Assembly: GCF_913773735.1 (NCBI RefSeq)
Contig: NZ_CAJYEB010000003.1
Span: 1-64,000, forward strand
Source of the DNA: an uncultured Massilia sp.
GTDB lineage: Bacteria > Pseudomonadota > Gammaproteobacteria > Burkholderiales > Burkholderiaceae_D
Reading direction: 5' to 3'
DNA: 64,000 nt
The notes under the pieces were generated by a model. It did no database searches. It was not told where the DNA came from and saw nothing but the letters and a program-made list of their open reading frames with translations. The position numbers and the translations under genes were made by a program. Below are positions 1-64,000 of this stretch, piece by piece. Every line of letters starts with the position of its first letter. Positions within the stretch are counted from its first letter, which is position 1.

Positions 1-575
<575 letters not shown>

Positions 576-584
576 TTACCGGGC

Positions 585-1466
585 TTAGCCGCTGATCGCA
601 GCTGCGCCGGACACGATCTCCGAGAGTTCTTTCGTAATCGCCGCCTGGCGGGTCTTGTTGTAGACCAGCTTCAGCTCGCCGATGACGTTGCCCGCGTTGT
701 CGGTCGCGGCCTTCATCGCCACCATGCGCGCCGACTGCTCGGACGCCAGGTTCTCGGCCACCGACTGGTAGATCAGCGCTTCGACGTAGCGCATGAGCAG
801 CTCGTCGATGACGACCTGCGCGTCGGGCTCGTAGATGTAATCCCACGAGTGCGCGCCGCTGTCGGCTTGCAGGTGGCCGGCCGGCAGGGGGAGCAGCTGC
901 TCGACCACCGGTTCCTGGCGCATGGTGTTGATGAACTTGGTGTAGCACAGGTACACCGCGTCCAGCTGACCATCCTGGTAAGCGTCGAGCATGACCTTGA
1001 TCGGGCCGATCAGCTTTTCCAGGTGCGGGGTGTCGCCGATCTGCGTGACACTCGAGACCACCTTCACGCCGATGCGGTTCAGGAAGCCCAGACCCTTGTT
1101 GCCGATTGCAACGACTTCAATGCGATTGCCCGCGGCTTCCAGCTCGCGGGTCTTTTGCGTCACCTGGCGCAGCACGTTGGTGTTCATGCCGCCGCACAGA
1201 CCCTTGTCGGTCGTGACGACGATGAAGCCGACGGCTTTCGCCTTCGTGTCCTTGGCGTTGGCCATGAACGCGTGGGTATATTCCGGGTTCGCGGTGGCGA
1301 GGTTGGCCGTGATGTTGCGGACCTTCTCGCTATAGGGACGGGCGGCGCGCATCCGGTCCTGCGCCTTGCGCATCTTGGACGCGGCGACCATTTCCATCGC
1401 CTTGGTGATCTTCTTCGTATTTTCTACGCTCTTGATCTTGCCACGTATCTCTTTGCCTGCTGCCAT
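585..1466 (-). CDS. atpG: F1F0 ATP synthase subunit gamma
   Basis: Central rotor shaft of F1, transmitting rotation of the c-ring to the alpha/beta hexamer. The 293-residue protein opens [20 protein letters not shown] and keeps the typical coiled-coil N-terminus ([19 protein letters not shown]) and C-terminal helix ([15 protein letters not shown]), with the DKGLCGG motif near residue 88. Length is normal for proteobacteria. It lies between atpA and atpD in the standard operon order, with an AGGAG-type ribosome site just upstream of the ATG at 1466. Confidence 0.98.
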
Positions 1467-1529
1467 GAGCCCTTACTCCTTGTGAGGACGGGAATCGCTT
1501 CCCGTCCTGCGATCCATCAGAAAGCCGCC

Positions 1530-3065
1530 TTAGAACGACTTCTTGAAGTCGGCGATGGCGGCGGCCAGCGCTGCTTCGCCGTCCTTGTCCAGGGCCTTGA
1601 CCTCGTCGATCTTCGACAGCAGCGCGGCGTGGCTGGACTTCAGGAAGTTGTGCAGGCCCGCTTCGAATTCCAGCACGCGCTTGACTTCGATGTCGTCGAA
1701 ATAGCCCTTGTTGACGGCAAACAGCGATGCGGCCATCAGCGAGATCGGCAGCGGCGAGTACTGCTTCTGCTTCAGCAGTTCGGTTACGCGTGCGCCGCGG
1801 TCCAGCTGCTTGCGGGTCGACTCGTCCAGGTCCGACGCGAACTGCGCGAACGCGGCCAGTTCACGGTACTGCGCCAGGTCGGTACGGATACCGCCGGACA
1901 GGCCCTTGATGACCTTGGTCTGGGCTGCGCCACCGACGCGCGACACCGAGATACCTGCGTTGATCGCCGGACGGATACCGGCGTTGAACAGCGAGGTTTC
2001 CAGGAAGATCTGGCCGTCGGTAATCGAGATGACGTTGGTCGGCACGAAGGCCGAGACGTCGCCCGCTTGCGTTTCGATGATCGGCAGTGCGGTCAGCGAG
2101 CCGGTCTTGCCGGTCACGGCGCCGTTGGTGAAGGCGGACACGTAGTCGGCGTTCACGCGGGCGGCGCGCTCGAGCAGGCGGCTGTGCAGGTAGAACACGT
2201 CGCCCGGGTACGCTTCGCGGCCCGGCGGACGGCGCAGCAGCAGCGAGATCTGGCGGTAGGCGACGGCCTGCTTCGACAGGTCGTCGTACACGATCAGCGC
2301 GTCTTCGCCGCGGTCGCGGAAGTATTCGCCCATCGCGCAGCCCGAGTAGGCCGAGATGTACTGCATCGCTGCCGATTCCGAGGCCGAGGCCGCGACGACG
2401 ATGGTGTACTCCATCGCGCCGTGCTCTTCCAGCGAGCGCACGATGTTCTTGATGGTCGAGGCCTTCTGGCCGATGGCGACGTACACGCAGGTGACGCCCT
2501 GGCCCTTCTGGTTGATGATCGCGTCGACGGCCACGGCCGACTTGCCGGTCTGGCGGTCGCCGATGATCAGTTCGCGCTGGCCGCGGCCGATCGGCACCAT
2601 GGCGTCGATCGACTTGATGCCGGTCTGCAGCGGCTGCGACACGGATTCGCGGGCGATGACGCCCGGGGCGATCTTTTCGATCGGAGCGGTCAGCGCGGTG
2701 GCGACCGGACCCTTGCCGTCGATCGGCTGGCCCAGGGCGTTGACGACGCGGCCGCGCAGTTCCGGACCGACCGGGACTTCCAGGATGCGGCCGGTGGTCT
2801 TGACGGTATCGCCTTCCGAGATGTGCTCGTAGGCGCCCAGGATGACGGCGCCGACCGAGTCGCGCTCGAGGTTCATCGCCAGGCCGAAGGTGTTGCCCGG
2901 GAATTCCAGCATCTCGCCCTGCATCACGTCCGACAGACCATGGATGCGGCAGATACCGTCGGCGACGGAGATCACCGTGCCTTGGTTACGAACATCAGCC
3001 GAACCTTCCAGGCCCTGGATGCGGCTCTTGATCAGTTCGCTGATTTCAGACGAATTAAGTTGCAT
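1530..3065 (-). CDS. atpA: F1F0 ATP synthase subunit alpha
   Basis: Non-catalytic, regulatory nucleotide-binding subunit of the F1 head. The 511-residue protein begins [17 protein letters not shown] and carries the P-loop GDRQTGKS at about residues 169-176 and the conserved VSRVGGAAQ segment that supplies the arginine finger to neighbouring beta subunits. Length matches the family. An AGGAG sequence sits 8-10 bases upstream of the start. It follows atpH by 76 bases and precedes atpG, as expected in the atp operon. Confidence 0.99.
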
Positions 3066-3141
3066 GAGTGCTAACTCCTAATAGTTTCTTGATGCGTAGG
3101 GCAAGTGCCGGTGCGTCGCGACGGTGCTTATTCTTCGATCG

Positions 3142-3675
3142 TCAGGCAACCAGCGCGGCATGCATCTGCTGCAGCTTGGCGCGGACCGAGGTATCGAGCA
3201 CTTCGTCGCCGACGACCACGCGCACACCACCGATCAGCGACGGATCCACTGCGACCGTGGGGTTCAGCTTGCGGCCAAATTTCTTTTCCAGCGAGGCGAC
3301 CAGTTGGTTAACCTGGTCGGCCGAAAGGTCGAACGCGCTATGGATGGTCGCGTCGGCGGCGCCAGCCAGTGCGTTCTTGAGCACGGTGAACTGGACGCCG
3401 ATTTCCGGCAGCAGGGCGATGCGGCCGTTTTCGGCCAGCATCGCGATGAAGTTCTTCGCCTCGAGGTTCAGCGGCGACTTGACCAACGACGCAATCGTGT
3501 CGACCAGCTGGTCCTGCGTGACGTGCGGATTGCCGGCGAAGGCCTGCAGGTCCGGGTTGGCGCCGATCTGGGCCAGTTCCCCGACGATGGCCGACCAGGC
3601 CGCCATGTCGCCGTTCTGGGCGACACGGAACAGCGCTTCGGCGTAGGGGCGGGCTACGGTTGCGAGTTCGGCCAT
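3142..3675 (-). CDS. atpH: F1F0 ATP synthase subunit delta
   Basis: Delta (OSCP-type) subunit, which clamps the peripheral b stalk to the top of F1. The 177-residue protein starts [16 protein letters not shown], the typical delta N-terminus, and ends with the conserved block [20 protein letters not shown]. The open frame extends upstream to 4074, but that part is antisense-like low-complexity sequence overlapping atpF; the ATG at 3675, two bases after the atpF stop, is clearly the real start and suggests coupled translation with atpF. Confidence 0.97.
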
Positions 3676-3677
3676 GA

Positions 3678-4148
3678 TCAGAGCTCGGTCGACAGACGGT
3701 TCAGCAGGTCGGCGTGGGCCGCTGCATTGACTTCGCGCTTCAGGATCTGCTCTGCGCCGGCGACGGCGAGGGTAGCGACCTGGCCGCGCAGTTCTTCGCG
3801 CGCGCGGGTAATCTGTTGCTCGGCATCGGCACGGGCAGCCTCGATGATGCGGGCGGCTTCGACGGTCGCCTGTTGCTTGGCTTCGTCGATGATGGCCTGG
3901 GCACGCTTCTCGGCGTCGGCGATGCGCTTGGTGCTCTCGTCGCGGGTGGCGGACAGTTCGGCGGCGATGCGCTTTTCGGCAGCGGCCATTTCGGCCTTGC
4001 CGCGGTCGGCGGCGGCCAGGCCGTTCGCGATCCTCTGGGCGCGCTCGTCGAGCGCTTTCATCACCGGCGGCCACACGAATTTCATGGTGACGAATGCCAG
4101 GATGAAGAAGACCACGAACTGGGCAAACAGGGTTGCATTCAAGTTCAC
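3678..4148 (-). CDS. atpF: F1F0 ATP synthase subunit b
   Basis: Peripheral stalk subunit that holds F1 static against the membrane sector. The 156-residue protein has one N-terminal membrane helix (residues about 5-27, [19 protein letters not shown]) followed by a long charged, alanine-rich coiled coil. Length equals the usual 156 residues of proteobacterial AtpF. It sits between atpE and atpH in the operon, 80 bases after atpE. Confidence 0.98.
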
Positions 4149-4228
4149 GGTAGATTCCTTCTCAGAAAAACGGATGCCGAACCAAGGAAGGTTCGGCGCT
4201 TGGAAGCACGATGTCTATCGTGGGAATC

Positions 4229-4501
<273 letters not shown>

Positions 4502-4559
4502 CTAGAAAATTACAACTTCTTTACTACCACTATCTTGGTCGTTCTTGCGATCGCGCCGA

Positions 4560-5393
4560 TCAGTGGCCTTCATGGGCCTGACCGATGTACACCAGCGTCA
4601 GCATCATGAAGATGAATGCCTGCAGGACCACGATCAGGATGTGGAAGATTGCCCAGATCGAACCCGCAATGACGTGGCCGACGAAGCCGAACACGGTTGC
4701 AGTGGAGCCGAGCAGTGCAATCAACAGGAACAGCAGCTCACCGGCGTACATATTGCCGAACAGTCGCATGCCCAGCGACACGGTTTTTGCTGCGTATTCG
4801 ATGAGGTTCAACAGGAAGTTGAACGGCGCCATGTAGATGCCAAACGGTGCTGCGAACAATTCGTGGATCCAGCCGCCCAGGCCCTTGATCTTGATGCTGT
4901 AGTAGATCATCAGCGCCAGCACGCCGAGGGCCATGCCCAGGGTGCCGTTCAGGTCGGCGGTCGGGACGACGCGGAAGTGCGGCTCGCCCATGCCCAGTGC
5001 GCGGAAGATGCCGGCGAACAGGTCGACCGGCAGGAAGTCCATCGCATTCATGAAGGTGACCCAGATGAACACGGTCAGCGCCAGCGGGGCGATGAAGGTG
5101 CGGTCGCCGTGCACGATCGACTTCGACTGGTCTTCGACCATTTCGACGACGGCCTCGATGGCGGCCTGGAAGCGGCCCGGCACGCCCGACGTGGCGCGGC
5201 GCGCGGCCAGCCACATGACGAACACGGCCAGGATGCCCATCACCGACGACCACAGGACGGTGTCCAGGTTGATGATCGAAAAGTCGACCACGAAGGTCTG
5301 GTGACCGCTGGCCAGGTGGCCGAGGTGGTGCTGGATGTACTCCGATGCGTTTGGAGCGTGCTGCGCTGCGCCTTCTACGGTTGGACTCGTCAT
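4560..5393 (-). CDS. atpB: F1F0 ATP synthase subunit a
   Basis: Membrane stator subunit with the two proton half-channels, facing the c-ring. The 277-residue protein has several hydrophobic helices and the essential arginine in [15 protein letters not shown] (about residue 205 onward). The N-terminal His-rich stretch ([16 protein letters not shown]) is typical of betaproteobacterial AtpB. The start is two bases from the atpI stop, so the two genes are probably translationally linked. Confidence 0.98.
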
Positions 5394-5395
5394 TG

Positions 5396-5734
5396 TCAGT
5401 GCCTAAATAATAAAATGATGTAACTTTTTAGCGCCACGATGAAACCGACCAGCAGCGCCAGCCAGTTCAGATCGTGGTACAGCCGCGCCGTTGCGAGCAA
5501 CAGCGCCAGCGTTAAAGCAATCTTTACAAATTCCCAGATGAAAAATGTGGCGGGGTTTGCTCCGCCCATTTTTTGTGAACTGGCAAACAGGCGAACAGCC
5601 ATGACGCCATTGGGCACGACACAACACAACCCGCCAAGTACCGCCGAAAACATCGCAGACCATCCCCCCAGCAGTCCGGCGATCAGGCCGGCCACAAGTG
5701 TTGCCAGGAGTTGCAGGGAGACCAAGCGCAGCAT
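5396..5734 (-). CDS. atpI: ATP synthase subunit I (assembly factor)
   Basis: Small four-helix membrane protein, first gene of the operon. In other bacteria AtpI helps assemble the c-ring and is not part of the finished enzyme. The 112-residue protein is almost entirely hydrophobic ([30 protein letters not shown]). AtpI is poorly conserved, so the call rests on its size, hydrophobicity and position directly ahead of atpB. The start at 5734 is about 60 bases downstream of a strong promoter. Confidence 0.93.
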
Positions 5735-5803
5735 TGTTATTGTTCTTTCGCGCTAGCCGTGATGGAACCGAGTTACGGTATGGTAATTACATGAATCAGC
5801 GGG

Positions 5804-5833
5804 ATTATAAAGGTTTATCGAATGCATAGTCAA
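5804..5833 (-). promoter_or_regulatory. Sigma-70 promoter of the atp operon
   Basis: On the minus strand a -35 box TTGACT (5828-5833) and a -10 box TATAAT (5804-5809) are separated by 18 bases, close to the sigma-70 consensus. Transcription would begin near 5797, about 60 bases upstream of atpI, and no other credible promoter is visible before the operon. Confidence 0.8.
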
Positions 5834-6224
5834 ACTGTTCCGACCCGTGATGAGGGCGTTTGCGATGTAAAAACGACAAAGAAAAATCGGCTGAATTTGT
5901 TAAATTTCCTACGTTTTTGACGTCGGTTTTGTCCTATTCCGCCTGTAAACGCTGGCGTTCTGCCATTCGCGGGCGTCGATCGAAGGAAACTTGGGATAAC
6001 GTCGCGTGATAACGACAGTGCACCGTGGAGGTGAGGAATCACTTTCCTTTTCGGTGCGGATATGCTTGATGTCGGTGCGCAGCGGCAACACGCCGGCGGC
6101 CGTCGACGCGGCGACCGGCGTCGTGTGAGCGCCCACCAACTGCCCGGCGCGTGCTGCGCCGGCGATACGCCATCGCGCGCGGGGCGGGTGTCCGCGCGCG
6201 CCATGCACTAGAGGGAACCGCGCT
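5834..6224. other. Intergenic stretch between parB and the atp promoter
   Basis: About 390 bases with no convincing gene. The half next to the atp promoter (5834-5945) is AT-rich with several A/T runs, such as an upstream activating region might have; the rest has ordinary GC content. Open frames here are short, start far from any ribosome site and resemble no known family. Confidence 0.6.
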
Positions 6225-6252
6225 GCGCCTGCGCGCTCAGGCGCGCAGGCGC
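6225..6252 (-). terminator. Perfect 12-bp hairpin over the parB stop codon
   Basis: GCGCCTGCGCGC (6225-6236) and GCGCGCAGGCGC (6241-6252) are exact complements around the four-base loop TCAG, which contains the parB stop codon. There is no T run after it on the minus strand, so it is not a classical intrinsic terminator; it may slow ribosomes, stabilise the mRNA end or aid factor-dependent termination. Confidence 0.45.
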
Positions 6253-7118
6253 GCCAGCACGCTGTCGAGGATGTCGAGATCGGCGAAGTCGATGATCATC
6301 TGCCCGCCGCCCCTGGCGCCCATCTTGAACACGACCGGGGTCGCCAGCCGGTCGGACAGTTCCTCTTCCAGCCGGACGATGTCGCCCGACTTGTCCTTCT
6401 GGCGCCTGGCGGCCGCCGGCGCGTCCTGCTCTTCCAGTGCGCGCGCCACCACCTTCTCGGTCTCGCGCACCGACAGGCGCTTGGCGATCACCTGGTTCGC
6501 CAGCGCGATCTGGCTGGCGGCGTCGACCGCCAGCAGCGCGCGGGCGTGGCCCATGTCGATGTCGCCGGCCATCAGCATCGTCTGCACCGGCTGGGCCAGG
6601 TTCACCAGGCGCAGCAGGTTCGAGACGGCGCTGCGCGAGCGGCCGACGGCGCCGGCCGCCTGTTCGTGGGTGAAACCGAATTCGGCGATCAGGCGCGCGA
6701 TGCCCTGCGCCTCTTCGAGGGGATTGAGGTCCTCGCGCTGGATGTTCTCGATCAGCGCCATCGCGGCGGCGTTCTGGTCGTCCACGTCGCGCACCAGCAC
6801 CGGGATCTCGTCCAGTCCCGCCAGCTGGGCCGCGCGGAAGCGCCGTTCGCCGGCGATGATCTCGTAGCGCGCGTCCCCTGCCCCGTCGATCGGCCGCACC
6901 AGTACCGGCTGCATGATGCCCTGGGTCTTGATCGACGCGGCCAGCTCGGCCAGCGAGCCGTCGTCCATGCGCGTGCGCGGCTGGTACTTGCCGGCCTGCA
7001 CCTGATTCACCTTCAGCGTCGACGGCGCGCCGGACGGCGCCGCCGGCGTGTCGTCGGACGTCGCGCCGAGCAGCGCGTCGAGGCCACGGCCGAGCCCCTT
7101 GAGTTTCTTGGTTGCCAT
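6237..7118 (-). CDS. parB: Chromosome partitioning protein ParB
   Basis: Centromere-binding CTPase that loads at parS sites, spreads on DNA and recruits ParA and condensin near the origin. The 293-residue protein starts MATKKLKGLGRGLDALLG, the usual ParA-interacting N-terminus. It carries the CTP-binding motifs GERRFRAA and ENIQREDLNPLEEA, a central helix-turn-helix (AAGAVGRSRSAVSNLLRL) and a C-terminal dimer domain. It follows parA by 19 bases. Two parS sites lie at 10717 and 11884. Confidence 0.98.
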   Translation of the reverse strand: MATKKLKGLGRGLDALLGATSDDTPAAPSGAPSTLKVNQVQAGKYQPRTRMDDGSLAELAASIKTQGIMQPVLVRPIDGAGDARYEIIAGERRFRAAQLAGLDEIPVLVRDVDDQNAAAMALIENIQREDLNPLEEAQGIARLIAEFGFTHEQAAGAVGRSRSAVSNLLRLVNLAQPVQTMLMAGDIDMGHARALLAVDAASQIALANQVIAKRLSVRETEKVVARALEEQDAPAAARRQKDKSGDIVRLEEELSDRLATPVVFKMGARGGGQMIIDFADLDILDSVLARLRA

Positions 7119-7137
7119 GATGTCTGCTGTCTTCTCT

Positions 7138-7908
7138 TTATAGGGTCTTGATGCGCTCGACCATCTCGGCGCCGAAGGCGATGTACGCCTGGGCGCCCTT
7201 GGACGAGGGATCGAACACCACGCCGGGGATGCCGTAGGACGGCGCTTCCGCCAGCCGCACGTTGCGCGGGATGATGGTCTTGAACACCTTGTCGCCGAAA
7301 TGCTGCTCGAGCTGGCCCGAGACCTGCTGCGACAGCGTCATGCGCGGATCGAACATCACGCGCAGCAGGCCGATGATGCGCAGGTCGTGGTTCAGGTTGG
7401 CGTGCACCTTCTTGATCGTGTTGACCAGGTCGGACAGGCCCTCAAGCGCATAGTATTCGCACTGCATCGGGATGATGACCCCGTGCGCCGACACCAGCCC
7501 GTTCAGGGTCAGCATCGACAGCGCCGGCGGGCAGTCGATCAGGATGAAGTCGTAGTCGGCGTCCACCTTGGCCAGCGCGTCCTTCAGGCGCCGCTCGCGG
7601 TTTTCCAGCTCGACCATCTCGACCTCGGCGCCGGCCAGCTCGCGGTTGGCCGGCAGCACGTCGAAGCGCCCGGCCTCGCTGCGCAGGCGGCTGCCCTGGA
7701 CGTCGGCTTCACCCAGCAGCACCTCGTAGATCGACGAGGTCAGCCCGGCCTTGTTGATGCCGGCGCCCATGGTGGCGTTGCCCTGCGGGTCGAGGTCGAC
7801 CAGCAGCACGCGCTGGTCCAGCTTGGCCAGTCCCGCCGACAGGTTGACGCTGGTGGTGGTCTTGCCCACCCCGCCCTTCTGGTTAGCTACGCAAAATATT
7901 TTCGCCAT
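7138..7908 (-). CDS. parA: Chromosome partitioning ATPase ParA (Soj)
   Basis: Deviant-Walker ATPase that binds nucleoid DNA and pulls ParB-parS complexes, so separating new origins. The 256-residue protein has the Walker A motif KGGVGKTT at residues 11-18, the A-prime box LLVDLDPQGNATMG and Walker B FILIDCPP. It has no N-terminal helix-turn-helix extension, as is typical of chromosomal ParA. An AT-rich block of inverted repeats lies in the 135 bases between it and rsmG. Confidence 0.98.
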   Translation of the reverse strand: MAKIFCVANQKGGVGKTTTSVNLSAGLAKLDQRVLLVDLDPQGNATMGAGINKAGLTSSIYEVLLGEADVQGSRLRSEAGRFDVLPANRELAGAEVEMVELENRERRLKDALAKVDADYDFILIDCPPALSMLTLNGLVSAHGVIIPMQCEYYALEGLSDLVNTIKKVHANLNHDLRIIGLLRVMFDPRMTLSQQVSGQLEQHFGDKVFKTIIPRNVRLAEAPSYGIPGVVFDPSSKGAQAYIAFGAEMVERIKTL

Positions 7909-7952
7909 GCAGTATCTTGTTCCTTGGCGGCATAAATCAACATACCATTAAT

Positions 7953-8009
7953 ATCGTTAAAACGATTTATATCGTTCATACGGTATTAACGATACTAATC
8001 GTTTATACC
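7953..8009. promoter_or_regulatory. Inverted ATCGTT/AACGAT repeats upstream of parA
   Basis: Five copies of ATCGTT or its complement AACGAT lie at 7953, 7961, 7971, 7988 and 7998 in a very AT-rich stretch of a GC-rich genome. The last two are the core of a 28-base palindrome (7982-8009) whose arms GGTATTAACGAT and ATCGTTTATACC match at 11 of 12 positions. The place, between rsmG and parA, suggests an operator or promoter region for parAB; the binding protein is unknown. Confidence 0.5.
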
Positions 8010-8043
8010 ATTTACATGGTTGATCGGATTTTCGACGCCGGCC

Positions 8044-8697
8044 TCACGGCGCCGGCTCGACGAATACCAGGTGGCGTTCCGCGCCCAGCCTGGGCACCTG
8101 CAGCGGCTGCACCCCGCTCACGCGCCAGCTGGCCGGCACCCGCTCCTGCTCCTCCCTGGGCGCCGTGCCCTTGAGCGCGATGTAGCGCCCGCCCGGTGCC
8201 AGCAGGTGATGCGACCAGTCGATGAAATCGGACAGGTCGGCGAAGGCGCGCGAGGTAATGACGTCGAACCTGGCGCCCTCTTCCTTTTGCAGGTCCTGCA
8301 CCTTCATCGTGTGGACGGTGGCGTTCGCCAGGCCGAGTTGCGCCTTCACCTGGGTGAGGAACGCCGTCTTCTTGTGCACGGTGTCGATCATCGACACGGC
8401 CATGTCCGGCCTGACGATGGCCAGCACGATGCCGGGCAGGCCGCCACCGGAACCGACGTCCAGCACGTTCTTCGCGCCGGCGAACGCCGGCACGGCCGCC
8501 AGCGAATCGAGCAGGTGGTGGGTCACCATCTGCATCGGGTCGCGCAGCGACGTCAGGTTGTACACGCTGTTCCACTTGAACATCAGCGCCAGGTAATCCA
8601 GCAGTCGTTCCTGCTGGGCCGGCGTCACGTCCAGTGCCATCTCCTTGACGCCGTCGGCCAGTACCTGGCCCAGCGCGGCGCGGTCGAAATGCTTCAT
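8044..8697 (-). CDS. rsmG: 16S rRNA (guanine-N7) methyltransferase RsmG
   Basis: Methylates the N7 of G527 (E. coli numbering) of 16S rRNA using S-adenosylmethionine. The 217-residue protein contains the SAM-binding loop [13 protein letters not shown] at about residues 78-90 and the conserved ITSRAFADL block. The frame is open far upstream inside mnmG; the chosen ATG at 8697 overlaps the mnmG stop as ATGA, a sign of coupled translation, and gives the normal family length. Confidence 0.97.
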
Positions 8698-10628
8698 GCT
8701 GCGGATTCCTCGTTCGACACGCTGGCAAAGCCCTTGGCGCCGCGCTTCTTCAGGTGCACCAGCAGCAGCGAGATCGCCGCCGGGGTCACGCCGGAAATGC
8801 GCGATGCCTGGCCCAGCGTTTCCGGCCGTTGCTTGTCCAGCTTCTGGCGCACCTCGATCGACAGCGCCGCGATGTCCAGGTAGTCCAGGTTTTCCGGCAG
8901 CTTCAGGTTTTCGTAGTGGTCGTGGCGTTCCACCTCGCGCGCCTGGCGGTCGATGTAGCCCGAATATTTCAGCTGGATCTCGACCTGTTCCTTGACGGCC
9001 GGATCCTCGATGCCGGGGCCGGCCAGTTGCTGGCCGTCGGTGCCGGTCAGCGTGACCAGCTTGTCGTATTCGACGCCCGGACGGCGCAGCAGGTCGGCCA
9101 GGTTGTATTCGCGCTCGATGGCCTGGCCGATCACGCGTTCGGATTCGGCCGCCGCCAGGATGCGCGGATTGACCCAGGTCGACCGCAGGCGTTCCAGCTC
9201 GCGCGCGACGGCCTCGCGCTTGCGCTCGAACGCGTCCCATTGCACGTCGCCGACGACGCCCAGCTTGCGGCCGATTTCCGTCAGGCGCATGTCGGCATTG
9301 TCTTCGCGCAGGCTCAGGCGGTACTCGGCGCGGCTGGTGAACATCCGGTACGGTTCGGCCACGCCCTGCGTGGTGAGGTCGTCGACCAGCACGCCGAGAT
9401 AGGCTTCCGAGCGGCCCGGGGCCCAGGCCTCGCGGCCCTGGGTCTGCAGCGCCGCGTTGATGCCGGCGAGCATGCCCTGCGCCGCCGCTTCTTCGTAGCC
9501 GGTGGTGCCGTTGATCTGGCCGGCGAAGAACAGCCCGCCGATCGCCTTGGTTTCCAGCGAGGCCTTCAGGCCGCGCGGGTCGAAGTAATCGTATTCGATC
9601 GCATAGCCGGGACGCAGGATGAAGGCGTTTTCCAGGCCCTTCATCGAGCGCACCAGCGCCAGCTGCACGTCGAACGGCAGGCTGGTCGAGATCCCGTTCG
9701 GGTAGAACTCGTTGGTGGTCAAGCCTTCCGGCTCGAGGAAGATCTGGTGCGACTCCTTCGACGCGAAGCGGTGGATCTTGTCCTCGATCGATGGGCAGTA
9801 GCGCGGGCCGACGCCCTCGATCACGCCGGTGTACATCGGGCTGCGGTCCAGGCCGTTGCGGATGATGTCGTGCGTCTGCGCATTCGTGTGCGTCACCCAG
9901 CACGGCACCTGCTTCGGGTGCATCGCGGCATTACCCATATAGGAAAACACCGGGACCGGGTCGAGGTCGCCCGGCTGCTCGGTCATCGCCGAGAAGTCGA
10001 TGCTGCGGCCATCGATGCGCGGCGGCGTGCCGGTCTTCAGGCGGCCCTGCGGCAGCTTGAGTTCCTTCAGGCGGCTCGACAGCGACAGCGCCGGCGGATC
10101 GCCCGCGCGGCCGCCCGCGTAATTCTGCAGGCCGACGTGGATCTTCCCGTCGAGGAAGGTACCGGCGGTCAGCACGACGGCGCGCGCGCGAAAGCGCAGG
10201 CCGACCTGGGTCACGGCGCCGACGACGCGGTCGCCCTCGACCATCAGGTCGTCGACGGCCTGCTGGAACAGCCACAGGTTCGGCTGGTTTTCCAGGCGCG
10301 CGCGGATCGCCGCCTTGTACAGGACGCGGTCGGCCTGGGCACGGGTGGCGCGCACGGCTGGTCCCTTGGACGAGTTCAGGATGCGGAACTGGATACCGGC
10401 CTCGTCGGTGGCGATCGCCATCGCGCCGCCCATGGCGTCGACTTCCTTCACCAGGTGGCCCTTGCCGATGCCGCCGATCGACGGGTTGCAGGACATCGCG
10501 CCCAGGGTTTCGATATTGTGCGTGAGCAACAGAGTCTTCTGGCCCATGCGTGCGGACGCGAGTGCCGCTTCGGTGCCGGCATGGCCGCCGCCAACGACGA
10601 TCACGTCGAATTCTGTCGGAAATAGCAT
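8694..10628 (-). CDS. mnmG: tRNA uridine-5-carboxymethylaminomethyl modification enzyme MnmG (GidA)
   Basis: FAD-dependent enzyme that works with MnmE to modify the wobble uridine of several tRNAs. The 644-residue protein has the dinucleotide fold GGGHAG at residues 13-18, the family signature around [12 protein letters not shown] and the C-terminal [10 protein letters not shown] block. An upstream start at 10724 is possible, but [15 protein letters not shown] at 10628 matches the family N-terminus. It heads the rsmG-parA-parB run, the arrangement commonly found near bacterial origins. Confidence 0.97.
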
Positions 10629-10716
10629 GATGGAGTGTAGTGCGAGGAGAGTTAAGCGTGGATTATAGATTCTTTTTTCCGTGCGGCTCGAAAGCGGTTC
10701 GGAAAACGACAGATTT

Positions 10717-10732
10717 TGTTTCACGTGAAACC
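10717..10732. promoter_or_regulatory. parS site (one mismatch in the palindrome)
   Basis: TGTTTCACGTGAAACC matches the bacterial parS consensus at 15 of 16 bases. It lies upstream of mnmG, about 2.8 kb from parA, where ParB would load. Confidence 0.92.
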
Positions 10733-10830
10733 GTCATACGCGACGTTTGCCGCGCACGCCAGCGCGGCGCGCACGGAAGCCGGCAAGTCATCATGCTAAG
10801 CTGCCATCTCCTCCATTACCCCGTTCGCCC

Positions 10831-11877
10831 ATGATGCATCGCTACCTGTTCAGCCTATTGCTCGGCACCGCCGCCATCGCCCATGCCTACCCGCGTTCCG
10901 ACCTTCCCTCCGTCAAGTTCGAGCACAAGGATTGGGAACTGGTCTGCGACAACACGAGGACGTGCCGCGCCGCCGGCTATCGCAAGGAAACCGAGGACCC
11001 GGGGGCCAGCATCCTGTTGACGCGCCTGGCCGGCCCCAACCAGCCGGTACGTGTCGAGCTGCAGCTGGCCGACGATCCCGACCACCCGCCGCCCGCGAGC
11101 GTGCGGATGACGATCGGTGGACGCGCCGCGGGCGTCGTGCGCTTCGAGGGGGGCGCCAGCGTCGCGACCTTGTCCAGCGCCCAGGTACGCGCGCTGCTGC
11201 CGGCACTGCTGCAGGACGATCCCATCGTCTGGACCGCCGGCAAGCGCAGCTGGACGATTTCCACCGCAGGCGCGAATGCCGTGCTGTTGAAGATGGACGA
11301 TTTCCAGGGACGGGTCGATACGCCCGGCGCGCTGGTCCGCACCGGCGCCAAGGCGGAATCGTCGGTGCTGCCGCCGCTGCCGAAACCCGTCGTGCGCGCC
11401 ACCGCCGTCCCGAAGAGTCAGCCGCAACAGATCCACCTGGCGCCCGCGCAGGAGCGTCAACTCATCGCGGAATTGCGCAAGACGCTGTCGGAAGGCGATT
11501 GCGACCTGCTCGAGTCCGACGGCGACGAGCATGCGCCGTTCGACATCCGACCCCTGTCGAGCGACAAGCTGCTCGTGTCGCACCTGTGCTGGCGTGGCGC
11601 CTACAACACCGGTGACGGCTATTGGGTCACGGCGACGAAGCCGCCCTACTCGCCCGTGCTCGTGACGACATCGGCGACCGACTACAAGGACGGGACGATC
11701 GGCGCGACGCAGCGTGGCCGCGGCATCGGCGATTGCATGGCGGCGTCGAGCTGGGTATGGGATGGCCGGACGTTTTCGCAGACGCTGGAGCAGACCTCGG
11801 GCATGTGCCGCCAGATCGCCGCCGGCGGCGCCTGGGACCTGCCGACGCTGGTGGCCGACGTGCGCCGCCGCAACTAG
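10831..11877 (+). CDS. DUF1176 family secreted protein
   Basis: The 348-residue protein begins MMHRYLFSLLLGTAAIAHA, a good signal peptide with cleavage after AHA, so it is probably periplasmic. The mature part carries the DUF1176 pattern: an early WELVCDNTRTCRAAGY block with paired cysteines, and a C-terminal region with GIGDCMAASSWVWDGRTF and MCRQI. The frame extends upstream to 10747, but only the ATG at 10831 gives a signal peptide. The gene sits between two parS sites. The family's function is not established. Confidence 0.85.
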   Translation: MMHRYLFSLLLGTAAIAHAYPRSDLPSVKFEHKDWELVCDNTRTCRAAGYRKETEDPGASILLTRLAGPNQPVRVELQLADDPDHPPPASVRMTIGGRAAGVVRFEGGASVATLSSAQVRALLPALLQDDPIVWTAGKRSWTISTAGANAVLLKMDDFQGRVDTPGALVRTGAKAESSVLPPLPKPVVRATAVPKSQPQQIHLAPAQERQLIAELRKTLSEGDCDLLESDGDEHAPFDIRPLSSDKLLVSHLCWRGAYNTGDGYWVTATKPPYSPVLVTTSATDYKDGTIGATQRGRGIGDCMAASSWVWDGRTFSQTLEQTSGMCRQIAAGGAWDLPTLVADVRRRN

Positions 11878-11883
11878 TCGTGC

Positions 11884-11899
11884 TGTTTCACGTGAAACA
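11884..11899. promoter_or_regulatory. parS site (perfect palindrome)
   Basis: TGTTTCACGTGAAACA is an exact match to the 16-base parS consensus. It lies in the 23-base gap between two convergent genes, 1,167 bases from the first parS site. Confidence 0.96.
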
Positions 11900-11900
11900 G

Positions 11901-12671
11901 TTACCAGCCCAGATGGCGGAAGGTGTCCCAGGCAGTCTTGACGATGAGCAAGCTGACCACGACCAGGAACAGCTTGCGCACGAAACCGCTGCCGTGCTTC
12001 AAGGCCAGCCGGGTCCCCACCAGCGATCCGGCAACCTGGCAGACCGCCATCAGCGCGGCCAGTTGCCAGATCAGGTGGCCGCTGTAGCCGAACCAGAGCA
12101 AGGCCGAGACATTGCAGGCGACGTTCACGACCTTGGCCGCGGCAGAGGCGCTGAGGAAGTCGAAACCGAAGAAGCGGACAAACAGGAAGATCAGGAAGCT
12201 GCCGGTGCCGGGACCGAAGAAGCCATCGTAGAAACCGATCGCCGAGCCGACGCCGATGGCCAGCAGGCGCTCGGTATTTCCGCTGTGCAGCGGCGCATGG
12301 GTGGAACCCAGGTCCTTCTTCTTGAACGTGTAGATCGCCACCGCCAGCAGGATCAAGGGCAGCAGGCTGCGCACGAAATCGCCCGGGACGCGGGTCACGG
12401 TCCAGGCACCGACGAAGGACAGGGCGAACGCCGCAGCCGCGGCCGGCGCCGCCGTGCTCCAGGCGACCCGGACGCGACGCGCATACTTGACCGCCGCCAC
12501 GGTCGTCCCGCACATCGATGCCAGTTTATTCGTACCCAGCAAGGTCGCCGGCACTTCTTTTGGATACACCGCAAAGATCGCGGGAATCTGGATCAACCCT
12601 CCCCCACCGACGACAGCATCAACGAGACCGGCAACGAAGGCCGCGCAGGCCAGCAGGGTGAAATCGAACAT
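11901..12671 (-). CDS. TSUP family (TauE/SafE-like) membrane permease
   Basis: The 256-residue protein is hydrophobic throughout, with about eight predicted membrane helices and the glycine-rich opening typical of TSUP proteins (LVDAVVGGGGLIQIPAIF, residues about 17-34). A second repeat-like motif, GFYDGFFGPGTGSFL, is the hallmark of this family. Members export sulfite, sulfoacetate or related organic anions; the substrate cannot be read from the sequence. It stands alone on the minus strand next to a parS site. Confidence 0.88.
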   Translation of the reverse strand: MFDFTLLACAAFVAGLVDAVVGGGGLIQIPAIFAVYPKEVPATLLGTNKLASMCGTTVAAVKYARRVRVAWSTAAPAAAAAFALSFVGAWTVTRVPGDFVRSLLPLILLAVAIYTFKKKDLGSTHAPLHSGNTERLLAIGVGSAIGFYDGFFGPGTGSFLIFLFVRFFGFDFLSASAAAKVVNVACNVSALLWFGYSGHLIWQLAALMAVCQVAGSLVGTRLALKHGSGFVRKLFLVVVSLLIVKTAWDTFRHLGW

Positions 12672-12750
12672 GGGAAGCGGAGAGATCGGCGGGAAACCGA
12701 TATTTTAAAGTAAGCAACGCTTCCCGGCCGGCATCCGCTTTGCGGCCAGT

Positions 12751-13584
12751 TCAGGACGGCAGGTGCGCCTCGCCCAGGAATGCCAGCAGCAAGGCGTTCA
12801 CCTTCTCGTGCGCCGTCAGTTGCAGCCAGTGGTCCGCGCCACGGATGCGTTCGAACCGGAATTCGCCTTCCACGTAATGCGCCGAGTCGCGCATCTGCTT
12901 CTCGCCCATCGCCGGATCGCGGTCGCTCCAGATTCCCATCACCGGCACCTTGATGCGCGAGTAGGTTTGCGGCAGCACGAGGCCGGCATTGGCGCGGTAA
13001 TAATTCAGCGCGGCCGTCAACCGGCCCGGCGCCGACAGTTCGCGTTTCCAGTGATCGGCCTGCCCGGGCTCGTCGGTGAACTGGCGCAGCATGAACCAGT
13101 CGCCGGCGCGCAGCACCTGTTCGGCGATGACGGGCAGGATGAAACCCAGCACATACGTCATGCGCAGGTACTGGAAGGGACCGGACCGGGCGATCGCGAG
13201 CGGATGGCCGACCGACAACGCCACCAGGCGATGCACGCGTTGCGGCGCCAGCGTCGCCACCTGCCAGCCGATCAGGCTGCCCCAATCGTGGCCGACGATG
13301 CATGCCTTGTCGATGTGCAGCGCATCGAGCAGGCCGAGGACGTCGCCGCGCAATTTGTCCAGCGTGTAATCGGCAATACCGCCCGGCGCATCGCTGCGGC
13401 CGTAGCCGCGCAAATCCGGCGCCAGCACGCGATAACCGGCCCCCGCCAGCGCATCGACCTGCTTGCGCCAGACCTGGTGGGTGTCGGGAAATCCGTGCAA
13501 CAACAAGACGGCCGGACCGTGCCCGGTCGTGGTGACATGCATGCGTATGCCGTTTACGTCCAGCATCAGGGAGTCGTCGATCAC
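12751..13584 (-). CDS. Alpha/beta hydrolase, epoxide hydrolase / haloalkane dehalogenase type
   Basis: The 277-residue protein has the oxyanion HGFP motif (residues 30-33), a nucleophile elbow GHDWGS with Asp100 in place of serine, the acid region GIWSDRDPA and the catalytic histidine in GADHWLQL. An aspartate nucleophile points to soluble epoxide hydrolases or haloalkane/haloacetate dehalogenases rather than esterases. The substrate is unknown. It is the last gene before the origin-like region, transcribed away from it. Confidence 0.88.
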   Translation of the reverse strand: MIDDSLMLDVNGIRMHVTTTGHGPAVLLLHGFPDTHQVWRKQVDALAGAGYRVLAPDLRGYGRSDAPGGIADYTLDKLRGDVLGLLDALHIDKACIVGHDWGSLIGWQVATLAPQRVHRLVALSVGHPLAIARSGPFQYLRMTYVLGFILPVIAEQVLRAGDWFMLRQFTDEPGQADHWKRELSAPGRLTAALNYYRANAGLVLPQTYSRIKVPVMGIWSDRDPAMGEKQMRDSAHYVEGEFRFERIRGADHWLQLTAHEKVNALLLAFLGEAHLPS

Positions 13585-13720
13585 GTCCTGCCTCCGTTTC
13601 GTCAGCGCCGCACCGTGTTGTCGTCCTGCGAGCGTCCGCGATGGCGCTCGCGACCCATTCTACGCGCCTCTTGCCGCTGTCCACGCACCCGATCCTGGGC
13701 GATGACGGGCCTTGCCGGGC

Positions 13721-13920
13721 TGTGGATAAGCCTATGCATATCCACAGGTACGAAATGTGGGGAAACCCGGATATCTCGACGATCGAAAAATTTATTCATT
13801 TTTTCCACTAGGAACATACATGGAAAACCCACCGGCTTGCACGCATCGTAAACGCTTGATCTTGTGGAAAAAACCCAGCTTATCCACAGATGAGTACCAC
13901 CGTTAACTACTATCATCATT
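13721..13920 (+). repeat. Origin module 1 (four DnaA boxes plus triplet run)
   Basis: TGTGGATAA (13721), ATATCCACA (13738), TGTGGAAAA (13863) and TTATCCACA (13880) form two inverted pairs. After a 16-base gap comes AACTACTATCATCATT (13905-13920), whose complement reads GAT GAT in the 3'-to-5' direction, as in DnaA-trio elements. A conserved CGTAAACGCTTGATC block precedes the third box. Confidence 0.8.
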
Positions 13921-14160
13921 CTGTATACAAGCTTTTGGTTGTAAACCTGGCGCCGTGCGGCGCGCCGGCGTTCGCGCAAAAAAAAATCGACTCCGGCCCT
14001 GCCGACGTCGATGCGACGGGAACGACGTCGACCACGCCGGATAGCCTTGACGATCCGTCGCCAGGCCGGCACGACGAACGCGTCGACGGTCGCTTCGATG
14101 GCCACTTCGACTACGCCGTCCACCCTGGAAACATCTTTTCGACGCCATTTCCCGCACGCC

Positions 14161-14358
14161 TGTGGACAAACCCTTGCATATCCACAGCACGGTATGTGCG
14201 AAACCGGCCGAGTTGGCCACCGCCAATTTTTTGTCCAGTTTTGCTCCAAGCCGGATACAAGGCTTGTCCAGCCGCTTCGACACCACGTAAACCCTTGAGC
14301 TTGTGGAAAAAAATCGGTTTATCCACAGTTCAGGGCGCGTTTACTACCACTACTATCC
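14161..14358 (+). repeat. Origin module 2 (four DnaA boxes plus triplet run)
   Basis: TGTGGACAA (14161), ATATCCACA (14178), TGTGGAAAA (14302) and TTATCCACA (14319) keep offsets of 17, 141 and 158 bases, against 17, 142 and 159 in module 1. Twelve bases further lies TTTACTACCACTACTATCC (14340-14358). The conserved CGTAAACCCTTGAGC block is again in front of the third box. An AT-rich stretch (14372-14394) follows. Confidence 0.8.
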
Positions 14359-14763
14359 TTTCTTTCTATCCAAGTTAACTAATATAAAAAAAAGCGCTCG
14401 CTACGCTCGCGCCAGGACATCAACTCGACAAATACCCTAGCCGCAAAGCAAAGGCAGTCGGTTCGCAAAAAAAATCGTCTACAGGAACAAGGCCGATCTC
14501 AGGCCTGCATCCCCAGGCAGGCCAGTTCGACGCAAAAAAAAAGCGCCGCCACCGTCTGCGAACGGCAGCAAGCGTCAACACGGTGCAAACGCTCGACGGT
14601 CTACAGGAAAACGACGACGCCCACGTCCAGGCTGCAAAACAAGACAGCGTCATGCATGCCCCTGTCGTTCCGGCAAGGACAGCCGTAGCGACCGCTGCTG
14701 GCGGGATGGATGACCTGCCAGCCATGCTATGCAGGCAAGAAAAGACGCGCGGTCGGCAGCGTC

Positions 14764-14957
14764 TGTGGAAAAGCGCCTGCATATCCACAGGAGCAAGTGT
14801 GCAAAACCGGGCTGTTTTCTGGAAAACCGTTTTTTGTCCAACATCGGTCCCGCATCGATACAATGCTTTTCCAGCACTTCCGGCAACACGTAAACCGTTG
14901 ACGCTGTAGACAAATCCCGTCTTATCCACAGCAACATCGACGTTTACTATCACTACC
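14764..14957 (+). repeat. Origin module 3 (four DnaA boxes plus triplet run)
   Basis: TGTGGAAAA (14764), ATATCCACA (14781), the degenerate TGTAGACAA (14905) and TTATCCACA (14922) have offsets 17, 141 and 158, identical to module 2. Twelve bases on is TTTACTATCACTACC (14943-14957), then the most AT-rich stretch of the region (14958-14993), a plausible unwinding element. Confidence 0.8.
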
Positions 14958-15058
14958 AGTTTTTATATATACCTACGTTTACTAAAACAAAAAGACCGTG
15001 AACAAGGTGCACAAGCCTTGAAAAACGGTTTTCCAGACCATCCAGGACGATCGAACAC

Positions 15059-15874
15059 ATGCGACTAGGGATCATCAGCGCGTTGCACGAAGAACAGCAG
15101 GGGCTCGTGGAGGCCATGCAGAGGCCCTACAAGCTCATCCACGGCATGCGCGAGTACGTTGTCGGACACCTCTGGGAAATCGACGCTGTGTGCGTCCTAT
15201 CGCGTATTGGCAAGGTTGCTGCGGCAATGACAGCCACGACGCTTGTGGAGAAGTTCGGTGTTACCCACATCCTGTTTACGGGAGTCGCCGGTGCCGGCGA
15301 TGCGGCGATCCGTGTCGGCGACGTCGTCGTGGCCGAATCGCTGGTCCAGCACGACATGGATGCGACGCCGCTGTTTCCGCGCTACGAAGTGCCGTTGACG
15401 GGGCTGACGCACTTCCTGTCCGACCGCCGGATGGCCGTGCACCTGCTCGAGGCGGCGCAGCGTTTCCTGGCGCACGACTTCGCCGCGGCCATCGAGGCGC
15501 AGGAACGGGCCGCATTCGCCCTCCAGCAGCCGCGGGTGCACCGCGGGCTGGTCGCCAGTGCCGACGAGTTCGTGAAGGGCCGGGAGCGCGTACGGGCCCT
15601 CCACGCGGCCTTGCCGGGCCTGTTGGCGGTGGAGATGGAGGGCGCGGCGGTGGCGCAGGTGTGTTTCGAGCTCGGCATCCCGTTCGGCGTGATCCGGACG
15701 ATTTCCGACAATGCCAACGAAAACGCGGCCACGGATTTCATGCGCTTCGTGAAATCCGTGGCCGCGCGGTATGCGTTCCACATCGTCAGGCAGTTCTGCC
15801 TGGGGTGGCGGGACGGGCTGCCCGCCGCCGGTGCCGCCCCGGCTCAGGCCAGCAGGGACTCGGCCGGCACGTAG
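15059..15874 (+). CDS. mtnN: 5'-methylthioadenosine/S-adenosylhomocysteine nucleosidase
   Basis: Cleaves adenine from methylthioadenosine and S-adenosylhomocysteine, recycling by-products of methylation and polyamine synthesis. The 271-residue protein starts MRLGIISALHEEQQGL and has the nucleosidase blocks LFTGVAGAGDAAIRVGDVVV and VEMEGAAVAQVC, plus the catalytic aspartate in TISDNANENA. It is longer than the E. coli enzyme (232 residues) through a central insert and a C-terminal tail that overlaps the end of ald. It starts right after the origin-like region. A related nucleoside phosphorylase is the alternative. Confidence 0.85.
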   Translation: MRLGIISALHEEQQGLVEAMQRPYKLIHGMREYVVGHLWEIDAVCVLSRIGKVAAAMTATTLVEKFGVTHILFTGVAGAGDAAIRVGDVVVAESLVQHDMDATPLFPRYEVPLTGLTHFLSDRRMAVHLLEAAQRFLAHDFAAAIEAQERAAFALQQPRVHRGLVASADEFVKGRERVRALHAALPGLLAVEMEGAAVAQVCFELGIPFGVIRTISDNANENAATDFMRFVKSVAARYAFHIVRQFCLGWRDGLPAAGAAPAQASRDSAGT

Positions 15875-16959
15875 TCGTAGCCCAGCGCGCTGGCCACGGC
15901 CGCGTGGGTGACCTGCCCCGCGCAGACGTTCAGGCCGTTCCTGAGGTGCGGATCGTCGCGCAGGGCCTGGCGCCAGCCCTTGTCCGCCAGCGCGACGGCA
16001 TGGCCGATCGTCGCATTGTTCAGCGCGAAGGTCGACGTGCGCGCCACCGCGCCCGGCATGTTGGCCACGCAGTAGTGCACGACGCCGTCGACGACGAAGG
16101 TCGGATCGGCATGCGTGGTCGGATGCGAGGTATCGAAGCAGCCGCCCTGGTCGATCGCCACGTCGACCACCACCGCGCCCGGTTTCATGCGCGCCACCAT
16201 GGCCTTCGTCACCAGCCTGGGGGCTTGCGCGCCCGGTACCAGCACGCCGCCGATCACGAGGTCGGCCGACAGCACCGCTTCCTCGACCGCGTGGGCCGTC
16301 GAGAACAGCGTCGCGATGCGGTTGCCGTACACCAGGTCGAGCTGGCGCAGGCGGTCGACGTTCTTGTCGAGGACCGTCACGCGGGCGCCGATGCCGGCCG
16401 CCATCTGCAGCGCATTGGTGCCGACCACGCCGGCGCCCAGGATGACGACGTGGCCCGCCGCCACGCCCGGCACGCCGCCCAGCAGGACACCGGCGCCGCC
16501 CTTCGATTTTTCCAGGTGGCTGGCGCCGGCCTGGATGGCCATGCGGCCCGCCACCTCGCTCATCGGTGCCAGCAGCGGCAGCCCGCCGCCCGCGCCCGTG
16601 ATGGTCTCGTAGGCGATGCAGACGGCGCCGGACGCCAGCAGCGCCTTCGCCTGCTCCGGATCCGGCGCCAGGTGCAGGTAGGTGTACAGGATCTGTCCCG
16701 GGCGCAGCAGCGCGCATTCCTGCGGCTGCGGCTCCTTGACCTTCACGATCATGTCGGCGCGCGCGAAGATGTCCTGGGCCGAGGGGACGATCATGGCGCC
16801 GGCCGCCGCGTAGTCCGCATCGGCCAGGCCGATGCCCGCGCCCGCGCCGGCCTGCACCAGCACCTGGTGGCCATGCGCCGCCAGTTCGTGGACGCCGGGC
16901 GGGGTCAGCCCCACCCGGAATTCGTTGTTCTTGATTTCTTTGGGAACGCCTACCAGCAT
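15844..16959 (-). CDS. ald: Alanine dehydrogenase
   Basis: NAD-dependent oxidative deamination of L-alanine to pyruvate and ammonia. The 371-residue protein starts MLVGVPKEIKNNEFRVGLTP, has the catalytic lysine/histidine regions VKVKEPQ and YLHLAPD, and the NAD-binding loop GAGVVGTNA at about residues 175-183. A start four codons upstream (16971) is open, but GGAGG lies at the right distance from the ATG at 16959. Its 3' end overlaps the convergent mtnN by 31 bases. It lies downstream of putA, fitting amino-acid catabolism. Confidence 0.95.
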   Translation of the reverse strand: MLVGVPKEIKNNEFRVGLTPPGVHELAAHGHQVLVQAGAGAGIGLADADYAAAGAMIVPSAQDIFARADMIVKVKEPQPQECALLRPGQILYTYLHLAPDPEQAKALLASGAVCIAYETITGAGGGLPLLAPMSEVAGRMAIQAGASHLEKSKGGAGVLLGGVPGVAAGHVVILGAGVVGTNALQMAAGIGARVTVLDKNVDRLRQLDLVYGNRIATLFSTAHAVEEAVLSADLVIGGVLVPGAQAPRLVTKAMVARMKPGAVVVDVAIDQGGCFDTSHPTTHADPTFVVDGVVHYCVANMPGAVARTSTFALNNATIGHAVALADKGWRQALRDDPHLRNGLNVCAGQVTHAAVASALGYDYVPAESLLA

Positions 16960-17011
16960 GTCTGCCTCCATGTTGTAAAAGAACTACCGCACCACGCTTC
17001 TCCGACCAGTG

Positions 17012-17059
17012 AAAAAAAAAGCGTGCCGCAGCGCAGGACCAGCCTGCACCGCGGCACGC
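17012..17059 (-). terminator. Intrinsic terminator of putA
   Basis: On the minus strand a GC-rich stem of about 17 bp (17021-17037 with 17043-17059, two non-matching positions) is followed by nine T residues, a strong intrinsic terminator just after the putA stop. Confidence 0.88.
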
Positions 17060-17079
17060 CGCGTCTCGTTGCCTCCCGC

Positions 17080-20000
17080 TTATGCGCCGAGCGTCATCAG
17101 GCTGGCGTTGCCTCCCGCCGCCGTCGTGTTGACGCACAGCGCCCGCTCGGCCACCAGGCGCCACAGCGCGACCGGTGCGCCTTCCTGCGTGTCGACGATG
17201 CCGACGATGGCGCCCGGGCGCGCCGCCAGCGTGCGCTGCATGTCCGCCTTCAGGCCGGCATCGACCAGGGCCATGGCGATGTCGCAGCCGTCCAGCTGCG
17301 CCGCGTCGACGAAGCGCAGGCGCGCCGTGGCCGCGGCCGGCAGCGTCGTCAGCGCATGATCGCGCGCATCGGCAAGGACCAGCGCGTGGTTGCCGGTGGC
17401 GAACACGGCCGCCAGCTGGTTCAGCAGTGCCGGCACGCCGCCGGCCGCGCACAGCACGGCGCCGCGCGGGACGAAGGCGAGCTGGTTGCGCTCGCCGGTC
17501 GGGCCCGGCAGGTCGATGCGCACGCCTTCCAGCGAGGCCGCGCGATAGGCTTGCGCCAGCGTGGCCACGTTGCCGTGGCCGTTGGCGCGGGCCCAGTCGA
17601 GCAGCGCATCCAGGGCCGCGTCGGTACGCGGTGCGCGCGCCTGCAAGGGCTGTTGCCCGGCCTGCTGCTGCAGGCGCTTCAGGTACAGCGGGCCGCCGGC
17701 CTTGGGACCGGTGCCGGACTTGCCCTCGCCGCCGAACGGCTGCACGCCGACGACGGCGCCGACGATGTTGCGGTTCACGTAGATGTTGCCGACGTGGGCG
17801 CGCGAGGTGATGAAGTCGATGGTCTCGTCGATGCGCGAATGCACGCCCAGGGTCAGGCCGTAGCCGGTGGCATTGATCGCGTCGATCACCTGCGGCAGGT
17901 CGGCGCGGCGGTAGCGCACGATGTGCAGCACGGGGCCGAACACTTCGCGCGTCAGTTCGGCCAGCGCGCCGATCTCGAGCACGGTCGGCGGCACGAAGGT
18001 GCCCTGCGCCTGCAGCGTCTCCGGCAGGGCCAGCGAGAAGTGCTGCTTGGCCGTGGCCTTCATGCGCTCGATGTGGCCGAGCAGGTTCTGCCGGGCTTCG
18101 GCATCGATCACGGGACCGATGTCGGTCGCCAGGCGGTCCGGCACGCCCACGCGCAGTTCCTGCATCGCGCCCTTGAGCATCTTGATGGTCTTGTCGGCGA
18201 CGTCTTCCTGCAGGAACAGCACGCGCAGCGCCGAGCAGCGCTGGCCGGCGCTGTCGAAGGCCGACGACAGCACGTCCTGCACCACCTGTTCCGGCAGCGC
18301 CGAGGAATCGACGATCAGCGCGTTCTGGCCGCCGGTCTCGGCGATCAGCGGGATGTCGCAGCCTTCGCGCGCGCTGCGCTCGGCCAGCACGCGGTTGATC
18401 AGCTGCGCCACTTCGGTCGAACCGGTGAAGATCACGGCTTTCACGCGCGCGTCGCCGGTGAGCGCGGCGCCGACGGTCTCGCCGCGGCCCGGCAGCAGCT
18501 GCAGCACGCCGGCCGGCACGCCGGCGTCGTGGAACAGCTGGACGGCGCGGAAGGCGATCAGCGGCGTCTGCTCGGCCGGCTTGGCCAATACGGTATTGCC
18601 GGCGGCCAGCGCGGCCGCGACCTGGCCGGTGAAGATGGCCAGCGGGAAGTTCCACGGGCTGATGCAGGTCACCGGGCCCAGCGCGCGGGTGGCGTCGGCG
18701 GCGCGCACTTCGGCGGCGTAGTAGCGCAGGAAGTCGACGGCCTCGCGGATCTCGGCGATCGCGTTCGGCAGCGACTTGCCGGCTTCGCGCACGGCCAGTG
18801 CCATCAGCTCGATCATGTTGTGCTCGAACAGGTCGGCGGTGCGCGCCAGGATGTCGGCGCGGGCGGCGTTGCCCATGCCTTCCCAGGCCGGCAGCGCGTT
18901 CATGGCCGACTGCAGCGCCGTGTCGACGTCGCCCGTCGTGGCTTCCGTCACCTGGCCGACGATGTCGGCCGATTGCGCCGGATTCACGACATTGACGGCG
19001 CCGGCGGCTTCCAGCACGCCGTCCACGACCGGCGCGGCCAGGTAGTGGCGCGGCGTGGCCAGTTCCATGCCCAGCGCGGCCAGCACGTTCTCGTTGGCCA
19101 GGTCGAGGCCGGCGGAATTGCGGCGGCCATCCGGGAACAGGTCGCGCGGCAGCGGGATGCGCGGATGCGGCTGGCACCGCGCGGCGCGCGCCTGCGCGAA
19201 CGGGTCGGCCAGCAGGGAATCGATGGGGACGCTTTCGTCGACGATCTGGTTGACGAACGAGGTGTTGGCGCCGTTTTCCAGCAGGCGGCGCACCAGGTAG
19301 GCCAGCAGCGTCTCGTGCGAACCGACCGGCGCATAGATGCGGCAGGCCTTGCCGAGGTTGGCGGCGCCGACGACCTGGTCGTACAGCGTCTCGCCCATGC
19401 CGTGCAGGCACTGGAATTCGTAGTTGCTCACCTTGTCGGCCTGCGCCCAGGTGTAGATCACCGACAGCGTGTGGGCGTTGTGCGTGGCGAACTGGGCATA
19501 GATGACGTCGGTGGCGCCCAGCAGCTTGCGCGCGCAGGTGAGATAGGACACGTCGGTGTACACCTTACGCGTATAGACCGGGTAGCCCGGCAGGCCGTCG
19601 ACCTGGGCGCGCTTGATCTCGGCGTCCCAGTAGGCGCCCTTGACCAGGCGCACCATGAACTTGCGGCCGCTCCTGCGCGCCAGGTCGACCACGTAGTCGA
19701 TCACGAACGGGCAGCGCTTCTGGTAGGCCTGCACGACCAGGCCGATGCCTTCGAAGCCGGCCAGTTCCGGATCGAACGCCAGCGCTTCGAGCATGTCGAG
19801 CGAGATCTCGAGGCGGTCCGCTTCCTCGGCGTCGATGTTGATGCCGATGTCGTACTGCTTGGCCAGCAGCACGAGGCTGCGCACGCGCGGCAGCAATTCG
19901 CCCATCACGCGCGCGTACTGCGCGCGGCTGTAGCGCGGGTGCAGGGCCGACAGCTTGATCGAGATGCCCGGGCCGTCCTTGATGCCGCGGCCGTTCGACG

Positions 20001-20733
20001 CCTTGCCGATCGCGTGGATCGCCGCCTCGTAGGAGGCATAGTAATTGCTTGCATCGGATTCGGTGAGGGCGGCCTCGCCGAGCATGTCATACGAATAACG
20101 GTAGCCGCGGGTTTCGTTCTCGCGGCTGTTCTTCAGCGCCTCGGCGATGGTCTGGCCGGTGACGAACTGGTTGCCGAGCATGCGCATGGCCAGGTCGACG
20201 CCCTTGCGGATCAGCGGTTCGCCGCCCTTGGCGATGAGGCGGGTGAGCGCGGCGCCCAGGCCGTTCTCGCTGTTCGAGGACACCAGCTTGCCGGTGACGA
20301 GCAGGCCCCAGGTGGCGGCATTGACGAACAGCGAGGGCGATTCGCCCAGGTGTTTCTTCCAGTCGCCCTTGCTGATCTTGTCGGCGATCAGGCGGTCGGC
20401 GGTCTCGGTGTCCGGGATGCGCAGCAGCGCTTCGGCCAGGCACATCAGTGCGACGCCTTCCTCGGACGACAGCGAGAATTCGTGCATCAGCGCGTCCACG
20501 CCCGAGGAGCGGGTGCGCTTCTGGCGCACGGCCGAGACGAGGCGGTGCGCCAGCGCGTGGGCGTCGGCGTGGGCGCTCGCCCCCTGGGCCAGCAGCCATT
20601 CCACGGCGGCGGTTTCGTCGCGGCGGTAGGCGTCGGTGATGGCGGCGCGCAGCGGCGTCTGCTCGCGGCGGGTCTCGGCCTGCAGGGCGTCGAAGGGAAC
20701 GTAGGTGGTGGCCGAAGTGGCGGCAATGTTCAT
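17080..20733 (-). CDS. putA: Bifunctional proline dehydrogenase / L-glutamate-gamma-semialdehyde dehydrogenase PutA
   Basis: Oxidises proline to glutamate in two steps, using FAD then NAD, with electrons passed to the membrane quinone pool. The 1,217-residue protein has a helical N-terminal domain, the proline dehydrogenase barrel (YRYSYDMLGEAA, RLVKGAYWDAEI), an aldehyde dehydrogenase domain with catalytic cysteine in GQRCSALR and a C-terminal ALDH-like domain. It lacks the N-terminal ribbon-helix-helix of self-regulating PutA such as that of E. coli. The frame opens at 20775; MNIAATSATTYVPF at 20733 looks more natural, though no clear ribosome site marks either. The divergent Lrp gene is the likely regulator. 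Confidence 0.96.
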   Translation of the reverse strand: MNIAATSATTYVPFDALQAETRREQTPLRAAITDAYRRDETAAVEWLLAQGASAHADAHALAHRLVSAVRQKRTRSSGVDALMHEFSLSSEEGVALMCLAEALLRIPDTETADRLIADKISKGDWKKHLGESPSLFVNAATWGLLVTGKLVSSNSENGLGAALTRLIAKGGEPLIRKGVDLAMRMLGNQFVTGQTIAEALKNSRENETRGYRYSYDMLGEAALTESDASNYYASYEAAIHAIGKASNGRGIKDGPGISIKLSALHPRYSRAQYARVMGELLPRVRSLVLLAKQYDIGINIDAEEADRLEISLDMLEALAFDPELAGFEGIGLVVQAYQKRCPFVIDYVVDLARRSGRKFMVRLVKGAYWDAEIKRAQVDGLPGYPVYTRKVYTDVSYLTCARKLLGATDVIYAQFATHNAHTLSVIYTWAQADKVSNYEFQCLHGMGETLYDQVVGAANLGKACRIYAPVGSHETLLAYLVRRLLENGANTSFVNQIVDESVPIDSLLADPFAQARAARCQPHPRIPLPRDLFPDGRRNSAGLDLANENVLAALGMELATPRHYLAAPVVDGVLEAAGAVNVVNPAQSADIVGQVTEATTGDVDTALQSAMNALPAWEGMGNAARADILARTADLFEHNMIELMALAVREAGKSLPNAIAEIREAVDFLRYYAAEVRAADATRALGPVTCISPWNFPLAIFTGQVAAALAAGNTVLAKPAEQTPLIAFRAVQLFHDAGVPAGVLQLLPGRGETVGAALTGDARVKAVIFTGSTEVAQLINRVLAERSAREGCDIPLIAETGGQNALIVDSSALPEQVVQDVLSSAFDSAGQRCSALRVLFLQEDVADKTIKMLKGAMQELRVGVPDRLATDIGPVIDAEARQNLLGHIERMKATAKQHFSLALPETLQAQGTFVPPTVLEIGALAELTREVFGPVLHIVRYRRADLPQVIDAINATGYGLTLGVHSRIDETIDFITSRAHVGNIYVNRNIVGAVVGVQPFGGEGKSGTGPKAGGPLYLKRLQQQAGQQPLQARAPRTDAALDALLDWARANGHGNVATLAQAYRAASLEGVRIDLPGPTGERNQLAFVPRGAVLCAAGGVPALLNQLAAVFATGNHALVLADARDHALTTLPAAATARLRFVDAAQLDGCDIAMALVDAGLKADMQRTLAARPGAIVGIVDTQEGAPVALWRLVAERALCVNTTAAGGNASLMTLGA

Positions 20734-20842
20734 GGAGGTCTTGAGTAAGCGATAAGAAAAACGGGAGGCCTGCATGGCAAAACGCGCCGTACCGTGGATG
20801 ACGGCCGACGCGAATGTAAATGCACCTCAATGATTCGATTGT

Positions 20843-20920
20843 AGAAGGATTTCTTCTGGATTAATTCTGTTTTTACGGAAGACTAGGAAAAGATAGTTTT
20901 TGGTGAGAGAATTTCACCAA
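20843..20920. promoter_or_regulatory. Inverted repeats in the putA-lrp intergenic region
   Basis: Two inverted repeats lie between the divergent genes: AGAAG-N5-CTTCT (20843-20857) and TTGGTGA-N7-TCACCAA (20900-20920), the second only 27 bases upstream of the regulator's start. The AT-rich setting and symmetry suit an Lrp/AsnC-family operator controlling putA and the regulator itself; this is an inference. Confidence 0.55.
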
Positions 20921-20946
20921 ATAATATTTATAGTGGAGAGTGAAGT

Positions 20947-21402
20947 ATGCTGGACAAGATCAGCAAGAAAATTCTGGCCGAGCTCCAGAGCGACGGGCGT
21001 ATCAGCAACGTCGAACTGGCGGCGCGGGTCAACCTGTCGCCCGCGGCCTGCCTGGAGCGTGTGCGCAAGCTGCACGAGTCCGGCTACATCATGGGGTACA
21101 CGGCGCAACTGAACCCGCAACTGCTGGACGTGTCGCTGCTGGTATTCATCGAGGTGGTGCTGGACCGCACCACGCCGGAAGTGTTCGACGCCTTCAAGCA
21201 GAGCGTCCAGCTGATCCCGGAAGTGCTGGAATGCCATATGGTGGCGGGCGGCTTCGACTACCTGGTCAAGGCGCGCGTGAAGGACATGGCGGCATACCGC
21301 GAATTCCTCGGCAAGACCTTGCTGCAGAAGGGCGTGCGCGAGACGCACACCTATGCGGTCATGGAAGAGGTCAAGAACACGACCAAACTGCCCATCAGGT
21401 AA
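20947..21402 (+). CDS. Lrp/AsnC family regulator, probable proline-responsive activator of putA
   Basis: The 151-residue protein has an N-terminal winged helix-turn-helix (DGRISNVELAARVNLSPAAC) and a C-terminal RAM effector domain (MVAGGFDYLVKARVKDM). It is divergent from putA with a 213-base intergenic region holding inverted repeats. Lrp-type activators called PutR/BkdR control putA in alpha- and betaproteobacteria whose PutA lacks a DNA-binding domain, as here. A GGAGAG ribosome site precedes the ATG. Confidence 0.88.
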   Translation: MLDKISKKILAELQSDGRISNVELAARVNLSPAACLERVRKLHESGYIMGYTAQLNPQLLDVSLLVFIEVVLDRTTPEVFDAFKQSVQLIPEVLECHMVAGGFDYLVKARVKDMAAYREFLGKTLLQKGVRETHTYAVMEEVKNTTKLPIR

Positions 21403-21484
21403 GCCGCGCGTTTCCCTTCCACCTCCATCGACCATCTCATCGACCCACCGTCGCCCCGGCGCGACGGGTGCGGGTTGCCATCGT

Positions 21485-22465
21485 TCAGGCGATCTTTTCC
21501 ATCTTTTCCGTCACTTCGGATTTTTGCGGCAGCATCTTCTGCGCCGTCGCCGACATGCTTTCCAGGTTCTTGCGCAGCCAGCGGTGGGCCGGGCTGCGGC
21601 CGTCGCGCTCGTGCCACAGCATGTCCAGGTGCACGGCCGGCAGCTGGAACGGCAGTTCGCGCCACACCAGCGCGTCGGCGGCGCCGGTCGAGGGAATCAG
21701 GTGCTTCGGCAGCACCGTCACCAGGTCGGAATTGGCCACGACGCGGCCGGCCGTGAAGAACTGGTTCACCGTCAGCAGGATGCGGCGTTCGCGGCCGATC
21801 TGGGCCAGCGCCTCGTCGACCAGGCCATGGGCGCGGCCGGAAAAGCTCACCAGCAGGTGGTTGGCCTTGCAATAGTCGTCCAGGTCCAGCTTGCCCAGGG
21901 CCAGCGGGTGGTTCTTGCGCATCACGGCCACGTATTCGCCCGAATACAGGCGTTCGTGGCGGATCGGCGAACCCGTTTCGTAGGACAGCTGGGCGGCCAC
22001 GCCCGGGAAGAAGCCAACGGCCAGGTCGATGTCGCCGCGCAGCAGCATCGGCCGCGGTTCGCGCGTCGTCAGCGGCACCATGCGGATGTTCACGCCCGGC
22101 GCTTCCTTTTCGATCGAACGCACCAGCGACGGCAGCCACAGCGCCGCGGTGGCGTCGGCCATGGCCATGCGGAAGGTGGCCTGCGCCTTCGACACGTCGA
22201 AGGTTTCCGGCATCACGGCCGCTTCCAGCGCGGCCAGCGCCTGGCGCACGGCCGGCCACAACGCTTCGGCGCGCGGCGTCGGCTTGACGCCGTAGGCGGT
22301 GCGGATCAGCAGTTCGTCACCCAGGCTCTCGCGCAGGCGTTTGATGGCATTCGACACGGCCGGCTGGGTCATCGCGAGATGGCCGGCGGCGCGCGTCAGG
22401 TTTTGCTCGGTCATGACGGCATCGAAGACGCGGAGCAGGTTTAAATCAAGCGTGAGGAAGCTCAT
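21485..22465 (-). CDS. LysR family transcriptional regulator
   Basis: The 326-residue protein (from MSFLTLDLNLLRVF) has the LysR helix-turn-helix (LTRAAGHLAMTQPAVSNAIKR) and a substrate-binding domain resembling NodD/LinR-type members (MRMAMADATAALWLP; FFTAGRVVANSDLVTVLP). An open frame extends 20 codons upstream but the chosen start matches the family N-terminus. It is divergent from a small membrane protein gene. Its target and ligand are unknown. Confidence 0.88.
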   Translation of the reverse strand: MSFLTLDLNLLRVFDAVMTEQNLTRAAGHLAMTQPAVSNAIKRLRESLGDELLIRTAYGVKPTPRAEALWPAVRQALAALEAAVMPETFDVSKAQATFRMAMADATAALWLPSLVRSIEKEAPGVNIRMVPLTTREPRPMLLRGDIDLAVGFFPGVAAQLSYETGSPIRHERLYSGEYVAVMRKNHPLALGKLDLDDYCKANHLLVSFSGRAHGLVDEALAQIGRERRILLTVNQFFTAGRVVANSDLVTVLPKHLIPSTGAADALVWRELPFQLPAVHLDMLWHERDGRSPAHRWLRKNLESMSATAQKMLPQKSEVTEKMEKIA

Positions 22466-22630
22466 GGGACTCCGTTCAGGACAAGCAGGGATACAAGCGT
22501 TACGCAGCAGTGTACCCGGTTTCATTCACAAACAACATAAGGGCTATCAGAAAGCGTAATTAGATTTATATGTTGCGTTGCACTACAGTTACATCGAACA
22601 CATCGATCATGACCCACTGAGCCTTCCACC

Positions 22631-22924
22631 ATGTCTTTCGCCGATACCCTGATCCAGACCCCGGTGACGGCCCTGCCCTTCACCCAGCTGCTGACCGGCA
22701 TGGTCCAGCTGATCCTGCTGGCCGGCCTCCTGATGTACTTCCGTCCGCTGCTGGTGGGCATTGCACGCGCGCTGGTGCTGGCCGTCCGTCCGCGTCCGAC
22801 CAAGGACGAGCTGGCGGCGCGACGCAAGCTGCGCGATGCGCAAGCCCTGCAGGCAAGCAACGCCGCAACCGCGGCCGGTGCCAACGACACCGCCGGGATC
22901 CGCGCCTTCGGTTCGCGCTCCTGA
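22631..22924 (+). CDS. Small hypothetical membrane protein
   Basis: The 97-residue protein has a hydrophobic central region (LTGMVQLILLAGLLMYFRP and LLVGIARALVLAVRP), probably one or two membrane helices, then a basic, alanine-rich tail. It starts MSFADTLIQTPVTALP after a short ACCATG context, and a strong terminator follows 30 bases after the stop, supporting a real transcript. No family is recognised. Codon use matches the neighbours. Confidence 0.7.
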   Translation: MSFADTLIQTPVTALPFTQLLTGMVQLILLAGLLMYFRPLLVGIARALVLAVRPRPTKDELAARRKLRDAQALQASNAATAAGANDTAGIRAFGSRS

Positions 22925-22953
22925 TCTTACCAGTTTAAAACAGTCTTCCCTCG

Positions 22954-22990
22954 AAAGCGGCATCCGGGTCTCCGGGTGCCGCTTTTTTTT
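22954..22990 (+). terminator. Intrinsic terminator after the small membrane protein gene
   Basis: AAAGCGGCATCCGG and CCGGGTGCCGCTTT pair with one mismatch around a short TCT-containing loop, followed by eight T residues. Confidence 0.9.
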
Positions 22991-23601
22991 CATCCCTTCC
23001 CTGCGCCGCTGTCAGACGGTACCTGCGTCGCCAGGCATGGCGCCGTTTCCCGGTGTGCCGCCGGGCGTGCCCGACCCCATCTCACGTCCCGATGACGACT
23101 TCCGGTCAACCGGTTTGACCAGCGGTTTTACGTCGGCACGATTTAACATTGAGTCGTCATGAATGTTGACAATGAAAAATTCGATGTTCGACTATTCAAA
23201 ATAATGTCCGTCGTTAATGGAAACTTACAGGACTTTGATGCATTTTGCATGGTATCGATGGTGCCGAGAGAACGAAGCATGCATTGTCGTCATCATCGAG
23301 TTTTGCCGCCATGTTATCGATATATCCCGGGTGTTTGATTGAATAATGCATGAAGTTAACTATCAATCCATCATATGGAATAGTTCAGGTAATCATCGAA
23401 GAAATCGAAGATATGCATCGCAGGAGACGCGTTCGGTCCCGGACGAGGGTGGACGCATCCCGGAAAAAGGACGGCACGCAGTCAAAAAAATCGGACGGTA
23501 TTGCGCTACCCCGGGCATGCGGCGATGGCGGCGATTTCGCGGTAGAGAAAGGGGAACGATGCGGAACGGGCGCATGCCGGCGGCGGCGCGCACGATGGGC
23601 G
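22991..23601. other. AT-richer non-coding stretch
   Basis: About 610 bases without a credible gene. From 23130 to 23430 the base composition falls well below that of the rest of the window, with repeated ATCGA and CATC words and a TTGACA hexamer at 23166 that lacks a matching -10 box. The open frames are short, lack ribosome sites and have no family resemblance. It could hold an unrecognised RNA or be the scar of a lost gene. Confidence 0.5.
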
Positions 23602-23634
23602 AAAAAAAAGCGGCCGCCGGTGTCCCGGGGCCGC
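23602..23634 (-). terminator. Intrinsic terminator after the chalcone isomerase-like gene
   Basis: On the minus strand GCGGCC and GGCCGC pair around a GC-rich loop and are followed by eight T residues, 22 bases downstream of the stop codon. Confidence 0.75.
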
Positions 23635-23655
23635 CTGGTGCAAAAACGCTGTGGA

Positions 23656-24252
23656 TTACTTGGTGTCGCCCAGCATGGCTTGCTTGAGCGAACGGTCGAC
23701 GGGCTTGTCGCCCAGCCAGATGCGCAGGATGGCGTTATAGAAGGCGATATCGGGCAAGGTGCTGCCCAGTTTCTTGCCGTTCAGCTCGCACACGGTGCCG
23801 GTGCCCGGGATCCAGTCCAGGTGCAGGACGTCGCCCTTCTTGAGGCCGTCGACCATGGCGAAGATCTCGCCGAACTTGCCGATCTGCGACACGATCCGGG
23901 ACTTCTCGGCGCGGTCGACGTTATCGTTCAGGCCGTCCATGAACGCCTTGCCGAAATCCTCGGACGAGACGTCGCGCGCCATCTGCAGGGTCACGCGGCG
24001 CGGGCCTTCCTGCTTGAGGATATCGGCCACCGCGGTCTTTTTCTCGGTAAGGTACAGGCCGGCGGCATAGACCTTGACCACGAACTTGGTGCGCATGCCG
24101 GCGCCGTTCAGTTTCAGCTCCTGGCCGGCGAGCTTGTCCGTGTCTTCGAACTTGTAGCCGCCGACATCGACGGCGGCGCCGGCCTGGCCGAATGCACAGG
24201 CCAGCAGGATGCCGGCAGCCAGGGTCTTCAATCCGGTACGTCGTGAAATCAT
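23656..24252 (-). CDS. Chalcone isomerase-like periplasmic protein
   Basis: The 198-residue protein begins MISRRTGLKTLAAGILLACAFGQ, with a signal peptide and likely cleavage after AGA. The mature part fits the bacterial chalcone-isomerase-like family (GAGMRTKFVVKVYAAGLYL, then LHLDWIPGTGTVCELNGK). Bacterial members are secreted and are not known to isomerise chalcones; their role is uncertain. It stands alone with its own terminator. Confidence 0.85.
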   Translation of the reverse strand: MISRRTGLKTLAAGILLACAFGQAGAAVDVGGYKFEDTDKLAGQELKLNGAGMRTKFVVKVYAAGLYLTEKKTAVADILKQEGPRRVTLQMARDVSSEDFGKAFMDGLNDNVDRAEKSRIVSQIGKFGEIFAMVDGLKKGDVLHLDWIPGTGTVCELNGKKLGSTLPDIAFYNAILRIWLGDKPVDRSLKQAMLGDTK

Positions 24253-24403
24253 CTTGTCTCCTCATATTGACAGGTTCGGTCGGGCCGGGCCGCAGGCAGC
24301 TTGCCGCGCAGGGCCAGCCCTCTTTTTCGCATGCTCATGCACTGTATGCCAGAGCATCACCGACGAGCAATTCTAATTCCCATGCCGCAGCACGGGCGGC
24401 CGC

Positions 24404-24970
24404 TCATGGCGCGCGGCGCCGGCCCGCTTCGCCGTAGGGCTCGTCCTGTTCGCGTTCGATGGCAGCGAGCACGGCTTGCGGATCGGCCGGTTCGGCCATT
24501 TCCCTCGCTTCGCGGTCTTCCTGCTTGTTCGTGCCCGGCAGTTCGCGCCGCAGCGTTTCCAGCATCTCGATGATCTTGCTGGTCTTTTCCTCGGTGAGCA
24601 GGTTGACCTGGAGGTCGAGGTGGGCATGGTGATCGGCCAGCGCCGACATGCGGTTCTGCCGGATCAGCACGGTGGTGGAGATGACGAAGGCATTCAGGCC
24701 GACGAGGCCCTGCAGCCAGAAGAACGGCGGCTCGTCGACCTGCTCCCAGCCGAGATCGGGCGCCATGAGGTTGCCGGCGATCCAGAACACGATGAACAGG
24801 ATATTCCCGGCGACGTAGCTGGGGCTGCCCAGGAACAGCGCCACTTTCTCGACGACGCGCTGGGTGGCCGAGACGCGCTGCTCGTGGCGCGCATAGAACT
24901 CGGCGATGGTGCCGATGTTTTCCCCCACCGAAGAGGGCAAGGGGTCGTCGGGGGCGCGTTCGTCGTCCAT
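24404..24970 (-). CDS. DUF1003 family membrane protein
   Basis: The 188-residue protein has two central hydrophobic helices (YVAGNILFIVFWIAGNLM and WLQGLVGLNAFVISTTVLI) separated by the DUF1003 linker DEPPFF, then a soluble coiled C-terminus (HLDLQVNLLTEEKTSKIIEML). This pattern is characteristic of DUF1003 proteins, whose function is unknown. The ATG at 24970 is chosen over one five codons upstream because the first codons of the longer form (MLCWF) are unlike the family. Confidence 0.85.
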   Translation of the reverse strand: MDDERAPDDPLPSSVGENIGTIAEFYARHEQRVSATQRVVEKVALFLGSPSYVAGNILFIVFWIAGNLMAPDLGWEQVDEPPFFWLQGLVGLNAFVISTTVLIRQNRMSALADHHAHLDLQVNLLTEEKTSKIIEMLETLRRELPGTNKQEDREAREMAEPADPQAVLAAIEREQDEPYGEAGRRRAP

Positions 24971-25076
24971 GAACCAGCATAGCATGCGCCCCGCGGCACC
25001 CGTGCACCGCTGCCGGCATCAAAGATTGCATGCACAATGAATTAATCTATTGCGAATGCAATCAAAACCAGGAAAG

Positions 25077-25085
25077 TTATCCACA
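25077..25085 (+). promoter_or_regulatory. Isolated perfect DnaA box
   Basis: TTATCCACA stands alone in the 176-base gap between the DUF1003 gene and the ferredoxin gene, in an AT-rich context (25021-25080). A single exact 9-mer can occur by chance, so a role is uncertain. Confidence 0.4.
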
Positions 25086-25108
25086 GGAGGTTGTGAAGAG
25101 CGGCGGGC

Positions 25109-25134
25109 AAAAGAAAAGCCGGCATCGGCCGGCT
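25109..25134 (-). terminator. Intrinsic terminator of the rsmD-coaD-ferredoxin operon
   Basis: On the minus strand AGCCGGC and GCCGGCT pair around a four-base loop and are followed by TTTTCTTTT, 12 bases after the ferredoxin stop. Confidence 0.85.
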
Positions 25135-25146
25135 CGGGGATCGGGA

Positions 25147-26015
<869 letters not shown>

Positions 26016-26052
26016 TTAAACTTTAAGCAGATTTGCGCGTTGGCGCGGTGTT

Positions 26053-26685
26053 TTAGTGCAACTTCAGCAAATGGAAATGCACCATTCCCGCTTTATCGGC
26101 CCTGACCTGGGTCCAGCCCTGCAGCCATTCCGGCATGGCGTCGTCGTCCTGCTCGGGGAACGGCAGGCGTTCGCCGGACTCCGCGTAGACCAGGCCGCCG
26201 TCCTTGAGCAGCGCGCGGCACAGGGGCAGCGCCTGGGTCAGGAAGTCCTGTTGATAAGGCGGATCGAGGAAGATCACGTCGAAGCGCTGGCCGCGCTGGG
26301 CCAGGTCGCGGGCGATGGCGAGCGCGTCGGCGCGCAGGACTTTCACCTTGTCGGCTTTCAGCTTGTCCTTGATCAGTTCGAGCTGGCGCACGGCCGGCCC
26401 GAAGCTGTCGACCATCGTGACCGACTGCGCGCCGCGGCTGGCCGCCTCGAAGCCGAGGGCGCCGCTGCCGGCGAACAGGTCGAGGCAATCGGCCTGCTGC
26501 CAGTCGGCGTCGATCTGGTGATTGATCCAGTTGAAGACGGTTTCGCGGACGCGGTCGGGCGTGGGGCGCAGGCCGAGGGCATCGAGGACGGGGAGCGGCG
26601 TGCGTTTCCAGGCGCCGCCGATGATGCGCACCTGCTGCGGCGGGCCGGGCCGGCGCGCCTGGGAGTGGAAGGGCTTCTTTTGCAT
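26053..26685 (-). CDS. rsmD: 16S rRNA (guanine(966)-N2)-methyltransferase RsmD
   Basis: Methylates G966 of 16S rRNA with S-adenosylmethionine. The 210-residue protein carries RIIGGAWKRTPLPV, the RPTPDRVRETVFNWI signature, the SAM loop LDLFAGSGALGFEAASRGA and the catalytic DPPY motif. It is the first gene of the rsmD-coaD-ferredoxin cluster, 121 bases ahead of coaD. Confidence 0.96.
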   Translation of the reverse strand: MQKKPFHSQARRPGPPQQVRIIGGAWKRTPLPVLDALGLRPTPDRVRETVFNWINHQIDADWQQADCLDLFAGSGALGFEAASRGAQSVTMVDSFGPAVRQLELIKDKLKADKVKVLRADALAIARDLAQRGQRFDVIFLDPPYQQDFLTQALPLCRALLKDGGLVYAESGERLPFPEQDDDAMPEWLQGWTQVRADKAGMVHFHLLKLH

Positions 26686-26705
26686 GGCGGGAATATAGCA
26701 TGGGA

Positions 26706-26746
26706 GGGGTCAGAGCCCGGTGTTGCTTTTCGAGGGCTCTGACCCC
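26706..26746. repeat. Inverted repeat with GGGGTCAGAGCCC arms
   Basis: GGGGTCAGAGCCC (26706-26718) and its exact complement GGGCTCTGACCCC (26734-26746) flank a 15-base loop in the gap between rsmD and the DUF6279 gene. The same core word appears at 57083-57108, so this is a member of a dispersed repeat family. It has no following T run. Confidence 0.7.
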
Positions 26747-26772
26747 GGTGTCAACGACGGCCCGGCATGCGT

Positions 26773-27669
26773 TTATTTACCCGCCGCCAGCGCATTGAAA
26801 TCGTTGATCCACCCCTGCATGCGCTGCTGCGCATGGGCTTTCTGTTCCGGCGTGGTGATGCGGATGCCGGCGATGACGAACTTGGCCGTGTTGTCCACGT
26901 AGGCATCGTAGAACGCCTTGCGGTCCGGTGCTTCCATGCGGTCGAAGAATTCGCGCAGCAGGCCGTGGATGGCCGACATCGTCTGTTCCTTGTTCAGCTT
27001 TTCCTGCTGGATGCGGCGAAGCAGCGCGACGATCTTCTTCTGGCGCAGCATGCGCTCCTGCAGGAACACGTCGTTGTCGAGCGGACGCGCATCGGATGCC
27101 TTGCGCAGCTGCGCTTCCTGCTCGCGGCTGAAATTGCCGAACCACAGCTCGAACTGTTCGCGCGCCTTCTTGTAGCGCGCTTCCTGCTGGTCCTCGACGC
27201 TGCCGCTCATGAATTTCTTGCGGAAGTCGGCATTGTTCTTGGCGAATTTCTTTTCCATTTGCGCGACCTGCTCCGGCTTGATCGACAGCGCCAGGTCGGC
27301 CAGGTCGGGCAGCGCCTTGAAGGCCAGCAGCTCGGTGCGCGCCTTGATGTCGCGGTAGTCGGCCAGCAACTCGTCCTGGGTGACGTTGCCGTCGGCGAGC
27401 TGGCGCTGCATCTTGGTCATGATGCCGGCATAGTCGCGCAGCTGGGTCGCGCGGTGCCACTGGAACAGCTTGTCGATGTCTTTCTTGACCCAGTCGGACT
27501 GGTCGCTGTCGAGATCGATGTAAGCATTCAACCACCAGTACAACAAGGTGTCGCCATGGTTGTAGGTGAACCGGATGGTGCTGCAGCCTGCGGCCAGCAC
27601 CATCAGCGCGATCACGCACAGCGTGCGGGTGCGCTGGAGCAGAAAATGGGGCGTGTTAAACTTTTTCAT
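26773..27669 (-). CDS. DUF6279-type lipoprotein
   Basis: The 298-residue protein starts MKKFNTPHFLLQRTRTLCV and has a lipoprotein signal ending in the lipobox LAAGC, so it is likely anchored to a membrane facing the periplasm. The mature part is charged and helical with a conserved YWWLNAYIDLDSDQ block, typical of the DUF6279 lipoproteins of betaproteobacteria. The function of the family is unknown. The frame extends upstream to 27795, across the divergent glmU, but only this start gives a signal peptide. Confidence 0.85.
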   Translation of the reverse strand: MKKFNTPHFLLQRTRTLCVIALMVLAAGCSTIRFTYNHGDTLLYWWLNAYIDLDSDQSDWVKKDIDKLFQWHRATQLRDYAGIMTKMQRQLADGNVTQDELLADYRDIKARTELLAFKALPDLADLALSIKPEQVAQMEKKFAKNNADFRKKFMSGSVEDQQEARYKKAREQFELWFGNFSREQEAQLRKASDARPLDNDVFLQERMLRQKKIVALLRRIQQEKLNKEQTMSAIHGLLREFFDRMEAPDRKAFYDAYVDNTAKFVIAGIRITTPEQKAHAQQRMQGWINDFNALAAGK

Positions 27670-27696
27670 CTTTAATAACCTGATTGAGAACGGCTT

Positions 27697-29073
27697 ATGA
27701 ACGTAGTCATCCTCGCCGCCGGCATGGGAAAGCGCATGCAATCCGCCCTGCCGAAAGTCTTGCATCCGCTGGCCGGGAAGCCGCTGTTGCAACATGTTAT
27801 CGATACCGCACTGAGCCTCGAGCCCAGCCGATTATGCGTGATTTACGGGCACGGCGGCGCAGCGGTGCCCAGCGCCGTGCAGGCCTGGGGCGGCAAGTCC
27901 GGCCTGACGATCGACACCGCGCTGCAGCAGCCGCAGCTAGGCACCGGCCACGCCGTCATGCAGGCGCTGCCGCAGATCGACGCGGATGCGCCGACGCTGG
28001 TGCTGTACGGCGACGTCCCGCTGACCACCGCCGCCTCGCTGCGCCGCCTGGTCGAGGCCGCCGGTAGCGACAAGCTGGCCATCCTCACCGTCGAGCAGGC
28101 CAATCCCTTCGGCCTGGGCCGCATCGTGCGCGAAGACGGCCGCATCGTGCGCATCGTCGAAGAAAAGGACGCGACCGAGGCCGAGCGCGCCATCAAGGAA
28201 ATCAACAGCGGCATCATGGTGATCCCGACCCGCTACCTGGCCGGCTGGCTGCAGGCGCTGGGCAACGACAATGCCCAGGGCGAGTACTACCTAACCGACA
28301 TCGTCGCCAGGGCGGTCGCGGCCGGCGTGCCCGTCGTGTCGGCCCAGCCGTCTGCCGAGTGGGAAGTCGCCGGCGTCAACAGCAAGGTGCAACTGGCCGA
28401 GCTGGAGCGCCGCCACCAGCTGAACATCGCCACCGCCCTGCTCGAGCGCGGCGTGACGCTGCTGGATCCGGCGCGCATCGACGTGCGTGGCGAGCTGCTG
28501 TGCGGTCGCGACGTCACCATCGACGTCGGCTGCGTGTTCGAGGGCCGCGTGGCACTGGGCGACGGCGTCACCATCGGCGCCAACTGCGTGCTGGTCGACA
28601 CCAGCGTCGCCGCCGGCGCCCAGGTCAAGCCGTTCTGCCACTTCGAGGGCGCCGTGGTCGGCGAACAATCCGTCATCGGCCCGTACGCGCGCCTGCGCCC
28701 GGGCACGACACTGGGCCAGGATGTCCACATCGGCAATTTCGTCGAGGTCAAGAACAGCACGGTCGCGGCGCACAGCAAGGCCAACCACCTGGCCTACGTC
28801 GGCGACGCCGACGTCGGCGCGCGCGTCAACATCGGCGCCGGCACCATCACCTGCAACTACGATGGCGCCAACAAGTTCCGCACCACCATCGAGGACGACG
28901 CCTTCATCGGCAGCGACAGCCAGCTGGTGGCGCCGGTCACCGTCGGCAAGGGCGCCACGCTGGGCGCCGGCACCACGCTGACCAAGGATGCGCCGGCCGG
29001 CAAGCTGACCATCTCCCGTCCCAAGCAATTGACCATCGAGAACTGGAAGCGTCCGGTCAAGGTCAAGAAGTGA
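27697..29073 (+). CDS. glmU: Bifunctional GlmU: glucosamine-1-phosphate acetyltransferase / GlcNAc-1-P uridyltransferase
   Basis: Makes UDP-N-acetylglucosamine for peptidoglycan and lipopolysaccharide. The 458-residue protein has the pyrophosphorylase signature [20 protein letters not shown] at residues about 6-25 and a C-terminal left-handed beta-helix of hexapeptide repeats with the acetyltransferase motif [19 protein letters not shown]. Length is as in E. coli (456). It shares the region with glmS, the previous step of the pathway, though an Lrp gene lies between. Confidence 0.98.
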
Positions 29074-29080
29074 TCCGGTC

Positions 29081-29386
29081 CGTGCCTGTCCACCGGATGG
29101 GCACAGCCAGTGCACAGCAAATCCACGCGCGATCCACAGGCTTGTCGACAGGCTTGTACAGGGGATGGTCACAGCCTGGTCCACCGCCTGTGCACAGGGA
29201 TGTCAACCGCTCGTCCACAGTGTATTCCACAAAGTCATCCACAGGCCCGTGCGCAGCCCCGGCGGGCCGCCTCCCGCCGGAAGCCCGGATTGGCGGGGCT
29301 GCCGGGCGCGGCCGGCCACCGCCGCCGCCGCCGGGACCGGCATGCGCACAGACTTATCCACAGCGCGCCGGGCGCCATGTGGACAG
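29081..29386. repeat. Array of degenerate DnaA-box-like words downstream of glmU
   Basis: The 315-base gap between glmU and the Lrp gene is non-coding and carries at least ten words related to TCCACAG or its complement, for example GATCCACAGG, CGTCCACAG, ATTCCACAA, CATCCACAGG, an exact TTATCCACA at 29354-29362 and TGTGGACAG at 29378-29386. The density in such a short stretch is far above chance. Most copies have diverged from the DnaA consensus. A DnaA-titrating site or the remains of one is possible. Confidence 0.55.
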
Positions 29387-29388
29387 GT

Positions 29389-29862
29389 TCAGACCGCGAT
29401 GCGGGTTTCGAATTTGCTCCGGAACGTCGAAAAATAGGTTTTGACGTTGCGCACATTGCTGTGCGTGGTGAACAGGCGGTGCGCCAGCGCATGGTAGGCG
29501 GGCATGTCGGCCACCTGCACGACGAGCACGAAGTCCGGCCCGGGCGACACGCGGTAGCACTGCAGCACGGCCGCTTCCCCGGCCACCACGCGTTCGAACT
29601 CTTCCATCCGGTCGGCGGCCTGCACGTCCAGCGTGATCTCGACGATGGCGCTCAGGCGGGCGCCGACCTTGTCCGGGGCGACGATCGCAACTTGCCGTTC
29701 GATAACACCGTTTTCCATCAGCTGTTTGACGCGGCGCAGGCAAGTTGGCTGGGAAACGTGCACCAGCGCTGCCAGCTCGGCATTGGTGTGCGATGCGTCA
29801 AGCTGCAATGCATTCAGGATGCGACGATCGAGGTCGTCCAGTATCGGGTCTTCTGTCGACAT
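29389..29862 (-). CDS. Lrp/AsnC family transcriptional regulator
   Basis: The 157-residue protein (from MSTEDPILDDLDRRIL) has the AsnC winged helix-turn-helix (SHTNAELAALVHVSQPTCLRR) and the RAM domain (CYRVSPGPDFVLVVQVADM). A second ATG two codons earlier (29868) is equally possible. It is divergent from glmS; symmetric TTTCATG repeats between them are probable operators. The amino acid sensed is unknown, and control of glmS is only an inference from position. Confidence 0.87.
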   Translation of the reverse strand: MSTEDPILDDLDRRILNALQLDASHTNAELAALVHVSQPTCLRRVKQLMENGVIERQVAIVAPDKVGARLSAIVEITLDVQAADRMEEFERVVAGEAAVLQCYRVSPGPDFVLVVQVADMPAYHALAHRLFTTHSNVRNVKTYFSTFRSKFETRIAV

Positions 29863-29896
29863 ATTCATAAAAATAACGATAAAAAATGAAAGGAAA

Positions 29897-29962
29897 TTTC
29901 ATGATTAGCGTAGCATGAAATAATATTTCAAATTCGATAGAACTCTGAAAGCTTATTTCATG
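29897..29962. promoter_or_regulatory. TTTCATG/CATGAAA operator-like repeats between lrp and glmS
   Basis: TTTCATG-N10-CATGAAA spans 29897-29920, overlapping a perfect palindrome TGAAATA-A-TATTTCA at 29916-29930; a further TTTCATG is at 29956-29962. The AT-rich symmetric layout is typical of operators for an Lrp-family regulator, here placed between its gene and glmS. Confidence 0.55.
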
Positions 29963-30012
29963 TCGTCTGTTCTACAGTACTTGCGTCATTTAAATTTTCT
30001 GGAGAACATCCC

Positions 30013-31842
30013 ATGTGCGGCATCGTCGGCGCAGTAGCCCAACGCAACATCACCCCCGTCCTCATCGAAGGCCTGAAGCGGCTCGAGTACCGCGGCTACG
30101 ACTCCTGCGGCGTCGCGCTGCACGTCGACGGCCACCTGTCGCGTTCGCGCAGCACCTCGCGCGTGGCGGACCTCGAGGCGCAGGTCCGGGAAACCGGGCT
30201 GCAGGGCTTCACCGGCATCGCCCACACCCGCTGGGCCACCCACGGCGCCCCGGCCACCCGCAACGCCCACCCGCACTTCTCGCCCAGCGAAGACAATGCC
30301 CGCATCGCCCTGGTCCACAACGGCATCATCGAGAACCACGACGAGCTGCGCCGCGAGCTGACCGAACTGGGTTACGTGTTCCAGAGCCAGACCGACACCG
30401 AAGTCATCGCCCACCTGGTCGACCACATGTACGACGGCGACCTGTTCGCCACCGTGCAGCAGGCCGTCAAGCGCCTGCACGGCGCCTATGCGATCGCCGT
30501 GTTCTGCCGCGAGGAACCGCACCGCGTGGTGGCCGCGCGCCAGGGCTCGCCGCTGATCGTCGGCGTGGGCAAGGAAGAAAACTTCGTCGCCTCGGATGCG
30601 ATGGCGCTGGCCGGCACCACCGACCAGATCATCTACCTGGAAGAAGGCGACGTGGTCGACCTGCAGCTGGCGCGCTACTGGATCGTCGACGCCGACGGCC
30701 GCCCGGCCGAGCGCGACGTGAAAACCGTGCACGCGCACACCGGCGCCGCCGAGCTGGGTCCGTACCGCCACTACATGCAGAAGGAAATCTTCGAGCAGCC
30801 GCGCGTGGTCGGCGACACGCTCGAAGGCGTCACCGGCATCATGCCGGAACTGTTCGGCGACGAGGCCTACCGCGTGTTCAAGGACATCGACCGCGTGCTG
30901 GTCCTGGCCTGCGGCACCAGCTACTACGCGGGCCTCACCGCCAAGTACTGGATCGAATCGGTGGCCCAACTGCCGGTGAACGTCGAGATCGCCAGCGAAT
31001 ACCGCTACCGCGACAGCGTCCCGCACCCGAAGACGCTGGTCGTGACCATCTCGCAATCGGGCGAGACGGCCGACACGCTGGCCGCGCTGAAGCACGCGCG
31101 CAGCCTGGGCATGGAACACACGCTGACCATCTGCAACGTCGCCACCAGCGCCATGGTGCGCGAATGCAAGCTGGCCTACATCACGCGCGCCGGCGTCGAA
31201 GTCGGCGTCGCATCGACGAAAGCCTTCACCACCCAGCTGGCCGCCCTGTTCCTGCTGACGCTGACGCTGGCGCAGGTCAACGGCCGCCTGGACGACGCGC
31301 AGGAAGCCAACTACCTGAAACAGATGCGCCACCTGCCGGTCGCATTGTCGTCGGTGCTGGCGCTGGAACCGCAGGTCATCGCCTGGGCCGAGGAATTCGC
31401 GAGAAAGGAAAACGCCCTGTTCCTGGGCCGCGGCATCCACTACCCGATCGCGCTGGAAGGCGCGCTGAAGCTCAAGGAAATCTCGTACATCCACGCCGAA
31501 GCCTACCCGGCCGGCGAACTGAAGCACGGCCCGCTTGCGCTGGTGACGGAAGAAATGCCGGTGGTGACGATCGCCCCGAACGACGCCCTGCTGGAAAAAC
31601 TGAAGTCGAACATGCAGGAAGTGCGCGCCCGCGGCGGCCAGCTGTACGTCTTCGCCGACGTCGACTCGCGCATCACCTCGGGCGACGGCCTGCACGTGAT
31701 CCGCCTGCCGGAACACTACGGCCTGCTGTCGCCGATCCTGCACGTGGCGGCGCTGCAGTTGCTGGCTTATCACACGGCGCTGGCGCGGGGGACGGATGTG
31801 GACAAGCCGAGGAATCTGGCGAAGTCGGTGACCGTCGAGTAA
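30013..31842 (+). CDS. glmS: Glutamine-fructose-6-phosphate aminotransferase (isomerizing)
   Basis: Makes glucosamine-6-phosphate from fructose-6-phosphate and glutamine, the first step to UDP-GlcNAc. The 609-residue protein begins [10 protein letters not shown], with the N-terminal nucleophile cysteine exposed after methionine removal, then the glutaminase motifs ([20 protein letters not shown]) and two SIS sugar-isomerase domains ([26 protein letters not shown]). It ends with the conserved [17 protein letters not shown] ribosome site is 9 bases ahead of the ATG. No glmS ribozyme is seen in the short leader. Confidence 0.99.
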
Positions 31843-31848
31843 GCGGGG

Positions 31849-32940
31849 TCATGGCAGGGGGCCGCTGCCCGTCATCGGCGGCGGCCCAATCGACGCCGCC
31901 ACCCGCTGCGCGAGAATGCGCCGGTAGTCCCCGGTCAGCGGCACGACGTCCTTGATGCCCAGCCAGGATTGCGACGATGTCGCGAAGCCATGCTCGTATG
32001 ACCACTGCGCGACGCGCAGCGTGGTCGGCTCGTCGCAGATGAATTGTCCTGCCAGTTCGCGTTCCAGGATTGCTCCCTGGAGGACATTCCTGTTGCGCCA
32101 TTTTTCCAGGTGTACCGTGGCTGGCAGCAGGTCGCGCTTGTCGCCGTTGCAGCTGCGGTGCGCCAGGACGAAGTTGTGGCCAAGGTCGCGTGGATACCGG
32201 GACCAGGGAATGAAATGGTCGACATCGCCCGTTTCCCCGAGACGGCGCTGGCAATAGAAGCACGTGTCGTCCTGCAGGTCGCGCAAGACCGGCCGGACGA
32301 GGGCCAGCGAGGCCCGGTCCGAACCGAACAGCACTTCCTCGAGATCGTGTCCTTCGCCAAGCAATGCGATGTTGCGTGGATTGGTACGGATGTGGGCCGT
32401 CCAGGCCGAACGGATGAGCTGCTGCAGCAGTCCGTGAAAGCGCCGCAGGTTGAACATCACGCCGGGGAGCAACCTGATGTAGGGGCCGGTTCCCGGGATG
32501 TACAGGAAACGCACTTCCTGGCGCCGCAGCACCTGCAGGCGCCATAGTGGCATCGTCTTGAGCAGGCCGACCGTTTCCCGCACCGCGACCTTCCACTCGC
32601 CGGATGCACGTGCCTTCGATAGCGTGCCATGACGGGCATGCAACCCGCGCAACAGGCCGATGATGGCGGCCTGCTTGCCCTTGTTCTGGACGAGGATGCC
32701 ATCCTCGCCCTGCGCGCGATACGGCACGACCTGGCGCCAGTACAGTTCCAGGAATTTGTTGGCGATGTCGGCATGGAACAGGTCGAGCGTGCCACCGGTG
32801 TCGGTACCCAGTTCGACGGCCAGCTCGGTGATCGCAAGCAGCAAGGCGTACTTGTACGTCGCGACGAATTCGCCTTCTTCGAACAGCCGCTGTATATGGT
32901 CGAGAAAGACGAGCTGTTCCTGGGGCGAAGGCGGCAACAT
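31849..32940 (-). CDS. HNH endonuclease domain protein
   Basis: The 363-residue protein has a helical N-terminal two thirds of no recognised family and a C-terminal HNH nuclease module: zinc ligands CFYC at residues 227-230, the catalytic DHFIPW at 241-246, N256 and a distal SCNGDKRDLLP around residue 264. Its ATG overlaps the stop of the upstream HIT gene as TAATG, so the pair is translationally coupled. A start at 32982 is open but lies inside the HIT gene. The target, DNA or RNA, is unknown; a defence or repair role is inference. Confidence 0.85.
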   Translation of the reverse strand: MLPPSPQEQLVFLDHIQRLFEEGEFVATYKYALLLAITELAVELGTDTGGTLDLFHADIANKFLELYWRQVVPYRAQGEDGILVQNKGKQAAIIGLLRGLHARHGTLSKARASGEWKVAVRETVGLLKTMPLWRLQVLRRQEVRFLYIPGTGPYIRLLPGVMFNLRRFHGLLQQLIRSAWTAHIRTNPRNIALLGEGHDLEEVLFGSDRASLALVRPVLRDLQDDTCFYCQRRLGETGDVDHFIPWSRYPRDLGHNFVLAHRSCNGDKRDLLPATVHLEKWRNRNVLQGAILERELAGQFICDEPTTLRVAQWSYEHGFATSSQSWLGIKDVVPLTGDYRRILAQRVAASIGPPPMTGSGPLP

Positions 32941-33332
32941 TACCTGCCGCTCCAGTAGTCGGCCTTGCCGGGGATGATCCACCTGACGCCGCCGCGCGGA
33001 TCCGGCAGGTCGCCGGCATAACGCGGGATCAGGTGCATGTGGAGATGCGCCACCGTCTGGCCCGCCGCCGCGCCATCGTTGATGCCGATGTTGTAGGCGT
33101 CCGGCGCGGCTTCCTCGTCCAACGCGTGCTTGGCCCTGTCCAGCAGCGCCAGCATGGCGGCGCGTTCTTCATCGGTGATCGCGAAGAACGAGCCGACATG
33201 ACGCCTGGGGATGATGAGCGTATGGCCCGGCGATACCGGAAAACCATCCCGTATCGCGATGGCCAGGGCATTGCTGTCGATGATCCGCGCGGCGGACAGG
33301 GCGCAAAAAACGCAGGGCGTGGCGCTATGCAT
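32940..33332 (-). CDS. HIT family nucleotide hydrolase/transferase
   Basis: The 130-residue protein has an N-terminal CVFC zinc-like pair, the PGHTLIIPRRH block and the histidine triad HLHMHL at about residues 96-101, whose second histidine-x-histidine forms the covalent nucleotidyl intermediate. The C-terminus reads DPRGGVRWIIPGKADYW, typical of a common HIT subgroup acting on dinucleoside polyphosphates or adenylylated substrates. Its stop codon overlaps the start of the HNH nuclease gene, so the two act together or at least are made together. Confidence 0.9.
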   Translation of the reverse strand: MHSATPCVFCALSAARIIDSNALAIAIRDGFPVSPGHTLIIPRRHVGSFFAITDEERAAMLALLDRAKHALDEEAAPDAYNIGINDGAAAGQTVAHLHMHLIPRYAGDLPDPRGGVRWIIPGKADYWSGR

Positions 33333-33485
33333 GGTCGTACCGGAACCTGTTTCGAATCCGCTATCTTACCCGCCGCCGGGCCCGACCCGGCAATATTGAA
33401 CAGCGCCTTGCCCAAGCCTCGATCATCCTTGCCCAATCCTCCGGGCTGCTCCCCATGTCCGCCGAAGCGGATTACCATTGCGGGC

Positions 33486-34379
33486 ATGGATACCCGACTC
33501 CTCGACGCCGTACGCAGGTATGCCGATGCCTACGCCGACGGCGACGGCATCGCGCCGACGCCCATCCCCGGCCTGGCGGCGATCCGCGCGACCGCACGTA
33601 CCGCATTGAGCTACCAGATCCCGCGCCCGCTGGCCTGCCTGGTGCTGCAGGGCGCAAAGCACGTCAGCATGGGGACGCAGTCGCTGACCTTCCGCGCCGG
33701 CGATTCCCTGCTGATCATGGCCGATGTGCCGACCGTCAGCCAGATCGTCGAGGCCAGCCAGGCAGTTCCCTATTATTCGCTGGTGCTGGACCTCGATCCG
33801 GCCATCATTGCCGGCTTGACGGCCGAGATGGCGGCGCTGCGGGACGATGACGCTGGCCCGGTGCGGATCGAGACCACCGACGAGCACGTCGCGGATACGG
33901 CGCTGCGCCTGGTGCGCCTGCTCGAGCGGCCGTCGGCGCTGCCGGTGCTGCGCGATTCCCTGGTGCGCGAATTCCACTACTGGCTGCTCGCCGGCCGCCA
34001 TGGTGCGGCGATCCGGCGCCTGGGCCTGCCCGATGGCCACGTGCGGCGCATCGCCCGCGTCGTCGCGCTGCTGCGTAGCGCGTATGCGCAGCGCCTGCCC
34101 GTCGAGCGCCTGGCCGAGGTGGCGGGCATGAGTCCGTCCTCGTTCCACCAGCACTTCCGCGCCGTGACCTCGCTCACGCCGCTGCAGTTCCAGAAGCAGT
34201 TGCGCCTGATCGAGGCGCGGCGCCTGATGCTGGCCGAGGGGGCGAATGCCAGCCATGCGGCGTTCTCGGTCGGCTACGAGAGTGTGCAGCAATTTACGCG
34301 AGAATACGGGCGCATGTTCGGCATGCCGCCGGTGCGCGACGTGGCGGCGGCGCATGGCCGCAGCCATGTCGCGGCCTGA
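33486..34379 (+). CDS. AraC family transcriptional regulator
   Basis: The 297-residue protein has an N-terminal cupin-like AraC_N sensor domain (SYQIPRPLACLVLQGAKHV) and a C-terminal double helix-turn-helix (LPVERLAEVAGMSPSSFHQH and ASHAAFSVGYESVQQFTREY). The frame is open far upstream, but that part is antisense to the HIT gene; the ATG at 33486 matches this family. It converges on the SDR gene, a combination common in proteobacteria, so it may control it. The 60 bases after the stop are a GCTGAAGC-like low-complexity run. Confidence 0.9.
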   Translation: MDTRLLDAVRRYADAYADGDGIAPTPIPGLAAIRATARTALSYQIPRPLACLVLQGAKHVSMGTQSLTFRAGDSLLIMADVPTVSQIVEASQAVPYYSLVLDLDPAIIAGLTAEMAALRDDDAGPVRIETTDEHVADTALRLVRLLERPSALPVLRDSLVREFHYWLLAGRHGAAIRRLGLPDGHVRRIARVVALLRSAYAQRLPVERLAEVAGMSPSSFHQHFRAVTSLTPLQFQKQLRLIEARRLMLAEGANASHAAFSVGYESVQQFTREYGRMFGMPPVRDVAAAHGRSHVAA

Positions 34380-34448
34380 CGCCGAGGCCGACGTCGAGGC
34401 GGACGCTGAAGCTGAAGCTGAGGCCGCCGGCGCTGGTGCCGCTGGCGC

Positions 34449-35204
34449 TCAGATGACCTGGCCACCCGAGACTTCGATGCGCTGGCCGTTGATCCAGCGG
34501 TTGTCCTCGCCCAGCAGGCTGGCGATCATCGGGCCGATGTCGTCCGGCACGCCGACGCGTCCCAGCGCCGTCATGCCGGCGAAGGTGGCGTTCAGGTCGG
34601 GCATGTCGCGCACGGCGCCGCCCAGGAAATCGGTCTCGATCGCGCCCGGCGCCACCGTGTTGACGGCGATGCCGCGCTTGCCCAGTTCCTTCGCCAGGTA
34701 GACGCCGAGCACTTCGACGGCGCCCTTGACGGCGGCATAGGCGCCGAAGCCGGGGTAGGAGATGCGGGTCAGGCCGCTGGACAGGTTGACGATGCGGCCG
34801 CCGTCAGCCAGCAGCGGCAGCAGGGACTGGGTCAGGAAGAACACGCCCTTGAAGTGGACGTCGACCAGCCTGTCGAACTGCGCCTCGGTGGTGTCCTCGA
34901 TCATCGCCATGTCGCCGTGGCCGGCGTTGTTGACGAGGTGGTCGAAGGTGTCGCGGTCCCAGGTGGCGCGCAGGCCGGCGCGCACACTGTCGACGAAGCG
35001 GGGGAAACCGGCGGTGTCGCCGACGTCCAGCCGCAGGGCCAGCGCCTTGCGGCCCAGGGCGCGGATGGCCGCGACGAGCGCTTCGGCATCGTCGGCGCGC
35101 TGCTGGTAGGTGACGATGACGTCGCCGCCGCGGCGGGCGATGTGCAGGGCGGTGTTGCGGCCCAGGCCGCGGCTGGCGCCGGTGACGATGGTGATCTTGC
35201 TCAT
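34449..35204 (-). CDS. Short-chain dehydrogenase/reductase (SDR) family oxidoreductase
   Basis: The 251-residue protein has the classical SDR cofactor motif TGASRGLG at residues 8-15, NNAG near residue 92, an active-site serine and YAAVK catalytic pair (Tyr-x-x-x-Lys) and the C-terminal GQRIEVSGGQVI. It probably uses NADP(H), by the Ser-Arg in the glycine loop. The substrate is unknown. A GGGAG ribosome site precedes the ATG at 35204. It faces the AraC gene. Confidence 0.92.
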   Translation of the reverse strand: MSKITIVTGASRGLGRNTALHIARRGGDVIVTYQQRADDAEALVAAIRALGRKALALRLDVGDTAGFPRFVDSVRAGLRATWDRDTFDHLVNNAGHGDMAMIEDTTEAQFDRLVDVHFKGVFFLTQSLLPLLADGGRIVNLSSGLTRISYPGFGAYAAVKGAVEVLGVYLAKELGKRGIAVNTVAPGAIETDFLGGAVRDMPDLNATFAGMTALGRVGVPDDIGPMIASLLGEDNRWINGQRIEVSGGQVI

Positions 35205-35305
35205 GGTGTGCTCCCGTGGAGGCGTGTCGAAGGAGCGCCCAGTATCCGGCGCGGGCCAGGCTGGCCGTTGCCGGATGCTGGAAGACTGTTGCCCGATCCT
35301 CCAGG

Positions 35306-36919
35306 CTACTTGAACGTCAGCGAGCCGAACGCGATCGGCTTGGCGAGGAAGGCGCTGGAGCAGCCTTCGCTCGGATAGGAATAATCGAACGCCACATTGC
35401 CCGCCTGGTCGAGGGCGATCAGGCGCGCGCGCGTGCGCGACTCGGCGGACGAATAGGTGACCAGCTGGACGCCGCCGTCGGATTCGTAGGTGCTGCTGCC
35501 GGTATTGAAGGCGCTGCTGCAGATGTCGGAAAAGATGTCCCGGTCGTGTTCGTAGGTCCATACCATGCGTGCCGTCCGTGCCTGTTCGTCGATCGCATAC
35601 TTGACCGGGGCGCTGTAGGGAATCGTGGCGCCGGCCGGGGTGCCCGCCGGCTGGTTGAAGCTGGCCGCGCCGTTGTTGAAGAGCAGCAGCCTGCCCTGCT
35701 TGTCGAGCGACAGCGCATGCTGGCCGATCGGGGGATTGCCGCCGCTCAGGCGCAGCGCCAGCGCGCGCAGCGACGGGTAGTTGACGTACCAGTGCTTGGT
35801 GGTGTCGCCGAGCAGCCACTTGATGCGCCCGGTGTCGTAGTCCAGCTTGACGACGAAGTTCTCGCGGCTGGAGACGTACAGCGCATTGTCCGCGCTGCTG
35901 TAGATGGCCGAGTTCATGTGGAACCAGTCGGCGCCGTCGCGCACGAAATTGGCCGGGTCGTCGCCCAGGGCGCGCATGTGGTCGCGGAAGATCTGCGCCA
36001 TGTCCCATTGCTTCAGTACCTGGCCGGTGCGGCTCAGCTCGACCAGCACGGCCTCGATGTTGGCGACGCCGCCTTCGCGCGCATCCATCTCGGCCAGCAG
36101 CCCGGCCTTGCCGAAGGCGAGGTCGTGGTGGAAGTTCGTCAGCGTGGGGCTGGCCAAGGTGACGGCGCCCAGGCGGCCGTCCATCTGCATCCGGTACAGC
36201 ACGGGCGACATCTGGTCGCCGACGAGGAAGGCGTCGCCGTCGAACAGCGTGGTGATCGAATCGGCCAGTCCCCTGGCGACCCAGCGCAGGTTGCCGTCGC
36301 TGTCGACGACGACCGGCGTGGTCACGCCGTTGTGGATCTCGATGAAGTCGAGCCCCGGCAGCGCGCTGGCCGTGCGCGCCACCCGCACCGACGGCGCGCC
36401 GTAGAAGGCGTCCGGCGCGGTGTGGGCCGGCGTGTCCATCGCCACCTGCTCGCTGTGGCGCGACCCGTCGGCGAACACCGCCGTGACCGTGACCGCGTTG
36501 CGGTGGTTGGCGTACAGGCCGAAGACGGGCAGCGTGAGGCGCTTGTCCGCGGCGGCGTAGGCGTTCCTGCCGTCGAGCCAGGACCTGGCGTAGGTGACGC
36601 CCACCGCACCCGAACGCGTGCCGGGCTTGGGCGCGATGGTGTAGGAGACGCTGGCGAGATCCTCCCCATGCTCCATGGCGATGACGAGCGTGCGGATGAA
36701 CGGCGTGACGCCGGGCGCCTGGGATACGATAGCGACGTGGGCGCGTTCGGCCTGCGTGTCGTCGTCCTTGAACCTGCCGCAGGCGGCCAGCAGCAGGCAG
36801 GCCAGGCACAGTGGCAGGTACTGGCCCAGGCACCGCATCAGATAGTGCGCCGGGTGGTGTGCCGGGTAATGTGCCGGGTAGTGTGCCGGATGCTGCGCGG
36901 TGTGTGAACGTGGTCTCAT
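35306..36919 (-). CDS. Arylsulfate sulfotransferase (AssT-like) lipoprotein
   Basis: The enzyme family moves sulfate between phenols without PAPS, in the periplasm. The 537-residue form has a lipoprotein signal (LPLCLACLLLAACG) and the three expected active-site histidines: TNFHHDLAFG, DWFHMNSAIY and GQHALSLDKQG, the last being the residue that is sulfated in E. coli AssT. The start is uncertain: the ATG at 36919 places a 17-residue histidine-rich repeat (PAHY units) ahead of the signal, whereas 36838 gives a normal lipoprotein N-terminus. No dsbA/dsbB-type partner is next to it. Confidence 0.85.
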   Translation of the reverse strand: MRPRSHTAQHPAHYPAHYPAHHPAHYLMRCLGQYLPLCLACLLLAACGRFKDDDTQAERAHVAIVSQAPGVTPFIRTLVIAMEHGEDLASVSYTIAPKPGTRSGAVGVTYARSWLDGRNAYAAADKRLTLPVFGLYANHRNAVTVTAVFADGSRHSEQVAMDTPAHTAPDAFYGAPSVRVARTASALPGLDFIEIHNGVTTPVVVDSDGNLRWVARGLADSITTLFDGDAFLVGDQMSPVLYRMQMDGRLGAVTLASPTLTNFHHDLAFGKAGLLAEMDAREGGVANIEAVLVELSRTGQVLKQWDMAQIFRDHMRALGDDPANFVRDGADWFHMNSAIYSSADNALYVSSRENFVVKLDYDTGRIKWLLGDTTKHWYVNYPSLRALALRLSGGNPPIGQHALSLDKQGRLLLFNNGAASFNQPAGTPAGATIPYSAPVKYAIDEQARTARMVWTYEHDRDIFSDICSSAFNTGSSTYESDGGVQLVTYSSAESRTRARLIALDQAGNVAFDYSYPSEGCSSAFLAKPIAFGSLTFK

Positions 36920-37089
36920 GGCGTCATCCCGAAATGGTTTTGGCAGGAAACTCATCCAATGTGCGCGAAGCCGGGCTTGCGCGTAACCGATGAGATCAAG
37001 GCGCGTCGTCGAACTTTGCGACGGATTGCCGGACCAAGACCTTGTCACCACGATGTGGATGCCGGCGGCATCCCGAACCAACGGACGAT

Positions 37090-37788
37090 ATGGATATCGG
37101 ACATCTCGACGCGCTGGCGCTGCGGCCCGCGCATCCTTCTCCTGTGCAGGGCGTGGAGCGCGCCCTGGCGATCGCGGCGACCGGCCTGGCCGGCGACGTG
37201 CACGCCGATCCCCTGTCCCCGCGCCAGCTGCTGCTGGCCGGCAGCCCGGCGTACCGCGACCTGGGCCTGCCGGCGCATGCGCTGCGCGAGAACCTGCTGC
37301 TCGATCTCGATACCGCGCGGCTGCGTTCCGGCACCGTCCTGCAGGTCGGCCAGGACGTGCTGCTGCGCCTGATGTTCCAGTGCGAGGCCTGCGGACGGCT
37401 CGACCGGCAGCGCGCCGGCCTGGCGCGTGCCGTGGGGGCGCGGCGCGGCATGCTGGCGCGGGTCATCGCCGGCGGCACGATCCGGCGCGGCGACGTCGTG
37501 CTCGACCTCGGACCCCTGCTGCCGCCCTGGTCCGACGACTGGCGCGAACGGGTGTTGCGGGTACTCGACGCCGTGCCGGCCGGCTGCGTCGTCGAATACC
37601 GCCAGCTGGCGCAGCTGGCCGGCATCGCTGCGACGTATTGCCGCGCCTTCCCGGCCGTGCTGCGCAAGCTCGATCCGGCGCGCGCCGTCAGGGCGGTGCC
37701 GATGCGGGTGGCGCCCGACCGTCCGCGCTGGGATGGGCGGGGATTGTTCGACGACCTCGCGCTGGGGGGAACGATCCAGGCCGCCTGA
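37090..37788 (+). CDS. MOSC domain fused to an alkyltransferase-like (ATL) domain
   Basis: The 232-residue protein joins two domains. Residues about 1-150 form a MOSC domain (GLAGDVHADPLSPRQLLLAG, ENLLLDLDTARLRSG, and a candidate ligand cysteine in FQCEACGRLD), a family that handles sulfur or molybdenum-cofactor chemistry. Residues about 160-232 resemble the DNA-binding domain of O6-methylguanine methyltransferase (LDAVPAGCVVEYRQLAQLAG, CRAFPAVLRKLDP), but the alkyl-accepting PCHR is replaced by VPMR, as in ATL proteins. It ends seven bases from the convergent tssG. A joint function is not known. Confidence 0.75.
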   Translation: MDIGHLDALALRPAHPSPVQGVERALAIAATGLAGDVHADPLSPRQLLLAGSPAYRDLGLPAHALRENLLLDLDTARLRSGTVLQVGQDVLLRLMFQCEACGRLDRQRAGLARAVGARRGMLARVIAGGTIRRGDVVLDLGPLLPPWSDDWRERVLRVLDAVPAGCVVEYRQLAQLAGIAATYCRAFPAVLRKLDPARAVRAVPMRVAPDRPRWDGRGLFDDLALGGTIQAA

Positions 37789-37795
37789 AGGGCAT

Positions 37796-38926
37796 TCAGG
37801 CCGCGCGCAGCGTGTAGCGGACGTCCCTGCGGTCGTCTTGCTGCGCCTGCGTGACCAGGTAGGCGTCCCAGCCGAGGCGCCCGGCATGGGTGGCGAGGTG
37901 GCCGTCCGCCCGCGCGCCCGCGCCGCTGCCGGCGCGGCCCCCGTCCAGCACCGTGGCGCGCACCGCCCTCCCCAGCAGCACCAGTTCCACGTCGTACTCC
38001 AGGGTCATGCCGGTAAACAGCGAGAGCAGGTTGTTCATCGCGCGCGCCGCCAGGCCGCCGGGCAGGAAGGCATCGAAGCGCGCGCCGTCGAGCGGTCCGA
38101 CCACCAGGCGCAGGCGCAGGTCGCGCTGCCACACGCGCACCCCGGCCATGGCGCCCGCGCCCAGCACGGCATTGGCGCCGCCCAGCACGCTCTGCTGCGC
38201 CGGCGGCACCTCGTACCAGTGGCCGATGAACTGCTCGGCCACGACCGGCTGGCCGAAATAGGCCGCCAGCACGCGCGCCAGCTGCGCCGCCGATGCCGGG
38301 CGATGGCGCAGGGCCGCGGCGAGGTGGCCGATCGATTCGTCCAGCAGGGCGCCATCCGCCGTCGCGGCGAAGCGCCGCCGCAGCGACGCGTGCCCGAGGC
38401 CGGCCAGGCTCAGCAGCAGCGGCAGGAAGCCGTCGGCGCCGCCGGGCCGGTATGCCAGCGCCAGCCGGTACTTGCGCCAGGCCGCGTAGAACAGCGCCAG
38501 CGAACGGTGCGAGAACGCATCGAGGAAGGCGCGCGGTCCCGCGTCGGCCTGGTGCTGCTGGTGGCTGGCGATGCGTTCGGTGTAGTGCATCGGCAGCACG
38601 CCGTTGCCGCCCAACAGGCCCATGAACGCGGGCGTGATGCGCACGTATTCCAGCGTCGCGGCCTGCAGCGCCGCACCGAGCGATGACGCGTCGCGCGCGA
38701 GGCCGCGCGGCTCGACGTCGATGGCCGCCACCTCGCTGGCCGGGAACGCCAGCGAAGTCGGGTTCTGGAAGCGCAGCAGGTCGGCCCGCTTGCCCTGCCG
38801 CGGCGGGGCGTGACGCTCGAGCCAGAGTTCCAGCAGGCGCACCGCCTGGAAGTACTCGAAGCGATAAGGTTCCTTGAACAGGAGCTCAATTACAGCAGGC
38901 TCAAATCTCCGCTTCTTGGCAGGCAT
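37796..38926 (-). CDS. tssG: Type VI secretion baseplate subunit TssG
   Basis: Part of the T6SS baseplate, forming the wedge with TssE, TssF and TssK from which the sheath polymerises. The 376-residue protein starts MPAKKRRFEPAVIELLFKEP and shows the family blocks RFEYFQAVRLLELWL and GVLPMHYTE. Its start overlaps the end of tssF by 37 bases, so the two are translationally linked. The frame continues far upstream through tssF, but that part is a shadow. Confidence 0.95.
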   Translation of the reverse strand: MPAKKRRFEPAVIELLFKEPYRFEYFQAVRLLELWLERHAPPRQGKRADLLRFQNPTSLAFPASEVAAIDVEPRGLARDASSLGAALQAATLEYVRITPAFMGLLGGNGVLPMHYTERIASHQQHQADAGPRAFLDAFSHRSLALFYAAWRKYRLALAYRPGGADGFLPLLLSLAGLGHASLRRRFAATADGALLDESIGHLAAALRHRPASAAQLARVLAAYFGQPVVAEQFIGHWYEVPPAQQSVLGGANAVLGAGAMAGVRVWQRDLRLRLVVGPLDGARFDAFLPGGLAARAMNNLLSLFTGMTLEYDVELVLLGRAVRATVLDGGRAGSGAGARADGHLATHAGRLGWDAYLVTQAQQDDRRDVRYTLRAA

Positions 38927-40722
38927 GTCAGCAACTCTTCTCCGGTGTTGTGCGATACGATGACCAGGCGGGTAAAGCTGTTGGCATGCACGTACAGCCC
39001 CAGGAAGCGCTCGAGCACGTGGGCAAACACGTGGATGCCGCTGCCGACGAAGGCTTCCTCGTCGATCGTCAGGCGCACCTCGATGCCGCGCACGAGGCAG
39101 GCGAACGGGTTGCCCGGCAGCCAGGCGCTGCAGGCCTGGTAGGAAACCGCCACGATGCCGGCTATCTGGCGTTGTGACGATGGCGAACGCGGCAGGTCGT
39201 ACAGGGCCAGCATTTCGCGCAGGGCGCTCACGCCGCCCCCGCTGAGCGACAGGTGGTTCAGCGACAGGTGCGACACCAGGCGCCAGTGGGCGCCGCGGCC
39301 GCTCTCGAAACGCAGCGAGGCAGTGGGCTTGCGCAGGAAGCTGATGGCCCGCATGCTGGAGCCGCCTTCGAGGAACAGGTCGCCGCCCTGCTGGCCGTAC
39401 GGGAGCAGCGCGGGCAGGTCGCGGTTGGTGCAGGTCAGTTCGATGTTCAGGGTCTGGGTTTCGACCGCGGCCGGGTCGAAATCGATGTCGACGATGGCGA
39501 TCTGGGTTTCGAAGCCGGGGCTTTTCTCGGCCAGCGTCTCGTCGCGCCGCATCACCCAGTAATGGCCGTGGTGTTCCGGTGTCTGCGCGTGCTCGAGCGA
39601 ATAAAACGGGCGGAACGCGACGACCGTTTCTCCCTGCGGCGTCTGGCGCACCAGGTTGACGGCATCGATCGCGTGCACCTCGTAGGCGAAGGCGCGGCGC
39701 GCGTCGGCCAGCACCGGGTAGCTGGCGCCGGTGTGGGTCAGGCGGATCGGTTCCCCGCGCTGGCGGAAACGGTTGATCACCGGCGTGCAGCCCAGCAGCA
39801 CGTTGTTGGTCGACAGGGTGTCGAGCATGCGCGCCGTGTTCGAATCCGCGCGGATGCCGGCCAGCGCCAGGTGCAGCGTGACGGTGCGCGCGCCGGCCGG
39901 CAGCGCGCCCGCCAGCGCCGCCAGGTCGATGTCGAAGAAGTTGAATTTTTCGGGGAAGCAGAAGTATTCGGTCAGCAGCCGGTAGGCGGGATGCGAGCGG
40001 GCCGGGAAATCGATCAGCGCCTCGTCCTTGCCGAAGCCGGCGGCGCGGATCGGGATGGCGTCCAGCCTGGTCCAGCGTCCGTCGCGGTTCGCTTCGGCAT
40101 AGGCGGCCACGGGGCGCATGAACAGCGCATCGCGCAGCGCAGCGCAGAACGACGGTTCGCCGTCGATGAAGACGCGCAGCAATGGCAGGCCGGCGTTGGC
40201 GGGTGTCGCCTGCTCCGCCGTGGCGGCGATCGTCAGGCTGATGCCGGCGCCGGCGCCTTCCGGCAGGCGTAGCGCGTCCGGCGCGCGCAGGATGGCCGAG
40301 AAGGCGGCGCCGGCCAGTTCCAGCGGGGCCACGGCCACCGGATACACGGTGCGGAAGATGCAGGCCGCGCCGCGTACCGGACGCGTGGTGAGCTGGGTGC
40401 CGCGCGCGATCGTGGCGCTGGTGCCCTGCTGCTTGGTGCCGCTGGTGTCGAAGCGCGCGATCGAGCAGGATGGAAAGGGCCGCAGGTAATGCGGATACAG
40501 CACGTCGAACAGGGCTTCGGTGAATTCCGGATAGTCGTCGTCGAGGCGCTTGGCGATGCGGGCGTTGAGCAGGGCGAACGACTCGATCATGCGCTCGATG
40601 TGCGGGTCTTCGCACACCTCGCCGCTGATGAGCAGACGGCCGGCGATCTTCGGATAGCGTTCGGCGAAATCGCGCAGGTTGCGGCGCAGGTAGCCCAGCT
40701 CGCGCTCGTAATATGGCAGCAT
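38890..40722 (-). CDS. tssF: Type VI secretion baseplate subunit TssF
   Basis: Largest wedge component of the T6SS baseplate. The 610-residue protein opens with MLPYYERELGYLRRNLRDFA, the TssF hallmark, followed by FALLNARIAKRLDDDYPEFT and LYPHYLRPFPSCSI. Length is normal. It follows tssE by 11 bases and overlaps tssG. The longer open frame to 41274 is not used, since the family N-terminus begins at 40722. Confidence 0.97.
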   Translation of the reverse strand: MLPYYERELGYLRRNLRDFAERYPKIAGRLLISGEVCEDPHIERMIESFALLNARIAKRLDDDYPEFTEALFDVLYPHYLRPFPSCSIARFDTSGTKQQGTSATIARGTQLTTRPVRGAACIFRTVYPVAVAPLELAGAAFSAILRAPDALRLPEGAGAGISLTIAATAEQATPANAGLPLLRVFIDGEPSFCAALRDALFMRPVAAYAEANRDGRWTRLDAIPIRAAGFGKDEALIDFPARSHPAYRLLTEYFCFPEKFNFFDIDLAALAGALPAGARTVTLHLALAGIRADSNTARMLDTLSTNNVLLGCTPVINRFRQRGEPIRLTHTGASYPVLADARRAFAYEVHAIDAVNLVRQTPQGETVVAFRPFYSLEHAQTPEHHGHYWVMRRDETLAEKSPGFETQIAIVDIDFDPAAVETQTLNIELTCTNRDLPALLPYGQQGGDLFLEGGSSMRAISFLRKPTASLRFESGRGAHWRLVSHLSLNHLSLSGGGVSALREMLALYDLPRSPSSQRQIAGIVAVSYQACSAWLPGNPFACLVRGIEVRLTIDEEAFVGSGIHVFAHVLERFLGLYVHANSFTRLVIVSHNTGEELLTCLPRSGDLSLL

Positions 40723-40733
40723 GCGTTCCAAGC

Positions 40734-41228
40734 TCAGGCTCCCGGCGGCATGGCGGCCGGGGCGGCGCGGCCCGGCTTGCTGATGCTGTACTGCAGCGTC
40801 GACGGTTGCAGCACCGCGTCGAAGTTCACCGGCTCCTGCGAGGCATGCGCGACCAGCAGCGCGGTGATCGAAAAGCGCAGGCGGTTCACGCTGTCCTCGC
40901 GCATTTCCAGCAGGGCTTTGACGTTCTGCAGGCGCGGTTCGTGCTGGGCGATGACCTTTTCGAGGCAGCCGCAGATGTAGGCACGGTCGGCCGGGCTCGA
41001 CAGCGAGCGGTCGGCGAAATCGTTCAAGCCATACGTCACGATCGAGCGACTGCATTCCGGATACGCTTCCAGCACGCCTTCGGGGATCGTGGAGCGCGTG
41101 TTGAGCAGCGCTTCCAGGTCGCGCGCGACCGCGTCCTTCAGATCCTCGGCCGACATGCGCATGGCGCCCGGACCACGCATCGGCGTGCCCGTCAGGCGGT
41201 CGAACAATCCAGGCGTGAATCCCTTCAT
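40734..41228 (-). CDS. tssE: Type VI secretion baseplate subunit TssE (gp25-like)
   Basis: Baseplate protein related to phage T4 gp25, linking wedge and sheath. The 164-residue protein starts MKGFTPGLFDRLTG and has the gp25 core (VARDLEALLNTRS, VTYGLNDFADRSLSS, and RLRFSITALLV). A GAAGGAGCAGG ribosome site precedes the ATG at 41228; the open frame upstream to 41351 is not supported. It leads the tssE-tssF-tssG operon, divergent from tssK with 212 bases between. Confidence 0.93.
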   Translation of the reverse strand: MKGFTPGLFDRLTGTPMRGPGAMRMSAEDLKDAVARDLEALLNTRSTIPEGVLEAYPECSRSIVTYGLNDFADRSLSSPADRAYICGCLEKVIAQHEPRLQNVKALLEMREDSVNRLRFSITALLVAHASQEPVNFDAVLQPSTLQYSISKPGRAAPAAMPPGA

Positions 41229-41440
41229 TTCCTGCTCCTTCGCACGACGCCGCAGTGGCGTGCCGCCAATGCAAAACGGCATCTTTGCACAGCCTTGCGC
41301 AGAAAAATAGTTCAGTTGGCGACAGCCGACGCAGGCTTTGAGCGGCAGCAAAAATGCATCTGGTTCAAATCCACGATGACACGCGACGAGCTATGTTGGT
41401 GTGCTCGGCGAATCGTGCGAACCGACAGGAGGCAAGCGAC

Positions 41441-42784
41441 ATGGGCAGCAAAGTACTTTGGGGCGAAGGGCTGTTGCTGCGTCCCCAGCATTTCCAGCGC
41501 CAGGACGAATACCACGAACGCCGCCTGCACCGCAGCATCCATGCGCTGCATCCGTATGCCTGGGGCGTCGAACGGCTGCAGGTCGATCGCGATGCGCTGG
41601 CCAGCAATGTCTTGCGCATCCTCGACCTGGCGCTGCGCTTCCAGGATGGCGAGCTGGTCGACGCACCCGCCGTCGACGAGTTGCCCGCGAGCGTGGACCT
41701 GAGTCCGGCGGGCGCGCAATCCATGCAAGCGCTGACGTATTACGCCGCCCTGCCCGGCCTGAAGCCATTCAGCGGCAATTTCTCGCAGCCAGGACAGACA
41801 GGCACCACGGCCCGCTTCGTGCAGGCCAACCAGGAAACGCCGGATCTCTACACCCAGGCGGCGCCGGCGCAGTTGTCCTATCTCCGGAAAATCGTGCGCC
41901 TCGTGCCGGAATTCGAACCACGCGATGCCTACATTCACTTTCCGCTGCTGCGTCTGCGCCGCGCCGCATCCTCGGGGTTCGAGCTGGACGATGCCTTCGT
42001 CGCGCCCAGCCTGTCGGTGGGCGCCGCCCCGGCCGTCCTGCTGCAACTGCGCCGCCTGCTCGATGCGCTGCAGGCCAAGGTCGGGGCACTGTGCGGCCAC
42101 CAGCGCGAGCCGAGCCGCAACGTGATCGAATCGCGCTCCGGCGACATGTCCTCGTTCTGGCTGCTGCACACGGCCAGTTCCGCCTGCGCCACGCTGACGC
42201 ACTACCTGCACCATCCGGACCTGCATCCGGAACGCCTGTTCGAGCAACTGCTCGGCGTCGCCGGCGGCCTGATGACGTTTTCCAGGAGCTGGACGCTGGC
42301 GGACCTGCCGGCCTACCAGCACGCCGATCCGGGCCCGTCCTTCGCCAGGCTGGTCCAGATCGTCCGCGAGCTGCTGGACACCGTCATCTCCTCGAAATAC
42401 TTCGCCATCGTTTTGAACGAAGTGCGGCCGTCCTATCACCACGGCATGCTCGACTCGGGCAAGATCGACGACCGCACCGCCTTCTACATCGCCGTCTCGG
42501 CCGACATCCCGGCGCTCGAACTCGTCGACACGGTGCCGCTGCGCTTCAAGGTGGGCGCACCCGACGACGTCGAGAAATGCGTGCTCTCCGCCCTGCCCGG
42601 CGTGCGCCTGCAATATGCGCCGCAACTGCCGGCCGCGGTGCCGGTGCGTCCCGACACCTGCTACTTCCTGCTCGACGCCAAGGGACAGATGTACGAGCGC
42701 ATGCTGCAGGCGCAATCGGTATCGATCTATGTTCCGTCCGGGATGAAGGAACGCAAGCTGGAACTGCTGGCGGTGGCGGCCTGA
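41441..42784 (+). CDS. tssK: Type VI secretion baseplate subunit TssK
   Basis: TssK trimers connect the baseplate wedge to the membrane complex. The 447-residue protein begins MGSKVLWGEGLLLRPQHFQ, the family signature, and continues with RLHRSIHALHPYAWGVERL. The C-terminal part includes SKYFAIVLNEVRP. An AGGAGG ribosome site lies nine bases ahead of the ATG at 41441; upstream in-frame starts lack this. It is divergent from tssEFG and followed after 27 bases by a membrane protein gene. Confidence 0.97.
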   Translation: MGSKVLWGEGLLLRPQHFQRQDEYHERRLHRSIHALHPYAWGVERLQVDRDALASNVLRILDLALRFQDGELVDAPAVDELPASVDLSPAGAQSMQALTYYAALPGLKPFSGNFSQPGQTGTTARFVQANQETPDLYTQAAPAQLSYLRKIVRLVPEFEPRDAYIHFPLLRLRRAASSGFELDDAFVAPSLSVGAAPAVLLQLRRLLDALQAKVGALCGHQREPSRNVIESRSGDMSSFWLLHTASSACATLTHYLHHPDLHPERLFEQLLGVAGGLMTFSRSWTLADLPAYQHADPGPSFARLVQIVRELLDTVISSKYFAIVLNEVRPSYHHGMLDSGKIDDRTAFYIAVSADIPALELVDTVPLRFKVGAPDDVEKCVLSALPGVRLQYAPQLPAAVPVRPDTCYFLLDAKGQMYERMLQAQSVSIYVPSGMKERKLELLAVAA

Positions 42785-42811
42785 GCGGCGGCGGACCGCA
42801 GGAGACACATC

Positions 42812-44524
42812 ATGCCAGGACCATCGATCCGGCGCGGCGACGGGATTGCCCGCGGCGCGACGTCCGTTACGGGAGCGCAGGCATCGCGCGACACTTTCCA
42901 GGCGAGGCGCGCCATGCCGACGACGTCCGGCACCACGCCCGCCGCCATGCGCCCGCTGCCCCGCTGGTGCCAGGATGCCATGCTGGCCGGCGTCGTCGTC
43001 TTCCTGTGCTGGGGCGCCGCGATCGCGTACTGGCGCACCACCCGCAGCGCGCCCGGCACCGGCGAGCTCGCCATTTACCTGCTCGGCGTCCCGTCGCTGC
43101 TGGCGCTGGCCTTGCTGGTCGCGGGGCGGATCGTCGGCGACAAGCCGCGCGGCCGGCGTAGCGCGGCGTCCCCGCCCGTGGCGCCGGCCGCACCGGCCGC
43201 GCCGGCCGACAAGGCGATGGACGAGGCGATGAACGAGGCGATGAACGAGGCGGCAGCGGCACGGCAGCCGGCGGCAACGCTGGCGATCCTGGCGACGGCG
43301 CTGCGCACCGCGCATGGCGCCTCGGCGCAGGCACTGGCGTCCAGCATCGCCGCCGGCGGTGCGCGCGCCGACCTCGATCCGGAACTCGTCGACGACGACG
43401 GTTTTCCCGTCATGAGCGTGCGCAGCCCCGCCGCGCGCGACGAGGCCTTGCAGGACGAGATCGGCGCATGGCTGGCGCGCAACGGCATGGCGGACCCGCG
43501 CTTCGGCGTGGAGCAGTGGCGCGCGCTGGTGCTGGGTACGGCGGTGCTCGAGGAGCTGGTCGGGCGCGCCGCGCAACTGCTGCTCGCCAACGCCGACGCC
43601 GACGCCGACCCCGAAGCGGCTGCCGCGCCGCAGCCACGCCTGGCGCCCCTGCTGCGCGTGGCGCCGCTGCTCCCGGCCGACTGGACCGCCGAACACCGTG
43701 ACGCCGCCAGGAGCTGGTTCGAGCACGCGGCCGGACGCTGTGGCTGGCCGGCCGCGCACGTGGCCCTGCTCGCGGAGACCGTGCCGGCACCGGCGGCCAC
43801 GGCGCCGGCCGCGCTGTTCGATCGCCTGGCGCGCGCCGCCGGGGGTGCCGATGCCGCTGCCGGGGCCGTTTCCGTGACCGATGCCGTGGACGATACTGGC
43901 GCCGGCGCTGGGGCCGATGCGACGCTGGCCGTTCTGGTGCTGGCCTGCGCGTCGCGCATCGGCGCCGCGACCGTCGAGCGCTGGTGCGCCAACGGCACGC
44001 TGTGCACCGCCGCGCACCCGCAGGGCGCGATTCCCGGCGAGGGCGCGGCGGGCCTGCTGTTGACGGACGTCGCGCAGGCGCGCGCATGCGGCGCGGCGTT
44101 CGCGCTATTGGCACCGGTGCCGGAGACGCGTCGGGCTGCGTGCGCCGACGACGCCCGGCGCACGCAGGCGGACGCCCTCGCCGCGGCGGCGCGGCTTGCG
44201 CTGGCGGCGCTTCCGCCCACCCGCGCATCCGCGGCGCCAAACGTCAGGTGCGTCGTCGCCGACACCGGCCACCGGTCGCGCCGCGTGCGCGAGCTGATGG
44301 GATGCGTGGCCGAGACGCTGCCCCGGCTCGACGAGGTGGACGACGTCGTGCGCGTCGGCGAGGCGTGCGGCGACTGCGACGCCGTGCCGTTCGTGGCGGC
44401 GCTGGCGCTCGCCTCGCATTGTGCGCTCGACGGCGCGGCGGCGGTGCTGTGCCTCGCCAACGAGGACCCGCACCGGTGCCGGTCGGCGCTGGTGCTGCCG
44501 TCCGGCCGCGCCCGCCCGGGGTAG
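42812..44524 (+). CDS. T6SS-linked membrane protein with a degenerate beta-ketoacyl-synthase-like domain
   Basis: The 570-residue protein has a variable N-terminus, two membrane helices (about residues 57-75 and 86-106), an alanine-rich linker, a middle domain and a C-terminal region (about 360-565) resembling thiolase/ketoacyl synthase folds: LVLACASRIGAATVERWC, the IPGEGAAGLLL motif and a final SALVLP strand. The catalytic Cys-His-His set is not apparent. AGGAG precedes the ATG at 42812 and the gene follows tssK closely, so a T6SS link is inferred from position. Its role is unknown. Confidence 0.65.
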   Translation: MPGPSIRRGDGIARGATSVTGAQASRDTFQARRAMPTTSGTTPAAMRPLPRWCQDAMLAGVVVFLCWGAAIAYWRTTRSAPGTGELAIYLLGVPSLLALALLVAGRIVGDKPRGRRSAASPPVAPAAPAAPADKAMDEAMNEAMNEAAAARQPAATLAILATALRTAHGASAQALASSIAAGGARADLDPELVDDDGFPVMSVRSPAARDEALQDEIGAWLARNGMADPRFGVEQWRALVLGTAVLEELVGRAAQLLLANADADADPEAAAAPQPRLAPLLRVAPLLPADWTAEHRDAARSWFEHAAGRCGWPAAHVALLAETVPAPAATAPAALFDRLARAAGGADAAAGAVSVTDAVDDTGAGAGADATLAVLVLACASRIGAATVERWCANGTLCTAAHPQGAIPGEGAAGLLLTDVAQARACGAAFALLAPVPETRRAACADDARRTQADALAAAARLALAALPPTRASAAPNVRCVVADTGHRSRRVRELMGCVAETLPRLDEVDDVVRVGEACGDCDAVPFVAALALASHCALDGAAAVLCLANEDPHRCRSALVLPSGRARPG

Positions 44525-44609
44525 TTTACCGGTTACGCTCCGCCCGGCAACGTCCGTCGGCTACGATTCGATGTAAACCGTATAAATCGTTATATCAGGT
44601 TAGATCAGC

Positions 44610-46457
44610 TCAGCTCAACTTCGGCGCGATCGCCAGCTCCGGCTGCGGCTGCGGCGCATGGTCCGACAGGTCGGCCGGCGCCAGCTGTTCCGGCAGCGTC
44701 ACGATGCGCTGCCACAGCGCGAAGCCCACGCTGCGGTTGGCCTTGCTCAGGCGATAGGCTGGCAGCGCGTCGGCGCCCTGGGCCTGCCAAAGCGCCTCGT
44801 AGGACGGCACCAGGCTGGCGTCGTGCCAGGCCTCGCCGAGCGGGGCCAGCATGTCCTGCAGCACGGCGGCCGTGCTGCGCATGCGCACCCAGCGATGGTT
44901 CAGCCAGCCGTTGCGCTGCGGTTCCGGATCCAGGAAGCGGTCGAGGATGCGGCGCGCGGCCACGCTGCCGCTGCGGCTCATGGTGGCGATGGCGCGGCGC
45001 GTCATGTCCAGGTTCAGGCCGCCTTCCTGCTTCGTGTGGCGGATCAGCACGATGCGGTCGCGGTAGCCGGGGGTGCGCTTGAGGGCCTCGTCGCGCCAGG
45101 TACGGATGGTGCGCAGCATGGCGCCGGCGAAGCGCGCCAGCGCCGGGCGGCCGTCGGCGGCGTCGATCGCGAGCCAGGCCGGGACGGCGCCGTCGGCATT
45201 GTTGGTCGGCAGGACGACGCGATGGGCGAACGGGGCGCCGGCGTCGAGGTCGGCCTGCAGCGTCACGCCGAAGGTCGGACGGGTGGGCAGGATGGCATCG
45301 AAGAAGTGGATCGGAAAATTGCTGGTCAGGCCGCCGTCCGAGAACCAGGTGCGCAACAGTTCCAGGCCGTGGCCGCCCGCCGGCGGCACGCGCAGGCGGT
45401 ACAGGGGCACGGCCTGCAGCAGCACGGGAAAGCTCAGGCTCATGCGCGCGGCCACCACCACCGGCAGCGCGTCCGCCGGCGGCATGAAGTACCAGTCTTC
45501 GCCATCCGCGTTCAGGCGCGCCAGCAGCGCGCTGGTCTCCTTGCCGTGCTTGCTGCGGCGCGCGCCGGCCAGCAGCGCGGCCATGACGGGCGGCGGGAAC
45601 AGCGCCTCCAGCTCCGAGGCGCGGAACACCAGGTCGGCGCTGGAATGCGGCAGGCGGTGGGCGCGCAGTTCGGACAGGCCGGTGGTCATCAGGGCCAGCT
45701 CGATCGGCGGTTGCGCCGTGCGCAGCTGGCCGAAGGTCAGCGGCGCGGCGTCGTCCAGGCCGGCGATTTCCTGCACCAGCGCATGCAGCCATTCGGTCAG
45801 CGCCGGCGGGCTGCCGGGATCCGTGCGCAGGCCCGGGCAGATGCCGCAGCGGTTGGCGCGCAGCCCGCGCCAGGCGGAGAATGCGGCGTGCAGCGCGGCG
45901 CCGGCCAGGGCGGCTGCCAGCAGGCACAGGCCGAACCACAATCCGGCCGCGATGGCGCCACCGGCCGTGCGCGGCCAGTGCCCGCCCAGCAGGCCGGCGC
46001 TGACCACGAAGCCGAGCATCCACGCCAGCGCGCCGCTGCCGGTACCGATGGGAAAGCGCAGCAGCAGCGCGGTGGCGGCGCGCAGCACGGCGCGCGGCCG
46101 GCTCGGCGCGTTCAGCGAGGCCGCCAGCACGCCGAAATGGGGCGCCAGGTCGGCGCAGGGCTGGAACAGGGAGAACAGGCGGGTGTGGCCGCCAACGCGC
46201 GCCTGCAGGCGGCGCGGCAATCTGGCGAGGATGGTGAAACCCGCGTCATCGTCTGCGCCGCCTTGCGCGCGCGCGCGGTTGCGCCGGTACTGGGCCGCCG
46301 CCGCCGCGACCGCGGCCACGGCGCCGACGCTGGCGCCGCCGATCGAGCGCAGCGTGAAGCGGCGCGCCAGCCGTGCCACGAAGGCCGGATAGACGATGCC
46401 GGACGTGACGCCGCCCTCCATCACGATGTCGCATTCCGTGGGCAAGAAATCGTTCAT
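44610..46457 (-). CDS. Patatin-like phospholipase family membrane protein
   Basis: The 615-residue protein carries patatin lipase motifs: a glycine-rich oxyanion loop EGGVTSGIVYP (residues 14-24), the nucleophile elbow GASVG with Ser43 and the catalytic SDGG near residue 370. Two long hydrophobic stretches around residues 140-200 suggest membrane anchoring, unusual for secreted patatins. The oxyanion loop has GGVTSG in place of GGGxRG. It adjoins a T6SS baseplate locus, but no effector-delivery or immunity gene is visible, so an effector role is only a possibility. Confidence 0.82.
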   Translation of the reverse strand: MNDFLPTECDIVMEGGVTSGIVYPAFVARLARRFTLRSIGGASVGAVAAVAAAAAQYRRNRARAQGGADDDAGFTILARLPRRLQARVGGHTRLFSLFQPCADLAPHFGVLAASLNAPSRPRAVLRAATALLLRFPIGTGSGALAWMLGFVVSAGLLGGHWPRTAGGAIAAGLWFGLCLLAAALAGAALHAAFSAWRGLRANRCGICPGLRTDPGSPPALTEWLHALVQEIAGLDDAAPLTFGQLRTAQPPIELALMTTGLSELRAHRLPHSSADLVFRASELEALFPPPVMAALLAGARRSKHGKETSALLARLNADGEDWYFMPPADALPVVVAARMSLSFPVLLQAVPLYRLRVPPAGGHGLELLRTWFSDGGLTSNFPIHFFDAILPTRPTFGVTLQADLDAGAPFAHRVVLPTNNADGAVPAWLAIDAADGRPALARFAGAMLRTIRTWRDEALKRTPGYRDRIVLIRHTKQEGGLNLDMTRRAIATMSRSGSVAARRILDRFLDPEPQRNGWLNHRWVRMRSTAAVLQDMLAPLGEAWHDASLVPSYEALWQAQGADALPAYRLSKANRSVGFALWQRIVTLPEQLAPADLSDHAPQPQPELAIAPKLS

Positions 46458-46558
46458 CGCCGTCGCCGAACAGGATCCTGGGACGATTATGCCGCGCCTG
46501 CGGCGCGCACGGCTCTCGAAATGTCACGCATGCGCATCCGGGGCGGCCGCCCTGTCGT

Positions 46559-47866
46559 TCACGCCGGCATGACCACCCCGTCCGCCATGCGCGCGGCCGC
46601 CAGCGGACGGCCGGCGCGGCGTTCGATGCTCTGCACGTCGAGCGGCCGCGTGACGCGGTAGCGCACCAGCGCGGCGGCGCCCACGGCGACGGCCTGGGCG
46701 CCGAAGTGCGAGGTGCGGATGGCCGGCGCCGTCAGCAGCGCGGCGTCGGCGTACTGCGCCAGCACCGCGCGCGCCGGCGCGATCAGGGCGTCGCCCAGTT
46801 GCAGCGCCGGGCCGCCGATCACGATCGCCATCGGGTCGAAACCGGCCCACAGGTTGTTCAGCAGGATGCCGAGCTGGTGCCCGGCCGCGGCGACGGCCGC
46901 GCAGGTGGTGCGTTCGCCGTCGGCCACGCGCGCGAACAGGCGCTCCAGCGCCGCGTGGCTGGGACGCTCCTTGCCGAGCAGCGAGCCCAGGCCGATCAGG
47001 GCGTCGGCGCAGCCGCGCCGTCCGCACGAGCAGGGCGGACCGTCGGCCTGCAGGATCGCGTGCCCCACTTCGCCGGCGAAGCCGTGCAGCCCGGTCAGCA
47101 GGCGGTCGTTGACCAGCACGCCGGCGCCCACGCCGTAGCCGATCGACAGGTAGATCAGCGGGTCGGTGGAGGCCTGGTCGGTGAATTCGAATTCGCCCAG
47201 CGCGGCGACGTTGGCCTCGTTCTGCATGTACAGCGGCAGTCCCGCCAGCGGCGAGCCGGCGAAGTGCAACTGCACCTGGCCGGCCACGTCGACGTCGCGC
47301 CAGCCCAGGTGCGGCGCGTGGCGCAGCACGCCCCGCGCCTCGTCGACGGCGCCGTGCAGGCCCAGGCCGACGCCCAGCACGCGCCGCGCCTGCGTGCCGG
47401 CGCCGGCGGCCCGGCCGAGGCGGCGCGCCAGCCGTACCAGGGCCAGCGCCACCAGGCGCAGGCAGGAGGCCGGATCGGCCGCGTCCTCGTAGCTGACGAT
47501 GCGCGTGTCGAGCACTTCGCCGAGCAGGTTGGTCGCCACCACGCGCGCCTCGTCCACGCCCAGCTCGGCGCCCAGCAGGGCCAGGCGGTCGGGCGCCAGG
47601 TGCAGCGGCGTCGCGCGCCGGCCGACCTCGCCCGTGACCAGCAGTTCGCTCTCGGCCAGCCAGCCCTCGTCCACCAGTTCGCGCGCCAGCATGCTGACGG
47701 TCGACTTGGTCAGCTGCAGCACGTCGGCCAGCGCGGCGCGCGACAGGCCGGGCTGGATGCTCACCTGGCGCACGAGCGCCATCCGATTCAATTGCTTGAG
47801 TAATTGCTGGTCACCAGTGACGGGCATGGCGCGATCGACGTCCAGGATGTGATGATTATGCAACAT
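46559..47866 (-). CDS. ROK family transcriptional repressor
   Basis: The 435-residue protein has an N-terminal MarR-like helix-turn-helix (LSRAALADVLQLTKSTVSML) and a sugar-kinase-like ROK domain with the zinc motif CSCGRRGC and a FAGEVGHAI signature. Such proteins (XylR/NagC/Mlc type) sense sugars. It is divergent from a large TonB-dependent receptor, so the receptor is a likely target. The frame opens at 48007, but the region upstream of 47866 is proline-rich, non-family sequence containing a perfect palindrome, so the later ATG is preferred. Confidence 0.88.
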   Translation of the reverse strand: MLHNHHILDVDRAMPVTGDQQLLKQLNRMALVRQVSIQPGLSRAALADVLQLTKSTVSMLARELVDEGWLAESELLVTGEVGRRATPLHLAPDRLALLGAELGVDEARVVATNLLGEVLDTRIVSYEDAADPASCLRLVALALVRLARRLGRAAGAGTQARRVLGVGLGLHGAVDEARGVLRHAPHLGWRDVDVAGQVQLHFAGSPLAGLPLYMQNEANVAALGEFEFTDQASTDPLIYLSIGYGVGAGVLVNDRLLTGLHGFAGEVGHAILQADGPPCSCGRRGCADALIGLGSLLGKERPSHAALERLFARVADGERTTCAAVAAAGHQLGILLNNLWAGFDPMAIVIGGPALQLGDALIAPARAVLAQYADAALLTAPAIRTSHFGAQAVAVGAAALVRYRVTRPLDVQSIERRAGRPLAAARMADGVVMPA

Positions 47867-47988
47867 CGCCCCCGTTGTCGGCGGAGGTGGCGGACGGCCG
47901 TTTTTTGATTTTTTATCCACGTGGCCGAGCCGCCAGTATAAGCCCGGACGCCCGCGGAGGAAGATGCCGAAGTCATTGATTTGTTTAT

Positions 47989-48000
47989 GAAATCGATTTC
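47989..48000. promoter_or_regulatory. Perfect palindrome GAAATCGATTTC in the ROK-receptor intergenic region
   Basis: The 453 bases between the ROK gene and the receptor hold no gene. GAAATCGATTTC lies in their middle in an AT-rich context and is a plausible ROK operator. Further on, 48090-48180 is AT-rich with two TTGAC words and is the probable receptor promoter region, but no -10 box stands out. Confidence 0.4.
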
Positions 48001-48319
48001 TTGGCATGGCCGGGCGACCGCCGCGGCGGCCTGCCGGAACGGCCGGAACGCTTGTCCGGAAAACCGCACTTACCCGATTCGCATGGCGAAAAATGTGAAT
48101 TTAGTTTGTTCGTTGGATTGACCAATTGACGTGTTTTTTCTACTCTTCACTTTGATAAGTACGTTCGTGACACATGAAGTGACCGCAGAGTCGCTTTCCA
48201 GCACAGAACGCAGTCCCACGAAAACAACGAGAACAAGGGACAGGTGAGTTTCGCAGGACCACCGACGACGCCGTCCGCCAAGGGCGAGCGCGTTACTTTC
48301 CACAGAGAGAGGAGACACC

Positions 48320-51300
48320 GTGCCGTACACCACCAAGGGACATCCCCATTTTCGCCTCCATACCCGGCAGCGCCTGGTCTGCCTGGCCGTTGCCGGCGCC
48401 TGCGCGGCGCTGGGCGCGCCCCTGCATGCCCAGGAAGCCGCGGCCGATGCCGCGGCCCAGCCGGCAGCCCAGGCAGCGCCCGGTCCCGCCGTCACGAATG
48501 CGCCGCCCACCGCGGCCAATACCGTGGTCGTGACCGGCATCCGCGCCAGCCTGCAGTCGACGCTGAACCTGAAGCGCAACTCGGACGGCATCGTCGACGG
48601 CATCGTGGCCGACGACATCGGCAAGTTCCCGGACACCAACCTGGCCGAATCGCTGCAGCGCATCTCCGGCGTGTCGATCGACCGCAACCGCGGCGAAGGC
48701 GCCAACGTCACCGTGCGCGGCGTCGGCCCCGACCTCAACATGGTGCTGCTCAACGGCCGCCAGATGCCGACCGCCAGCCTGGGCGACCAGGCCGGCCGCG
48801 CCTTCGACTTCAGCAACCTGGCGTCGGAATCGGTGCAGCAGATCCAGGTCTACAAGAGCGCGCGCGCCGACACGCCGCCGGGCGGCATCGGCGCCACCAT
48901 CAACATCATGACGGCGCGTCCGTTCGACCTGGGGAACACGGCCAGCGTCGGCATCAAGGGCGTGTACGACACCTCCAACGACAACCTGCCGGACGCCGAC
49001 AAGGCCAAGCGCTCGTACACGCCCGAGATCTCGGGCATCTACAGCACCACCTTCGGCAACGGCATGTTCGGCGTGGCCGTCAGCGGCAGCTACCAGGAAC
49101 GCAACCTGGGCGTGAACCAGGCGTCCGTCACCAACGGCTGGCTGGGACCGTTCAAGATGGGCGACACGTCGAGCGGCGCGATCCCGCAGCCGGGCACGCC
49201 GGGCTACGCGGGCGTGACCAACCCGCCGGGCGCCAACGACATCTACCTGACGCCGCAGAACATCTCCTACTTCATGCGCGGCTCCAAGCGCCAGCGCACC
49301 AACGGCCAGCTGACCTTCCAGTTCCGTCCGAACAAGGACCTGACCACCACGCTCGACTACACCTATTCGCAGAACAAGGTGCAGACCAAGTACCACGAGC
49401 TGTCGGCCTGGTTCAACCACGACACCACGGTCCAGTCGAGCACCTTCACCAAGGGGCCGGTGGCCACGCCGATCTACTATGAAGAGCGGGTGAGCAACCA
49501 GGACATCGCGATGAACGGCGGCGACTTCGCCACGGTGGCCAACAACAATTCCGTCGGCTTCAACGCCCAGTGGAAAGCCTCGCCGTCGCTGAAGCTGACC
49601 TTCGACGCGCACCATTCGACCGCGGAAGCCAAGAAGGACAGCCCGTACGGCTCGAACAACGACCTGGCCACCGTCAGCTTCAGCCGCGGCACCTCGGCGC
49701 TGGACTTCAGCAACGAGATGCCGGTGCTGTCGATCCAGGGCGCCGACTTCGTGCGCGCGCCGCACCAGGTCAGCGGCTCCTGGTTCCAGGACGGCATCAA
49801 CAAGATGAAGATCGACCAGGCCCAGGTCGGCGGCAGCCTGAAGATGCTGCAGCGCTCGAACCTGAACTTCGGCCTCGGCTACGTCAAGAACGACAACCAC
49901 TCGAAGTTCCAGCAGGTCCAGCGCGACACCTGGTCCGGCACCGCCACGGCGGCCAACGGCGGCTACGACCAGAGCCTGTGGCAGGCCGACTCGCTGCGCC
50001 AGTACTTCGACAAGCTGGGCGGCTCGGGCGATCCGAAGCTGTTCGACCAGATCCACACCTTCGACTTTTCCAAGGTGCGCGACGCCGCCATCGCCCTCAC
50101 CGGCGACCGGGCCGGCTACACGCCGAGCCTGTCGGACCCGCAGTTCGACCGCACCACGGTCGAGAAGACCAAGTCGCTGTACCTGCAGTTCAACACCGAC
50201 TGGGATACCGCGATGCCGATGCACACGGGCGTGGGCTTCCGCTACGAGAAGACCGACGTCGCCTCGACCGGCCTGGCCAAGGTGCCGACGCAGCTGAACT
50301 GGATCTCGCAGAACGAGCTGCCGCTGGTGTTCGGCGCGACCACCTACCAGACCCAGACGGGCAGCTACAAGAACTTCCTGCCGACCTTCGACTGGGACAT
50401 GGACGTGCGCGACGACTTCAAGGTGCGCGCCAGCTACGGCGTGTCGATCGGCCGTCCGCGCTACGACCAGATCGAGGGCGGCACCAGCATCGGCACCACG
50501 GCCTCGGTGCGCGGCGTCACGGGCAACCGCGGCAACCCGGCGCTCGAACCCGTCAAGTCGAAGAACCTGGACCTGTCGGCCGAGTGGTACTACACCAAGC
50601 AGAGCATGGTCTCGCTGGGCCTGTTCCACAAGGACCTCGACAACTACGCCGGCCAGGTGGTCGTGAACGAACCGTCGACCACGGCCACCACGCCGGTCGG
50701 CGGCAAGTACTGGAACGCCGCGGTCGCCGCCGGGTGCGTGGCCACCGACACCAACTGCATGCGCAACTACATCCTGCGCAACTTCAACGGCCAGCCGGGC
50801 GTCACCATGACCGGCACCAACGAGGCGGGCAATGCGCTGGGCACCATCAGCGGCATCCCGGGCGATCCGGCGCTGCCCTACCTGCTGACGACCTACGTGA
50901 ACGAGAAGAAGGCCAAGCTCAAGGGCGCCGAGCTGAACCTGCAGCACTTCTTCGGCAACAGCGGCTTCGGCGTGCAGGCGAACTACACGTGGGTGAATTC
51001 CGACCTGAAGTTCGACAACATGGGCACCGCGAACCAGTTCGCGCTGGTCGGCCTGTCGGATTCGGCCAACCTGGTCGGCATCTACGAGGACAGCAAGTGG
51101 TCGGTGCGCCTGGCCTACAACTGGCGTGACGAGTTCCTCGCCTCGGTGGCCGACAACAACCAGCCGAACCCGCGCTACGTCGAGCCGTACGGCCAGGTCG
51201 ACCTGAGCATCGGCTACAACCTCACCAAGAACCTGAGCCTGTCCTTCGAGGGCATCAACCTCAACGACGAGACCATGCGCACGCACGGCCGCACCAAGGA

Positions 51301-51364
51301 GCAGGTGCTGACGGTGACGACCGGCGGACGCAGGTACATGGTGGGCGCGCGCTACAAGTTCTGA
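48320..51364 (+). CDS. TonB-dependent receptor (TIGR01782-like, carbohydrate-type)
   Basis: Outer-membrane active transporter. The 1,014-residue protein has a signal peptide ending near AQEAA, the plug-domain opening VVVTGIRASLQSTLNLKR, the blocks IGKFPDTNLAESLQRISG and NRGEGANVTVRG, and a C-terminal beta-barrel ending in GGRRYMVGARYKF with terminal aromatic residue. This Xanthomonas/Caulobacter-type subfamily is often linked to plant or microbial sugar uptake, consistent with the divergent ROK regulator. Translation starts at GTG, eight bases after GGAG. No glycoside hydrolase gene is adjacent. Confidence 0.93.
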   Translation: MPYTTKGHPHFRLHTRQRLVCLAVAGACAALGAPLHAQEAAADAAAQPAAQAAPGPAVTNAPPTAANTVVVTGIRASLQSTLNLKRNSDGIVDGIVADDIGKFPDTNLAESLQRISGVSIDRNRGEGANVTVRGVGPDLNMVLLNGRQMPTASLGDQAGRAFDFSNLASESVQQIQVYKSARADTPPGGIGATINIMTARPFDLGNTASVGIKGVYDTSNDNLPDADKAKRSYTPEISGIYSTTFGNGMFGVAVSGSYQERNLGVNQASVTNGWLGPFKMGDTSSGAIPQPGTPGYAGVTNPPGANDIYLTPQNISYFMRGSKRQRTNGQLTFQFRPNKDLTTTLDYTYSQNKVQTKYHELSAWFNHDTTVQSSTFTKGPVATPIYYEERVSNQDIAMNGGDFATVANNNSVGFNAQWKASPSLKLTFDAHHSTAEAKKDSPYGSNNDLATVSFSRGTSALDFSNEMPVLSIQGADFVRAPHQVSGSWFQDGINKMKIDQAQVGGSLKMLQRSNLNFGLGYVKNDNHSKFQQVQRDTWSGTATAANGGYDQSLWQADSLRQYFDKLGGSGDPKLFDQIHTFDFSKVRDAAIALTGDRAGYTPSLSDPQFDRTTVEKTKSLYLQFNTDWDTAMPMHTGVGFRYEKTDVASTGLAKVPTQLNWISQNELPLVFGATTYQTQTGSYKNFLPTFDWDMDVRDDFKVRASYGVSIGRPRYDQIEGGTSIGTTASVRGVTGNRGNPALEPVKSKNLDLSAEWYYTKQSMVSLGLFHKDLDNYAGQVVVNEPSTTATTPVGGKYWNAAVAAGCVATDTNCMRNYILRNFNGQPGVTMTGTNEAGNALGTISGIPGDPALPYLLTTYVNEKKAKLKGAELNLQHFFGNSGFGVQANYTWVNSDLKFDNMGTANQFALVGLSDSANLVGIYEDSKWSVRLAYNWRDEFLASVADNNQPNPRYVEPYGQVDLSIGYNLTKNLSLSFEGINLNDETMRTHGRTKEQVLTVTTGGRRYMVGARYKF

Positions 51365-51385
51365 GCGGGACCGCAGCCCGAAGAC

Positions 51386-51473
51386 CGTCGTCCCGGCGAA
51401 GGCCGGGACCCAATTCCTGCATGCGTTTCGACGACGCCGGCAAGATTGGGTCCCGGCCTCCGCCGGGACGACG
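51386..51473. repeat. REP-like element with 29-bp inverted repeats
   Basis: The arms 51386-51414 and 51445-51473 are inverted copies matching at 28 of 29 bases around a 30-base centre. Each arm is itself an imperfect palindrome (CCCGGCGAAGGCCGGG type). It fills the gap between two convergent genes, 21 bases after the receptor stop and 20 before the oxidoreductase stop, and may end both transcripts. Confidence 0.85.
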
Positions 51474-51493
51474 TTGTTCTTTGTGCGGGTCTT

Positions 51494-52450
51494 TTACGGG
51501 ACCAGCACCGCCAGCCCGGCGAGCCTGCGCGCCGCGATGTCCTCGTGCACCTGCGCCGCCCGCGCCAGCGGGTGGCGCACGATCTCCAGGTCGTCGAACA
51601 GGCCGGCGCGCAGCGCGCCGAACAGGTCTTCCGCCGCCTCCAGCACGTTGTCCGCGTTCACGTACTGCGGCGTGCCGCCGGCGCGCACGGCGATGCGGCG
51701 CCGCGCCAGCAGCGCCGGGTCGAAGCGCGGCGCACCGGAGGCCGCGCCGATCGCCACGACGGTGCCGCCGTCGCGCAGCGCATCCAGCGTCGATTGCGCC
51801 ACGGCCGCGCCCACGAAGTCGTAGACCGCGTCCACGCCGTGCGGCGCGAGCGCGCGCAGCTTGCCGGCGAATCCGGCATCGTCCGCCGCCAGCGCGTGGT
51901 GCGCGCCGCGCGCCACCTTGTCCAGCCTGGCTGCCGAACCGGCCACGCCGATCACGGTCGCACCCCGCGCCCGCGCCCAGCGCGACAGGATCGCCCCGAC
52001 GTTGCCCGACGCGCCCTGCACCAGGATCGTCTCGCCGGCGCGCAGGCGGTACAGCGCGTGCATGCCCATCCAGGCCGTCAGGCCCTTGGCGAGGAAGGCG
52101 GCGGCGCGTTCGGCATCGATGTCGTCCGGCAGCGGCACCAGCGCGCGCGCGTCGACCAGGCGCTCGCTGGCATAGGCGCCGGCGGCGAAGAAATAGGCCA
52201 CGCGCCGGCCGGCAGCCAGGCCCGTCACGCCCGGCCCGGTTTCCTCGACGGTGCCGGCGGCCTCGAAGCCGGGGATGGCCGGCAGCGGCAGCGGGTAGCG
52301 GCCGTCGCGCACCATGGTGTCGACGTAGTTCACGCCCACCGCCTGCTGGCGCAGGCGTACCTGGCCGGGGCCGGGCCGGCCCACCTCGACGGATTCCGTG
52401 CGCAGCACCGACGGGGCGCCGGTGGCGTGGATGCGGATCGCTGTGCTCAT
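51494..52450 (-). CDS. NADPH:quinone oxidoreductase (MDR family, zinc-free)
   Basis: The 318-residue protein has the quinone oxidoreductase pattern: an N-terminal GroES-like domain (GVNYVDTMVRDGRYPLPLP, GFEAAGTVEETG) and a Rossmann domain with the NADPH loop VQGASGNVGAILSRWA. The zinc-ligand cysteines of alcohol dehydrogenases are absent. A GGAGG ribosome site precedes the ATG at 52450; the frame upstream to 52558 is not supported. It is divergent from a LysR gene that probably regulates it. Confidence 0.92.
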   Translation of the reverse strand: MSTAIRIHATGAPSVLRTESVEVGRPGPGQVRLRQQAVGVNYVDTMVRDGRYPLPLPAIPGFEAAGTVEETGPGVTGLAAGRRVAYFFAAGAYASERLVDARALVPLPDDIDAERAAAFLAKGLTAWMGMHALYRLRAGETILVQGASGNVGAILSRWARARGATVIGVAGSAARLDKVARGAHHALAADDAGFAGKLRALAPHGVDAVYDFVGAAVAQSTLDALRDGGTVVAIGAASGAPRFDPALLARRRIAVRAGGTPQYVNADNVLEAAEDLFGALRAGLFDDLEIVRHPLARAAQVHEDIAARRLAGLAVLVP

Positions 52451-52670
52451 GGCATCCTCCGGATCAGGCGACCGGGCCGCCGTCGACGTCGACGGCGGCG
52501 CCGGTGACGGGGCAACCTTGCCTTGCCGCGGCAGGGAAGAAACGGTAGGGGTGATCATGATCGTGTCCTTTCGGATGGGTTGTCGATGCGTGCACTATCC
52601 GCCGTTTATTCCTGCTTGATTAGTCCTGAATCGCTTTAAGCATTTTCAAACATTATTATAAAATCCCGGC

Positions 52671-53591
52671 ATGGAAACCCTCAGCAACCTCGAATGCTTC
52701 GTGCGCGCGGCGGAAGCGTCCAGCTTTTCGGAAGCGGCGCGGCGCCTGGGCTTGAGCCCGGCCGCCGTCAGCCGCAACGTCGCCATGCTGGAAAGGAACC
52801 TGGGCGCGCGCCTGTTCCAGCGCTCGACGCGGCGCCTGCGCCTGACGGAAGCCGGCGAGCGCCTGCTGGCCGGCATCGGCGCCAACCTCGACGGCCTGCA
52901 GGCGGCGCTGGCCGACGTGGCGACCGGCCAGGACGAGCCGGGCGGCGTGTTGAAGCTGACCGTCTCCCCGATCTTCGGACTGGACTACCTGATGCCGCTG
53001 CTGCCGGCATTCCTGGCGCGCTACCCGCGCATCAAGCCGGAGTGGCATTTCGAGAACCGCCAGGTCGACCTCATCGGCGAAGGCTACGACGTCGCGATCG
53101 GCGGCGGCTTCGGCCTGAACCAGGGCATGGTCGCGCGCACGCTGGCGCCGGTGCACCTGGTGGCGGTGGCGGCGCCGGCATGGCTGGCGGGACGCGCGTT
53201 GCCGCGCCATCCGCGCGACCTGGCCGGCCTGGATGCGATCGGCATGCGCTTCCTGCACAGTGGCCGCATGCGCGAATGGCACATGCGCACCGGCGCCGGC
53301 GAGCAGGCGCTGCTGGAAATGCGCACGCTGGCGGTCTTGAGCGATCCGCAAGCCGTGCGCGCGGCGGCGCTGCTGGGGATGGGCGTGGCCGTGCTGGCCA
53401 TGCCCGACGTGCTGGCGGGCCTGGCGCAGGGCACGCTGGTGCGCCTGCTGCCGGACTGGTACGTGGATGCGGGATCGATCTCGCTGTATTACCCGAGCCG
53501 CGCCCTGCTGCCCGCCAAGACGCGCGCCTTCGTCGACTTCGTCGTCGCGGCCTTCGAGCGCGACGAACTGGCGCGCAAGTTCAGCAGCTAG
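52671..53591 (+). CDS. LysR family regulator (divergent from the quinone oxidoreductase)
   Basis: The 306-residue protein has a LysR helix-turn-helix ([21 protein letters not shown]) and a CrgA-like sensor domain ([33 protein letters not shown]). It is separated from the oxidoreductase gene by a 220-base region with an AT-rich stretch (52636-52665) just upstream of its start. Such pairs usually respond to quinones or electrophiles; the inducer here is unknown. Confidence 0.9.
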
Positions 53592-53637
53592 GCCCTTCGT
53601 TCCCGGCGCCGGGCGGGGCGAACGGTCGCGCCCATCC

Positions 53638-54450
53638 TCAGCCCGGCACGCCCACGATCACGCTCGACGCCTTGAACATCGCGGTGGCCGGCGCGCCTGC
53701 GCGCAGCGCGAGCGCCTCGGCGCTGGCGTTGGTGATGATGGCCGCGATGCTGCCGCCGCCGCCCAGGTCGAGCACGACCTCGGTGTTGACGGCGCCGGGC
53801 AGCAGGCGCGCCACGGTACCCTCGAGGCGGTTGCGGGCCGAGAAGCGCGCGCCGCCGGCATCGGTCAGCAGGATCACCGACGAGGCCTTGACCAGGGCGA
53901 AGGCCTGGACGCCGGGCGCCAGGCCCAGGCTCTCGGTGCTGTCGTGGGTGACGATGGCGACGAGCTGGTCGCCGCCGGCGATGTCGAGTGCGATCTCGTC
54001 GTTGACGGCGCCCGCCTTGACGCTGGCGACGGTGCCGAAGAACTGGTTGCGTGCGCTGGTTTTCATGTGCAGCCGGTTGAGCAGGTTGAAGTCGTCGGCC
54101 ATCGCGGCCGACATGCCGTCGAGTTGCGCGACGAAGCGGCGGTGCACCTGTTCGAGCGCCTGGAAGTGCCGCACCAGGCGCGCGCCGCGCGCCGTCAGCC
54201 GCGTGCCGCCGCCGCCCTTGCCGCCGGCCAGCCGTTCCACCAGCGGTTCGCCGGCCAGGTTGTTCATCGCGTCGACGGCGTCCCAGGCGGCCTTGTAGCT
54301 CATCGGCACCGCCCTGGCGGCCTGGCTGATCGAACCGGTCTCGGCGATCTTCGCCAGCAGTTCGATGCGGCCGTGGCCGCCGAAGGGTTCGCCGCCCACC
54401 GTCATCGACAGCGTGCCCTGCAATGCAAAGTTGCCGCCTTCCTCGTCCAT
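53638..54450 (-). CDS. modE: Molybdate-responsive regulator ModE
   Basis: Represses molybdate uptake genes when molybdate is bound. The 270-residue protein has an N-terminal winged helix-turn-helix ([20 protein letters not shown]) and two C-terminal Mop/TOBE domains ([34 protein letters not shown]), each with the molybdate-binding pattern. The gene is divergent from modABC with a ModE box in between. Confidence 0.97.
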
Positions 54451-54519
54451 CGCCTTCTCCGCTTGTGCCAGGACGAGAGCATAACCGCAATCGCCGGCTG
54501 TGCACTAACGCCAATCTTT

Positions 54520-55315
<796 letters not shown>

Positions 55316-55999
55316 GTGATCGACGCCGCCGACCTGGCCGCGATCCGGCTGACGCTGAAACTCGCGACCCTGGTGACGCTGCTGTTGCTGGCGCTCGGCA
55401 CCCCGCTCGCCTGGTGGCTGGCGCGCACGCGCTCGCCCCTGCGCCACGCGGTCGGCGCGGTGGTCGCGCTGCCGCTGGTGCTGCCGCCGACCGTGATCGG
55501 CTTTTACCTGCTGCTGGTGCTGGGCCCGGACGGCGCCGGCGGCCGCCTGACGCAGGCGCTCGGCATCGGCCTGCTGCCCTTCACCTTTCCCGGGCTGGTG
55601 ATCGCCTCGGTGCTGTATTCGCTGCCCTTCGTCGTGCAGCCGCTGCAGAATGCCTTCGAGGCGATCGGCGAGCGCCCGCTCGAAGTGGCGGCGACGCTGC
55701 GCGCCGGTCCCTGGGACACGTTCTGGTCGGTCGCGGTACCGCTGGCCCGGCCCGGCTTCCTGACCGCCGCGGTGCTGGGCTTCGCGCACACGGTCGGCGA
55801 GTTCGGCGTGGTGCTGATGATCGGCGGGAACATCCCCGACAAGACGCGCGTGATCTCGGTGCAGATCTACGACCACGTCGAGGCGCTCGAGTACGCGCAG
55901 GCGCACTGGCTGTCCGGCGGCATGCTGGTGTTCGCCTTCCTGGTGCTGCTGGCGCTGTCCACCTTCCGGCCGCACGCCGGGAAAGGACACGGCCGATGA
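55316..55999 (+). CDS. modB: Molybdate ABC transporter permease
   Basis: Inner-membrane channel of the molybdate importer. The 227-residue protein has five to six hydrophobic helices and the cytoplasmic EAA loop ([20 protein letters not shown]) that contacts ModC. Translation starts at GTG immediately after the modA stop, which implies coupled translation. The stop overlaps the modC start. Confidence 0.95.
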
Positions 56000-57069
56000 C
56001 GATCCGCGCCCGCATCCGCCTCGACCGCGGCGACTTCCTGCTGGACGTCGACCTACACCTGCCCGAGCGCGGCATCAGCGCCCTGTTCGGCCATTCGGGT
56101 TCCGGCAAGACCACGATCCTGCGCGCGATCGCGGGCCTGGAACGGGCGCCCGGCGGCCTGGTCGCGCTGGGAGGCGAGACCTGGCAGGACGATGCGGCCG
56201 GCATCTTCCTGCCGGTGCACCAGCGTCCGCTGGGCTATGTGTTCCAGGAGGCGAGCCTGTTCGCGCACCTGTCCGTGCGCGCCAACCTGGATTTCGGCCG
56301 CCGGCGCATCGCACCGGCCGCGCGCCGCTTCGCGCTGGCGCCGGTGGCCGAGCTGCTCGGCATCGGCCACCTGCTGGACCGGCGTCCACACCAGCTGTCG
56401 GGCGGCGAGCGCCAGCGCGCGGCCATCGCGCGCGCCCTGCTGGCGTCGCCGCGCCTGCTGCTGATGGACGAACCATTGGCGGCCCTCGACCTGCGCCGCA
56501 AGCAGGAAATCCTGCCCTATCTCGAGCGCATGCACGCGGAGCTGGCGATCCCGATCGTCTACGTCAGCCACGCCCCGGACGAGGTGGCGCGCCTGGCCGA
56601 CCACCTGGTGCTGCTGGATGCCGGCAAGGTCGTCGCCAGCGGTCCCCTGGGCGAGACGCTGGCGCGCGCCGACCTGCCGCCCGCGTTCGCCGACGATGCC
56701 GGCGTGGTGCTCGACACGGTACTGGCCGGCCACGCGCCGGACGCGCTGTCGCGCCTGGACTTCGCCGGCGGCACGCTGTACGTGGGCCGGCGCCACGAGC
56801 CGCTGGGCAGCCGCCTGCGCTGCCGCATCCACGCGCGCGACGTCAGCCTGGCCCTGGCACGGCCGCAGGGCACCAGCATCGTCAACCTGCTGCCGGCCGT
56901 GGTGACGACGGTGGCCGCTACCGACGTGCCCGGCCACGTGCTGGTGCAACTGCGCGTGGGCGCCTCGCCGCTGCTGGCACGCATCACCGAACGCTCGCGC
57001 CGCGACCTCGCCATCACCCCCGGCCAGCAACTCTGGGCCCAAGTCAAGGGCGTCGCCCTGCTCACCTGA
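55996..57069 (+). CDS. modC: Molybdate ABC transporter ATP-binding protein
   Basis: Energises molybdate import. The 357-residue protein has the Walker A loop GHSGSGKTT at about residues 32-40, the ABC signature [15 protein letters not shown], Walker [14 protein letters not shown] and a C-terminal Mop/TOBE domain ([19 protein letters not shown]). The ATG at 55996 overlaps the modB stop as ATGA. The upstream open frame is a shadow of other genes. Confidence 0.97.
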
Positions 57070-57222
57070 CCCCCCTCAAACCGGGGTCAGAGCCGGGGTC
57101 AGAGCCCGAATTTTGGAAAGATCTTGGTGGCAGCAACGTGCTACGCATGCGACATCGCATCTTTGGATGCATTCGGGCTATTGCCAAAAACCGGGCTCGG
57201 ACCCCGGTTTGAGGGGGATCAG
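57066..57222. repeat. MITE-like element with 23-bp inverted repeats between convergent genes
   Basis: The arms 57066-57088 and 57200-57222 are inverted copies matching at 22 of 23 bases (core CCCCCTCAAACCGGGGTC, perfect over 18). The interior has two GGGGTCAGAGCC words, shared with the repeat at 26706. The element fills the gap exactly and includes both flanking stop codons (modC and the crystallin-like gene). No transposase is present. Confidence 0.75.
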
Positions 57223-57884
57223 CGGACGCGGCGCATCGAGGAGATGCGGTTGTTCATTTGTTCGAGGAAGGCGTAGCGGCCCGGGCCGAAGACGACGCAC
57301 TGGCCGCGGAAGTCGGCGTGTTCGCAGAATTCCCAGCGGCCTTCGCGGATGATGATCGAGCCGGCGCGGTCGTTGAAGCCGACGTCGGAGAGCGAGCGCT
57401 GGTCGCGCGACAGGCCCACCTGGGCGCCTTCGAAGCGCTGGCTGGAGAACAGTTCGACGTCGTCGCCGCCCCGGCGGTCGTCGCGCCAGCCGCCGCGGTC
57501 GCCGCGCCAGTCCCCGTGGTCGCCGCGTTCGTCACGGTCGTCCCAGCGCCCCGGGCCGCCCGGTCCGCGGCCCGGTCCGCGCGTCACTTCGCGGACCGAG
57601 GAAATGGCATCGTTAAAATCCGGCAGGTTGCGGTACTCGCCCGGGCCCAGTTCGATGCAGCGGCCGTCGAAGTTCGCGTGTTCGCAGAGTTGCCAGACGC
57701 CGGAACGGATCGCGATGCTCGAGACGCGGTCGTTGAAGTTCATGTCGCCCAGGTTGCGGGCATCGCGTTCCAGCGTGACGCGGTTGCCGCGGAAATTGCT
57801 GTCGGCGAAAAGGGTCAGTTCGCCGGCAAGGGCGGTGTTGGTCAGGGTGGCCAGCACGGCGGCGGCGGCAAGCAGGCGTTTCAT
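57219..57884 (-). CDS. Beta/gamma-crystallin family secreted protein
   Basis: The 221-residue protein has a signal peptide (MKRLLAAAAVLATLTNTALA) and two beta/gamma-crystallin domains (LFADSNFRGNRVTL...FNDRVSSI and LFSSQRFEGAQVGL...FNDRAGSI) joined by a linker of about 45 residues rich in glycine, arginine and aspartate. The N/D-N/D-x-x-S/T-S calcium motif may be partly kept as NDRVSSI and NDRAGSI. Such proteins can bind calcium outside the cell. GGAGATGAC precedes the ATG at 57884. Its stop codon lies within an inverted-repeat element. Confidence 0.87.
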   Translation of the reverse strand: MKRLLAAAAVLATLTNTALAGELTLFADSNFRGNRVTLERDARNLGDMNFNDRVSSIAIRSGVWQLCEHANFDGRCIELGPGEYRNLPDFNDAISSVREVTRGPGRGPGGPGRWDDRDERGDHGDWRGDRGGWRDDRRGGDDVELFSSQRFEGAQVGLSRDQRSLSDVGFNDRAGSIIIREGRWEFCEHADFRGQCVVFGPGRYAFLEQMNNRISSMRRVR

Positions 57885-57983
57885 GTCATCTCCATCGTGA
57901 ACGGTGCGCCATCCGTCGGCGCTCATGCCATTAACGCGTCAGCACCATTACGGGACGACAATCTTCTGTAACAAATTTCCAAT

Positions 57984-58391
57984 TTAAACTTTCACCCGAA
58001 CGGGCTCGATGTCTTCGTTCCGCAGCAGCGCGACGATGCGGCTGCCCAGCGCCTCCAGTTCCGCATGGCTGGACAGGTTGTAGATGCGCTGGTTCATGCT
58101 GCGCCGTTCGTGGATCGAGACCGTCCAGACGATCGGCACGTCCCCGTAGCCGGCGCCGATGCCGCAGCGGCTGGCGCAGCAGATCGTCAGGTTGAGCGCG
58201 TCGGACGGCTCGTAGTCCAGGAACCAGGCCCAGTCCTCGTCGTTCGGATAACTGGTGACGATGCCCTGCCGGTTCAGCCCCTGCGCCAGGCACAGGGCGA
58301 GCTCGAAACCATAGCGGCCGGGATTCACCTGGCAATCCTCCGGCAGTGTCGGCAAGAACTTTGCCGACACGAATTCGATTCCCCAGTTCAT
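57984..58391 (-). CDS. Hypothetical protein, 135 residues
   Basis: The protein starts MNWGIEFVSAKFLPTLPEDC with GGGGAGGG upstream of the ATG at 58391. It has no signal peptide or membrane segment, is rich in cysteine and tryptophan in the middle (NLTICCASRCGIGAGYGD) and ends with NEDIEPVRVKV. No family is recognised; the arrangement of short, polar beta-prone blocks could suit an immunity-type or small sensor protein, but this is speculation. Codon use is similar to the neighbours. Confidence 0.65.
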   Translation of the reverse strand: MNWGIEFVSAKFLPTLPEDCQVNPGRYGFELALCLAQGLNRQGIVTSYPNDEDWAWFLDYEPSDALNLTICCASRCGIGAGYGDVPIVWTVSIHERRSMNQRIYNLSSHAELEALGSRIVALLRNEDIEPVRVKV

Positions 58392-58492
58392 CGATGCCCT
58401 CCCCAGGACGATCCATGCGGATCGCGGACGGGCTCGCGGCCCGCTTGTCGTTGTATTGTATCCGTGTCTATCCGCTAAAAAATAGTCTTGCG

Positions 58493-58855
58493 CTACCGTG
58501 CGGCCAGGACCGGGCAATCGGCCGGCGCCGCCAGCTCGCGCGCCAGCCGTTCGCGCAGCACGGCCAGGCCGGCGATGCGGGCGTCGATGTCGGCCAGCTT
58601 GCGCGCCAGCGCCGCCCGCAGGCTGGCCGCCGAGGTGTCGGCATCCTGCAGCAGCGGCATGCCGGCCTCGATCTCGGCCAGCGTGAAGCCGAGCGCCTGG
58701 GCGCTGCGCAGGTAGCACAGCCATTGCACCGCCTCGTGCGGATAGTCGCGGTAGCCGTTGGCCAGGCGGCGCGCGGCCAGCAGGCCGCGTTTTTCGTAGA
58801 AGCGCAGCGTATCCCGGCTCAGGCCGGTCGCGAGGGACAGTTCACCGATGTGCAT
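58493..58855 (-). CDS. MerR family transcriptional regulator
   Basis: The 120-residue protein (from MHIGELSLATGLSRDTLRFY) has the MerR DNA-binding domain (YEKRGLLAARRLANGYRDYP) and a C-terminal dimer helix with a single cysteine (ELAAPADCPVLAAR), which is unlike the paired-cysteine metal sensors. It is divergent from a small membrane protein gene, with a palindromic operator between them. Confidence 0.88.
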   Translation of the reverse strand: MHIGELSLATGLSRDTLRFYEKRGLLAARRLANGYRDYPHEAVQWLCYLRSAQALGFTLAEIEAGMPLLQDADTSAASLRAALARKLADIDARIAGLAVLRERLARELAAPADCPVLAAR

Positions 58856-58873
58856 GGCGGGATCGATCAGGGG

Positions 58874-58904
58874 TTGACCCTGGAGTGTACTCCAGGGTTC
58901 ATCA
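58874..58904 (+). promoter_or_regulatory. MerR-type promoter/operator with palindrome
   Basis: ACCCTGGAGT and ACTCCAGGGT are exact inverted repeats around GT (58877-58898). A TTGACC -35 box (58874) and a poor -10 (TCATCA, 58899) are 19 bases apart, the long spacing that MerR activators correct by bending DNA. It reads toward the membrane protein gene at 58933. Confidence 0.75.
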
Positions 58905-58932
58905 TGCGGCGACATTCACCGATGGAGCCGTC

Positions 58933-59361
58933 ATGACCGAATCCGCCTTCCTGAAACTGGTGCGCGCCAGCGCCGCCTACGACCTGCTGCTCACCGCGCC
59001 GTTCGCCACGCCGTGGACGTTCGCCCTGGCGCATGCCCACCTGTCCGCCGCGAATACCCGGCTCGGCGGCGCCGCCCTGCCCGCCTTCGGCCCGTTCCAC
59101 CTGCTGTTCGCCTGCCTGATGGGCAGCGTCGTGCTGGTGTGGTCGGTGCTGCGCCTGCGCGCGCCGAGCATCGCGCTGGGCCGCCACGACGCCGTGGCGC
59201 GCCTGCTGTTCGCGGCGTGGATGGCGTGGACGCTGGCGCAGACCGGTGCGCCGCTGCTGTGGCTGTTCCTGGTGCCGGAACTGGCGTGGGGCGTGGCGCA
59301 GTCGCTGCCGGCCGGCGTCACGGCGGCGCCAGGGGCAGCAGCACGGCGCGCGCACCCTTGA
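58933..59361 (+). CDS. Small membrane protein, likely MerR-regulated
   Basis: The 142-residue protein has about four hydrophobic helices (FGPFHLLFACLMGSVVLVWSV; LLFAAWMAWTLAQ; LLWLFLVPELAWGVAQ) and no cysteine pair or transporter motif that would name a family. The start ATG follows GGAGCC. It is controlled, by position, through the MerR operator. Its 3' end overlaps the convergent LysR gene by 44 bases. Function is unknown. Confidence 0.75.
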   Translation: MTESAFLKLVRASAAYDLLLTAPFATPWTFALAHAHLSAANTRLGGAALPAFGPFHLLFACLMGSVVLVWSVLRLRAPSIALGRHDAVARLLFAAWMAWTLAQTGAPLLWLFLVPELAWGVAQSLPAGVTAAPGAAARRAHP

Positions 59362-60217
59362 CCAGCGCCGTCCCCATGCGCTCCAGCCGCGGCGGCTGGA
59401 TCCGCCACGCATGCCAGTACAGCGGCACGTCCACGTGCAGCCCGGGCGCCAGGTCGACCAGCGCGCCGCTCGCCAGCATCGCCGCGCACTGCTCGAGCGG
59501 CAGCAGGCCGTAGCCGAGCCCGAGGCGGATCGCCTGCACGTAGGGGTCGCTGGACGGCACGTAATGGAAGGGATACGCGCCTTCCGGCAGGCCGAAATGC
59601 TGCAGCAGGAAGGTGGTCTGCAACGTGTCCTTGCGGTCGAACACCATCACCGGCGCATGGCGCGCCGCTTCCCGCGTCATGCCGCCGGGGAACCAGCGCG
59701 CGGCGAAGGCCGGCGCGGCCACCATCCGGTAGCGCATCGCGCCCAGCGCCTCGACGGTGCAGCCGCGCATCGGCGCCGTCTCTCCCGACACGCACGCCAG
59801 CGCGCGGCCCTGTTCCAGCAGCGCGAAGGTATGGCCCTGGCCGTCCAGCACGAATTCGACCAGCATGCCCTCCCCGACCAGCACCGGCGCCAGCACCGGC
59901 AGCAGCCACGTGGCGAGACTGTCGTTGTTGACCGCCAGCGTCACCCGCACGGGCCCGGGATCGTCGCGCTGCTCGGCGAAGAATTCGTCCTCGAGCAGCG
60001 CGCGGCGGCGCAGGAACTGCAGCAGGCGCATGCCCGGCGCCGTCGGGCGGCAGGGGCGCGCACGCACCAGCAGCGGCGTGCCCAGGTCCTGCTCGAGGGC
60101 GGCGATGCGCTGCGACACCGCCGATGGCGTCACGTTCAGGCGCAGCGCGGCCTGCTCCAGGCTGCCGCTGTCGACGGCGGCCAGGAACGCGTCGCTGCGG
60201 CGTGGATCGATGGTCAT
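59318..60217 (-). CDS. ArgP/LysG-like LysR family regulator
   Basis: The 299-residue protein has a LysR helix-turn-helix (GSLEQAALRLNVTPSAVSQRI) and the ArgP-type features ARPCRPTAPGMRLLQFLR and DRKDTLQTTFL. ArgP/LysG proteins activate basic-amino-acid exporters, and this gene is divergent from a LysE-type exporter gene. The 105-base gap between them holds AT-rich ATTA...TAAT symmetry (60220-60262), a likely binding site. Confidence 0.9.
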   Translation of the reverse strand: MTIDPRRSDAFLAAVDSGSLEQAALRLNVTPSAVSQRIAALEQDLGTPLLVRARPCRPTAPGMRLLQFLRRRALLEDEFFAEQRDDPGPVRVTLAVNNDSLATWLLPVLAPVLVGEGMLVEFVLDGQGHTFALLEQGRALACVSGETAPMRGCTVEALGAMRYRMVAAPAFAARWFPGGMTREAARHAPVMVFDRKDTLQTTFLLQHFGLPEGAYPFHYVPSSDPYVQAIRLGLGYGLLPLEQCAAMLASGALVDLAPGLHVDVPLYWHAWRIQPPRLERMGTALVKGARAVLLPLAPP

Positions 60218-60322
60218 TGGATTAGCCGGATTTAATGAGGATTAGATTTCATTAATATAATTGATGAGCACCCTCCTGCGCGGCATGCTGTGCCCGATTC
60301 GAACCATCCGGGGAACCGCACC

Positions 60323-60967
60323 ATGTTTTCGCAAGCCATCTTCCTGCAGGGGCTGGGCCTGGGCGCCAGCCTGATCATGCCCATCGGCGCCCAGAACGCC
60401 CACGTGATCCGCACCGCCGTCGGCGGCCGCCACGTCGCGCTGACGGTGGCCGCCTGCGTGCTCGTCGACATCGCACTGATCGCGCTGGGCATGGCCGGCT
60501 TCGGGGCGCTGGTCGCGGCCGCGCCGGGCCTGCTGGCGGCGGCGCGCTGGGGCGGCGCCCTGTTCCTGCTGTGGTACGGCGTGCGCTGCCTGCGCGCGGC
60601 CTGGCGCGGCGGCAGCGCGCCGCAGGATCCACGGCAGGGGGCGCGGCAGGACGGACAACAAGGCGCGCGCCGGGACGGCGCCGCCAGGGCGCTGGGCGTG
60701 GTGCTGGCGATGTCCCTGCTCAACCCGCACGTCTACCTGGACACGGTGGTGCTGCTGGGCGCGGTCGGCAGCAGCCTGGCGGCGGACCACCGCGGCTCGT
60801 TCGCGGCCGGCGCGATGGCGGCCTCGCTGCTGTGGTTCTCGGGACTGGGATGGCTGGCGCGGCGCTGCGCCTTCGTGCTGGCGCGGCCCGCCGTGTGGCG
60901 CGCGATCGAGACCTGCACGGGCCTGACGATGCTGGTGCTGGCGGCGCTGCTGCTGCGCGCCGCCTGA
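60323..60967 (+). CDS. LysE/ArgO family amino-acid exporter
   Basis: Inner-membrane exporter of lysine or arginine. The 214-residue protein begins MFSQAIFLQGLGLGASLIMPIG, the LysE/ArgO signature including PIGAQNAHVIR, and has six hydrophobic helices and the second signature LLNPHVYLDTVVLLG. A glutamine/arginine/glycine-rich loop lies mid-protein. The ATG at 60323 is chosen over the open frame at 60290. An ArgP-like regulator is divergent. Confidence 0.92.
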   Translation: MFSQAIFLQGLGLGASLIMPIGAQNAHVIRTAVGGRHVALTVAACVLVDIALIALGMAGFGALVAAAPGLLAAARWGGALFLLWYGVRCLRAAWRGGSAPQDPRQGARQDGQQGARRDGAARALGVVLAMSLLNPHVYLDTVVLLGAVGSSLAADHRGSFAAGAMAASLLWFSGLGWLARRCAFVLARPAVWRAIETCTGLTMLVLAALLLRAA

Positions 60968-61003
60968 GACGATGGACGCGCGGGACGGCGCGTCCCGCGG
61001 CGG

Positions 61004-61315
61004 TCATTTCTGGGCCAGGATCCACTTGGCCAGCGTCGCGGCCTCGTCGTTGCTGACCTGCGGATTGGGCGGCATCGGCACCGGGCCCCACACGCCCTGG
61101 CTGCCCTTCTGGATCTTCTGCGCCAGGCGCTCGGCGGCGCCCGCGTCCTTGGCGTACTTGGCGGCGACGTCCTTGTAGGCCGGGCCCACGATCTTGGTGG
61201 CCACCGCATGGCACGCCATGCAGTTCTTGGCCTTGGCCAGGTCGGGGCTGGCGAGCGCGCCCTGGGCGGCGCCGGCCAGCGCGCACGCGGCAAGCAGCAT
61301 GATCCGGATCTTCAT
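61004..61315 (-). CDS. Class I c-type cytochrome (c551-like)
   Basis: Soluble or periplasmic electron carrier. The 103-residue precursor has a signal peptide (MLLAACALAGAAQGALA), a haem-binding CMACH motif after it, the VGPAYKDVAAKYAK block and a methionine ligand in VPMPPNP. It follows xdhC by 31 bases on the same strand, so it may serve as electron acceptor for a molybdenum hydroxylase; the enzyme itself is not in the window. Confidence 0.9.
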   Translation of the reverse strand: MKIRIMLLAACALAGAAQGALASPDLAKAKNCMACHAVATKIVGPAYKDVAAKYAKDAGAAERLAQKIQKGSQGVWGPVPMPPNPQVSNDEAATLAKWILAQK

Positions 61316-61346
61316 CGGGGAGAACTCCTTCTCGTTGGTGGGAAAT

Positions 61347-62375
61347 TCAGGCGGCCAGCGCGTCCGGCGGCGCCTCGGTGGCCGGCTGGCCGGCCATCGC
61401 CTTGCCGGCTTCGACCGAGATTTGCAGCGGCAGCGGCACGCCGTTCTTGACGGCGGTGAGCTCGGCCAGGATCGAGACCGCGATCTCGTAGGGCGTCTTG
61501 CTGCCGATATAGATGCCGATCGGGCCATGCAGCTTGTCGATCTGTTCCGCGCTGAGGTCGAACTCGCGCAGGCGCTCGCGGCGGCGCGCATTGTTGGCGC
61601 GCGAGCCGATCGCGCCGACGTAGAAGGCGTCGGTCTTGAGCGCTTCCATCAGGGCCAGGTCGTCGAGCTTGGGGTCGTGCGTCAGCGCGATCACGGCGCT
61701 GCGGCTGTCCAGCTTCATGGCCAGCACCTGGTCGTCCGGCATCGTGTGCACGACCTGCACGCCGGGCAGCGTCCAGCTGCCGCGGTATTCCTCGCGCGGG
61801 TCGCACACGGTGACCTGGTATTCCAGGCCGACGGCGATCTGCGCCAGGAATTGCGAGAGCTGGCCGGCGCCGATGATCAGCATGCGCAGGCGCGGGCCGT
61901 GGATGCTGACCAGCCGGCCGTCGTCGATGCGCAGCTGCTCGTCGGCGTGGCCCTCGGCCAGGTCGACGGCGCCGCTGTCCAGGTCGAGCGTGCGCCGCGT
62001 CAGCACGCGGCGCTGGGCCAGCGCCAGCAGCGCGTCGATGCGGCTGTGCGCGCCCAGCGGCTCGACCACCAGCTGGATCGTGCCGCCGCAGGGCAGGCCG
62101 AAGCGGTGCGCCTCATCGGCCGAGATGCCGTAGGTAATGACTTCCGGCTTGCTGCGCGTGATGCCGCGCTCGCGCACGGCGGCGATCAGGTCGTCCTCGA
62201 TGCAGCCGCCCGAGACCGAGCCGACCACCGTGCCGTCCGCGCGGATCGCCATCGTGGCGCCGACCGGGCGCGGGCTCGATCCCCAGGTGCGCACCACGGT
62301 CACGTATTCGCAGGCATGGCCGGCGCGCAGCCAGGCGTTGCAGGCGTGCAGCACTTCGAGGTCGATACTGTCCAT
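61347..62375 (-). CDS. XdhC/CoxI family molybdenum-enzyme maturation protein
   Basis: XdhC-type proteins bind molybdenum cofactor and help to sulfurate and insert it into hydroxylases such as xanthine dehydrogenase. The 342-residue protein has the XdhC_CoxI domain (VVRTWGSSPRPVGATMAI, SVSGGCIEDDLI) and a C-terminal Rossmann domain (MLIIGAGQLSQFLAQIA, GAIGSRANNARRRERL). No xdhA or xdhB is adjacent. Together with the modABC operon 5 kb away it suggests molybdenum-enzyme use. The open frame far upstream is a shadow. Confidence 0.93.
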   Translation of the reverse strand: MDSIDLEVLHACNAWLRAGHACEYVTVVRTWGSSPRPVGATMAIRADGTVVGSVSGGCIEDDLIAAVRERGITRSKPEVITYGISADEAHRFGLPCGGTIQLVVEPLGAHSRIDALLALAQRRVLTRRTLDLDSGAVDLAEGHADEQLRIDDGRLVSIHGPRLRMLIIGAGQLSQFLAQIAVGLEYQVTVCDPREEYRGSWTLPGVQVVHTMPDDQVLAMKLDSRSAVIALTHDPKLDDLALMEALKTDAFYVGAIGSRANNARRRERLREFDLSAEQIDKLHGPIGIYIGSKTPYEIAVSILAELTAVKNGVPLPLQISVEAGKAMAGQPATEAPPDALAA

Positions 62376-62609
62376 TCCGGTTTCCTTTCGCATTCCAGCG
62401 CCGCGCGGCGATGGCGCGGCGGGCAGGCGAATGCTAACGCAAAACGGAAAAGCCGGCCGGCCCGGCGCGTGTTCGGCGAACCCGCCTGGCCAGGAAGGTG
62501 GCATGGCCGCAGACGTTGCCATGGCGCAGCAGGCGCCGCGCGCGGCGCGGCCACCGCGGTGACATAATGGCGCCTCACATGACCATAACGGATGATGGCG
62601 GGAGAACCG

Positions 62610-63560
62610 ATGGAAGAACTGCCGCTGCGCCACGCGGATTTCCGGCGCATCGACCTGAACCTGCTGGTGGCGTTCGACGCGCTGATGCAGGAGCGCCACG
62701 TCGGCCGCGCCGCCGCGCGCGTGTTCATCGGCCAGCCGGCGATGAGCCATGCGCTCGGGCGCCTGCGCGAGGCGCTGGGCGACCCGCTGTTCGTCCGCGC
62801 CGGCAACCGGATGGAGCCGAGCGCGCTGGCCCTGGCGCTGGCGCCGCGCGTGCGCGCCTGGCTGGAGCAGGCGCACGGCTTCCTGTTCGCGCGCGACGAC
62901 GTCGACATCGGCCAGGTCCATGCGACGGTCAAGCTGGGCCTGATCGACGGCCTCGACGCGATGCTGCTGCCGCCGCTGGTGCTCAAGCTGCGCGCGCTGG
63001 CGCCGGGCCTGCGCGTGTGGTCGCGCCAGTTCAGCCGCAACGCGCTGCCGGGGGCCATCGACGCCGAGGAAGTCGACCTGGCGTTCTGGGTGCCCGAGCC
63101 GGGCTACCGCGACTGGCACGGCATGCAGCGCCTGATGCGCTGCGGCTTCGACGCCGTCTATGCGCGCAGCCAGATCCGGCTCGACGGCCCGATGACGCTG
63201 GCGGTGGCGATGCGCTATCCGCAGGTGGGACTGGGCTGGCGCGGCGAGGAGGATTCCGTGGTCGACCAGGTGATCGCGGCGCACGGCCTGGCGCGCAACC
63301 TGGTGGCGCTGACCGACAGCCAGATGGCCACCGCGCGCCTGCTGGCGGCGATGCCGGCGGTGTCGCTGCAGCCGCGCATCTACAGCAGCATCTACCGCGC
63401 CATGCCCGACATGGAGGTGGCGCCGCTCGACGTCGACACGCTGTTCATGGACATGTGCCTGATCTGGCACCGCCGCCGCGAGCACGATCCGGTGCTCGCA
63501 TTCCTGCGCCGCTGCATCGCCGACATCGTGCAGGACCACGTCGAGCCGCAGGCTCCCTGA
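62610..63560 (+). CDS. LysR family transcriptional regulator
   Basis: The 316-residue protein (from MEELPLRHADFRRIDLNLLV) has a helix-turn-helix (HVGRAAARVFIGQPAMSHAL) of the NodD-like kind and a sensor domain. GGGAG six bases ahead supports the ATG at 62610 rather than 62592. It is divergent from xdhC, 234 bases away, and may regulate it. Confidence 0.88.
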   Translation: MEELPLRHADFRRIDLNLLVAFDALMQERHVGRAAARVFIGQPAMSHALGRLREALGDPLFVRAGNRMEPSALALALAPRVRAWLEQAHGFLFARDDVDIGQVHATVKLGLIDGLDAMLLPPLVLKLRALAPGLRVWSRQFSRNALPGAIDAEEVDLAFWVPEPGYRDWHGMQRLMRCGFDAVYARSQIRLDGPMTLAVAMRYPQVGLGWRGEEDSVVDQVIAAHGLARNLVALTDSQMATARLLAAMPAVSLQPRIYSSIYRAMPDMEVAPLDVDTLFMDMCLIWHRRREHDPVLAFLRRCIADIVQDHVEPQAP

Positions 63561-63626
63561 CGTCGATGGCATACTATGCCGGCGCGCCGGCACTCTTCCC
63601 GACCGGTGCCCCGACCCTGGAATACC

Positions 63627-64000
63627 ATGAACAAATCCGCTTCCCTCGCGTTGTCCGCCGTCCTGGCCGTCGCCGTCGCCCTGCCGGCGGCGTCCGTGGC
63701 CCGGGCCGCGATCCCCGTGTACGGCTTCGTCGTCAAGAACACCTACCCGCATGACCCGCAGGCCTTCACGCAGGGCCTGTTCTTCAAGGACGGCCACCTG
63801 TTCGAGACCACCGGCCAGAAGGGCCAGTCCTCGCTGCGCCGCGTCGAGCTCAAGTCCGGCAAGGTGCTGCAGAAGAAGGACCTGGCGCCGGAATACTTCG
63901 GCGAAGGCTCGACCGCCGTGGGCGACGCCATCGTCGGCCTGACCTGGCAGTCGAACGTCGGCTTCGTGTACGACGCGAAGACGTTCGCGCTGAAGAGCCG
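63627..64000 (+). CDS. Glutaminyl-peptide cyclotransferase, N-terminal part
   Basis: Converts N-terminal glutamine of peptides to pyroglutamate. About 125 residues are visible before the window ends. A signal peptide (SLALSAVLAVAVALPAAS) is followed by YPHDPQAFTQGLFF and FGEGSTAVGD, strongly characteristic of the plant/bacterial beta-propeller cyclase family. An ACCATG context marks the start at 63627. Confidence 0.88.
   Translation, partial: MNKSASLALSAVLAVAVALPAASVARAAIPVYGFVVKNTYPHDPQAFTQGLFFKDGHLFETTGQKGQSSLRRVELKSGKVLQKKDLAPEYFGEGSTAVGDAIVGLTWQSNVGFVYDAKTFALKS

Follow-up and report, generated by a model that had tools for sequence, protein, structure and literature searches.

A probable Massilia replication origin composed of three paralogous DnaA-box modules with GTWWAC sites at their putative unwinding elements

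The window analyzed here is a stretch of 64,000 nucleotides from an uncultured Massilia, a soil bacterium. Its left part carries parB (6237..7118, minus strand; Pfam ParB_N, HTH_ParB and ParB_C), parA (7138..7908, minus strand; Pfam AAA_31/CbiA) and mnmG (gidA; 8694..10724, minus strand; Pfam GIDA), whose true start may fall inside the frame. A parS site at 11884..11899 matches the pattern used perfectly, and a parS-like site at 10717..10732 has one mismatch. The oriC gene context claimed in the first-pass annotation is borne out by these Pfam assignments for parA, parB and MnmG and by the two parS sites. Farther right, an alpha/beta hydrolase gene (12751..13584, minus strand) and a phosphorylase superfamily gene (15059..15874, plus strand), which we take to be MTA/SAH-nucleosidase-like, are both transcribed away from a divergent intergenic gap of ~1.5 kb (1.47 kb). 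Within this gap lie three paralogous modules of ~225 bp each, arranged in tandem.

Each module consists of two inverted DnaA-box pairs of the type TGTGGNNAA-N8-NTATCCACA, with the boxes of a pair 17 bp apart and ~115 bp separating the first pair from the second. A fifth, weaker box lies at offset 34-35, ~17 bp beyond the first inverted pair. Module 1 (13717..13946, plus strand), on the mnmG side and of the lineage termed alpha below, has boxes at 13721(-), 13738(+), 13863(-) and 13880(+), corresponding to offsets 0, 17, 142 and 159, and a weak box at 13756(-). Module 2 (14156..14385, plus strand; beta lineage) has boxes at 14161(-), 14178(+), 14302(-) and 14319(+), with the weak box at 14195(-). 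Module 3 (14759..14988, plus strand; beta lineage), on the nucleosidase side, has boxes at 14764(-), 14781(+), 14905(-) and 14922(+), with TTTTGCACA at 14798(-) as the additional box. Offsets are 0, 17, 141 and 158 in both modules 2 and 3, and the box at 14905 has two mismatches to TGTGGATAA. The end box is an exact TTATCCACA in all three modules, and the AT-rich runs quoted in the first-pass annotation come next: after a short spacer, GTTAAC or GTTTAC leads into CTACTA-like triplets, a trio-like run that in turn gives way to an AT-rich stretch. Over 102 nt, identity to module 2 is 68% for module 1 and 71% for module 3. An extra inverted DnaA-box pair (15244..15269, plus strand) is located within the nucleosidase reading frame and is found with at most four mismatches from the consensus used in 35/37 genomes of the genus; the codon test at this pair used 35 of the 37 genomes.

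Matches to TTATNCACA with at most one mismatch number 22 in the window, as compared to 9.57 expected and a maximum of 16 in 100 shuffles, and 12 of the 22 fall in the three modules. The inverted-pair pattern has five exact matches in the 5.88-Mb genome, all in the module region, with none for a reversed control. The double-pair pattern has three matches in the module region, and its reversed control gave none in the 392 genomes listed. The earlier claim of a triplicated origin module with these box offsets holds beyond chance. A plasmid origin or mobile element was ruled out (no match in the plasmid collection), as was an RNA gene (no Rfam match), and promoter and terminator scans were near chance level.

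The IHF consensus is WATCARNNNNTTR. In module 1, a site read by eye at 13849..13861 (minus strand) has one mismatch to this consensus, and the equivalent places in module 2 (14288-14300) and module 3 (14891-14903), also read by eye, have two mismatches each. Among 153 modules from five genera, an IHF-like site with at most one mismatch is present in 109, all within one 10-bp bin and starting 31-40 bp before the end box. Shuffled stretches reach 5.4% and the window background 1.05%.

The trio-like runs extend over 13902..13920 in module 1 (GTTAAC; A at 13906, 13909, 13912, 13915 and 13918), 14339..14357 in module 2 (GTTTAC; A at 14343, 14346, 14349, 14352 and 14355) and 14942..14960 in module 3 (GTTTAC; A at 14946, 14949, 14952, 14955 and 14958), all on the plus strand. 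The opposite strand of all three therefore carries a period-3 T, read as five 3'-NNT-5' triplets. Published DnaA-trios are defined by at least three consecutive 3'-NAN-5' triplets within 16 bp of the box (PMC8287927). By this rule, the DnaA-trio assignment of the first-pass annotation fails in the window, where modules 1, 2 and 3 have runs of 1, 2 and 2, and what is conserved instead is the period-3 T. Runs of at least three such triplets occur at a frequency of 0.405 in the five genera as compared to 0.530 in shuffles, and with no enrichment there we dropped the strict rule as support; the wider sample gave 0.625 versus 0.458 in the control, and runs of at least five reach 0.312 versus 0.055 in the wider family. 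A top-strand A at every third base, at least five times, is found in 86.9% of the 153 modules and 2.9% of shuffles. The commonest triplets of the run are TTA/TAA, CTA, TCA/CTA/TTA, CTA and CTA/CCA, and several third modules have a one-base slip in the run (TATCTACTACC). Plain CTACTACTA, read as 3'-GAT-5' repeats, is the more frequent form of the run in the wider family. Since the period-3 A is kept here and plain 3'-GAT-5' repeats are commoner in the wider family, the run looks like a drifted trio element with its third base fixed. The longest NTN run stands at a 13-bp spacer in 77/153 modules, including window modules 2 and 3; in window module 1 it is a single triplet at spacer 1.

GTWWAC sites are positioned at 13848, 13902, 13923 and 13941 in module 1 (span 13848..13946), at 14287, 14339 and 14374 in module 2 (14287..14379) and at 14890, 14942 and 14977 in module 3 (14890..14982). 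Ten sites therefore lie in 13700-15060 as compared to eight in the other 62.6 kb of the window; a first-order Markov control gave a mean of 1.35 and a maximum of 6 in 2000. The concentration is also seen in genome G027, where 15 of the 104 GTWWAC sites in 580 kb sit in 1.4 kb at the modules. In 147/153 modules of the five genera, a GTWWAC begins 11-13 bp past the end box, and its end is the start of the run; the enrichment across modules was computed for 152 of the 153, one having no recognizable first box. In an alignment of 47 modules from the five genera, the invariant columns include the box cores, G186, T187, A190 and C191, A193, A196, A199 and A202. The middle letters of the motif vary (GTTAAC, GTTTAC), and its G, T, A and C are invariant. 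Neither the GTWWAC sites nor the IHF-like site nor the separation from dnaA featured in the first-pass annotation.

A BLAST search of 61 genomes returned matches in 37/37 of the genus and 0/24 of other families. With a profile built from 69 modules of those same 37 genomes, three modules were detected in 34 and two in the remaining 3. The proposed check for all three copies in relatives, once run, thus came out in favor of their retention. Genomes G002 and G015 have one of two modules inverted, such that the modules stand back to back with their unwinding ends outward. The distance from first to last box is 157-159 bp in 149/153 modules of the five genera, whereas the module start-to-start distance ranges from 262 to 1692 bp within the genus; the internal geometry is therefore constrained and the inter-module spacing is not. 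The nucleosidase anchor was absent for two of the 37 genomes (G008, G029) in this reading of the genus locus.

The copies are not equal, as box 3 has been lost from most first modules: it is found within two mismatches in 11/34 first modules (and is missing from 23/34), 31/34 second modules and 31/34 third modules. The earlier claim on geometry stands for the first-to-last distance; box 3 itself is poorly conserved. The end box is perfect in only 18/34 first modules and in 33/34 second modules of the genus. A strict count of full modules in the 37 genomes gives three in 7, two in 13, one in 16 and none in 1, and the window's own three modules all satisfy this count. Module 1 has decayed in many species, which suggests that the modules do not all play the same role. 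This decay also lends weight to a reading in which a single module works as the origin while the two others, left by duplication, serve as DnaA-binding reservoirs for titration or timing, in the manner of the titration or timing sites datA and DARS. We consider this a serious competitor, if a somewhat doubtful one. The poor state of module 1, the better-kept boxes of module 2 and the mere 7/37 genomes with three strictly full modules are all in line with it. However, a titration site has no need of an unwinding run or of GTWWAC, and both are kept: five or more period-3 A are present in 33/34 of the first, 33/34 of the second and 18/34 of the third modules of the genus.

The wider survey concerned the GTDB family of the window (group f1), with 44 genera in the sample and Massilia, Telluria, Janthinobacterium and Undibacterium among its named members. 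We dropped the label Burkholderiaceae for it and, from its named members, presume it to be Oxalobacteraceae. The exact double-pair pattern, searched over 84,980 species (one genome each), returned 77 stretches, whose records are Massilia, Telluria, Janthinobacterium, Undibacterium, Oxalobacteraceae, one Herbaspirillum, or MAGs labeled Burkholderiales, Burkholderiaceae or Pseudomonadota. A sequence-only covariance model was built from the alignment of 47 modules. Under strict filters it matches 142/155 family genomes and 41/44 genera; under looser filters, with one genome per genus, it matches 40/40, with g31 and g65 matching only at E about 0.004. These same two of the 40 genera yielded no module with the local profile. 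In other families of the order, the model matches 43/97 genomes (E<=0.001), in most cases with a single weak match. Five of the matches fall 1.2-1.7 kb into single-contig genomes, a position that would be just after dnaA if those genomes are numbered from it. The 142/155 and 43/97 counts both carry the stricter filters of searches over 40 genomes.

Among the 40 genera sampled, 24 have two or three modules within about 3 kb and 14 have one. An oppositely oriented module pair occurs in six of the 24 multi-module genera (g27, g40, g42, g47, g55 and g63). Modules below 20 bits were omitted from the wider-family reading, and genomes G132 and G100 thus contribute none. The multi-module putative origin is therefore more than a triplication in one genome, a finding that we regard as sound at the level of sequence. 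The first-pass annotation had called three modules unusual on the grounds that most origins have one; within this family, two or three are the commoner state. No description of multi-module origins was found in the literature searched, in which subscription journals and preprints are thinly covered.

A tree of the 153 modules places the first modules of all five genera in one group, alpha (support 0.81). A second group, beta (0.84), holds the last modules of Massilia, g28, g36 and Janthinobacterium. Both module 2 and module 3 of the genus fall in beta, where they form position groups inside two subclades, with module 3 of G012 and G018 as exceptions. An extra copy in g28 belongs to alpha, and the second modules of Janthinobacterium, Undibacterium and G029 lie outside alpha and beta. 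Given the shortness of the modules and some low support values, the fine branching is not to be trusted. At the level of these groups, the tree shows old module lineages with repeated duplication. It bears directly on the suggestion that the three copies arose by a recent local duplication of no significance. The 68-71% identity to module 2 and the differing copy number between lineages could be read that way; however, the first modules of 34 genus genomes form one group (0.78) that joins the first modules of four other genera, and three modules are kept in 34/37 genomes. We consider a recent duplication highly improbable.

GTWWAC is the target of an orphan adenine methyltransferase reported to be conserved across Burkholderiaceae (PMC5390034). 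In Burkholderia cenocepacia, GTWWAC and CACAG are methylated at origins, and the enzyme BCAM0992, described from the trpB-trpA locus, methylates GTWWAC (PMC7364216). The window's genome has a single N6_N4_Mtase gene, situated between frames read as HisD and HisC, with the same neighbors in one genome each of g64 and g57. A B. cenocepacia chromid gene that stands between TrpB-like and TrpA-like frames, as described for BCAM0992, shares 69% identity with this gene over 96% of the query. By this homology, the enzyme of the window's genome is predicted to recognize GTWWAC.

Of the 40 genera sampled, 31 (g67 included) carry a relative of this enzyme at E<1e-100, and 126/155 family genomes have a match at E<=1e-20. 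Co-occurrence was read from 64 modules outside the genus and its nearest genera, scoring GTWWAC within 34 bp of the end box. The motif is present in 51/56 modules of enzyme-bearing genomes (30 genomes, 26 genera), is missing from the other 5/56, and is found in 0/7 modules (7 genera) of genomes without the enzyme. In g67, whose enzyme is only 66% identical, it is found in 0/1 modules. Six of the nine enzyme-less genera (g33, g35, g44, g53, g58 and g60) have a single module directly between dnaA and dnaN, as does g67. In a DnaA tree (33 of 34 intended proteins, G085 having been missed by the motif; 31/40 genera covered), the six of these seven genera that were sampled, g33, g44, g53, g58, g60 and g67, form one group with support 1.0. 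The enzyme-less dnaA-dnaN genera consequently count as one event. Genus g29 is nested among enzyme carriers, with g48 as its sister (0.88). All five of its genomes are missing from the 126 enzyme-bearing ones, and GTWWAC is absent from the module read in one of them, G064. This genus has apparently lost both. The association between motif and methyltransferase thus rests on one deep split and one nested loss.

Conservation of GTWWAC might instead be a by-product of the unwinding sequence (GTTAACTACTA), unrelated to methylation. The motif overlaps the first triplet of the run, A or T would be expected at its middle positions in any unwinding element, and the enzyme split is largely one phylogenetic event in the DnaA tree. 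However, enzyme-less lineages keep the triplet run and do so without GTWWAC; g35, g44, g58 and g60 read ATTAACTACTA in place of GTTAACTACTA, and the other enzyme-less lineages differ more. The combined absence in g29 argues in the same direction, as do the further GTWWAC sites that cluster off the run. We therefore view a by-product as unlikely, and treat the unwinding sites as probable methylation targets in what follows.

In the window's genome dnaA is on another contig than the modules, and in six near-complete genomes of the genus it lies about 263-390 kb from them. Scans of four dnaA loci returned nothing resembling a module. GC skew was dropped as an origin locator, the signal being too weak. 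KOPS (GGGHAGGG) has been put to the same use in B. cenocepacia (PMC4948915). In 20-kb samples it looked exact here; denser data shifted the switch away from the cluster, and for this reason KOPS is not used as proof. In G027, the best switch is at 98-139 kb with a support interval of 82-274 kb (modules 286.8-287.9 kb, dnaA at base 1), an interval whose edges stop about 13 kb short of the cluster and about 81 kb short of dnaA. For G032, the switch is at 3.395 Mb with a support interval of 3.354-3.399 Mb (modules 3.433, dnaA 3.169), which misses the cluster by 34 kb and dnaA by about 184 kb. KOPS orientations agree with the cluster versus dnaA in 116 versus 107 of 144 cases (G027) and 36 versus 35 of 43 (G032). 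All six KOPS in the window are on the minus strand, including five right of the cluster where plus is expected, and along the contig of the window's genome (G000) plus-strand KOPS dominate only from about 118 kb. The cumulative gene strand minimum is at 252 kb in G027 (cluster 287 kb) and at 127 kb in the G000 contig; GC3 skew in G027 has its minimum at 36 kb and a second low near 242 kb. The strand-asymmetry switch is thus displaced from the cluster towards dnaA by 35-190 kb. KOPS in G032 (38 kb) and gene strand in G027 (35 kb) put it closer to the cluster than to dnaA, and KOPS in G027 puts it closer to dnaA. These signals place the switch between the modules and dnaA and are no proof of the modules.

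A skew switch elsewhere had been named in advance as evidence against an origin at this locus, and it is in part what we see, at a distance between tens of kb and about 190 kb on the dnaA side. The modules could accordingly be DnaA-regulated or partition-linked sites, with the true origin displaced by that distance, a reading favored by the KOPS switches of G027, G032 and the G000 contig and by the gene-strand switch of G027. However, clusters of at least three boxes (at most one mismatch) per 400 bp are confined to these modules on the 216-kb contig of G000, leaving no comparable cluster in its remainder, and in the 580 kb scanned in G027 the sole other cluster is three boxes at 94 kb. The trio-like runs, parS and mnmG are likewise at the modules. 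We consider a displaced origin improbable. The main argument for the modules as oriC is this lack of another strong box cluster, combined with the gene neighborhood and the conserved architecture.

Taken together, we think it probable that the region is a Massilia-type oriC of three paralogous initiation modules, relocated and amplified, whose unwinding sites are methylation targets. The sequence itself documents how the modules are built, how many there are, how well they are conserved and that they co-occur with the methyltransferase; the working and the history given next are a model. In this model, DnaA would bind one end of a module through an inverted box pair and the weak third box, and the opposite end through one or two boxes. 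From the end box TTATCCACA, which faces the unwinding element, DnaA would be handed onto the period-3 strand, and bending at the IHF-like site would fold the DNA back such that both DnaA groups hold the opened strand. DnaA would in this way open each module, with helicase loaded after the strands part. The GTWWAC at the first triplet of the run, usually accompanied by others around the run, would be hemimethylated by replication and so mark modules that have just fired; hemimethylated sites could delay re-opening after fork passage, giving methylation a part in the timing of firing. Forks would start at the cluster rather than up to tens of kb or more away. Regarding the order of events, we infer an ancestral state with a single module between dnaA and dnaN; relocation, the enzyme and amplification would be later developments within this family, the origin having left the gap before it was amplified.

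A bacterial origin is normally viewed as one unwinding site. The BUS of Bacillus subtilis and many other bacteria is composed of a DnaA box, a spacer of at most 16 bp (published peak 10-13 bp) and DnaA-trios (PMC8287927). The present modules resemble it in the strong DnaA box, the short spacer (13 bp in 77/153) and the triplet run on the same strand; a BUS allows at most two mismatches in the box before the triplets, and all three window modules have the exact TTATCCACA. They differ in numbering two or three per origin and in the window's invariant third-base T in place of three 3'-NAN-5' triplets. The modules may thus work like a BUS, and we do not class them as such since at least three consecutive 3'-NAN-5' triplets are not found. 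The published BUS program screens candidates until >99% of genomes keep a single one (PMC8287927). As a single candidate per genome is enforced, multiple modules would go unreported.

In E. coli oriC, TTATCCACA faces the unwinding element with an IHF site behind it and further boxes, all within about 245 bp near mnmG. An IHF loop-back model has been named for this origin (PMC10225481). The modules share the end box facing the putative unwinding element, the further boxes, the nearby mnmG, candidate methylation sites within and, possibly, an IHF site behind the end box, and are unlike it in their three copies, in GTWWAC rather than GATC and in inverted box pairs at 17-bp spacing. In a bipartite origin, DnaA-box clusters flank a gene and share a single unwinding element. 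The bipartite origins of B. subtilis and Helicobacter pylori likewise have more than one DnaA-box cluster per origin (PMC4403523), whereas here each cluster has its own putative unwinding element. The chromosome 1 origin of B. cenocepacia also carries GTWWAC, and its recurring 7-mer CTGTGCA may be compared with the TGTGCA at offset 34 of many modules here; no module structure is reported in the available parts of the sources on that origin (PMC4948915, PMC7364216). Dam/SeqA in E. coli and CcrM in Caulobacter involve adenine methylation sites inside the origin. Both systems are discussed in this connection in PMC5390034. The likeness lies in adenine methylation sites within the origin and an orphan enzyme; motif and enzyme are different here. 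We know of no SeqA-like reader in this system.

At the level of the family, we tentatively propose, at slightly less than even odds, that Oxalobacteraceae have a relocated multi-module oriC, with two or three complete unwinding modules that evolve like a small gene family, by tandem duplication, inversion and decay, and with GTWWAC methylation of each unwinding element in the part played by Dam/SeqA in E. coli. The most surprising element is a GTWWAC at the unwinding element of nearly every module that is absent without the enzyme. Through these sites, a role in replication timing becomes testable for a widespread orphan methyltransferase. The module model also supplies candidate origin coordinates in a family where some finished genomes start at a distant dnaA, such as G027 and G107, which are numbered from a dnaA hundreds of kb from the modules. 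Paralogous sites that have persisted over the history of several genera raise the questions of which one opens, whether they compete and how the two helicases are shared. Redundancy, dose-dependent DnaA titration and division of labor among the three modules are all compatible with the sequence. If the model is correct, a stretch of about 1 kb could contain several start sites that fire one at a time or jointly, and oppositely facing modules could each load the helicase for one fork.

The motif CACAG, which PMC7364216 describes as a methylation motif of B. cenocepacia origins besides GTWWAC, overlaps most DnaA boxes of the predicted oriC modules, with examples in the window at 13742-13747, 13884-13889 and other box ends. 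Across the modules of five genera, a G directly follows the second box, completing CACAG, in 142 of 153; the same holds for 115 of the 147 recognised end boxes, the last DnaA boxes facing the predicted unwinding run. A weak box core, TGTGC(A/G), sits at module offset 34 (e.g. 14195 and 14798) and resembles the 7-mer CTGTGCA of B. cenocepacia origins, reported with no function given (PMC4948915 and PMC7364216). Stretches of 7-9 A leading into TCG or GCG (13979, 14306, 14467 and 14535; repeats D5, D7 and D9) recur both within and between modules.

Modules 1 and 2 lie 1692 bp apart in genome G033 (locus L070), whereas this distance does not exceed 779 bp in any of the remaining 36 genomes of the genus; the wide spacing suggests an insertion within the G033 origin. 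In the single-contig genomes L076 (G027:C1:1), L352 (G107), L364 (G085) and L350 (G087), numbering starts at dnaA and the origin modules lie elsewhere, offset by ~287 kb in G027 and ~363 kb in G107. The sole further cluster of at least three DnaA boxes in 580 kb of G027 (G027:C1:94166-94463) is near the switch in KOPS, a strand-asymmetry motif, estimated for that genome.

Within the neighbouring nucleosidase gene (15059..15874), third codon positions are unusually invariant at 15173-15217 (Glu, Ile, Asp and Cys codons, for example, in 35/35), a stretch that matches no known motif.

The same gene contains an inverted DnaA-box pair at 15244-15269, retained with four or fewer mismatches in 35 of the 37 genomes of the genus. 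Third codon positions across the pair are mostly fixed (Val, for instance, is GTT in 35/35), whereas flanking codons vary. Because the pair is kept and its third positions are constrained unlike those of its surroundings, this sequence pattern indicates that the pair may be a fourth origin element, embedded in coding sequence.
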